Source: Candidatus Nanopelagicaceae bacterium
Lineage (GTDB): Bacteria > Actinomycetota > Actinomycetes > Nanopelagicales > Nanopelagicaceae
NCBI GenBank assembly: GCA_947490625.1
Contig: CANLHC010000002.1
Span: 1 to 45,095, forward strand
Reading direction: 5' to 3'
Length of the DNA stretch: 45,095 nucleotides
Positions within the stretch are counted from its first letter, which is position 1, and every line of letters begins with the position of its first letter. The position numbers were made by a program, and so were the translations under genes. The notes below the pieces were generated by a model. That model searched no databases. It saw only the letters and a program-made list of their open reading frames with translations, and was not told where the DNA came from. Below, piece by piece: positions 1 to 45,095 of this stretch.

Positions 1-456
1 CTCAAAGCTGAAGGTTTAGTGTGCGGCCTTGGAGCGCGAGACACGTTAAGAACAGAGATGGGCTATCCACTACATGGCCATGAACTTTCTCTTGCGATCT
101 CACCAGTACAAGCAAGTGCGACGTGGGCGATCGGGTGGAAAAAGGGTCCTTTCCAGGGAAGTGATGCCCTCACTGCAGAGAGAAGCGTCGGTCCCACACG
201 ACGCCTACGTGCTCTGCGATCTAATGACAGAGGAATTCCGCGACCAGAGATGATCGTGACTGATGCAACCGGAACAACTATTGGTGCTGTTACCAGCGGA
301 ACTTTCTCTCCAACCCTGCGAGTGGGCATTGCTCTTGCGTTGGTGGATTCATCTTATTCAATCGGAGACGAAGTCGCTATAGATATCCGAGGACGAAAAA
401 GCGTTGCAACGATCATTGATTTGCCGTTTGTGCCATCACGAGTGCGTGATAACTGA
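1..456 (+). CDS. gcvT: Aminomethyltransferase (glycine cleavage T protein), C-terminal part, truncated by window start
   Basis: Frame open from base 1; LKAEGLVCGLGARDTLRTEMGYPLHGHEL and C-terminal TSGTFSPTLRVGIALALVD are typical GcvT. Confidence 0.93.
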   Translation, partial: LKAEGLVCGLGARDTLRTEMGYPLHGHELSLAISPVQASATWAIGWKKGPFQGSDALTAERSVGPTRRLRALRSNDRGIPRPEMIVTDATGTTIGAVTSGTFSPTLRVGIALALVDSSYSIGDEVAIDIRGRKSVATIIDLPFVPSRVRDN

Positions 457-477
457 TTTCAACCTTCTGCGTTTGCC

Positions 478-1278
478 CTAAATTCTATTCGCTTTGAATT
501 CGATAGGGGAGACGAATGCGGCTCTGAAGTGAGAGCGACGCAAGGCGTGGAGAAAAGGCGTAGCGGTCACTGCTATTAATACTGATGTGAGAATTGCTCG
601 GGGCACATCCCATGCCATAGAAGATGCAAAGTGGAAAGTAATGAAGCGCGACATATTTTCACTTAAGGGACCACCAGGAATGTATGACAATTCTGTACTT
701 CGACCTAGGACCCAGGGCCAGAACTGTAGATCCATAAGTAATCCGAATACAAATGAGGCAAAGATTCCCATCACGATAAGCATCGCCTTCTCTGATATTC
801 CGCGAATTTCTCGTCTCCCAATTTTCTGAGGAAGTAAACCAGCAAGTAGTCCGATCCACCCTGCAGCAAAGATTTGATAAGGCAACCAAGGGCCAACGCC
901 TCCTGTAATCAGCGCTGAGGATGTCATCGAGGTGACTCCGAGTAAAAATCCCCACGAGGCACCAAACACCCGCGCCGCAACAATGAGAGCAAACCAAATT
1001 GGTTCAAGTCCTGCAGCGCCTGCACCTAATGGTCGCAACAAAGTAATGAATGCACTCATGACGCCAAGTAAAGCAATTGACTTTGCATCAATCGAACCGA
1101 TCCCAATTTCTGAAATGAGGAGAAATGCTGATGCAGCGATTGCTACCGCGAAGATCCAATGAAGATTTCCGGTGTAGAAAAATGGCCAGATAAAGCCAAG
1201 CAGGGCAATGGCCGACGTTAGAGTTAATACGATTATGGATTGCAGTGAGAGACGATAAACATCGGCAGTTCTCTTCAT
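478..1278 (-). CDS. ECF transporter S component-like membrane protein (predicted cobamide-specific by riboswitch context)
   Basis: Multi-TM; GLEPIWFALIVAARVFGASWGFLLG and GGVGPWLPYQIFAAGWIG; ATGA overlap with the ATPase gene supports start at 1278 (MKRTADVYR). Confidence 0.8.
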   Translation of the reverse strand: MKRTADVYRLSLQSIIVLTLTSAIALLGFIWPFFYTGNLHWIFAVAIAASAFLLISEIGIGSIDAKSIALLGVMSAFITLLRPLGAGAAGLEPIWFALIVAARVFGASWGFLLGVTSMTSSALITGGVGPWLPYQIFAAGWIGLLAGLLPQKIGRREIRGISEKAMLIVMGIFASFVFGLLMDLQFWPWVLGRSTELSYIPGGPLSENMSRFITFHFASSMAWDVPRAILTSVLIAVTATPFLHALRRSHFRAAFVSPIEFKANRI

Positions 1279-2897
1279 TGCACGGAGTCCTTGCCCGTTA
1301 CATTTGAGACTCCCTTTAACGCTTGCTTCACGGTGAGCCATGGGGCTGGCGACATTACTTTGGCTACTTGTGGTGCAAAGGCAGGTGAGGAGAGGAGAAC
1401 ATCAATAGTGTGGCCATCTGCTACGACATCACCGTCGGCGATAAAGACAACTCGATCAGCAGCTTCTGCCACTAGCTCAACATCGTGAGTGGCAATCAGC
1501 ACGCACTTGCCGAGGTTTCTTGCGTAGGAGGTAAGGGTGTCCACAAGAATAGTTTTTGCTTGGTAATCAAGTCCCCGTGTGGGTTCATCCATGATCAAGA
1601 TATCTGGGGCGCTGCAGAGAATAATTGCGAGAACGAGTGAAAGACGCTGACCTTCAGATAAATCTCGTGGATGAGAATCGGGACTCACCGTCGGAAGTAA
1701 CCGTGAAAGAAATTCCATCGTTGCGCCTTCGGGTAGGCCATTATCTCGATCGCTGGCGCTGCACTCTTTGGCGACACTGGTATGAATCAGCAGGTCGCTC
1801 GGCTCTTGAGGGATATATCCGATGCGAGAGAGGCGGGTGCGGCCTTGTAGCTTTACCGGATCTTCTCCCAGCACGCGCACGATTCCAGAACTAGGTGAGT
1901 GGTAACCGACGATGGATTTAAAGAGAGTGCTTTTGCCCGCGCCATTACGCCCCATGACTGCAGTAATTTCACCAGCACGGAAGTCGAGCGAGATGTTCCG
2001 AAGTGCAATTTTGCCACCATATGAATGCGAAACTTTTGTTACCTCTACGACGACTTTCTCGTTGAATTTTCGATCTATATTTTCAAGCGGAGTGAAATCC
2101 CGTAAGTGGGTCGTCATGCGACGAACTTCCCGAACACTGGTACCGACTGAATCTAGGTTAAGGGCTCGAGCAAGATGCACAATAGGCGGTGCAATAGGAG
2201 AATCTTTAAGAATTTGCTCGGGTATATCGATCACCGCACTTCCATCGGATGAGATCGCAATTATGCGATCTGCGAATCCAATCACTCTCTCTAATCTATG
2301 TTCTGAAATGACAACTGTGAGGCCAAGGTCATGAACGAGTCGGTGCAGAATAGAGAGAACCTCTTCTGCGGCTATCGGATCGAGGGCAGATGTAGGTTCG
2401 TCTAAAACCAAAACTTTCGGGTGCATTACTAAGGCGCTACCAATGGCAACGCGCTGTTGCTCGCCACCACTAAGCGTTGAAATCGAACGACTACGTAGGT
2501 GAGTGAGCGAGAGAAGATCAAGTATTTCTTCAACCCGCTTGCGCATGACATCAGGGGCGAAATTCAACGCTTCCATTCCGAAGACGAGTTCATCTTCCAC
2601 GGTATCTGTGACAAATCCGTGGGCTGGATTCTGACCTACTATGCCGATCAGATGAGCCAATCCTCCTGGCTTCGTTGTCGTAGTTGATAAACCATTGACC
2701 GTAATGTCTCCAGCCAAAATACCTCCCGTATGGTGAGGAACTAGGCCGTTAATGAGTCGCAGCAGTGATGACTTTCCAGAACCTGTTGCGCCAATTACTA
2801 AAACCATTTCACCTTCATCGATAGTGAAGGAGAGGTTTTCAAAGATGGTCTTTACTGAGTTCGGATAGATGAGGGAGACGTTATTGAATGAAATCAT
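1275..2897 (-). CDS. ECF transporter ATPase, two fused ABC domains (EcfA-EcfA')
   Basis: Two Walker A motifs (GATGSGKSS, GRNGAGKST), signatures LSGGEQQR and LSEGQRLS, Walker B VLVLDEPTSAL and ILIMDEPTRGL. Confidence 0.93.
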   Translation of the reverse strand: MISFNNVSLIYPNSVKTIFENLSFTIDEGEMVLVIGATGSGKSSLLRLINGLVPHHTGGILAGDITVNGLSTTTTKPGGLAHLIGIVGQNPAHGFVTDTVEDELVFGMEALNFAPDVMRKRVEEILDLLSLTHLRSRSISTLSGGEQQRVAIGSALVMHPKVLVLDEPTSALDPIAAEEVLSILHRLVHDLGLTVVISEHRLERVIGFADRIIAISSDGSAVIDIPEQILKDSPIAPPIVHLARALNLDSVGTSVREVRRMTTHLRDFTPLENIDRKFNEKVVVEVTKVSHSYGGKIALRNISLDFRAGEITAVMGRNGAGKSTLFKSIVGYHSPSSGIVRVLGEDPVKLQGRTRLSRIGYIPQEPSDLLIHTSVAKECSASDRDNGLPEGATMEFLSRLLPTVSPDSHPRDLSEGQRLSLVLAIILCSAPDILIMDEPTRGLDYQAKTILVDTLTSYARNLGKCVLIATHDVELVAEAADRVVFIADGDVVADGHTIDVLLSSPAFAPQVAKVMSPAPWLTVKQALKGVSNVTGKDSVQ

Positions 2898-3655
2898 GAG
2901 AAGACCGCCAGTGATGCGGGAATAAGAATGACGGCGGAGCCGATCAGTGTGAGATCACGTGCGCTAAAAGCTTCGCGCTTGTATCGCGATCGCTTTCGTG
3001 AAAATCCATAACCTCTGGAATCCATAGCCGCGGCTAGATCAAGAGAACGGGCGAGAGATTCCTCCAAGAGAGCCAGTGCAACTCCTGACCAGCCTCTGCG
3101 CGTAATCCCACGCATGCGTTGTGCGGTTTTAATTCTGGAAGCGCTTGCAACGAGTTGAGGTAAGACAGATGTAGTGATCACAAGCGCTACGCCAAATTCG
3201 TAGATAAAAATCGGCATCTGTCTCAAAAGCCTATGGGGGGACGTGAGAGAAGTTGCTGCAGCAAATATACAAATCAGTGTTGCAATGTGGATTCCTTCAG
3301 AGACTGCAAAGAACAATCGTTCCTGGGTGATTGCTCCACCGACTCTGATCCCGGCCATCCAATCTGGCAGGTAGAGAATGGGAAGTTCAAAGAGAGTCGT
3401 TCCGGGGACAGGGACTCCGATGGCCACGCCAATAAATGTTCGTATCGCAACGATAACGAGGGCAATTTTCATGGCAAACCAGAGGCCACCCGACCAAGGG
3501 GTGCGCTCTACCGAATTTTTGTTAACGAGATAGACAACAGAAGACACTCCACCCACAACCAGAAGATTAATGATTGTGTTTTCGGAAAGCAGCACTGCGA
3601 AAGCTAGCGCCACGGCACCGACCCACCAGGTGAGTGGGTGGAATGTCTTTGTCAT
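2894..3655 (-). CDS. ECF transporter transmembrane component EcfT
   Basis: Hydrophobic N-half; RIKTAQRMRGITRRGW and ESLARSLDLAAAMDSRGYG resemble EcfT/CbiQ coupling motifs; ATGA overlap with ATPase gene. Confidence 0.88.
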   Translation of the reverse strand: MTKTFHPLTWWVGAVALAFAVLLSENTIINLLVVGGVSSVVYLVNKNSVERTPWSGGLWFAMKIALVIVAIRTFIGVAIGVPVPGTTLFELPILYLPDWMAGIRVGGAITQERLFFAVSEGIHIATLICIFAAATSLTSPHRLLRQMPIFIYEFGVALVITTSVLPQLVASASRIKTAQRMRGITRRGWSGVALALLEESLARSLDLAAAMDSRGYGFSRKRSRYKREAFSARDLTLIGSAVILIPASLAVFS

Positions 3656-3662
3656 AAGCAGA

Positions 3663-4196
3663 TTATTTCTTCGCTGTCAGTTCTGCCGGCATTGGTATTT
3701 CTACACCGCACTCTTTGCGGGGATAGCCTGCTAGACCGCAGATCAAACCGGATTTGTCAGCACGAACTCTGACGACCCGTCCAAGAACATCGATGCCTTG
3801 TGCCTTCTTATCGATCACAATGCAGCGCTTTACTGTTTTCAAAGTCTTCTCACCGGATGGCGCTAAATAGCTCGGACCAAAATCGATGATAATTCCGATG
3901 CGCTTTTTTCCTGATACTGGGCGGGTTTTCCCGCAGAGTGCTTGAAAATCTGGGGCAACCGATGGTGATGACGCATCTGGAACTGCGCCTCCGGAAAAGG
4001 TAAATGCCCACCCTTCAACTGCGCCATCTGCAACATCGACCGTTGGTCCTGTCATTGCAGATGTCCAGGCTGTTGCTTTAGGTGCGGCTTGGAAGTATCC
4101 CCAATATCGGTAGCCAGTATCAGCTGCCTGTGCTGGAGTTGTGAGAGAGAGAAGTAGCGCGGTGACCACTATAAATAGTGATGATTTCTTATTCAA
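3663..4196 (-). CDS. Small secreted protein, SCO2322-like, first gene of the ECF operon
   Basis: Signal peptide MNKKSSLFIVVTALLLSLTTPAQA|AD; GYRYWGYFQ and DGAVEGWAFTFSGG; four Cys in mature part; AAGGAG 7 nt upstream of ATG. Confidence 0.75.
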   Translation of the reverse strand: MNKKSSLFIVVTALLLSLTTPAQAADTGYRYWGYFQAAPKATAWTSAMTGPTVDVADGAVEGWAFTFSGGAVPDASSPSVAPDFQALCGKTRPVSGKKRIGIIIDFGPSYLAPSGEKTLKTVKRCIVIDKKAQGIDVLGRVVRVRADKSGLICGLAGYPRKECGVEIPMPAELTAKK

Positions 4197-4224
4197 TCTG
4201 GAGCTCCTTAAATAGTGAGAGTCT

Positions 4225-4395
4225 CACAGGGGTAGCTCAGAGCAATGCGTAGAAACGCTTAACTAAGGGACTACGCCCCGCAAACCTCGGCGGGTGTTGG
4301 TCTTCATTCTTAGGTAGGTAATCCGACTTCGAGTCTGAGCTCTTACGGTTGCGGGTCAGCGTCGGATTTTCACCGAACTTCCCCTACAAAAGAAC
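4225..4395 (-). promoter_or_regulatory. Cobalamin riboswitch upstream of the ECF operon
   Basis: Minus strand GGGGAAGTTCGGTGAAAATCCGACGCTGACCCGCAACCGTAAGAGCTCAGACTCGAAGTCGGATTACCTACC matches the conserved cobalamin riboswitch core and B12 box; hairpin CCCGCCGAGGTTTGCGGGG follows. Confidence 0.93.
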
Positions 4396-4430
4396 GTTTA
4401 TTAAGTTGTTAGGCGCACCCTAGCGGGTGG

Positions 4431-4964
4431 TTAGATCTTTTCACCAGCTGCCACGCCGGGTTTTGGCGCGCGCATGCGGCGCATCTGTGTGGAACGAAGC
4501 CAACCATACATTCCTAGACCCTTGAAAGATTCAGAGGGAAAACGAGCAATGACTTCGCGTTTGATTTTTCGACTGAGGAGAATTCCATCAATGACAGATG
4601 CGAAGAGTACGGTGTACATCAAGACAACGCCGACTACCGCAGCTGCTGGGTGCGGCACCAAAGCAACTACAAGAACTATGGCGATTATCGGTAAGAAGAA
4701 TTCGCCGATGGAGCGACGCGAATCTACATAATTTCTTACGAACCTGCGTACGGGTCCGCGATCTCTTAGAGGTAGAGCATTCTCATCACCACGAAGGTAT
4801 GCCGCACGTTGTGCAAGTCGTGCTGCGCGAGTTGCTGCCTTTTGGCGCGCCTTCTCTTCCTTTGAATGAGCCGGAGCAAGAGTAGAAACCTTGCGCGCCG
4901 ATTCGGCATCCTTGCGCTTGGGCGTAGGTTTTCCTTTTTTCTGTGGCAGTGATTCCTTGGTCAT
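4431..4964 (-). CDS. DUF3043 domain-containing membrane protein
   Basis: RAAYLRGDENALPLRDRGPVRRFVRNYVDSRRSIGEFFLP typical of actinobacterial DUF3043; TATAGT 6 nt upstream of MTKESL start. Confidence 0.85.
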   Translation of the reverse strand: MTKESLPQKKGKPTPKRKDAESARKVSTLAPAHSKEEKARQKAATRAARLAQRAAYLRGDENALPLRDRGPVRRFVRNYVDSRRSIGEFFLPIIAIVLVVALVPHPAAAVVGVVLMYTVLFASVIDGILLSRKIKREVIARFPSESFKGLGMYGWLRSTQMRRMRAPKPGVAAGEKI

Positions 4965-4971
4965 GAGCGGA

Positions 4972-6120
4972 CTATAGAGCCAGCATTCGTTCAAGTGCTA
5001 GTTGAGAGAATTGCTTGACTCGGGCATCCACTTTGATCTGATTGACCACATGTCCTGCAACGAGAGACTCCATCACCCACACCAGGTGGGGAAGGTCGAT
5101 CCGATTCATGGTTGAGCAGTAGCAGAGTGTTTTATCTAAGTAGACAATATTTTTATCGGGATGAGCCTTGGCCAAGCGGGATACGAGGTTGAATTCAGTG
5201 CCAATCGCCCAGGCGCTTCCACGTGGTGCGTTTTCAATTGTCCTAATAATGAATTCGGTGCTGCCCACTACATCTGCGTTGGTGACCACTTCATGCGTGC
5301 ACTCGGGGTGGACCAGAATTTTCACTTCTGGAATTCTGGATCTGACATCATCGATTGACTCTTTTGAAAAACGCCCATGGACCGAGCAATGTCCACGCCA
5401 CAGAATCACCTTGGCACTCTCTAATTCCGCGGCTGTCAGACCACCCATCTCTTTCCATGGATTCCAGAGCACGCAATCCTCGAGTGCGAGACCCAGACTT
5501 TGTACAGCGGTATTTCTACCTAAATGTTGGTCGGGCAAGAAGAGTATTTTAGAACCTTGTGTAAATGCCCACTCCATTGCTGCCTTCGCATTTGATGACG
5601 TACAGATGGTCCCGCCATTTTCTCCAGTAAAGGATTTAATAGCGGCAGAAGAATTCATATATGTCACTGGGATTGTCTGGGATGCGATTCCGAGATCAGT
5701 AAGCGTTCTCCAACACGCATCCACTTGTGATGCTGTCGCCATATCCGCCATGGAGCAACCCGCCGCAAGATCAGGCAAAATAACTTGCTGCTTATCGCTG
5801 GTGAGGATGTCAGCACTTTCTGCCATGAAGTGCACTCCGCAGAAAATTACGAATTCGGCTTTTTCTTGTTGTTGCGCCGCTTGAGCTAACTTAAATGAAT
5901 CACCGGTGATATCTGCAAAATTAATTACTTCATCGCGCTGATAGTGGTGGCCAAGAATGATCGCCCGATCACCAAGGGCTGCCCTGGCGACTCGAGCCCG
6001 TGACACCAGTTCAGGATCACTCGCATCTGGAACTTCGCCGGCGCATGTGACGCCTCGCTCGGAGAGTGGGTCTGATTGAGATCCCAAAAGCAGGAGGTTG
6101 GTCACGTTGCTCGTTGACAT
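4972..6120 (-). CDS. nadA: Quinolinate synthase
   Basis: ILGHHYQRDEVINFADITGDS, FCGVHFMAESADIL, YMNSSAAIKS, HPECTHEVV, TLCYCSTMNRI. Confidence 0.96.
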   Translation of the reverse strand: MSTSNVTNLLLLGSQSDPLSERGVTCAGEVPDASDPELVSRARVARAALGDRAIILGHHYQRDEVINFADITGDSFKLAQAAQQQEKAEFVIFCGVHFMAESADILTSDKQQVILPDLAAGCSMADMATASQVDACWRTLTDLGIASQTIPVTYMNSSAAIKSFTGENGGTICTSSNAKAAMEWAFTQGSKILFLPDQHLGRNTAVQSLGLALEDCVLWNPWKEMGGLTAAELESAKVILWRGHCSVHGRFSKESIDDVRSRIPEVKILVHPECTHEVVTNADVVGSTEFIIRTIENAPRGSAWAIGTEFNLVSRLAKAHPDKNIVYLDKTLCYCSTMNRIDLPHLVWVMESLVAGHVVNQIKVDARVKQFSQLALERMLAL

Positions 6121-6178
6121 ATGCCTATTCTCGCCTATAAAAGTCGCAAATGTGAAGTGACGCTAGTAGGCTATAGCC

Positions 6179-6541
6179 ATGACAACTCAGGACGCATCAG
6201 TATCGACATCGACAACGACAAGCATTGCACTTACCGATGGAGCAGCTGCGAAGGTAGCTGCGCTCCTCGCTCAAGAAGGTGCAGATGATCTCTATCTCCG
6301 CGTTGAGGTTCAGCCTGGCGGTTGCTCTGGATTGAGATATCAACTCTTCTTTGATAACCGTGAATTAGAGGGCGATGTTGTCCGTATGTTCGGTGATGTG
6401 AAAGTAATTACCGGAAAGCTGAGCGACCCTTACTTGATGGGCGCGACAATTGATTTTGTAGATACGATCGAAAAGCAGGGCTTCACGATCGATAATCCAA
6501 ATGCACAAGGCTCATGTGCTTGCGGTGATTCCTTCAACTAA
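6179..6541 (+). CDS. erpA: HesB/IscA-family iron-sulfur insertion protein (ErpA-like)
   Basis: LRVEVQPGGCSGLRYQLFF and C-terminal GSCACGDSF. Confidence 0.93.
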   Translation: MTTQDASVSTSTTTSIALTDGAAAKVAALLAQEGADDLYLRVEVQPGGCSGLRYQLFFDNRELEGDVVRMFGDVKVITGKLSDPYLMGATIDFVDTIEKQGFTIDNPNAQGSCACGDSFN

Positions 6542-6571
6542 AGCTGGGTTTTGCTTGTAGATTCTCGCCCT

Positions 6572-7546
6572 ATGAAGATAGGCGTTGCTGGGTCAGTCGG
6601 CCGTGATCACATCATGACTTTTCCGGGGAAATTTTCTGACTCAGTCGTAGTAGGTTCACTAGAAAAAATCTCTCTCTCATTCCTTGTCGATGGACTTGAA
6701 GTCCGACGCGGCGGTTGTGCAGCAAATATTTGCTTTGGTCTCGGAGTTCTCGGCCATAAGCCAGTACTAATCGCAGCTGTTGGCAAAGATTGGCCAGATT
6801 ACAACGCGTGGTTAACACGGCACGGCGTTGATACCTCACACGCACTTGTTTCAACAACGCAATTCACTGCCCTTTTTACCGTCACAACGGATTCTGAACA
6901 TAATCAATTTGCATCTTTCTTCCCTGGGGCAATGTCGGAGGCTCGTGACATTGAACTCCAACCCATTATTGATAAAGAGGGAACTCTGGATCTTCTTGTG
7001 ATCTCACCCGATGACCCCTCGGCGATGCTTCGCCATACAGAAGTAGCGCGATCAAAAGGTATTCCGATCCTGGCAGATCCTTCGCAGCAGATGGCCCGAC
7101 TTTCCGGAGAAGAGATCAGAGCCCTTATTGATGGAGCTACCTATCTCTTCATGAACGAATACGAGCTGGCACTTGCTATTCAAAAAACAGGGTGGAGTGA
7201 TGACGAGATTCTTGATCGCGTGAAATATCGCGTTGTTACTTTAGGCGCGGAAGGTTCACGTGTGGAGAGCCGTACCAGTCCAACAGTGACTGTCACATGT
7301 CCACAAGAGCGCGCGAAAGTTGATCCCACCGGAGTGGGTGATTCTTTCCGTAGCGGTTTTGTTGCAGGTCTTGCCTGGGGCCTTTCCCATGAACGGTGCG
7401 CACAGATAGGTTCAATGCTTGCCACCTACGTAATCGAAACGATGGGTACACAGGAGTACACCTTTACACCGACTGAATTTCTAGATCGTTTTGAAGGAGC
7501 TTATGGAGCAGATGCGCGACTAGAGGTCGCTGCACACCTTCACTAG
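6572..7546 (+). CDS. PfkB-family carbohydrate/nucleoside kinase
   Basis: RRGGCAANICFGLGVLGHKP and DPTGVGDSFRSGFVAGLAWG; start MKIGVAGSVGRDHI. Confidence 0.9.
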   Translation: MKIGVAGSVGRDHIMTFPGKFSDSVVVGSLEKISLSFLVDGLEVRRGGCAANICFGLGVLGHKPVLIAAVGKDWPDYNAWLTRHGVDTSHALVSTTQFTALFTVTTDSEHNQFASFFPGAMSEARDIELQPIIDKEGTLDLLVISPDDPSAMLRHTEVARSKGIPILADPSQQMARLSGEEIRALIDGATYLFMNEYELALAIQKTGWSDDEILDRVKYRVVTLGAEGSRVESRTSPTVTVTCPQERAKVDPTGVGDSFRSGFVAGLAWGLSHERCAQIGSMLATYVIETMGTQEYTFTPTEFLDRFEGAYGADARLEVAAHLH

Positions 7547-8566
7547 AGATTTCACTAATTCATCTATTTCATCGTGAGTGTGGTTGTCACGAAACCTTAT
7601 GCGGATCGCGCCTTCGGTGGGCAGACCCATGGCAGCAAGGACATGGCTCGGCGTTAAATCGATGGGGGAGCAGGCAGAACCCGCTTCAACGGTGATTCCC
7701 ATCGCATCTAGATCGCGTACAACCATTTCACTAATTGTGTTTGGGATTATCACTGTTAAAAGGTGCGGCAGAGAATCATTTACGTCACCGACGCAGATTG
7801 TGCCCGGGATGGCCTGAACAATTGCCAGACGAAAGCGTTGATTGATCTCGCGTACATGCGCGCGATCTTCGGAGAAATTTTCAAGGGCAACTGATGCAGC
7901 GAGAAGCAATGGAAGTGAGTAACCACCGGGAGTTCTAATCGGCGCGATATGAGGCAACGGGTAACGCCATCGTTGGGCATTACGGATGGCAATCACCGCA
8001 ATGCCAGCCGGACCACCCCAGGATTGGGACGAGAATATGGCGGCATCCCAACGTTGACCAAGAGAAATTCGTGGACCTGATGTGGTTGCATCCATCACGA
8101 CTATCTCGGCACTTGCGGAAAGGGTTTCCAAGTTTTGGCGTATTCCGGTTTCACCATTTGCAACCTGCAGCGACAGAACGCTTCCTCGCGAAAAACTCTG
8201 GGGAATTAATCTGCCTTGTGGATCTACAGGAATGACACGATGGTGCTGGTGATTTCGCGTCAGTGCGCGGACCTTCCCGCGGTCGATAGAACCAACTGCG
8301 AGCTCACTTTCTGGCGTGAGAAAACCAGAGATCGCAAGATAGGTCGCTAACTCTTCTTCACCGACGATTTCAATCTCATCGACTGCCAATTCAAGACCGG
8401 TAGCTATGGATTCAAGGGCGTGAGATTCCAAGATGCGAGATCGTGTTGCGGCCTGGGATAGCTTCTTTGGATCTGCCCAACCGGCTTCAAAGGCAGCAGA
8501 GAGGGCAGAGCGAACGACCTCAGATAAGGGCGCTGGGCCTCCGAAATTTCCTGTGACACGAACCAC
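7520..8566 (-). CDS. Class V aminotransferase / cysteine-desulfurase-like protein with degenerate PLP site
   Basis: NGETGIRQNLE, VVMDATTSG, VEAGSACSPIDLTPSHVL, AIRIRFRDNHTHDEID give the NifS-like layout; expected SxHK is SSQS; GTG start. Confidence 0.8.
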   Translation of the reverse strand: MVRVTGNFGGPAPLSEVVRSALSAAFEAGWADPKKLSQAATRSRILESHALESIATGLELAVDEIEIVGEEELATYLAISGFLTPESELAVGSIDRGKVRALTRNHQHHRVIPVDPQGRLIPQSFSRGSVLSLQVANGETGIRQNLETLSASAEIVVMDATTSGPRISLGQRWDAAIFSSQSWGGPAGIAVIAIRNAQRWRYPLPHIAPIRTPGGYSLPLLLAASVALENFSEDRAHVREINQRFRLAIVQAIPGTICVGDVNDSLPHLLTVIIPNTISEMVVRDLDAMGITVEAGSACSPIDLTPSHVLAAMGLPTEGAIRIRFRDNHTHDEIDELVKSLVKVCSDL

Positions 8567-8624
8567 CTGACGAAGGCTACTCCCACCCGCACAGAACTTC
8601 TCGCCCGCCCACTATCCTTAGCTC

Positions 8625-9383
8625 ATGTCGCCGCACATAAGAAAATCGCGCACTGTTCGCCTGGGACTCCTCATTGTTCCGCTTCTGCTGACTCTGACTG
8701 GTTGTTCACAAGTATCGGGGCTAGGTTTTCCAGAAGGTGTGTCAAGTATTAACGACATCTCGCTCTCCCTCTGGCAGGGAGCATGGATCGCTGGTGGTGT
8801 TGTTGGAGTAATTACACTCATTCTCATTCTGTGGCCGGCCGTGTTCCATCGTGCTCACGCTTCAAAGGGAGAATTTCCGAAGCAGACTCAGTACAACATT
8901 CCGGTTGAGATTGTCTACACAGTGATCCCATTCATCATCATTGCTGTGCTTTTCTACTTCACAGCAGTAAAGCAAGAAGAGATCATTGAGAAATCACCGA
9001 CTGTGGCGCATGAGATTACGGTCAATGGCTTCCAATGGTCATGGCAATTTACTTATCCTGAAGCAGGCGAGAATGCCACCGTTACGGGAACTCCTGATAA
9101 ACCACCTACCTTAGTTGTGCCAGTCGGGGAGCGTGTTCGATACACAATCACTGCCAGCGATGTTGTGCATGGTTTCTGGATTCCAGCGTTCATGATGCAG
9201 ATTCAGAATATTCCGGGCGTAACAAACAGTATTGAGTTCACTGCAAATGAGATTGGTGAATTTCCTGGCCGCTGCAACATTTTATGCGGTCGAAACCATT
9301 CACAGATGATCTTTAAGGTAAAAGTTGTCTCAAAGGCTGAGTATCAGCAATATCTCGAAACATTGAAGGCGAGTGTCGCATGA
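8625..9383 (+). CDS. ctaC: Cytochrome c oxidase subunit II
   Basis: Lipobox LTGC; CuA site [24 protein letters not shown]. Confidence 0.96.
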
Positions 9384-11035
9384 CAACCTATGCAGAGCGT
9401 CCAACGATTGCACCCGCACCAGGAGTTGCCCCTGTCTCTAAAGGCAGACTCTTGGTTAAATGGATTACCTCGACAGACCACAAGACAATTGGCTATCTCT
9501 ATCTGATTACATCTTTTGCTTGGTTCTTGATCGCTGGACTATTGGCCTTGATTCTTCGCCTTGAACTTACTCGTCCAGGAATGCAATTTATTTCAAACGA
9601 GCAGTACAACCAGGTCTTCACCATGCATGGCACGCTGATGTTGTTGATGTTTGCAACACCACTTTTCGTGGGATTTGCAAACGTGATCATGCCGCTGCAG
9701 ATCGGCGCGGCAGACGTTGCCTTCCCGCGTTTGAATATGTTCTCGTACTGGCTCTACCTATTCGGTGGACTCATGACATTCTCCGGATTCTTAGCTCCAG
9801 GTGGAGCAGCCTCATTTGGTTGGACGGCATACGCTCCACTATCTAACTCGGCTTACTCGCCAGGTATCGGTGGGGATCTATGGGTGGTCGGTCTTGCAAT
9901 CGGTGGACTTGGAACAATTCTGGGTGCGGTTAACTTCATTACAACAATTTTTACTATGCGTGCTCCCGGTATGACGATGTTCCGAATGTCGATCTTCTCG
10001 TGGAACGTTCTTCTTACCTCAATTCTCGTTCTTCTAGCATTTCCACCTTTGGCGGCAGCGCTGCTTGCCCTTGAATCCGATCGTTTATATGGATCGCATA
10101 TTTTTGACCCATCTAATGGCGGAGCAATGCTCTGGCAACATCTCTTCTGGTTCTTTGGACATCCCGAGGTGTACATCTTGGCGTTGCCATTCTTTGGAAT
10201 CGCAACGGAGATTCTCCCCGTCTTTAGTCGCAAACCAATCTTTGGTTACAAAGGTTTGATTGCAGCAACAATTGCAATCTCAGCGCTCTCTGTTGCTGTC
10301 TGGGCGCACCACATGTTTGCAAGTGGTCAGGTTCTCTTGCCCTTCTTCTCCTTTATGACCTTCTTAATCGGTGTACCGACCGGCGTAAAGTTCTTTAACT
10401 GGATTGGAACGATGTGGCGAGGCCACGTCACCTTTGAAACTCCGATGCTCTGGGTAATGGGCTTCCTTGTCACATTCCTCTTTGGTGGTATCACTGGAAT
10501 TATTCTTGCATCGCCGCCACTTGATTTCGCAGTCTCGGCTTCATACTTCGTAGTTGCGCACTTCCACTACGTTCTCTTCGGAACCGTAGTCTTTGCGATG
10601 TTTGCTGGTTTCTACTTCTGGTGGCCAAAGATGACCGGCAAGATGCTCAACGAGCGTCTTGGAAAGATCCACTTCTGGACACTCTTCTTCGGATTCCACA
10701 TCACCTTCTTGATCCAGCACTGGCTTGGAATCAAAGGTTTCCCACGTCGCTACGCCGACTATCTAGCAACAGACGGTTTTACCGGCATGAATATGATTTC
10801 TACAATCGGCGCATTCTTATTAGCGCTATCCATGATCCCATTTGCAATTAACGTGTGGATCACTCGTAAGAGTCCAATGGTGGGAGTAGATGATCCTTGG
10901 GGTTATGGCTCTTCTCTTGAATGGGCGACCTCATGTCCGCCACCTCGACACAACTTCTTATCAATGCCACGTATTCGCTCAGAGCGACCAGCCTTTGATC
11001 TCCATCATCCACACATCAAGACAGAAGGTCACTAA
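9380..11035 (+). CDS. ctaD: Cytochrome c oxidase subunit I
   Basis: [42 protein letters not shown]. Confidence 0.98.
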
Positions 11036-11037
11036 CT

Positions 11038-11454
11038 GTGAAGGCTAACTGGCAACTCTTTACCGGGCTGAGCGTTTTCTACATATTGATGTCAGTTGTT
11101 TATTGGTATGTGGGTGGCGAAGCTGTTGGCATTACAGGAATGTTATTGGCGGCCTGTTTAGCTGGAATGGTCGGTTTCTACGTATGGTTTACCCAAAAGC
11201 GAATTGGCAAGTTGATGCCTTCGGATAACCTGAGCGCCGAAATTTCTGATGGCGCAGGTGAACTTGGTTTTTACAGCCCCCATTCGTGGTGGCCACTTCC
11301 CGTTGCGCTAGCTGCAGTAGCGATGGGTATGGGTCTGATTATCGGATGGTGGCTCACAGTTATTGCTGTAACTGCTCTCTTCTTTGGGATTATCGGTTGG
11401 GTTACTGAATATGAGAAGCCCCTCGATGATCCAGCAATGACCGCTACACACTAA
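11038..11454 (+). CDS. ctaF: Actinobacterial cytochrome c oxidase subunit IV
   Basis: Directly follows ctaD; TM segments; GELGFYSPHSWWPLPVALAA; GTG start. Confidence 0.88.
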   Translation: MKANWQLFTGLSVFYILMSVVYWYVGGEAVGITGMLLAACLAGMVGFYVWFTQKRIGKLMPSDNLSAEISDGAGELGFYSPHSWWPLPVALAAVAMGMGLIIGWWLTVIAVTALFFGIIGWVTEYEKPLDDPAMTATH

Positions 11455-11466
11455 ATCGGTTACAAG

Positions 11467-11931
11467 ATGCGCGCTGAGATTCTCTCGCTTGAATCACCCT
11501 TTCTTGTCGGAGCTCGGATCGTTATTGATGCGCCAGCAGAGAAGATTTTTAACTATCTGGCTGACCCCCACGCTCATTCGATCTTCGATGGCTCTGCAAC
11601 GGTGAAGTCAGTAATCTCAGGACCAAGAAGGTTATCTCTAGGCGCCCGCTTTGGAATGAAAATGAAGATAAGAATCGGATACCGGATTACCAATGAGGTA
11701 GTCGAATTTGAAGAGTCGAGATTAATTGCTTGGCGCCACTTAATGAAGTGGATCTGGAGATATGAGTTAGTGGATCTGGGCGGAGGTAAGACTCAAGTGA
11801 GCGAGTATTTTGATGCCACTGAGTGCAATAAAGGGCAACTCTGGTGGTTGAAAAAGACTCAATCTCTTACACGAAACCCCAAGTGGATGGCTAAGTCACT
11901 CGTCAATCTTAAAACATTATGCGAGGGTTAA
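11467..11931 (+). CDS. SRPBCC / polyketide-cyclase-like protein
   Basis: RIVIDAPAEKIFNYLADPHAHSIFDGSATV and FEESRLIAWRH are START/SRPBCC-like. Confidence 0.8.
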   Translation: MRAEILSLESPFLVGARIVIDAPAEKIFNYLADPHAHSIFDGSATVKSVISGPRRLSLGARFGMKMKIRIGYRITNEVVEFEESRLIAWRHLMKWIWRYELVDLGGGKTQVSEYFDATECNKGQLWWLKKTQSLTRNPKWMAKSLVNLKTLCEG

Positions 11932-12824
11932 TTACAACTCGCACAGCTCCGGCCATTTTTGTACTTTTGTGGAGTACCGGATTTACCGGAATACGTTATG
12001 GAATACCTTATGCACCGCCATTTACCTTTATTGCTATTAGAATGGCCATTGCATCCGTTTTGCTGGCACTTATCTCTCTTGCTATCACTCGCCACTTTAG
12101 ATATGACAGGGCAACTGTTGGTAAGAGCGTATTGGTTGGATTGACGATTCACGGCGCCTATCTGGGCGGTTGTTTTTATGGCGTTAAACAGGGTATGCCA
12201 GCAGGAATTACTGCCCTGATTTGTTCGTTGCAGCCGGTACTCGTTTCAATTTTTTCATCGGTTTTCTTTAGTGAGAAGTTATCGCTACGCAAGTGGCTCG
12301 GACTTGGTCTCGGTTTAGCTGGGTTGGTGATGGTTATTGCCCCCAAGTTGGAAGGCTCAGGGGATCAGGTGCTACCTATCGCTGGTGTTATCGCAGTCTT
12401 TATCGCGCTCCTTGGAGGAACTTCAGGAACGCTGCTTCAGAAGAAATTTGGATCGGGAGTTGAAGTTCTCTCGGGAACTTCGTGGCAATATGTTGCAACA
12501 GGAATTCTCATGGGCTCATTAGCGTTGATTTTTGAAGAGGATCAATCAATTACTTGGAACGCTTCATTTATATTCTCGCTGACGTGGTTGATTGTGGCAC
12601 TGTCTATCGGTGCAATTCTGATTCTTTACTTCTTGCTTGCCCGTTCCAGCGCATCTTCTGTCTCATCCTTGTACTACCTAGTTCCAGCGGTTACAGCAGT
12701 AGAGGCCTACTTCCTCTTTGGGGAGAAGATAGGCCTCGTTACTGCTGTAGGAACTCTTGTGACAATCGCTGGCGTCGCACTTGTTGTGACACAGGGGAGA
12801 GCCCGAGAAGTATCGAACCCTTAG
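11919..12824 (+). CDS. EamA/DMT-family transporter
   Basis: About ten TM helices in two repeats; LLWSTGFTGIRYG, LGLGLGLAGLVMVIAP, YYLVPAVTAVEAYFLFGE. Confidence 0.9.
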   Translation: MRGLITTRTAPAIFVLLWSTGFTGIRYGIPYAPPFTFIAIRMAIASVLLALISLAITRHFRYDRATVGKSVLVGLTIHGAYLGGCFYGVKQGMPAGITALICSLQPVLVSIFSSVFFSEKLSLRKWLGLGLGLAGLVMVIAPKLEGSGDQVLPIAGVIAVFIALLGGTSGTLLQKKFGSGVEVLSGTSWQYVATGILMGSLALIFEEDQSITWNASFIFSLTWLIVALSIGAILILYFLLARSSASSVSSLYYLVPAVTAVEAYFLFGEKIGLVTAVGTLVTIAGVALVVTQGRAREVSNP

Positions 12825-14407
12825 TGGTGTTCGATCTCCTTGAGATCTTCAACGGTTGGCTTTGATACTTGCTCGGCATGGGCGACTGCAAATCTCTTAC
12901 GAACCTTTGATTTGATCAGCCCTGGTCTGCGCACGCCGCGTTGATCGAGATCGGCTAGCTCAAGCGGAGCCTTCTGCTCATGCTGGGTAAGAAGCCAGGC
13001 CTTCTCAGGAGAAATTGGCTCGTGTACTTCAACAAACTCTCCAGATGGCATCATCACGAGGCGACCAGTTTCACGGCCGTGGAGAACGAGATCCCGATCT
13101 GCTCTTTGAAGTGAGAGACAGAGTCGCTTGGTGATAACAAAGGCAAGTGGAGGCAGAACGATGATACCGATTCTGCTAAACCACATAATCTGGTTGATGG
13201 ATAGATCAAAATGTGTGGCGATGATGTCGTTACCACCGTTGATCAGCGCAACCAACATGAAGGTCAGAGACATCACGCCGAGTGCGGTGCGGTTCGGTGC
13301 ATTGCGAGGGCGATCGAGAATGTGATGCTCGCGCTTATCGCCAGTGATCCATTGTTCGATAAATGGATAGAGCGCCATACCGGTGAAAATAATTCCAGGG
13401 ATGATCAGTCCTGGAATAAGAATATTCAGCGAGAGCGTGTAGCCAAAAATCACCGGTTCAAGTGGTGGAGACATGCGCACTAATCCGTCGAGCCAACCCA
13501 TATACCAATCGGGTTGCGATCCGGCAGAGATTTGCCCCGGAGTGTAAGGACCATAGAGCCAGATCGGGTTAATTGATGCGACAGCTCCGAGAAGAGCGGT
13601 AATACCAAAGACGATGAAGAAGAATCCGCCTGCCTTAGCCATATAAATCGGCATCAGCGAATAACCAACTACGTTCTTCTCGGTGCGACCAGGACCCGGA
13701 TACTGGGTGTGCTTCTGGTACCAGACCAACATTAAGTGAACTGTGATCAGAGCCAAGAATATTCCAGGCAAGAGAAGAATATGTACCGTATAGATACGTG
13801 GGATGAAAGCAATGCCAGGGAACTCTCCTCCAAATGCGAAGAAGGCTAAGAAGGAACCTACAACGGGAATTGCTTGGATGATTGCTTGTGCGATGCGAAT
13901 TCCTGTGCCAGAGAGAAGATCATCTGGAAGTGAGTAACCAAGGAATCCTTCAACGATGGCAAGAGTGAGCAAACCAACTCCGATAATCCAGTTGAACTCG
14001 CGTGGCTTACGGAAAGCTCCAGTGAAGAAGACACGCATCAAGTGGACAACGATTGCTGCCATGAAGATCAGCGCGGCCCAGTGGTGAATCTGGCGCATAA
14101 GTAATCCGCCACGCACTTCAAAGGAAATTTCTAGCGCAGAGGCATATGCAGCAGACATTTCAACGCCCTTAAGCGGAAGATACTCGCCTTCGTAAACGAC
14201 CTCGCGCATTGAAGGATCAAACCAAAATGTTAAAAAAGTTCCAGAGAGCAGAAGAATAATGAATGAATAGAGAGCGATCTCTCCGAGCATAAAGGACCAA
14301 TGGTCAGGGAAGACCTTCTTGAGGTTCTTCTTCATCCATGCAGCAGCTCCTGTGCGGTCATCTACATAGCTCGCTACATTTCCTGCAATACGTTCACGTG
14401 CGCTCAT
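12821..14407 (-). CDS. qcrB: Cytochrome bc1 complex cytochrome b subunit
   Basis: RQIHHWAALIFMAAIVVHLMRVFFTGAFRKPRE, GYSLPDDLLSGTG, SQPDWYMGWLDG; ATGA overlap with qcrA supports start 14407. Confidence 0.97.
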   Translation of the reverse strand: MSARERIAGNVASYVDDRTGAAAWMKKNLKKVFPDHWSFMLGEIALYSFIILLLSGTFLTFWFDPSMREVVYEGEYLPLKGVEMSAAYASALEISFEVRGGLLMRQIHHWAALIFMAAIVVHLMRVFFTGAFRKPREFNWIIGVGLLTLAIVEGFLGYSLPDDLLSGTGIRIAQAIIQAIPVVGSFLAFFAFGGEFPGIAFIPRIYTVHILLLPGIFLALITVHLMLVWYQKHTQYPGPGRTEKNVVGYSLMPIYMAKAGGFFFIVFGITALLGAVASINPIWLYGPYTPGQISAGSQPDWYMGWLDGLVRMSPPLEPVIFGYTLSLNILIPGLIIPGIIFTGMALYPFIEQWITGDKREHHILDRPRNAPNRTALGVMSLTFMLVALINGGNDIIATHFDLSINQIMWFSRIGIIVLPPLAFVITKRLCLSLQRADRDLVLHGRETGRLVMMPSGEFVEVHEPISPEKAWLLTQHEQKAPLELADLDQRGVRRPGLIKSKVRKRFAVAHAEQVSKPTVEDLKEIEHH

Positions 14408-15399
14408 GCTGATCGCTCCCAAAAACTCGGTCCAACAGGTTCATTAAACGGTGCTTGTGCTACGAGGTAGCCCTCTGCATCAACTGTTATTGCCAATTGA
14501 GGTAACGGGCGAGCAGCTGGTCCAAATATAACTTTGGCTGCGCGGGTTACATCAAAAGTCGATTGGTGACATGGGCAGAGCAAATGCTTGGTGGTTTGCT
14601 CATAGAGCGCAACGGCGCAACCCATATGTGAACAGATCTTTGAAAAGGCGATGATTCCTTCGTAGGTCCATGAGAGACGCTCTGCATCTAGATTAAATTC
14701 TTCTGGACGTAAACGAATGAGCAGAACCGCATCTTTGGCAATGTCATTAAGTGAATGATGATCTTTACCTGGAGCTAACTCAGGAAGCGTCTGTGCCACA
14801 GATCCGATTTCAAGATCTTCGGGTCTGATCGGACGATCACCTGGATCAGTGACAAGGCGAGTCCCAGTCTTCCAACTTGTTGTGCGAAGTGCATTACCTG
14901 GCAGTGGACCGAGATCACCCAGTAACAAGATAGGGGAGAGACCGACAAGTCCGAGTGAAAGTCCAAGGCTCTTCTTGATCAGTGATCGGCGACCAAGCCC
15001 AGCTGCTGCAGCTCCTTCTTTCGCGGTCTTTACAAATTCTTCGCGATCAATATCAGGTGACCTTAATTCATGACGGTGGGCAATCACTTCATGATCTGGC
15101 ATCAGAGTTTTAGCCCAGTGCACCGCACCAAGTCCGATAAAGAGAAGAGCTGCCGCAAAACCTAATCCAAGAAGGAGTTGGTGAACATTCTGATCTCCCA
15201 TGAGGGGAATAAATACAAAGCGATCGGTTGGAATGAAGAGATAGGCGTAGACAAATAAAACTGTTCCAAGGGCCGAGAGCGCAAAGAGAATTGCAACCTG
15301 TCGCTCGGCGCGGTCGGCAGCTTTTGGGTCCACATCGCTTTGACGCAACTTATGTTCAGGTAGACCAGGATCTTTAATTAACTCAATCTCATTACTCAC
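14404..15399 (-). CDS. qcrA: Rieske iron-sulfur subunit
   Basis: CSHMGCAVALYEQTTKHLLCPCHQSTFD; N-terminal TM segments. Confidence 0.96.
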   Translation of the reverse strand: MSNEIELIKDPGLPEHKLRQSDVDPKAADRAERQVAILFALSALGTVLFVYAYLFIPTDRFVFIPLMGDQNVHQLLLGLGFAAALLFIGLGAVHWAKTLMPDHEVIAHRHELRSPDIDREEFVKTAKEGAAAAGLGRRSLIKKSLGLSLGLVGLSPILLLGDLGPLPGNALRTTSWKTGTRLVTDPGDRPIRPEDLEIGSVAQTLPELAPGKDHHSLNDIAKDAVLLIRLRPEEFNLDAERLSWTYEGIIAFSKICSHMGCAVALYEQTTKHLLCPCHQSTFDVTRAAKVIFGPAARPLPQLAITVDAEGYLVAQAPFNEPVGPSFWERSA

Positions 15400-15408
15400 G
15401 GTTTTTAC

Positions 15409-16200
15409 CTATTTCGCCTTCGTTGTAAGCCATACAGCGATCCCGATCAGAAGTCCGAGTCCTAAAGTCCACACAAGTAAACCTTCAGTTACGGGGCCAA
15501 CTCTTCCCAGTGCAACTCCACCCAGTTGTGGTTCTTTCTCAGCTGCCTTAATCCAGGCAATGATAGAAAGCTTCTCCTCTGGAGTAATTGTTTTATCAGA
15601 AAAGACCGGCATCGCTTGCGGACCGGTAATCATCGCTTCATAAATATGGACTGGTTTAACACCCATTACAGATGGTGCGTATTTGCCTTTAGTGAGTGCG
15701 CCGCCTTGCCCAGCAAAGTTATGGCACATCGCGCAGTTTGTTCTAAAGAGTTCGCCACCTTCTGCGATAGATCCATCACGTTCGTAGTTGATCATTTCAT
15801 CCGTTGGAATTTCAGGACCAGGCGCAAGGGAAGCGATATAAGCGGCTAGGGCTGCAACTTCTTCATCGTTATATACAGGTGCTTTTCTCATAGCCTGTTG
15901 GCTCATATCAGCCATAGGCATACGTCCTGTTGCGACTTGGAAGTCGACAGATGCTGCTCCGACGCCGATCAGAGAAGGAGAGATAGAACTTCCCTCAGCG
16001 TTAAGTCCGTGACATGAGGAACAGCCCTTGAGAAAGATCTCTCTTCCCTCGGAAATTGCTTTAGTGCGCTCTTCTGCCGTGATCACCGAAGTTGTTGTAG
16101 CTCCAGCTACTTGAAAAGTTGTACCAATACCAAGGAGCGCGGCAATTAAAAGAAGAGGCGCAACTACGCGATGTCTGCGGTACTTCGAAAGTTTTTTCAC
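15409..16200 (-). CDS. qcrC: Diheme cytochrome c subunit of bc1 complex
   Basis: Two CXXCH motifs (CSSCHGLNAEG, CAMCHNFAGQGG), C-terminal TM anchor, position next to qcrA. Confidence 0.95.
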   Translation of the reverse strand: MKKLSKYRRHRVVAPLLLIAALLGIGTTFQVAGATTTSVITAEERTKAISEGREIFLKGCSSCHGLNAEGSSISPSLIGVGAASVDFQVATGRMPMADMSQQAMRKAPVYNDEEVAALAAYIASLAPGPEIPTDEMINYERDGSIAEGGELFRTNCAMCHNFAGQGGALTKGKYAPSVMGVKPVHIYEAMITGPQAMPVFSDKTITPEEKLSIIAWIKAAEKEPQLGGVALGRVGPVTEGLLVWTLGLGLLIGIAVWLTTKAK

Positions 16201-16212
16201 TATTTTCCCACT

Positions 16213-16836
16213 CTACTTAATCAGGTAAATCGCAGCGAATAGGGCGATCCATACAACGTCAACGAAGTGCCAGTAGTACGAAACGACGATGGTCGTTGTC
16301 GCTTGTTGATGAGTGAATCGACGAGCTTTAGCCACTCGAACGAGAACTATGAGAAAAGCGATCAAACCACCGGTGACGTGAAGCCCGTGGAAACCGGTAG
16401 CAAGAAAGAAAATGGAACCGTATGCATTAGAGGAAAGGGTGAGACCTTCAGAAACCAAAACTGCGTACTCATAGATTTGGCCAGCGATAAAGAAAGCGCC
16501 CATAAGAAATGTCAGTGCAAACCATTCGCGCATTCCCCACAAATTAATCTGCAGTAATGATCCGCGACGCTTGCTCTGGAATCTCTCAGCCGCGAAGACG
16601 CCAAACTGACAGGTAACAGATGAGAGAACCAGAACAGTTGTATTCACTGCTGCAAATGGAATGCTCAGAAGTTCAGTTGACTCTGCCCAAATCGCTGGGC
16701 CCTGCACTCCTCGAGTGGTGAAGTACATTGCAAAGAGCGCGGCGAAGAACATCAACTCACTTGAGAGCCAGACGATGGTGCCGACTGCCACAACGTTGGG
16801 CTTGGTGATTTTATGCATTGTCTGCGCGGCGGTCAT
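16213..16836 (-). CDS. ctaE: Cytochrome c oxidase subunit III
   Basis: [48 protein letters not shown]. Confidence 0.96.
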
Positions 16837-16874
16837 GGAGGTGATTATTCCCGAAATTGCGCACTTTCACCTCT

Positions 16875-16886
16875 TTGCTCGAGCAA
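16875..16886. promoter_or_regulatory. 12-bp perfect palindrome TTGCTCGAGCAA in the ctaE/receiver-like intergenic region, candidate operator
   Basis: Read directly from sequence; 38 bp upstream of the ctaE start. Confidence 0.4.
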
Positions 16887-16964
16887 TAAAGCCTCTTATT
16901 TACCCCTCAAAAGGGTGAAACGGGTCACCATGATTGAGCCGGATCCACGATGTAGACTTTCGCC

Positions 16965-17396
16965 ATGGATGCAACGCAGAAACCTCTGACAATCGTTATG
17001 TACTCAGATGACAAGACGGTTCGCTCGCACATCACCGCCGCCTTAGGGTCGCGGGTTGCCCCAGACCTTGCTCCTCATCGCATCGTCGAGTGTGCCACGG
17101 GCCCTGCTCTGCGCCTCTATGTCGATGGTCGTGCACGAACTGGAGATGTCGATATTGACCTGTTTATTCTTGATGCTGAGGCAGCTCCCGAAGGCGGGAT
17201 GGGGATTGCTCGCCAATTAAAAGATGAAGTTTTTAACTGCCCACCGGTTCTCTTAATCACTGCTCGCAAAGAGGATGCCTGGCTAGCAACATGGTCGCGA
17301 GCTGAGGCAAATGTTCTACACCCGATTGACCCATTCACATTGGCCGAGACCGTGGCAGATTTGCTCCGTACCTCGATTGCCCGAGTAAAGGCGTAG
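16965..17396 (+). CDS. Stand-alone receiver-like protein with divergent phosphorylation site
   Basis: TIVMYSDDKTVRSHI, DLFILDAEAAPEGGMGIARQLK, PVLLITARKEDAW, ANVLHPIDPFTLAETV follow a CheY-like layout. Confidence 0.72.
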   Translation: MDATQKPLTIVMYSDDKTVRSHITAALGSRVAPDLAPHRIVECATGPALRLYVDGRARTGDVDIDLFILDAEAAPEGGMGIARQLKDEVFNCPPVLLITARKEDAWLATWSRAEANVLHPIDPFTLAETVADLLRTSIARVKA

Positions 17397-17436
17397 AGAT
17401 CTCTCAGTCTCACGTTCTCAAAAAGGAGACTCAGCA

Positions 17437-18468
17437 ATGACATGGATTGAGAGCATTGGTCGACTTCACAGCGGCATTGATTTAGAGCCACATGAGGTTT
17501 CTTCAATAATGCAGACCATCCTTGAGGGGCGAGCAGAGGTAAGTGATATTAAGGAGTTTTTACTCGCCTTGAAGAAGAAGGGCGAAAGTGCAGATGAGGT
17601 AAGCGCACTCGTTGCAGAGATGTTTCGCCACAGCTCTCCGATCAGCATTACAGATCGCTCGGTCGACACGGTCGGTACCGGTGGCGATGGTGCTCAGACA
17701 ATAAATATTTCGACAACTGCAGCAATTATTGCCGCCTCAGCAGGAGCGCGCGTTGTTAAACATGGAAATCGTGCGGCATCGAGTAAATCAGGTTCAGGGG
17801 ATCTACTTGAAGCACTTGGCGTCGCCATCACACTCGACGGTCCTAAGGTCGCTCAATGCGTAAAGCAGTTAGGGATCGGATTCTGTTTCGCGCCAATATT
17901 CCATCCTGCGATGAGATATGCAGCCCCAGCACGGAAAGAGCTAGGAGTGCCTACCGTATTTAACATTCTTGGACCTTTGGCCAATCCAGCTAAACCACAG
18001 GCGGCGGCTATTGGTGTTGCTGATGATCGAATGCATCGTGTGATGGCGCAAGTGTTAGCTACTCGCGGAGTTGATGGATTTGTATTCCGTGGCGATGACG
18101 GCCTTGATGAAATAACGCTATCGACAACCACCTCTGTACTGACTATTGGTGAGGGAAAGATTCAGAGCGATCGAATCGACCCACTAGATTTTGGAATTGC
18201 GCGAGCCCCGATTGTTGATTTAGTGGGTGGCGATGCAACGGAGAACGCGCGAATCACAACAGCTATTTTTGAAGGTGAGACCGGTGCACCGCGTGATGCG
18301 GTACTGCTCAACGCAGCTGCCGCAATTGCCGCATTCGACGGTGAGACTGATTTAGGTATTCACGAACGAATCTCGAAATCCCTGGCGAAGGCCAGTAGCG
18401 CTCTTGATTCTGGGGCCACTCGACGACTACTCACAGAGTGGGTCGCCTTCTCGCAGTCGCTGGTGTAG
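17437..18468 (+). CDS. trpD: Anthranilate phosphoribosyltransferase
   Basis: VDTVGTGGDGAQTINISTTAAIIAA, VVKHGNRAASSKSGSGDLLEALG, FNILGPLANP. Confidence 0.97.
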   Translation: MTWIESIGRLHSGIDLEPHEVSSIMQTILEGRAEVSDIKEFLLALKKKGESADEVSALVAEMFRHSSPISITDRSVDTVGTGGDGAQTINISTTAAIIAASAGARVVKHGNRAASSKSGSGDLLEALGVAITLDGPKVAQCVKQLGIGFCFAPIFHPAMRYAAPARKELGVPTVFNILGPLANPAKPQAAAIGVADDRMHRVMAQVLATRGVDGFVFRGDDGLDEITLSTTTSVLTIGEGKIQSDRIDPLDFGIARAPIVDLVGGDATENARITTAIFEGETGAPRDAVLLNAAAAIAAFDGETDLGIHERISKSLAKASSALDSGATRRLLTEWVAFSQSLV

Positions 18469-19099
18469 CAACGCGCGATTTTTGTGTCGGCTTTCTGCCA
18501 CCGCCGAGTAATTGATTGATCGTAAAAATATCAAAGGTACCCAATCGCTCAATGACACCGTGAAGCACATCAACAGTTGCTTCTGCATCATCTAGGGCTC
18601 TGTGATTTGGTGCAATGTGTGTATCGAAGTATTCCGCCAGAGTTCCTAACTGGTAATTGGCAACATCATCTTTTGTAAGGACAAGTCGGGCCAGTTTTAC
18701 AGTGTCGAGTACTCGAAAGTCGGGCCAGATGTAGCCATGAAGAGCAGATGCTGTTTTAAGAAATGAGAGATCAAAGGGTGCGTTATGAGCGACAAATACG
18801 CTCTCTTCGGGGCTGCCGATAAATTCACAGAGCATAGGAAGAACTGTTTGAATCGACGGTGCGTCAGCCAGCATCTGATCAGTGATTCCGGTGAGTTCGA
18901 CGATGAACGGTGAGAGCGGAGTAGATGGATTGATGAGTGTGTGGAAAGTACCTTTCACATCCCCGCCACAGACTTTAACTGCGCCGATCTCGGTGATTGC
19001 GCTACCGGTACGTGCGGAGGCTCCAGATGTCTCTAGGTCGAGAACAACGAAGGTGACATCACTGAGCTGCCGATCTGGCACAAACTTTCGTTGAGTCAT
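18431..19099 (-). CDS. DnaQ-like 3'-5' exonuclease
   Basis: FVVLDLETSGASARTGSAITEIGAV, VAHNAPFDLSFL, NHRALDDAEATVDVL. Confidence 0.92.
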   Translation of the reverse strand: MTQRKFVPDRQLSDVTFVVLDLETSGASARTGSAITEIGAVKVCGGDVKGTFHTLINPSTPLSPFIVELTGITDQMLADAPSIQTVLPMLCEFIGSPEESVFVAHNAPFDLSFLKTASALHGYIWPDFRVLDTVKLARLVLTKDDVANYQLGTLAEYFDTHIAPNHRALDDAEATVDVLHGVIERLGTFDIFTINQLLGGGRKPTQKSRVATPATARRRPTL

Positions 19100-19131
19100 G
19101 GAGCTACGGTAGAGCGATCAACTGACAAAAA

Positions 19132-19410
19132 CTACTTCTTCTTACGCTTGATCACTCGCTTGGCTTGGGCAGTGAATTTGTCTGTCTCTTTCTTCAACCG
19201 GGAGAACACGATTTCGGCCCATGCAAATTCAGTTGCCAGTATTGCTACACCAAGGACTACCAGTGGTAATCCGGGGGCCAAGGGCAAGAAGAGGGAAACT
19301 ATCCCGAAAATTGTGAGTGAGGATCCAACGACGGCCACAATGATCCATCTCAGAGGATGGGGCAAGTGTCTCCAGACATTGTCGAACTTCCGTCGAAAAT
19401 TCAGCGCCAT
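19132..19410 (-). CDS. Small PGPGW-type membrane protein (TIGR02611-like)
   Basis: Two TM segments; LPLAPGLPLVVLGVAILATEFAWAE. Confidence 0.65.
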   Translation of the reverse strand: MALNFRRKFDNVWRHLPHPLRWIIVAVVGSSLTIFGIVSLFLPLAPGLPLVVLGVAILATEFAWAEIVFSRLKKETDKFTAQAKRVIKRKKK

Positions 19411-19495
19411 GTGATTCTTCCGTCCGTGTTCATGTTGGGCAGAGTCTATCCCACCCTACTTTCCTATACATCTTCAATGGCGTAGATTCTCAGGC

Positions 19496-20497
19496 ATGGA
19501 ATATAGACGCCTTGGCAGTACCGGAATGTACGTATCAGAAATTTCTTATGGAAACTGGATCACCCATGGTTCCCAAGTTGAGCAAGATGCCGCCATTAAA
19601 TGCGTTAAGACAGCCCTCGATGTAGGTATCACGACTTTTGATACGGCAGATGCTTATGCCGGCACTAGGGCCGAGACTGTTCTAGGAAAAGCTCTCAAAG
19701 GTGTTCGGCGCGAATCATATGAGCTTTTTACTAAGGTCTACTGGCCAACAGGAGATGGAAAGAACGACCGCGGACTCTCACGTAAGCACATCATGGAATC
19801 CTGCCATGCCTCGCTCAAGCGACTGAATGTGGAGAATATCGATCTTTATCAGATGCACCGATTCGATGTGGAAACACCGCTCGAGGAATCACTGCAAGCC
19901 TTTGAAGATCTCATTCGTCAAGGAAAAGTTAACTACATTGGATTTTCGGAATGGACGGCCGGTCAGATTTCCGCAGCACTAAAAATCCAAGATCAACGTG
20001 GCTTCTCTCGCTTTGTTTCAAGCCAGCCGCAATATTCAGCACTATGGCGAATTATTGAAGCGGAAGTGGTCCCACTATCTCGCAAGGAAGGTATAGGACA
20101 GATTGTGTGGTCCCCGGTAACCCAAGGAGTTCTCACAGGAAAGTACAAGCCAGGTGGAAAACTTCCAGCGGGATCTCGTGCCACAGATAAGAAGAGTGGC
20201 GCAGGAATGATCTCTCGCTGGATGCGCGATGATGTTTTGGAAGCCGTTCAAAAGCTTGCACCTATTGCAGATTCAGTAGGGCTCACAATGTCGCAACTCG
20301 CTATCGCCTGGGTCTTGCAAAATGACAACGTCTCTTCAGCGATTATGGGTGCAACAAAGCCTTCTCAGGTAAAGGAAAACGTGAAGGCCGCTGGAGTAAA
20401 GCTGGACACATCGGTAATGAGTGCTATTGATAAGGCTCTTGGCTCGCTTCCAGAACGCGACCCAAAACTTACGACCAGTCCACAATCACGTCCGTAG
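19496..20497 (+). CDS. Aldo/keto reductase
   Basis: MEYRRLGSTGMYVSEISYGNW, TFDTADAYAGTRAETVLGKAL, IDLYQMHRFD, GQIVWSPVTQGVLTGKY. Confidence 0.95.
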   Translation: MEYRRLGSTGMYVSEISYGNWITHGSQVEQDAAIKCVKTALDVGITTFDTADAYAGTRAETVLGKALKGVRRESYELFTKVYWPTGDGKNDRGLSRKHIMESCHASLKRLNVENIDLYQMHRFDVETPLEESLQAFEDLIRQGKVNYIGFSEWTAGQISAALKIQDQRGFSRFVSSQPQYSALWRIIEAEVVPLSRKEGIGQIVWSPVTQGVLTGKYKPGGKLPAGSRATDKKSGAGMISRWMRDDVLEAVQKLAPIADSVGLTMSQLAIAWVLQNDNVSSAIMGATKPSQVKENVKAAGVKLDTSVMSAIDKALGSLPERDPKLTTSPQSRP

Positions 20498-20509
20498 AAG
20501 GCGATCTAC

Positions 20510-22546
20510 ATGGCTGAGAATATCTTTTTAAAGAGAAGCGTCCTTGAGTACGAACTTCCTGATTTTCGCCAGCTGGAAGAAGAACACTATCTAGACGGTT
20601 TTTACAAAGGAACAGCAGCGCAGCTAGAAGAAGTCGAAGCAATCATTGCTTCAGGTGAGCCAACTTTTGAAAACACTATTGTCGCGCTTGAAAAAAGTGG
20701 GCAGATTTTATCGAGGATGCTCAATGTCTTCTATAACAAATCATCCAGTGATACCAATGACGCACTAGATGCGATTGAAGAAGAAATCGCTCCCAAGTTG
20801 TCGGCACACCAAGACGCAATTTCTCTCAATCCCGCGCTCTTTTCTCGGATTAAGGCTTTGTACGATAAGCGGGATTCGCTAGCTCTCTCATCAGAAGACG
20901 CATGGTTGCTGGAAAAGTACTACCGAGATTTTGTCTATGCCGGTGCTCACCTGAAGCAGGAGCAACGAGCTGAGTTGACCAAAATTAACGAGCGGCTTTC
21001 GTCGTTAGAGACGCAGTTTTCTAAGAACTTATTGACTGACACTAATGAGAGCGCATTAATTGTTGATTCAATTGCTGAACTGGCAGGGCTATCCGCAGGA
21101 GAGATCGAGGCGGCCGCTGATGCGGCCAAGGCTCGTGGACTAAAGGGAAAATTCCTCCTAGCGATGGTGAATTTTAGTGGTAACCCGATGCTGGAAAGTC
21201 TTGAGGTTCGTTCTACGCGCGAACGCATCATGAAGGCATCTTTACTTCGCGGCAATCGTGACAATGATTCTGACACCAAGAAAATCATTGTGGAGATGGC
21301 CAAGCTTCGTGCAATACGCGCACAGCTCTTTGGAAAGAAGACACACGCCGAATACATCATCGCTGAGCAGACTGCTGGAAGTGTAGAAAATGTTCATGCA
21401 ATGCTGCGCAAGATCGCACCAGCTGCGGTACGCAACGCTCGCGCTGAGGGTGCTGATATTCAAGCGATGATCAAAGATTCTGGTGAAAACTTTGACCTAG
21501 CTAGCTGGGATTGGGATTTCTACACAGAGAAGGTCCGCAAGGCTAAACACAATATCGATTCAAGCGCCATGCGTCCGTACTTTGAATTAGAGCGAGTACT
21601 CAGCGATGGCGTCTTCTTTGCAGCCAATAAACTCTTTGGTATCTCGTTTAAGGAACGCCCGGACTTAGTCACCTATCACCCAGAAGCACGCGCCTTTGAA
21701 GTGTTCAATGAAGATGGCAGCAAACTCGGGCTCTTTATTGGAGACTTCTACACACGAGACTCAAAGCGCGGTGGCGCATGGATGAATAATCTTGTCGATC
21801 AGAATTTTCTTCTTGGTCAGTTGCCGGTCGTAGTAAATAACCTCAACATTCCTAAGCCAGCGGCAGGACAGCCGACACTGCTTACCTACGACGAAATCGT
21901 TACCTTGTTCCACGAGTTCGGGCATGCACTCCATGGGCTTCTCTCTCGCGTTACCTATCCGCGCGTATCAGGAACAAATGTTCAGCGAGATTTCGTAGAA
22001 TTCCCTTCACAAGTAAATGAGATGTGGATCCTGTGGCCAGAAGTCGTCTCCAACTACGCCAAGCATCATGAGACGGGAGAAGTACTTCCGCAAGATCTCA
22101 TTGATCGCCTCAAAGGTGCATCAACTTTCAATGAAGGTCACGCAACAACGAGTTACCTCGCAGCGTCAATCCTTGACTTAGCGTGGCACTCCTTAGAAGC
22201 CGGAGAGGATGTTTCAGATGTTGTGGCATTCGAAGAACAAGCGATAAAAGATTACGGACTTGATTATCACGCGGTGCCAACTCGTTATCGCAGCACCTAT
22301 TTCTCTCACATCTTCGGTGGCGGATATTCAGCTGGGTATTACGGTTACATCTGGAGTGAAGTTCTTGATGCCGAATCAGTGCAATGGTTTAAGGATAATG
22401 GTGGGTTGACTCGCACAAATGGTGATCACTTCCGCAAAGAGCTGCTCAGTCGTGGTGGTTCAATTGATTCAATGACTATGTTCAAGAATTTCCGTGGGCG
22501 TGAAGCGACGATCACGCCTCTTCTTAAGCGCCGTGGGCTGGAGTAA
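20510..22546 (+). CDS. M3-family metallopeptidase (peptidyl-dipeptidase Dcp-like)
   Basis: Zinc motif TLFHEFGHALHGLLS; FVEFPSQVNEMW; YSAGYYGYIWSEVLDAE. Confidence 0.95.
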   Translation: MAENIFLKRSVLEYELPDFRQLEEEHYLDGFYKGTAAQLEEVEAIIASGEPTFENTIVALEKSGQILSRMLNVFYNKSSSDTNDALDAIEEEIAPKLSAHQDAISLNPALFSRIKALYDKRDSLALSSEDAWLLEKYYRDFVYAGAHLKQEQRAELTKINERLSSLETQFSKNLLTDTNESALIVDSIAELAGLSAGEIEAAADAAKARGLKGKFLLAMVNFSGNPMLESLEVRSTRERIMKASLLRGNRDNDSDTKKIIVEMAKLRAIRAQLFGKKTHAEYIIAEQTAGSVENVHAMLRKIAPAAVRNARAEGADIQAMIKDSGENFDLASWDWDFYTEKVRKAKHNIDSSAMRPYFELERVLSDGVFFAANKLFGISFKERPDLVTYHPEARAFEVFNEDGSKLGLFIGDFYTRDSKRGGAWMNNLVDQNFLLGQLPVVVNNLNIPKPAAGQPTLLTYDEIVTLFHEFGHALHGLLSRVTYPRVSGTNVQRDFVEFPSQVNEMWILWPEVVSNYAKHHETGEVLPQDLIDRLKGASTFNEGHATTSYLAASILDLAWHSLEAGEDVSDVVAFEEQAIKDYGLDYHAVPTRYRSTYFSHIFGGGYSAGYYGYIWSEVLDAESVQWFKDNGGLTRTNGDHFRKELLSRGGSIDSMTMFKNFRGREATITPLLKRRGLE

Positions 22547-23033
22547 TAGTGTCAATAAACCCGTCGACGGCAGACTCGATCATCTTTAACACCTTTTCGT
22601 AGGCACCTTCAGGTTGGTTGTAAGGATCCGGAACTTCGAGCTGGTGGTATTGACTCGATAACGGATCTATCTCTTGCAGCTCAGGATCAAAGCTTCGGAG
22701 GTAGAAAACCTTCTTCGCTTCTTCTTGACTCGGGGCTATGGAAATCACGTTTTCGAAGTTGCTTGAATCCATTACTAATATGTAATCATTGACGAAAAAA
22801 TCGTTGACTTTAAACTGTGACACTTCGTGGTGATGAACGTATCCAGCCTTTTCCCAAACTTTCTTTGATGTTGGATGCGGACCTTGCCCGACATGCCAAC
22901 CGCTCGTTCCTGAACTACTTACGATGATCTCGATGCCAGTTGTTGATCGCGCTTTGCTTGCTAGCACCGCAGCGGCCATGGGGGAGCGACAGATATTTCC
23001 TAAACAGACCATCGCCACGTGAAGAGAAGCCAT
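22524..23033 (-). CDS. Low-molecular-weight protein-tyrosine phosphatase
   Basis: VCLGNICRSPMAAAV (CX5R P-loop) and VPDPYNQPEGAYEKVLKMI. Confidence 0.93.
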   Translation of the reverse strand: MASLHVAMVCLGNICRSPMAAAVLASKARSTTGIEIIVSSSGTSGWHVGQGPHPTSKKVWEKAGYVHHHEVSQFKVNDFFVNDYILVMDSSNFENVISIAPSQEEAKKVFYLRSFDPELQEIDPLSSQYHQLEVPDPYNQPEGAYEKVLKMIESAVDGFIDTITPAHGA

Positions 23034-23065
23034 GACACAAGCCTATTCTCCTTTAGACTCGTCGA

Positions 23066-23848
23066 GTGAATATGGACATCGTTCTCATCGTTTTTCTAGT
23101 GATCACTGTGGTTGGTATCGCCTACCTCGTTAGAAGTATGCGAGCGTTACACCGAAAGCTCAACCGCAATGCCGATCGAACATCTAGAGAGCTAACAACT
23201 CAGACATCGCGAATCAAGGATGAGATTGGCAATGCCTATCATCAAGTAGAAGCGATTGAGCAGCTTCTTCCACTACTCAAGCTAAAAGCTCCCTTGCCAC
23301 CATCGCGCGGATGGGCAGCTTCACCGGACTTTCTTCTATCACTTGCCCATCTGACACAAAAGATTCGACCAAGATTGGCGGTTGAACTTGGTTCGGGGAC
23401 ATCAACGCTAGTACTAGCAAAGTCTGGCGCGAGGAAAGTCATCAGCCTTGACCATTCCCATGAATTTGGAAGTCAGACAAGAGAGATGCTTTCAAGCCAC
23501 GGAGTTCGTGGAGTTGAGATTCGAATTAACGAATTAGAGACGTATCCCAAGGGTTACAAGTGGTATGCCAAATCATCATTTAAAGGATTGGCAAAGATTG
23601 ATCTTCTGGTTATCGATGGGCCTCCGAGTTCGACAAATGCCGATGCGAGATATCCGGCGCTAGAGCATTTGATTCCGTTGCTCTCGCCGAAGGCAACAAT
23701 TGTTCTCGATGATGTTTTCCGCGAAGAAGAGCGCAAGCTGGCAGATGCCATCGTTGCCGCACTTCCGGGTCACATGTTGAGAATTCTTTCGCATGAAAAG
23801 GGTACGGCGGTTATCTCTCCTTCCTCAGGAAAAAGAGTTTTCTCATGA
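23066..23848 (+). CDS. Membrane-anchored class I SAM-dependent methyltransferase-like protein
   Basis: N-terminal TM and coiled-coil-like segment; LAVELGSGTSTLVLAKSGARKVISLDHS, LLVIDGPPSS, IVLDDVFREEE; GTG start. Confidence 0.82.
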   Translation: MNMDIVLIVFLVITVVGIAYLVRSMRALHRKLNRNADRTSRELTTQTSRIKDEIGNAYHQVEAIEQLLPLLKLKAPLPPSRGWAASPDFLLSLAHLTQKIRPRLAVELGSGTSTLVLAKSGARKVISLDHSHEFGSQTREMLSSHGVRGVEIRINELETYPKGYKWYAKSSFKGLAKIDLLVIDGPPSSTNADARYPALEHLIPLLSPKATIVLDDVFREEERKLADAIVAALPGHMLRILSHEKGTAVISPSSGKRVFS

Positions 23849-24825
23849 GTTCTTTCTTCGACCTGTCCCAGGATTTGCAGATAAAGCAACTGGAGCTCTT
23901 TGCCACTGAAATTCTTAAACACTATCCGATCGAGGTAGCGTCAGCAGTTTCTATAAATTACGAATACAACGCGACGCTGAAGATAGAAGCGACAAATGGG
24001 CAATTGTTTGCCCTTCGGATCAACATCAACTCACCACGGACACCAGAGAATCTGAAAGCTGAAATAGCGTGGGTTCGCTCACTAGCCGAAGACGCTCGCG
24101 TGGTGGTACCTGAGCCAATTGCGAATAATGATGGAAATTTTTATACATCGATCTTTCACGAGGCTTCGCAACGCACCTTGCACTGCGTTCTCTATTCGTG
24201 GCTATTCGGGGCAGAACTCGGTGATGAACCCACGGTAGAACAATTACACGCTTTAGGAGCCGCTATGGCCACTATGCATCTTGCTTCAAAGGACTTCTCT
24301 TGCCCTTCTGGATCAACGCTTCCTTCATTTATCGATCCATTGTGGGAGACCGAAGATTATCTTTTGAGCGAAAAAAGTGTCCTCGATTCACCAACACGCA
24401 AAGTAATTTCAGAAGCGATGGATGTGATCAGAAGCGAAACCGTGAGGTTATTCTCTGAAAATAAGCCACAAATCATTCATGCGGACTTACACGGCTGGAA
24501 TGTTATGTGGAACAACGGATCTCTGTCCGTCTTCGATTTTGACGATTGTGGCATCGGATTACCCTTACAAGATTTAGCAACCGCGATTTACTATCTAGAT
24601 ACACCAGAGCAGGACGCTGCGCTCAAAGAGGGGTATGCATCGATCGCGCCGCTACCCCAGTACAGCCAGCAGGAGATGGAGATGCTCTTGTTGCAACGTC
24701 GTATCGTTCTACTGAATTATCTCTACGAAACTTCAAATCTTGAACATCGATCGATGATTCCGGAATACCAGGAAGAAACTCTCAGGCGAATTGGAGTTTT
24801 TCAAAAATCGGTTGAGAACAAGTAG
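23845..24825 (+). CDS. Aminoglycoside phosphotransferase-fold kinase (SrkA/homoserine kinase type II-like)
   Basis: IIHADLHGWNVMWNNGSLSVFDFDDCGIGLPLQDLATAIYYL; ATGA overlap with previous gene. Confidence 0.88.
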   Translation: MSSFFDLSQDLQIKQLELFATEILKHYPIEVASAVSINYEYNATLKIEATNGQLFALRININSPRTPENLKAEIAWVRSLAEDARVVVPEPIANNDGNFYTSIFHEASQRTLHCVLYSWLFGAELGDEPTVEQLHALGAAMATMHLASKDFSCPSGSTLPSFIDPLWETEDYLLSEKSVLDSPTRKVISEAMDVIRSETVRLFSENKPQIIHADLHGWNVMWNNGSLSVFDFDDCGIGLPLQDLATAIYYLDTPEQDAALKEGYASIAPLPQYSQQEMEMLLLQRRIVLLNYLYETSNLEHRSMIPEYQEETLRRIGVFQKSVENK

Positions 24826-24899
24826 CGGCTTGAGAGCACCTCAGCCGAGCTTTGCGCCAAGGTCTACCTATTTGCATAGGGTCTCGTTACAATCTCACA

Positions 24900-25460
24900 G
24901 TGATATTTAAGAACATCTTTGTTCTGAGTCCTGGTCGATCCGGATCCAAATCCTTCGTAGAGGCGACCTCCCACCTGACCAACTACAGCTCGGCTCATGA
25001 ATCTCGGGCAGCGCGATTAGGCGATGAGAGATTTAATTTTCCGCAATTCCATATTGAAGCCGATAATCGATTGATTTGGTTTCACGGCGAGATGTCTAAG
25101 AGATTCAGCGGTGATGATGTTCTGTACATCCATCTTAAGAGAGATTTTGATGACACCGTGGATAGTTTTTTACATCGTTTACGAAATAGTAATTATCGAT
25201 CTTCTATCATGACTGCCTTCTCTCACGGAATCCTGATGAAGCCAAAAGACTGGAAAGAGGAAGAAGAGCCGAAACTTGCTCAATTTTACGTTGAAACAAT
25301 TCACTCAAATATCTCGGATTTCTTATCGAATAAAAAGCATTTGGTAGTCCACCTTCAAGATGGTGGTGAATCTTTCGACGCATTTTTAGATGCAATTGAC
25401 GCTGAGGGAGATTTGCAGATGGCGCGCGAAACATGGAAGCAGATACATAACGCCCGATAG
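24900..25460 (+). CDS. Sulfotransferase-like protein
   Basis: N-terminal FVLSPGRSGSKSF resembles 5'-PSB loop; YIHLKRDFDDTVDSFLHRL resembles 3'-PB; TACAAT 6 nt upstream supports GTG start at 24900. Confidence 0.65.
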   Translation: MIFKNIFVLSPGRSGSKSFVEATSHLTNYSSAHESRAARLGDERFNFPQFHIEADNRLIWFHGEMSKRFSGDDVLYIHLKRDFDDTVDSFLHRLRNSNYRSSIMTAFSHGILMKPKDWKEEEEPKLAQFYVETIHSNISDFLSNKKHLVVHLQDGGESFDAFLDAIDAEGDLQMARETWKQIHNAR

Positions 25461-25499
25461 TAAGAAACTTTTCCACTGCCTAACTAAGGATGAAGTCCC

Positions 25500-26102
25500 C
25501 TAGAAGTCGTAAAAAGCCAGGGTGATTGCGATTGAGAACATAACTACAGCAATTACTGAATCAAGAATCTTCCAGAAAATTGACTTTGACATAAATCGTG
25601 AAGCGGCTCGTGCTCCAAAACCAATTGCAGTAAACCAGACCAGACTCGCGAAAGCACCCCCGATAGCGAAGAACCAGCGATCGCCCTCGAACTGATTAGC
25701 AATGCTTCCAAGAAGAATGACTGTATCTAGATATACGTGAGGATTGAGAAAAGTGAGTGAAAGACAAATACCGATTACCTTTACTTTGCTCATGGAAGAG
25801 CCTTCGCCAGCGTTCAAGCTTTGATTCTTGAAAGCTGAGCGAATACTTTTGATTCCAAACCACGTCAGGTAGATCACTCCAAACCAACGAATAAATTCAA
25901 GCAGTGAAGGTTGGCTCTGGATCAGGGTTCCGAGCCCGCCGGTACCCAAGAAGATAAGTGCAGCATCTGAGATTGCACAGATTCCGACAACTAGCAGAAC
26001 ATGGTGGCGCGTCAAGCCTTGACGAATAACAAATGCATTTTGTGCGCCAATTGCAATGATGAGCGAGAGTCCTGTGAGAAATCCCGGAAGCAATGCAAGC
26101 AT
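25500..26102 (-). CDS. LysE/ArgO-family amino acid exporter
   Basis: GLSLIIAIGAQNAFVIRQGLTRHH, LTFLNPHVYLDTVILLGSI; TACAGT 6 nt upstream of MLALLPG start. Confidence 0.93.
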   Translation of the reverse strand: MLALLPGFLTGLSLIIAIGAQNAFVIRQGLTRHHVLLVVGICAISDAALIFLGTGGLGTLIQSQPSLLEFIRWFGVIYLTWFGIKSIRSAFKNQSLNAGEGSSMSKVKVIGICLSLTFLNPHVYLDTVILLGSIANQFEGDRWFFAIGGAFASLVWFTAIGFGARAASRFMSKSIFWKILDSVIAVVMFSIAITLAFYDF

Positions 26103-26133
26103 GCAGGAACTGTACAAGAGAGAGATCTATACG

Positions 26134-26205
26134 TGGACGATACTGGGATCGAACCAGTGACCCCCACAATGTCAATGTGGTGCTCTACCGCTGAGCCAAT
26201 CGTCC
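26134..26205 (-). tRNA. tRNA-Val (GAC), CCA not encoded
   Basis: Minus strand ggacgat...cacattGACattgtg...ggttcgatcc...atcgtcca folds as a cloverleaf with GAC anticodon. Confidence 0.96.
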
Positions 26206-26267
26206 TTACGGTGTACTGCCATAATAATGCTGAGAAAGTATATCTGTCGAAAGATCGGGTGTGAAAT

Positions 26268-26621
26268 CTACGCGAGAGTGCGACCGAAGTCGTCCTCAAT
26301 GCGCTCAATGTCGTCTTCGCCGAAGTAGCTTCCTGTCTGTACTTCAGTGAAGATCAATTCGCTCTGACCTGTGTTCTCAATACGGTGGGCTACTCCGATT
26401 GCAATATCTACAGAGGCGCCGCTAGCCACTTCAAAGACGTTGCCATCGAGAGTAATCCGCGCGTGGCCACTGACAATAAACCAATGTTCGGCACGTTGCT
26501 TATGGCGTTGATATGACAATCGCTTACCGGGGAGAACGTAAATATTTTTTACTTGATGAGCAGGCGATGAAGAAAGAACTTCGTAACGACCCCAAGGACG
26601 CACTGACTGATCTTCAGTCAT
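26268..26621 (-). CDS. Cupin, phosphomannose isomerase type II C-terminal-like
   Basis: RPWGRYEVLSSSPAHQVKNIYVLPGKRLSYQRHKQRAEHWFIVSGHARI, GVAHRIENTG. Confidence 0.9.
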   Translation of the reverse strand: MTEDQSVRPWGRYEVLSSSPAHQVKNIYVLPGKRLSYQRHKQRAEHWFIVSGHARITLDGNVFEVASGASVDIAIGVAHRIENTGQSELIFTEVQTGSYFGEDDIERIEDDFGRTLA

Positions 26622-26651
26622 AGCTTGCTTCCCTTCGGTAGTTACATTTCG

Positions 26652-26725
26652 TGGAGGTGGAAACGGGATTTGAACCCGTGTAGAGGGATTTGCAGTCCCT
26701 TGCCTCGCCTCTCGGCCATTCCACC
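26652..26725 (-). tRNA. tRNA-Cys (GCA), 3' CCA encoded
   Basis: Minus strand ggtggaatggccgagaggcgaggcaagggactGCAaatccctctacacgggttcaaatcccgtttccacctcca. Confidence 0.96.
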
Positions 26726-26789
26726 ACGAAAATGTTGTATCTATAGATAGAAGAAGCGCCGTGCATATCGATGAACGGCGCACTATCCG

Positions 26790-26862
26790 AGCGGACGACG
26801 GGGTTCGAACCCGCGACCTGAACCTTGGCAAGGTTCCGCGCTACCAGCTGCGCTACGTCCGC
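26790..26862 (-). tRNA. tRNA-Gly (GCC), CCA not encoded
   Basis: Minus strand gcggacgtagcgcagctggtagcgcggaaccttGCCaaggttcaggtcgcgggttcgaaccccgtcgtccgct. Confidence 0.96.
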
Positions 26863-26939
26863 ATGTTACTGCGGGGGTAAATCTAGCGCAGGCAGGGCCG
26901 TTGCGCCAAAGTGATGGCTTTCCTGCGTAGCCTTACCCC

Positions 26940-27938
26940 ATGTTCGGCCGTGGCTATCAATTCTGGATGGGTAATCGCCTTGCCACAAAGATGAAGAGAT
27001 TCACCAACGATCCCAGCGAACTCGATGACGGCAATTTCTGGGCGGTACTGATTACCTTTGAGGGCGAATACCACTTTGCGCAATTTAAGAATGTAGAGGA
27101 AACACCCTTTCCATCATCGGAGTGGAATGTATTGGAAAGGCCATGGCGCAGTTCTCTGGAAGAGCTCGACTACATGGCATACGTTCACGAAATTCGCCAA
27201 GAGATAGGTCGAGGTGGCGTTTACCAGGTGAACGCCTGTCGTGAACTTTCCCATCTGATCGAAGATAAGAAGAATAAATTAGCGGGCTTGTTCGCACGAT
27301 TGCAGTATGCCAATCCTGCTCCCTTTGCTAGTTATCTCAAGATTCCTGGATATGAAATCGCAAGCGCTTCGCCAGAGCGATTCCTCTCTCGTAACGGGCG
27401 AGAGATTATTGCATCACCGATTAAGGGAACTATTCGTTGGGATCAAGACGATTTTGGCGAAAAAGATAAGGCCGAGAATCTTATGATTGTTGACTTGATG
27501 CGCAATGATTTGAGTCAAATAGCAGTAGATGGAAGCGTTAAAGTCAGCGAACTCTTTCGACGAGAGAAGCATCCTGGACTTACACACCTTGTCTCTGATG
27601 TAAAAGCAGAGATCAAAGATGGAACCTCGTGGAAGGAAATTTTGGCATCCACGGTTCCACCTGGTTCTGTGAGTGGGGCCCCCAAGAGTGCCGCGCTCTC
27701 GATGATTACAAAACATGAACCAACACCGCGTGGCCCATATTGCGGTGCTTTAGGGTGGATTCAAGGAGATCAAGCAGAGTTAGCAGTTGCAATTAGAACC
27801 TTCTGGACCACAGGTGATCAATGGTTACGTTATGGAACAGGCGCCGGAATTACCTGGGGGAGCGAACCTGCTCTTGAGTGGGAAGAGACCCAACTGAAGG
27901 CGCGGACTTTGATTGCAATTGCAGGCGGATCTCTGTGA
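26940..27938 (+). CDS. pabB: Chorismate-binding enzyme, aminodeoxychorismate synthase component I-like
   Basis: GGVYQVNACRELS, ASPERFLSRNGREIIASPIKGTIRW, LMIVDLMRNDLSQIA, TVPPGSVSGAPKSAAL, YCGALGWI. Confidence 0.92.
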   Translation: MFGRGYQFWMGNRLATKMKRFTNDPSELDDGNFWAVLITFEGEYHFAQFKNVEETPFPSSEWNVLERPWRSSLEELDYMAYVHEIRQEIGRGGVYQVNACRELSHLIEDKKNKLAGLFARLQYANPAPFASYLKIPGYEIASASPERFLSRNGREIIASPIKGTIRWDQDDFGEKDKAENLMIVDLMRNDLSQIAVDGSVKVSELFRREKHPGLTHLVSDVKAEIKDGTSWKEILASTVPPGSVSGAPKSAALSMITKHEPTPRGPYCGALGWIQGDQAELAVAIRTFWTTGDQWLRYGTGAGITWGSEPALEWEETQLKARTLIAIAGGSL

Positions 27939-28690
27939 AGATTTGGGTCGATGACGCGCTTGTTGAATCATCACGTGAGTTTATTTCCGCAGATGGTTGG
28001 CCCGTAGGGTCGGGAGTATTTGAAACTATTCGTACCGAAAGTTTCCGCCCACAATTACTCTCTCGCCATATGCGACGGGTTCTCTTGAGCGCTCGTGAAC
28101 TTTCAGTTTCGCTTCCAGATGAAGATCATATTCTTGATGCCATCGACCAGCTGCTCTCTGCTGAACCTCATCCAATAGGTCGGTTGCGTTTATCGTTTTC
28201 AACAAGCCACTTCATTGCAACCCATGAGCTATACAAAGATGATCAGAACTCTATAAAGGTGCGTACTCACCACATCGACAGCCAGGCATCCTCTCGAAAG
28301 CACAAAACCTTTCCATACTCTGACAATCTCCAACTTCTCTCACAAGCCAAGAGTGAGGGTTTCGACGAGGTGATTGTGATCGATTCCTTAGGTCGAGTGA
28401 CTGAAGGTGCGGTAAGCAATTTTGCCTTCAGGATCAAGGGGGAGTGGATAACGCCTCCGATTACATCGGGAATTCTGCCTGGGGTCATTAGGGCGCTAGC
28501 GATCGAAAGGTGCGATGTCGTCGTGCGAGATATTTATGAGCGAGATCTCGGTGATTGCGAAGGCGCTTTTGCGATGAGTTCATTGAAAATCGCAGGGCCG
28601 GTTCATTCTCTCAATAAGAAAGCGCTATCAATCAATAACGATACCGAGCAGATCTGCTCCAAATTACGCGAGCTAGCTAGAACTCTTTAG
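27935..28690 (+). CDS. pabC: Class IV aminotransferase, aminodeoxychorismate lyase-like
   Basis: [52 protein letters not shown] overlap with pabB. Confidence 0.82.
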
Positions 28691-28703
28691 GTACTCTTAC
28701 CCC

Positions 28704-30692
28704 ATGGCATCTATCAATATCACGGTCGACGGCGTTGCCCGTAGCGTTGAATCAGATCAGCGCCCGACCCATATCTTCGCTGAAGATAAGTCAATTGTGG
28801 TTGCCCGAGTCAATGGCGAACTACGTGATCTTTGGAGCGAACTCAAGGATGGTGATGTAGTAGACGGTGTAGCCATCTACTCTCCCGATGGTCTTTCAGT
28901 TCTGCGACATTCAACTGCTCACGTTTTGGCACAAGCTGTGCAGCAAACTTTTGCGCAGACTCGATTGGGTATCGGACCTCCGATACGCGATGGGTTCTAT
29001 TACGACTTTGAGCCAGAGCGCCCTTTTACTCCAGAAGATCTCGAGAAGATCGAAACAACAATGCGCAAGATTGTTAAAGATGGCCAACGTTTTAAACGCC
29101 GGGTTACAACAGAGGCTGATGCCCTCAAAGAACTTGCACACGAGCCATATAAGTGCGAACTCATTGGAATTAAATCTGGTGGAAATGAAGAGACAAGTGT
29201 CGAGGTGGGTGGTTCCGAGCTCACCATTTATGACAACTTAGGGCGAGATGGCGAACCAGTCTGGTCGGATCTATGTCGCGGGCCCCATCTTCCCTCAACA
29301 AAACTTATCCCTGCATTTAAGTTGATGCGAAGTGCCGGTGCATATTGGCGTGGATCTGAAAAGAATCCAATGTTGCAACGTATCTATGGCACTGCATGGC
29401 CATCCCAAGATGAACTCAACGCTTACCTAGAAATGTTGGCCGAGGCGGAAAAGCGAGATCATAGAAAATTAGGACAAGAGTTAGATCTCTTTTCATTTCC
29501 GGAAGAGATCGGTTCTGGCCTTGCCGTCTTTCATCCCAAGGGTGGAATCGTGCGACGGGCTATGGAAGATTATTCGCGTAAACGCCATGAAGATGAGGGT
29601 TACGAGTTTGTTTACTCGCCTCACATAACCAAAGCTGCGCTCTTCGAAACTTCCGGCCACCTCGAGTGGTATGCCGAAGGAATGTACCCTCCAATGATTC
29701 TGGACGAAGAGCATCATGCCGATGGAACGATTAAGCGCGCTGGCCAGCAGTACTACATGAAGCCGATGAATTGTCCTTTCCACAACCTGATCTATCGCTC
29801 ACGCGGGCGTTCTTACCGGGAGCTTCCTTTACGACTCTTCGAATTCGGAACGGTATATCGCTACGAAAAATCTGGCGTACTCCACGGAATCACCAGAGCG
29901 CGTGGCTTTACCCAAGATGATGCGCACATTTACTGCACGAAGGATCAGATGGCGGGAGAGCTTGATTCCCTCTTAACCTTCGTACTCAATCTGCTCCGTG
30001 ATTATGGGCTGGAAGATTTCTATCTTGAACTTTCAACGCGTAATCCAGAAAAATCTGTGGGATCAGATGAAGATTGGCAAGCTGCAACTGAAGCGTTACG
30101 CAAAGCGGCTCTCGCTCAGAATTTAGAGCTGATTAATGACGAAGGTGGGGCAGCGTTTTACGGTCCAAAGATTTCTGTCCAAGCAAAGGATGCGATAGGT
30201 CGCACATGGCAGATGTCTACGATTCAAGTAGATTTCCAATTGCCGCAACGTTTTGAACTCGAATATGCCGCATCCGACGGAACGCGTGCACGCCCTGTCA
30301 TGATTCACCGCGCACTCTTTGGCTCAATCGAAAGATTCTTTGGGGTTCTTACAGAGCATTACTCTGGAGCGTTTCCTCCTTGGCTTGCGCCAGTTCAAGT
30401 AATGGCAATTCCGGTCGCTGATGCATTCACTGATTATCTCGGCGATGTGGTCAAGGCTCTGAAAGCCGCTGGAATTCGCGCTGAATTAGATGCCTCTGAT
30501 GATCGCATGCAGAAAAAAGTGCGTAATGCGCAGATGCAGAAGATTCCTTACATGCTCATTGCTGGCGAGGAAGATCAGAAAGCCGGAGCTGTCTCCTTCA
30601 GATACCGAAATGGCGAACAGAAGAATGGTGTGCCACTAGCTGAAGCAATCGCTGAAATCTCTGCTGCAGTTCAATCGCGCGCTCAGGTTTAA
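28704..30692 (+). CDS. thrS: Threonyl-tRNA synthetase
   Basis: TGS domain, [57 protein letters not shown]. Confidence 0.98.
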
Positions 30693-30694
30693 TT

Positions 30695-31219
30695 GTGGAT
30701 TACATCGACTCGACGGGAATGCCAGATGCCTGGTCACGCCTGTGGGCACCGCACCGTCTCGATTATCTGCGTGGAGAAAATCGTCCGTTAGATAGTAATA
30801 ATCAGAGCTGTCCCTTCTGTGATATTCCGGCGATGAGCGATGAAGAGGGTTTGATTGTTCATCGCGGAGTTCATGCTTATGTAGTCATGAACTTATATCC
30901 GTACAACCCAGGACATTTACTGATCTGCGCCTATCGCCACGTTGCAGATCTCACTGATTTAAGAGATGACGAACGGCAAGAGATCTTTGCTCTCACTGCC
31001 CACGCCATGAAAACCATTCGCACGGTTTCCAAGCCAGAAGGTTTTAATCTCGGGATGAATCAAGGCGCAATCTCTGGCGCCGGTGTTGCTGCCCATATTC
31101 ATCAACATGTTGTACCGCGTTGGTCAGGGGACGCAAATTTCATGCCCATCATTGGGAAAACAAAGGTGCTTCCGCAACTACTTGGAATTACGAGAAGTGA
31201 GATAGCCGCGGCTTGGTAG
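30695..31219 (+). CDS. HIT-family hydrolase/phosphorylase
   Basis: CPFCDIP, NLYPYNPGHLLICAYRHVADLTDL, AAHIHQHVVPRW. Confidence 0.93.
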   Translation: MDYIDSTGMPDAWSRLWAPHRLDYLRGENRPLDSNNQSCPFCDIPAMSDEEGLIVHRGVHAYVVMNLYPYNPGHLLICAYRHVADLTDLRDDERQEIFALTAHAMKTIRTVSKPEGFNLGMNQGAISGAGVAAHIHQHVVPRWSGDANFMPIIGKTKVLPQLLGITRSEIAAAW

Positions 31220-31221
31220 TT

Positions 31222-31827
31222 TTACTCGTCAGCTAGCTGATCGAGATACGAGGTAAGAACATCTAATCCAATTCCACTATCAAGGTTTATTGGAATTGCC
31301 GGGAAGAGCATTCCTGCTGAGAATGCACCCTCACCGGCTTGCGAAAGAGCTTCTATGTATTCTGCCTGAAAATCAGAAACTAATTCGCGATGCTCGCTTT
31401 CGCTTTCGGATATCACAGCGATGCCTGCAACGTAATTTCGAACTGTAAGGTCGGCGAGAGAGATCAACGCAGCCGGAGTCCCATCATCGGCATGAAGAAC
31501 AAGATAGGGAGTCACGAGCTGATCGAGCACTCGATTTCCCAAGAGGACTGCATCATCAAAATCTAAATCGGTACCGGGTAAAGCGAGTGCAACAAATATG
31601 CGCGGCGTAAGATAATCGTTAAGCCTCTCCCAATGGGCAATCGTCTCGCCATCGATTCCCGCCGACGGATTGACGGCGAATATCGCACAATCAATATCTG
31701 CCGGATCGCCATCATTATCTTGAACGTCGACTCCTCGAGCCTCGAGTTCGCGCCTGAGCGCTGCGGGAGTGGCGCTGATATGACCATAGAGGGCAATTCT
31801 CACAGCCTTGGATGTGGAAGTTGTCAT
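31222..31827 (-). CDS. Unknown protein resembling a degenerate EF-G-type GTPase domain
   Basis: 201 aa; [16 protein letters not shown] aligns with the EF-G P-loop region; later segments also align in order (see findings). Confidence 0.6.
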   Translation of the reverse strand: [201 protein letters not shown]

Positions 31828-31851
31828 GGGTTAAAGCCTACGATGGTGCCG

Positions 31852-32454
31852 ATGATTAGCGTGCATGTGAAACCTCAGATCACCCGATTAATTAATCCAG
31901 TGGTCAAAGCCGCTGTGCGCTTGGGGATTACCGCCAATGCCGTAACTATTACTGGCGGGCTAGGCACTGTGATAGCTGCACTCTATTTCTATCCACGAGG
32001 AGACCTTTTCGTAGGCACGATCGTGATCTCACTCTTTGCATTAAGTGATTTATTCGATGGAGCGATAGCCCGACGAACTGGTGGCGAAGGAACTTCGTGG
32101 GGAGGGTTCCTTGATTCCACAATTGATCGAGTGACGGATTCGGCAATACTCATCGGTGCACTTCTTTACTTTGTTGATGAGGATAAAACGATTGCCCTCT
32201 TCGTTCTGATCTCACTAGTGGTCAGTGGATTGATTCCATATATCCGCGCCAAGGCCGAAAGCATGAAAATTGAATGCAATGGTGGAATCGCAGAACGCAC
32301 AGAACGGTTAATCATCGCGCTCACTGCACTTGGATTTTATGGTTTGGGAGTAGACATAGCAGCAATGATCGGGTTCACACTCCTTGCATTTCTGGGAACG
32401 GTGACGGTCATTCAGCGAATAGTGATTGTCTATCGCGCACTGCGTAAGGAATAG
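31852..32454 (+). CDS. pgsA: Phosphatidylinositol phosphate synthase-like CDP-alcohol phosphatidyltransferase
   Basis: DLFDGAIARRTGGEGTSWGGFLDSTIDR matches the DGxxAR...GxxxDxxxD motif; adjacent to acyltransferase and PimA-like genes. Confidence 0.9.
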   Translation: MISVHVKPQITRLINPVVKAAVRLGITANAVTITGGLGTVIAALYFYPRGDLFVGTIVISLFALSDLFDGAIARRTGGEGTSWGGFLDSTIDRVTDSAILIGALLYFVDEDKTIALFVLISLVVSGLIPYIRAKAESMKIECNGGIAERTERLIIALTALGFYGLGVDIAAMIGFTLLAFLGTVTVIQRIVIVYRALRKE

Positions 32455-32457
32455 TCA

Positions 32458-33342
32458 ATGAAGGATTTCATTATCGCTCGTGCCTACTTTCTAGGCTGGA
32501 CATTGATTCGACGTATGCCTGAGAAATCGGCTACCAATCTTTTTCTATGGCTAGGGTCTCGCATGCTCAAAAAGAATGGAAGAAGTGTCAAGAGATTGCG
32601 CTCGAACTTAGCTCGTGTAAATCCGTTGTTGCAGGCGGATGAACTACAAAATCTGATAGCACAGGGTGTCATGTCCTATATGCGTTATTGGCGCGAAACA
32701 TTCCGATCACCTGACTGGACCAGAGAGAGAATTCTTTCGACGGTAACGGTGAGCAATGAGCATCTGTTGATGGATCCAATTAATTCTGGAAGCCCAGTGG
32801 TGGTTGCCCTTCCACATGCTGGCAATTGGGATCATGCCGGTTCGTATTTCTGCCTCAAGGGTGCGAAGCTGGTTACCGTTGCCGAGGTTTTGAAGCCACG
32901 CGCTCTCTTTGAAAAATTCCTCGAGTACCGGCAAGCGATAGGAATGGAAGTGTTGCCTCTGGATAGCAACGCTTTCGGCACTCTGCTGGAACGTGCGCAA
33001 GAGGGGAAGTTGATCGCGCTAGTGGCCGATCGAGATCTTTCTCGAAGCGGTATTGATGTGAGATTTTTTGACGGCACGGCGCGAATGCCGGCCGGCCCCG
33101 CCCTTGTCGCCATTCGAACTGATTCGCCTCTTGTTACTGCCTTTGTTTCATACACACCAAGTGGGATTCATATCCAACTCGATGCGATAGAGATTCCAAC
33201 TGTTGGTGATGAAGATGCCAAGGTGAAGATCGTCGTGCAACGCTGTGCTGATAATTTTGCAGTAGGTATCTTGAAGAATCCAGAGGACTGGCACATGATG
33301 CAAAGAATTTGGGTTGACGATGATTTTGTAGGTAGATCATGA
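32458..33342 (+). CDS. Phosphatidylinositol mannoside acyltransferase (LpxL/HtrB-like)
   Basis: ALPHAGNWDHAG (HX4D), LVADRDLSRSGIDVRFFDGTARMPAGPALVA. Confidence 0.9.
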   Translation: MKDFIIARAYFLGWTLIRRMPEKSATNLFLWLGSRMLKKNGRSVKRLRSNLARVNPLLQADELQNLIAQGVMSYMRYWRETFRSPDWTRERILSTVTVSNEHLLMDPINSGSPVVVALPHAGNWDHAGSYFCLKGAKLVTVAEVLKPRALFEKFLEYRQAIGMEVLPLDSNAFGTLLERAQEGKLIALVADRDLSRSGIDVRFFDGTARMPAGPALVAIRTDSPLVTAFVSYTPSGIHIQLDAIEIPTVGDEDAKVKIVVQRCADNFAVGILKNPEDWHMMQRIWVDDDFVGRS

Positions 33343-34511
33343 AAAAACTACGAATTGGTTTAGTCTGTCCTTACGGTTGGGATACACCGGGTGGTGTTCA
33401 GAATCATGTCCGAGATCTTGCAGAATATTTCATTGCCGAAGGCCATTTTGTATCGGTTCTCGCTCCTGTCTCGGATGATTCAACCCTTCCTGAATATCTA
33501 GTCAATGCAGGCAAGCCAACGGGAATTCCGTTCAATGGCGCAGTAGCACGTCTTCTCTTTAATCCGGCCGCCTTTGCTCGAGTGAGAAATTGGTTGTTAG
33601 AAAATGAGTTCGACATTCTGCATCTACATGAACCAGCCGTTCCTTCTATTTCACTGCTAGCTCTCTGGGCAAGCGAAGGACCAATCGTGGGAACTTTCCA
33701 TGCGCAAGCAAAGAAGGGAGCGACGACCCGGGTTATCGCCTCAATTGTCGAACCAGCAATTGAACGATTGAGTGAAAAGATCGCCGTGAGCCAGGCGGCC
33801 TACGACACCTTGCAAGAACATATGGATACGACGGCACACGTGATTCCTAACGGCATCTTCGCCGATCGTTATCGTGACGGAATTGTTGAGGAGAAGTGGT
33901 CTGGTGCAACTCTCGGATTCATTGGGCGCTTCGAAGAGCCACGTAAAGGTCTTGAAGTACTTATTGATGCAATTCCCATTATTTCCCGCTTTATCCCTGA
34001 TGTTCGTGTACTCATTGCAGGCCCAGGTGATCCATCAGAGATTACAGAGGATATAAATTCTGAGCTGCGCACTCGTTTTCAATTTCTTGGAAAGATTTCA
34101 GAGAATGAAAAGGCGAACTTTCTTAAATCAATTGCGCTCTATATTGCGCCAAATACGGGCGGTGAATCTTTTGGCATCATTATCGCAGAGGCGTTAGCCG
34201 GTGGCGCGGCGGTGGTGGCTAGCGATATTCCTGCATTCAGTGACCTTTTAGGCAACGGGGCATACGGAGCGCTCTTTGAGTCGGAAGATTCTCAATCCTT
34301 AGCAAAAGTTGTCATAGAACTTTTACGGGACGACGCCAAACGCAGTGATCTAGCTGAGGCAGGGCGGGTATATGCGCAGAGGTATGACTGGAATTCTGTC
34401 GCACACGAGATCTACGAGATCTATGAAAAGGTTTTAGAGAAGGGTCAAAAACTCAACGTCACATCAGAATCTCGCGCATGGGATTGGCTTTTGATTCGAG
34501 AGAACGATTGA
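33339..34511 (+). CDS. pimA: GT4 glycosyltransferase, phosphatidylinositol alpha-mannosyltransferase-like
   Basis: LRIGLVCPYGWDTPGGVQNHVRDLAEYF, LHLHEPAVPSIS, GRFEEPRKGLEVLIDA, PNTGGESFGIIIAEALAGG. Confidence 0.92.
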   Translation: MKKLRIGLVCPYGWDTPGGVQNHVRDLAEYFIAEGHFVSVLAPVSDDSTLPEYLVNAGKPTGIPFNGAVARLLFNPAAFARVRNWLLENEFDILHLHEPAVPSISLLALWASEGPIVGTFHAQAKKGATTRVIASIVEPAIERLSEKIAVSQAAYDTLQEHMDTTAHVIPNGIFADRYRDGIVEEKWSGATLGFIGRFEEPRKGLEVLIDAIPIISRFIPDVRVLIAGPGDPSEITEDINSELRTRFQFLGKISENEKANFLKSIALYIAPNTGGESFGIIIAEALAGGAAVVASDIPAFSDLLGNGAYGALFESEDSQSLAKVVIELLRDDAKRSDLAEAGRVYAQRYDWNSVAHEIYEIYEKVLEKGQKLNVTSESRAWDWLLIREND

Positions 34512-35524
34512 TGAAGAAGTTTCTCGCAACACTCTTAGGGGTGTCGGCCATTTTCGTAATTGTCCTAGCTTTCCTACCATTCTCAGGGAGCTCTCTCGTT
34601 GACGAGATTTTTGCGCAGCCCTCCTACAACTCGTTGTCAGGGCGGGAAGGTGTTGATGGTCCAATACTCGTGGTGAAGATTGACGACACAGTTGCTGCTC
34701 GTCCTCAGATCGGGCTTGATCGTGCTGACGTTGTTTACATCGAGCAAGTTGAAGGTGGCCTGACTCGACTAGCGGCGGTTTTCTCCTCTGAAATTCCACA
34801 ACTCATTGGACCAGTACGAAGCGCACGGATAACCGATCTTGAAATCCTCGCGCAGTATGGCACTGTCGTCTTTGCTTACAGCGGTGCGCAGCCAAAATTT
34901 CTTCCGGAGATAGCCGCGGCAAATCTTCATGACTATGGAGCACAGCGTCAATCCGCGACGATCTACACTCGAGATTCATTACGATCAGCACCGACAAATA
35001 TGGTATTGCGCGCAGATTTACTCATGGAAAAAGTGAAAACAGACCAGAAGACAATTTCGCAATCATCACCCAACGCGTGGAGCTTTGGTGACAAGCCTTT
35101 AAATGGTCTCCCAATTTCGGAAGCGAAAGTCTCGTGGCCTGCATCGACGTATGAGTTTCGTTGGAGCGTTGACGATAACCAATGGTCGATCTTTAACAAT
35201 GGCGTAGCTAATCTCTCTGCCTTAGGTTTGCCTCATCACCCCACAACGATTCTGATCCAGAAGGTGAAAATCGTTCCATCGATGTACGGAGACAAATTTG
35301 GGGGAGTCACGCCTCACTCGTTAACAATTGGGTCAGGCACTGGTTATCTCCTGCGTGATGGGGAGTACTTCGCGGCGAATTGGTCTCGCCCTGATGCGGA
35401 GTCAGCCACCACATGGACTGCCGCGGATGGGACTCCATTGAACTTCGCTCGAGGTCAGGTGTGGGTCGCACTTGTTGAGAAAGATCCGATTTTCACGGCT
35501 AGACTCACCACTCTGAACGAGTAG
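34511..35524 (+). CDS. DUF3048 (YerB-like) extracellular/membrane-anchored protein
   Basis: [44 protein letters not shown] and [19 protein letters not shown] junction with pimA. Confidence 0.88.
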
Positions 35525-35541
35525 AGCCAAGGAGTTTTTTC

Positions 35542-36429
35542 ATGTCACAGGAAACTGGAACAGCGCGCGTCAAGCGAGGCATGGCAGAGATGCTTAAGGG
35601 TGGCGTCATCATGGATGTCGTCAACGCAGAGCAAGCCAAGATTGCAGAAGATGCTGGCGCTGTTGCTGTTATGGCCCTTGAGCGCGTACCTGCAGATATT
35701 CGTGCGCAAGGTGGCGTTGCTCGTATGTCTGATCCAGATATGATCGAAAAAATTCAGGCAACAGTTTCTATTCCAGTGATGGCGAAGGTTCGTATCGGCC
35801 ATTTTGTCGAGGCACAAATTTTGGAAAGTCTGGGCGTTGATTACATCGATGAATCTGAAGTGCTTACGCCAGCTGATTACATCAACCATGTTGATAAGTG
35901 GAACTTTAAGATCCCATTCGTCTGCGGTGCTACCAACTTAGGCGAAGCGCTCCGTCGTATCAACGAAGGTGCTGCCATGATTCGCTCAAAGGGCGAAGCT
36001 GGTACTGGCGATGTTTCAAATGCTATGTCGCATATGAGATCAATCGGGGGAGATATTCGTCGTTTAACTTCAATGCGCGAAGACGAGCTCTATGTGGCAG
36101 CAAAGGAAATGCAAGCTCCTTATGCATTAGTAAAGGAAGTTGCTGAGACAGGCAAGCTACCTGTTGTTCTCTTCACCGCCGGTGGAATCGCAACTCCGGC
36201 AGATGCTGCGCTGATGATGCAGATGGGTGCCGATGGCGTCTTCATCGGTTCCGGAATCTTTAAGTCGGGTAACCCCGCACATCGCGCCGCTGCCTGCGTA
36301 AAGGCAACAACGTTTTATAACGATGCCAAGGTATTGGCCGATGTCTCGCGTGGCCTAGGGGATGCAATGGTGGGAATCAACGTTGCAGATATTCCAGTGC
36401 CACATCGCCTAGCCGAACGTGGCTGGTAA
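35542..36429 (+). CDS. pdxS: Pyridoxal 5'-phosphate synthase lyase subunit
   Basis: [52 protein letters not shown]. Confidence 0.98.
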
Positions 36430-36454
36430 GCACTCAGTTATCTGAGTTCAGACA

Positions 36455-37042
36455 ATGAAGATAGGTGTTCTGGCCCTACAGGGGGATTTTCGTGAACATC
36501 TGCATGCAATTGCTTTATGCGGCGAAGAAGGAATAGAAGTCCGCAGAGCGAGTGAACTAGATACCTGTGATGCCTTCATTCTTCCAGGGGGAGAATCGAC
36601 TGCGATTGCGTTGCTTGCTCGGAATTATGATTTGATTGAACCGATTCGTGCGCGTATCGAATCAGGGATGCCCACCTACGGATCCTGTGCTGGAATGATC
36701 TTATTGGCTGATCGTCTCGTTGATGGCGCTCCAGGTCAGCAGACATTTGGTGGAATAGATATGACAGTTCGACGAAATGCATTTGGCCGTCAGGTTGACT
36801 CGTTTGAATCAACGCTCTCCTTCAACTCTCATTCTCTTCATGCGGTCTTTATCCGAGCACCATGGGTCGAAGATGTTGGTTCTAGTGTTGAAGTGATTAG
36901 CACTGTTACAACTAGTGATGGGAAGAGCCATCCGGTAGCTGTACGCCAATCACATCTCTTGGCTACCTCGTTCCACCCTGAACTTACTCAGGATCAGGCG
37001 GTGCATAGGTACTTTATTGATGAGGTCTGTAAGTCACGATAA
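36455..37042 (+). CDS. pdxT: Pyridoxal 5'-phosphate synthase glutaminase subunit
   Basis: IGVLALQGDFREHLHA, LPGGESTAIALLA, GSCAGMILLA, SFHPELTQD. Confidence 0.97.
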   Translation: MKIGVLALQGDFREHLHAIALCGEEGIEVRRASELDTCDAFILPGGESTAIALLARNYDLIEPIRARIESGMPTYGSCAGMILLADRLVDGAPGQQTFGGIDMTVRRNAFGRQVDSFESTLSFNSHSLHAVFIRAPWVEDVGSSVEVISTVTTSDGKSHPVAVRQSHLLATSFHPELTQDQAVHRYFIDEVCKSR

Positions 37043-37080
37043 AGTAGGTTCACAGGTTTTTAACAAAAGGGGTTAGTTTC

Positions 37081-37833
37081 ATGTCAGGCCATTCCAAGTG
37101 GGCGACCACTAAGCATAAGAAGGCTGTTATCGACGGCCGACGCGCAAAAAATTTCGCCAAACTCATTAAGGCGATCGAAGTCGCAGCTCGCAATGGTGGC
37201 CCTGATCTTGAAGGAAATCCAACCCTCTTTGATGCGATCGCAAAAGCCAAGAAGAATTCGATGCCGGCTGACAACATTGATCGAGCAGTCAAACGTGGTG
37301 CTGGTTTGGAGTCAGGCGGAGCGGATTACCAAACAATTATGTATGAAGGCTACGGGCCTAACGGTGTTGCTTTGATGATCGAGTGTCTTTCCGATAATAG
37401 AAATCGTGCTGCATCTGAAGTCCGAGTTGCAGTTACCCGCAATGGAGGGTCGATGGCTGATCCAGGATCAGTTTCCTATCTCTTCAATCGAAAAGGCGTG
37501 ATTATTGTTTCAAAGGTGGCTGGAGTCTCTGAGGAGTCAATCCTTGAGGCAGTTCTTGAGGCCGGTGCTGAAGAAGTAAATGATCTCGGCGAAACTTTTG
37601 AAGTTGTTTGTGAGGCTGCTGATTTAGTTGCAACTCGTACCGCGCTTCAAAGTGCGGGCATTGATTACGAATCTGCTGACTCTTCCTTCCTCCCATCGAT
37701 GGTTATTCCACTTGATGCCGAAGGTGCGCAGAAGGTCTTCGAACTCATTGATGCGATAGAAGAACTTGATGACGTTCAAAATGTCTTCGGGAATTTCGAT
37801 GTCTCTGATGAAGTAATGGCGAGCCTTTCCTAA
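37081..37833 (+). CDS. YebC/PmpR-family protein
   Basis: [62 protein letters not shown]. Confidence 0.97.
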
Positions 37834-37863
37834 CTCTCATCTATGAGGTTCTAGGCTGAACGC

Positions 37864-38418
37864 ATGAGCCAACAACGTGTGAAAGTGCTGGGAGTTGATC
37901 CGGGGCTCACACGTTGCGGAATCGGTGTTGTGGTTGGCGCACCAGGTTCACCGCTATCACTTTCAGGCGTAGGCGTGATTCAAACGTCAGCATCGGCCCC
38001 GCTTGAGCAACGTTTACTCGAACTTGAACGCGAACTCAACAACTGGCTTGATCAACATAAGCCCGATGTGATTGCCGTTGAACGAGTTTTCTCTCAACAC
38101 AATGTTCGTACCGTGATGGGAACTGGCCAAGCCGCGGGGATCGCACTTTTGCTCGCGGCTAAACGTGGGATTCCCGTGATGATGCATACCCCCAGCGAAG
38201 TGAAGGCAGCGGTGACTGGCAATGGTCGCGCCAATAAAGCTCAAGTCGCAGAAATGGTTGTACGCATTCTCTCGTTAAAGGAAGCCCCTAAACCCGTCGA
38301 CAGTACCGATGCGCTAGCTCTTGCCATCTGTAATATTTGGAGGGCAGGTGCGACGAGTAAGATTGAACAAGCGCTGAAGCAGGAGAAAAATCGGGTGGCT
38401 AAGTTGGTGAAGAAGTGA
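37864..38418 (+). CDS. ruvC: Holliday junction endonuclease RuvC
   Basis: [55 protein letters not shown]. Confidence 0.97.
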
Positions 38419-39020
38419 TTGCTCAGCTTACAGGTGAAGTACGTTCAATCTCTGTCGACCGCATCATTCTTGAAGTCGCAGGCGTGGGTTATCTCGTATC
38501 GGTCACTCCAATAACCTCTTCAGCGATCACACTCGGTACCACCGTCACCTTACATACCTCGATGATCGTTCGAGAAGATTCAATGACGCTCTTTGGTTTT
38601 ATAGATCAAAAGTCTCGCGAAACTTTCGAGTTAGTCCAGACCGTTAGCGGAATAGGGCCACGAGTTGCTCTTTCAATACTTGCGCATCTGACCCCAGAGA
38701 CCTTGGCCCACGCAATCGCTGCCGAATCTGTTGAAACGCTATCGGCTGTACCTGGTATCGGTAAGAAGGGTGCACAGAGGATTCTGCTAGAACTTAAAGG
38801 AAAGTTCTCGTCCTCTGGCTCATCAGCACCGATAAGCATCACGCAATCTCAGTGGCGCGAACAATTATCTGGAGCGCTTTCATCGCTCGGTTATTCACCT
38901 CGTGATGCCGATGCCGTTCTTTCGGTTGTTGCAATCGACTATGCCAATCGCGGGATAGACCCTGCCGTTGCTGATTTATCTGACCTTCTCAAAGCAGCCC
39001 TTGCTGGGGGTAGATCATGA
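38415..39020 (+). CDS. ruvA: Holliday junction helicase subunit RuvA
   Basis: [65 protein letters not shown] start. Confidence 0.97.
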
Positions 39021-40057
39021 GCGAAGATCACAATCGAATCGTAGATCCTGTCGCAAACGGTGAAGAGTCTTTATCGGAAAATGCCTTACGTCCTAAGACT
39101 TTAAAAGAATTCGTAGGCCAGCATCGCGTACGTGAACAGATTGATGTTCTGCTCACCGCTGCACGCAATCGTGGCGCGGCGGCAGATCACATACTTTTAT
39201 CTGGACCACCAGGTCTAGGTAAAACAACTCTTGCCATGATTCTGGCATCGGAGATGGCAACTCCAATTCGCATCACCAGTGGTCCAGCTATTACACACGC
39301 AGGGGATCTTGCCGCGATTCTCTCATCGCTAGTTGAGGGCGAGATTTTGTTTCTTGATGAAATACATCGCCTGCCGCGACCTGCAGAAGAGCTTCTCTAT
39401 TTAGCTATGGAAGATTTTCGTGTTGATGTCGTTGTCGGAAAAGGCCCTGGTGCGACTGCAATTCCATTGCAGCTCCCGCACTTCACACTCGTTGGTGCAA
39501 CGACTAGAGCTGGACTTCTTCCCAGCCCGTTACGTGATCGTTTCGGTTTCACTGCGCATTTAGATTTTTATGACCCGCAAGAGATTGAAATTGTTGTCAA
39601 TCGAAGTGCCTCACTGCTTGGTCTAGAAATCGACAAGAAGGCGATCGCTGAGATTGCAGGTCGTTCTCGTGGCACTCCGCGTATTGCTAACCGTCTCTTG
39701 CGACGAGTCCGCGATTATGCGCAGGTTCAAGGATCGTCATCTCTTTCACACGCGCATTCCAAGGCTGCCCTTGAAATGTATGAGGTTGATGAACAAGGTC
39801 TCGATCGTCTAGATCGAGCGGTACTCACCGCGCTCATTGAACGATTCAATGGGGGTCCGGTCGGACTTTCAACATTGGCGATCGCCGTCGGCGAAGAGAC
39901 CGAAACGGTGGAATCTGTCGCAGAACCATTCTTGGTGCGTAACGGATTTATGGCCAGAACTCCACGCGGGCGTATCGCCACCGAATTGGGCTATAGCCAC
40001 CTCGGCATCAAAGCTCCGCCAGCTATCGCTTCCCTTTTTGATGCTCCTTCCGAGTGA
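39017..40057 (+). CDS. ruvB: Holliday junction helicase subunit RuvB
   Basis: [64 protein letters not shown]. Confidence 0.98.
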
Positions 40058-40095
40058 GGCGGAGCACTAGCTGATGTGGCCTAGACTCTGCTCTT

Positions 40096-41619
40096 ATGTC
40101 TACCTCTAACAAAGCAGTCAAAGGAACGACCAGACCAGGACGCGCCCTTCTCGCTCTCGCGCTGATCTTCATCTCACTTGGAGCCACCGTTGCTATTACC
40201 GGGGGTACCGAAGTGAAGCTTGGACTTGATCTCCGTGGTGGCACAAGTGTGACTCTTCAGCCGCGCGCTTCTACTGCCGGCAATGAAGTAACGCCAGAGG
40301 CAATTGACCAGGCAGTTGAGATCATTCGTCAGCGTGTGAACTCATTAGGTGTTGCAGAGAGTGAAGTGACAGCGCAGGGTAGTGGAAATAATCGTCAGAT
40401 CGTTATCTCGATTCCTGGAGAGAACGGTCGCCGCGTGGTCGACCTTGTTGGTCAGACGGCAGAGCTCAGATTTCGACAAGTCCTAGCATCCGGCTTTGGG
40501 CTTCCTTCAGCAACGGACACTGCAACTGCGGCAACCCCAGTTCCAGGAGTCTCCGATGAAATTAATACACAGTTTGCGAATTTAGATTGTGCAACTGTGG
40601 CAAGCTTGCAAGGAACAGGTACCGATGATCCCAATGCAGTAATTACCTCTTGCTCTAAGGATTTAACAACGAAGTACATCCTTGCTCCAGCTGAGGTGTT
40701 GGGTCGTCAGATTTCAGAGGCTAGCTCTGGCCTTGATACACAAGCGGGCAGTGCATGGACTGTCTCCCTTACATTTGATAGCGAAGGAACACGAGCGTTT
40801 GGTGCACTTACTGCTCGCGTGACCTCATTGCCTGAACCGAACAACCAAGTTGCGATTGTTCTAGATGGAATCGTTCAATCGTCGCCACGGATTAACGAAG
40901 CAATCCCTTCTGGAACTGCCCAGATCACTGGTGACTTCACTCAAGTCGGAGCTAAGGATTTAGCCAACGTTCTTAAATACGGCGCACTTCCTTTGGCATT
41001 TGACCGTGGAGAAGTTCAGCAGGTGTCACCGACACTTGGTTCAGAACAGCTTGATGCCGGTTTGTTGGCTGGAGGCTTAGGTCTTCTTCTGGTTGTTTTC
41101 TATTCAATGCTCTATTACCGAGGGCTTGGTTTGGTAATTACTGGATCACTAGTTATGGCGGCGGGACTGCTTTATCTTCTCGTGCTCGTCTTGGGTGAAA
41201 CCATTGGATTCACAATGACGCTAGCCGGTATTGCCGGAATCATCGTAGCTGTCGGTATTACCGCCGACTCATTTGTTATCTATTTCGAGAGAATTCGAGA
41301 TGAAATCCGAGAAGGTCGTTCCCTGCGTTCAGCAGTAGAAACCGGTTGGGCGAAAGCTCGCCGTACGATCTTGGTGGCTGATGCTGTCTCTATGATCGCA
41401 GCCGTTCTGCTCTATTTCTTTGCCGTCGGCGGCGTTCGTGGTTTCGCATTTACTCTAGGTTTAACAACCCTTGTTGACCTCATCATTGTCTTCTACTTCT
41501 CGAAGCCAATGATGACATTCATCGCACGGTTGAAATTCTTTGGTTCAGGCCACCGTTTCTCAGGAGTCTCTGCCAAGAGTTCAGGTGTCGCTCATTCAAC
41601 TTCACAAGTGGAGGCATAA
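40096..41619 (+). CDS. secD: Protein translocase subunit SecD
   Basis: LGLDLRGGTSVTLQP, GVAESEVTAQGSGNNRQIVISIPG, GITADSFVIYFERIRDE. Confidence 0.96.
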   Translation: MSTSNKAVKGTTRPGRALLALALIFISLGATVAITGGTEVKLGLDLRGGTSVTLQPRASTAGNEVTPEAIDQAVEIIRQRVNSLGVAESEVTAQGSGNNRQIVISIPGENGRRVVDLVGQTAELRFRQVLASGFGLPSATDTATAATPVPGVSDEINTQFANLDCATVASLQGTGTDDPNAVITSCSKDLTTKYILAPAEVLGRQISEASSGLDTQAGSAWTVSLTFDSEGTRAFGALTARVTSLPEPNNQVAIVLDGIVQSSPRINEAIPSGTAQITGDFTQVGAKDLANVLKYGALPLAFDRGEVQQVSPTLGSEQLDAGLLAGGLGLLLVVFYSMLYYRGLGLVITGSLVMAAGLLYLLVLVLGETIGFTMTLAGIAGIIVAVGITADSFVIYFERIRDEIREGRSLRSAVETGWAKARRTILVADAVSMIAAVLLYFFAVGGVRGFAFTLGLTTLVDLIIVFYFSKPMMTFIARLKFFGSGHRFSGVSAKSSGVAHSTSQVEA

Positions 41620-41620
41620 C

Positions 41621-42706
41621 ATGTCAACAGCACAAGGATTTGGTGGTCGTCTCTACTCTGGTGAGAAATCATTTAACATCGTAGGGAATGCCAAACGTTG
41701 GTACATACTCTCGGCTGTCTTTACCCTGATTTCTATCGGTGCGCTGGCTGTTCAAGGCTTGCACTTGGGAATCGAATTTAAGGGTGGATCTGCCTATTCA
41801 TTTAACTCCACGACCGTAACAGTCGAACAAGCCCGTACGGCCGTTGAAGCGACAGGTTTTTCTGGTGAGTTAATTGTCCAGAAAGTTGGCGACGACAAGA
41901 TAAGAATTCAAACAGGTTCACTCACAACAGCGGAATCTGATGCAGTAGAAGCTGCAATTGTTTCAACATTCGGCGTAAGCCAAGGAGAGATCGATACCCA
42001 GATCATTGGGCCATCCTGGGGTAAGGAGATTACTAAGAAGGCGCTCTACGGTTTGATTGCCTTCCTTATCGTTATTCTGCTCTTCCTCACAATGGCCTTT
42101 GAGTCAAAGATGGCGATCGCAGCAATTTTCGCTGTAGTTCACGACGTCTTAATCACCGTGGGTATCTATGCTCTGGTCGGCTTCGACGTTACTCCGGCAA
42201 CAGTTATTGGCTTCCTTACAATTCTTGGCTATTCGCTGTACGACACGGTTGTAGTTTTTGACAAAGTTCGTGAAAACACTCGCACCATTAATTCAACGAG
42301 CAAATACACGTATTCACAAGCGACAAACCTTGCAGTAAACCAAACAATTGTGCGCTCAATTAACACTTCTGTTATCGCTCTGTTGCCGGTTGCTGCGATC
42401 CTATTTGTTGGCGCGGGGTTACTAGGTGCTGGAACGCTCAAGGATCTTGCTTTAGCGCTTTTCATAGGAATGATCGTTGGCGCTTATTCATCTATCTTTA
42501 TCGCGCCTCCAGTTCTTGCGCAACTGCGTGAGAAGGAGCCAGCCATGATGGCTTTGGCAAAGCGAGTTCAGGCAAGAAGCGGTGCTTCAAGTGCTGAAAC
42601 TTCACCCGCTATCTCTGCATCTGCGAAATCAGCGCCGACAACTTCGGTAGCTACCACTGAACGACGTGGGCCTCGTAATCAACCAAAGCGTAAAGGTCGC
42701 AAGTAG
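41621..42706 (+). CDS. secF: Protein translocase subunit SecF
   Basis: LGIEFKGGSAYSF, FLTILGYSLYDTVVVFDKVRENTR, RSINTSVIALLPVAAILFVG. Confidence 0.96.
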   Translation: MSTAQGFGGRLYSGEKSFNIVGNAKRWYILSAVFTLISIGALAVQGLHLGIEFKGGSAYSFNSTTVTVEQARTAVEATGFSGELIVQKVGDDKIRIQTGSLTTAESDAVEAAIVSTFGVSQGEIDTQIIGPSWGKEITKKALYGLIAFLIVILLFLTMAFESKMAIAAIFAVVHDVLITVGIYALVGFDVTPATVIGFLTILGYSLYDTVVVFDKVRENTRTINSTSKYTYSQATNLAVNQTIVRSINTSVIALLPVAAILFVGAGLLGAGTLKDLALALFIGMIVGAYSSIFIAPPVLAQLREKEPAMMALAKRVQARSGASSAETSPAISASAKSAPTTSVATTERRGPRNQPKRKGRK

Positions 42707-42717
42707 AAATCCTTCCT

Positions 42718-44871
42718 ATGAATGATCTCCTCGCGCCCATTGTTAATGGGTTGCGAGAGCATCATCCACAGTCCGATTTTTCTGAGATTGAGCGAGCCTT
42801 TGAAACTGCTCGCATAGCCCATACGGGGCAATTGCGAAAATCTGGCGAAGATTACATTACCCATCCCGTTGCGGTGACACAGATTCTTGTCGATCTTGGT
42901 CTGGATCAAGAGACAGTTATTGCCTCGCTCTTACATGACACCGTTGAGGATACTCCTTACTCACTTGAGCAATTAAGAGATGATTTCGGTGATCACATCG
43001 CCGCTCTTGTCGATGGCGTAACCAAGCTCGACAAATTGGCTTACGGGCCAACCGCCGAGGCTGAAACCGTGCGAAAAATGGTAATCGCTATGTCACGCGA
43101 TATTCGCGTTCTGGTAATTAAATTAGCCGATCGACTACATAACGCACGAACCTGGAAATATGTATCGGGGGAGAGCGCGCTTCGAAAAGCACGCGAGACT
43201 CTGGATATCTACGCCCCGTTAGCACATCGATTAGGTATGAACGCCCTTAAGTGGGAGTTAGAAGATCTGAGCTTTGAAGTACTTGAACCTAAGAAATTCG
43301 AAGAGATCTCCCGACTTGTTGCAGAGCGAAGCCCCAAGAGAGATGCGCTCACTAAAGAGGTGATTGATGCCGTTAACGCTGATCTCGCAGCTGATTCAAT
43401 AATTTCAACAGTGACAGGACGGCAGAAACACTTCTTTAGCGTCTATCAAAAGATGGTGGTGCGAGGCCGAGAGTTCAATGATATTTATGACCTCGTTGGT
43501 ATTCGTGTCCTCGTCAATGATGTTCGCGATTGTTATGCCGTACTTGGATCGATACACGCGCGATGGAGCCCGGTGCCTGGTCGCTTTAAAGATTACATCG
43601 CTATGCCTAAGTTCAACCTCTATCAATCACTGCACACCACTGTGATCGGTCCTGGCGGTAAAGCGGTGGAGATTCAGATCCGAACCTATGAGATGCATTC
43701 CCGTGCCGAATTCGGTATCGCCGCTCACTGGAAATATAAGGATAGTTCGGGTGGTCCCGAGAACACGCCTGAAATGATTTGGTTGAAGCAACTTCATGAG
43801 TGGCAGAAGGAAACAGAAGATCCATCGGAGTTTCTTGAAGCGCTTCGCTTTGATCTTGGTACCCCTGAAGTCTTCGTCTTTACCCCGAAGGGAAGTGTTA
43901 TCGCTCTTCCAGGTGGATCAACACCGGTGGATTTCGCCTATTCGGTACACACCGATGTAGGAAATCGATGTGCTGGCGCAAAGGTCAATGGAAGATTAGT
44001 TCCACTGGAGACCAAACTTTCAAATGGTGATGTTGTTGAAGTGGTAACAAATAAGAGCCCGACGGCTAGTCCGTCGCGTGATTGGCTCAACTTTGTTAAG
44101 AGCCCACGTGCTCGTTCAAAGATTAAAGCGTGGTTCTCAAAAGAGCGCCGTGAAGAGGCGGTAGATGCTGGACGAGAATCAATTGCGCGTCAGATGCGAA
44201 AAGCTGGACTTCCGCTACAGAAGATTTTTGCGGGCCATTCTCTCCTCGAGTTAGCACACGAACTCAGATACCCGGATATCGATGCGCTCTACATCGCAGT
44301 AGGGGACGGCCATGTCTCTGCGCCATCGATTGTTGAAAAGTTAGTAGCGGCGATCGGCGTTGAAGATTCTCACCCAGAGCCAACGATTGAATATATTCCA
44401 ACAGGAGTCCCGACAACTCGTCGTTCGAGTACGGCTATCGAGGTAGAAGGCGTCGGCGATGTCTTGGTCAAACTTGCTCGTTGTTGCACACCCGTTCCGG
44501 GGGACTCAATCCTAGGATTTATCACCAAGGGGAGTGGTGTTTCGGTACATCGAACCGATTGCATCAATAGTGATGATCTCAGGCTGAATCAGGCAGAACG
44601 AATAGTTAATGTTCGCTGGTTGGCCGGTGCTGGCTCGCTCTTTCTAGTCAACATTCAAGTGGAAGCGCTGGATCGTGCTCGATTACTTGCCGATGTCACC
44701 CGTACGCTCTCAGAACAGCATGTAAATATCTTGAGCGCATCGGTGAGCACCTCAAAAGATCGTGTTGCAATCTCTAAATTCACCTTTGAAATGGCAGATG
44801 CCACGCATCTTGATTCGGTATTGGCTGCAGTGCGCAGTGTTGAAGGCGTCTACGACGTTTATAGAAGTTAG
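42718..44871 (+). CDS. relA: RelA/SpoT-family (p)ppGpp synthetase/hydrolase
   Basis: HD motif ASLLHDTVEDT, KFNLYQSLHTTVIGP, TGS domain, ACT domain; ARCCTPVPGDSILGF. Confidence 0.97.
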   Translation: MNDLLAPIVNGLREHHPQSDFSEIERAFETARIAHTGQLRKSGEDYITHPVAVTQILVDLGLDQETVIASLLHDTVEDTPYSLEQLRDDFGDHIAALVDGVTKLDKLAYGPTAEAETVRKMVIAMSRDIRVLVIKLADRLHNARTWKYVSGESALRKARETLDIYAPLAHRLGMNALKWELEDLSFEVLEPKKFEEISRLVAERSPKRDALTKEVIDAVNADLAADSIISTVTGRQKHFFSVYQKMVVRGREFNDIYDLVGIRVLVNDVRDCYAVLGSIHARWSPVPGRFKDYIAMPKFNLYQSLHTTVIGPGGKAVEIQIRTYEMHSRAEFGIAAHWKYKDSSGGPENTPEMIWLKQLHEWQKETEDPSEFLEALRFDLGTPEVFVFTPKGSVIALPGGSTPVDFAYSVHTDVGNRCAGAKVNGRLVPLETKLSNGDVVEVVTNKSPTASPSRDWLNFVKSPRARSKIKAWFSKERREEAVDAGRESIARQMRKAGLPLQKIFAGHSLLELAHELRYPDIDALYIAVGDGHVSAPSIVEKLVAAIGVEDSHPEPTIEYIPTGVPTTRRSSTAIEVEGVGDVLVKLARCCTPVPGDSILGFITKGSGVSVHRTDCINSDDLRLNQAERIVNVRWLAGAGSLFLVNIQVEALDRARLLADVTRTLSEQHVNILSASVSTSKDRVAISKFTFEMADATHLDSVLAAVRSVEGVYDVYRS

Positions 44872-44874
44872 CGT

Positions 44875-45095
44875 TTAGCTAAATTCGCTCAGGTTTTTCT
44901 GAGCTTCAGCAAGCCAAACCTTACGGGCCGCAGCAGACTCACGTGCTTCTTGTGCCTTCTTATCATTGCCAGCCTTGGCAGATTTTTCAGCAACTTTTTC
45001 GTAGTTCTCGATTGCTGCGGTGAGTTGAGCAACAACATCGGCAGCACGAGCCTTAGCCGCTGGATCACTCTTTCGCCAAACTTCAGCTTCGGCAG
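44875..45095 (-). CDS. DUF349 protein, C-terminal part, truncated by window end
   Basis: Minus-strand translation AEAEVWRKSDPAAKARAADVVAQLTAAIENYEKVAEKSAKAGNDKKAQEARESAAARKVWLAEAQKNLSEFS* resembles DUF349 C-terminus; not in ORF track because it has no start in window. Confidence 0.75.
   Translation of the reverse strand, partial: AEAEVWRKSDPAAKARAADVVAQLTAAIENYEKVAEKSAKAGNDKKAQEARESAAARKVWLAEAQKNLSEFS

Follow-up and report, generated by a model that had tools for sequence, protein, structure and literature searches.

The closest described relatives of the gene reported here are translation factors of the EF-G type. EF-G2 (FusA2) of M. smegmatis has no ribosome-dependent GTPase activity, and it is not clear what actinobacterial EF-G2 does in the cell (PMC3150367). 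Bacteroides EF-G2 and other EF-G paralogs work without GTP hydrolysis (cited in PMC12775393). Glutamates of the G' subdomain of EF-G contact the L7/L12 stalk (PMC8446442).

Here, we describe a 201-aa protein that is almost certainly descended from an actinobacterial EF-G2, of which it represents the G domain. Its gene lies in a window (the whole stretch of DNA that was analysed, 45,095 nucleotides) from a genome (G000) that groups with the genus Candidatus Planktophila in Ca. Nanopelagicaceae (family f1), very abundant lake bacteria that dominate lake plankton.

The gene, its relatives and its lost motifs

Translation of the window gives an intact ORF that starts with ATG and runs from 31827 to 31222 on the minus strand. 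The features of the locus, in window coordinates, are:

31222..31827, minus strand: EF-G2-derived pseudo-GTPase ORF, 201 aa (translation, NCBIfam EF-G2 match, family conservation, AF2/Foldseek)
31762..31785, minus strand: P-loop (G1) relic, aa 15-22, GHISATPA for GHSGAGKT (alignment with full-length EF-G2)
31696..31737, minus strand: deletion site of switch I and the DTPG switch II (~55-60 EF-G2 residues), aa 31-44 (alignment)
31339..31695, minus strand: aa 45-163, homologue of EF-G2 profile positions 102-220, kept by almost all truncated lineages (NCBIfam match and profile matches of truncated forms)
31576..31587, minus strand: G4 relic, aa 81-84, LALP for TKLD (alignment with full-length EF-G2)
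31330..31572, minus strand: G' subdomain, aa 86-166, best-conserved part of the short family (segment identities)
31336..31398, minus strand: helix A of G', aa 144-164 (AF2 secondary structure); nearby E159, Q163 and E166 align with the L7/L12-contacting glutamates reported for EF-G (PMC8446442)
31835..31840, minus strand: TAGGCT, candidate -10 box of a leaderless transcript, 7 nt 5' of the start codon (conserved TANNNT upstream; abuts the opposite-strand pgsA start)
30695..31219, plus strand: HIT-family gene, convergent neighbour and marker of the ancestral EF-G2 locus (synteny)
31843..32454, plus strand: pgsA-like gene, divergent neighbour and marker of the ancestral EF-G2 locus, start at 31843 or 31852 (synteny, sequence)

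The pseudo-GTPase gene lies antisense within the co-directional run thrS-HIT / pgsA-LPLAT-pimA (window 30695-32454), with gaps of 2 bp to HIT and ~15-25 bp to pgsA, and read-through from HIT to pgsA would run antisense to it. An Rfam scan of 30600-32500 gave no match.

The resemblance of the 201-aa protein to EF-G is far above chance. The profile search matched translational GTPases: the NCBIfam model NF009377 (EF-G2) matches aa 45-163 with E=9.9e-11 (next-best family, 0.18) at 40.7 bits, below its curated cut-off of 890 bits, and it matches 50/50 aligned members of the short family (best 3.8e-20). Pfam GTP_EFTU gave an insignificant 0.13 against the 201-aa protein alone, and annotation by Pfam only would therefore overlook the relation to EF-G. 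A profile of the 50 short-family members, searched against the PDB, retrieved ribosome-bound M. smegmatis EF-G2 (9k0z; 6.7e-17), the T. thermophilus EF-G homologue 1wdt (5.4e-10), and S. aureus EF-G (1.6e-6). The AlphaFold2 model (pLDDT 92.8, pTM 0.89) has an EF-G-like fold, and the best 50 PDB matches found with it by Foldseek are all of EF-G or RF3 type (TMq up to 0.81). There is no Pfam or NCBIfam model for the short form itself, and a search of the open-access literature, incompletely covered, found no description of the Planktophila short form.

An earlier sequence-only reading had aligned the protein by eye to an EF-G G domain along its whole length; a MAFFT alignment with full-length EF-G2 reproduces that residue alignment, and the generic EF-G parent it proposed is correct as to type and is here sharpened to EF-G2 (FusA2). 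Its further claims, that the P-loop, DTPG, and NKxD are all replaced or lost and that domains II-V are absent, agree with the MAFFT alignment and with the length of 201 aa. In that alignment, the GHSGAGKT and TKLD of EF-G2 correspond to GHISATPA and LALP; ~55-60 residues that carry switch I (with the qqRSV-type G2 motif; PMC3150367) and DTPG are missing, and the stretch that links the G' helix to the last core strand has lost ~24 residues. No G1 (GxxxxGK[ST]), G3 (DxPG), or G4 ([NT]KxD) motif occurs in the 201-aa protein or the sampled short forms, except for a chance-like NRWD in L133, and no short-form ortholog restores GKT or NKxD. On its predicted fold and alignment, the 201-aa protein would be a pseudo-GTPase, in that the GTPase fold is kept, the nucleotide motifs are lost, and the protein is under selection. 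Lacking domains III-V, it is expected not to translocate; lacking the nucleotide motifs, it is expected not to switch on GTP.

The same reading had also assigned the gene a putative promoter of its own. A sigma-70 consensus scan gave no promoter (and a consensus terminator scan found no terminator), but 41 of 47 distinct upstream regions of relatives carry a TANNNT that ends 5-9 nt short of the start codon, compared with 7.5% in shuffles. The conserved TANNNT is what a leaderless actinobacterial promoter would be expected to show, and would be its candidate -10 box; because the box abuts the opposite-strand pgsA start, its conservation may serve pgsA instead. Between the divergent starts, CATCGTAGGCT (window 31835-31845) is strongly conserved across the family, and it spans both the putative -10 box of the pseudo-GTPase gene and, read on the reverse strand, the region of the pgsA start codon.

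An EF-G2 ortholog shrunk at its ancestral locus

The description of the gene as an orphan does not hold. The contig search with the single 201-aa protein gave one relative only, the closest named one (86% identity; a Candidatus Planktophila MAG, L031), and a search across genomes yielded far more. In Ca. Nanopelagicaceae, the protein was matched in 181 of 201 genomes, in 95/98 good genomes, and in all 17 genera, which include one with full-length EF-G2 (g38) and one with a longer truncated form (g29). These matches are almost always free of internal stops. Family genomes that lack a match (e.g., G100, G146, and G248) gave EF-G/IF-2-type matches only, and the absence there may reflect gaps in the assembly or loss of the gene. 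With the same query, other families of the class yielded full-length EF-G2.

tBLASTn with the window genes shows the order thrS-HIT-x-pgsA-LPLAT-pimA, usually followed by pdxS, at short-form loci, where x lies on the opposite strand; among the loci of other families for which flanks are present, most show this same order around full-length EF-G2. Thus, the position x is occupied by EF-G2 in many Actinomycetes and by the ~200-aa remnant in Nanopelagicaceae. Other matches in complete genomes of the family come from frames the size of EF-G (~701 aa) or IF-2, so these genomes show no further full EF-G2 elsewhere. The 201-aa gene is an ortholog of EF-G2 (fusA2) that has shrunk at the ancestral locus to a compact G-domain remnant. 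Two short-form loci, L003 (2080-2800) and L072 (5872-6755), have ~0.7-0.9 kb of extra DNA between the HIT and pseudo-GTPase genes.

With respect to INTERMEDIATES and convergence, genus g38 of the family retains a complete EF-G2 at the locus (L126, a 749-aa frame), with GHSGSGKT, DTPG, and TKLD present and all five EF-G Pfam domains. In the sister genus g29, the locus holds a ~320-aa form without the motifs. A tree built from neighbouring genes joins g38 with g29 (0.99) and places the pair as sister to all remaining genera of the family (1.0), which requires at least two truncation events within it; the g29 short form arose independently of the main one. The ~100 C-terminal aa that follow the G-domain remnant in g29 (L127-L130) have a predicted beta-alpha-beta-beta-alpha-beta order, which would be compatible with EF-G domain III or V; a by-eye likeness of this tail to domain V was confirmed by neither Pfam nor hhalign, and the AF2 model of the ~320-aa protein is poor (pLDDT 48).

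At least three further families contain truncated EF-G2 forms that keep the same segment (EF-G2 ~98-215): f34, f39, and f32 have truncated frames of ~230-420 aa at the same locus. Some of these stand beside relatives with full EF-G2 in the tree (L165 next to L138/L139, and L144 next to L140/L155/L156; support 1.0). There are nine all-truncated clades if no regain is assumed; because some nodes are weak, partly those outside Ca. Nanopelagicaceae, and gene transfer may have contributed, we claim only at least five independent truncations. Almost all truncated forms match the EF-G2 profile from ~85-102 to at least 208-220, the exception being the divergent L131, which matches positions 158-213 only. 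Three forms of f34 (L155, L156, and L167) have a P-loop and TKLD/TKVD and lack DxPG; they perhaps represent an earlier stage of truncation and are possible nucleotide-binding intermediates. In genus g88 of f39, full-length EF-G2 lies away from the thrS-HIT-pgsA locus (L160 and L161), indicating that the gene was relocated. L159 was left out of the set, as it is canonical EF-G.

Selection and candidate function

The intact frame, which the sequence-only reading took as a sign of retention, is matched by constraint on the protein. Pairwise NG86 comparison of 24 pairs gives a median dN/dS of 0.080 for the short family, compared with 0.044 for HIT, 0.073 for pgsA, and 0.059 for LPLAT; truncated forms elsewhere give 0.03 (g81), 0.09-0.17 (g29), and 0.18 (g89), from few pairs, some with high dS. 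An alignment of 50 diverse short-family sequences has 21 invariant columns. The short form is under purifying selection in nearly all Nanopelagicaceae, and there is very little doubt that it is retained as a functional protein. The sequence-only reading had suggested a non-GTPase function, such as regulation of the ribosome or of a GTPase partner, which would be one candidate role.

Mean pairwise identities in the N-core, the next segment, the G' sheet, the G' helix, and the C-core are 0.35, 0.48, 0.57, 0.51, and 0.52 in the short family, and 0.78, 0.75, 0.59, 0.68, and 0.69 in full-length EF-G2; the two sets differ in depth, and it is the ranking of segments that is meaningful. The G' sheet ranks lowest in full-length EF-G2 and highest in the short family, of which the N-terminal core is the least conserved segment. 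By this measure, constraint has shifted from the nucleotide core (0.78 to 0.35) to the G' subdomain (0.59 to 0.57).

These patterns are most simply read as those of a module that binds constitutively, either at the ribosomal stalk or to a translation factor. As the best explanation, we propose an EF-G2 ortholog reduced to a G' module that binds bL12 or a translational GTPase, with a probability of roughly 0.4. The EF-G2 remnant would have turned into a nucleotide-independent binding module of which G' is the best-conserved part; it would bind the C-terminal domain of bL12 or another translational GTPase and, once bound, would tune factor recruitment or ribosome idling without a GTPase cycle. 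Because domains III-V are missing, it would stay out of the A site. This stalk or GTPase-partner mechanism is put forward tentatively. The putative L7/L12-contact positions E159, Q163, and E166 are acidic in 35/50, 20/50, and 43/50 aligned short-family sequences, respectively; only the first and third are thus mostly acidic, a pattern that hints at stalk binding but does not prove it. On the G' helix, F153, E156, and Y157 are (nearly) invariant in the short family and differ from EF-G2, so the putative partner surface has changed. Repeated independent trimming to nearly the same piece suggests that the piece has a job of its own. It is a rather doubtful generalization that the G' segment of EF-G2 has its own GTP-independent role, probably at the stalk, and that several lineages of Actinomycetes independently pared the ~700-residue EF-G2 to this segment, giving rise to a convergent class of stand-alone ribosome-regulating pseudo-GTPases.

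The changed and (nearly) invariant F153, E156, and Y157, together with acidic contacts kept only in part, could also reflect a new role outside translation, such as that of a scaffold or ligand-binding protein, in which the conservation of G' would mark a rebuilt fold rather than stalk binding; we regard this as rather unlikely. The EF-G2 segment retained is the same across independent lineages, and persistence of an old EF-G2 interaction would account for this more easily. Pseudo-GTPases often regulate true GTPases, and in complete relatives the one other strong match is canonical EF-G (~701 aa), as would suit an off-ribosome partner subunit of canonical EF-G (or of EF-Tu or IF2), for example a pseudo-dimer or nucleotide-exchange regulator; however, we know of no pairing of EF-G G domains, and the probability of such a partner is low. 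There is a slight probability that the short form is a sensor with non-canonical binding of a guanine nucleotide or alarmone: its Rossmann-like core fold is retained and L155, L156, and L167 still have nucleotide motifs, but neither the 201-aa protein nor the sampled family has any of G1, G2, G3, or G4, and conservation is lowest in the N-terminal core. Finally, despite the loss of all GTPase motifs and four domains, the small genomes of the family, and the recurrence of truncations, an EF-G2 pseudogene in decay with a still unbroken frame has a negligible probability, being ruled out by a dN/dS (0.08) like that of pgsA together with conservation across the family, and opposed by the ORF intact across 17 genera, the invariant columns, and the confidently predicted fold.

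Nature has, in effect, run a deletion experiment on EF-G2: its repeated reduction to a single segment indicates which part carries the retained function. The locus follows a translation factor on its way to a pseudo-GTPase with full-length and intermediate forms surviving, and a small soluble protein of ~200 aa makes the question directly testable.

Comparison with known systems

Like Bacteroides EF-G2, the short form is derived from EF-G and dispenses with the GTPase cycle; unlike that paralog, which is a translocase (cited in PMC12775393), the short form has no translocation domains. With EF-G2/FusA2 (EFG II subfamily, qqRSV G2 motif, NF009377), it shares the HIT-pgsA locus, the strand, and the fold across aa 45-163, and its members are all matched by the EF-G2 model; it differs in length (201 residues vs. 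~710), in the absence of the P-loop, switches, NKxD, and domains II-V, and in scoring far under the model cut-off (40.7 vs. 890 bits). With canonical EF-G (FusA1), a separate gene in relatives, it shares the G-domain and G' fold, whereas the GTPase motifs and translocation domains are lacking. With pseudo-GTPases generally, it has in common a G-domain fold, lost nucleotide motifs, and retention of the protein; to our knowledge, no other pseudo-GTPase is a stand-alone EF-G remnant, and the best-conserved part of the short form is the EF-G-specific G' insert. The short form is unusual for its convergent reductions.
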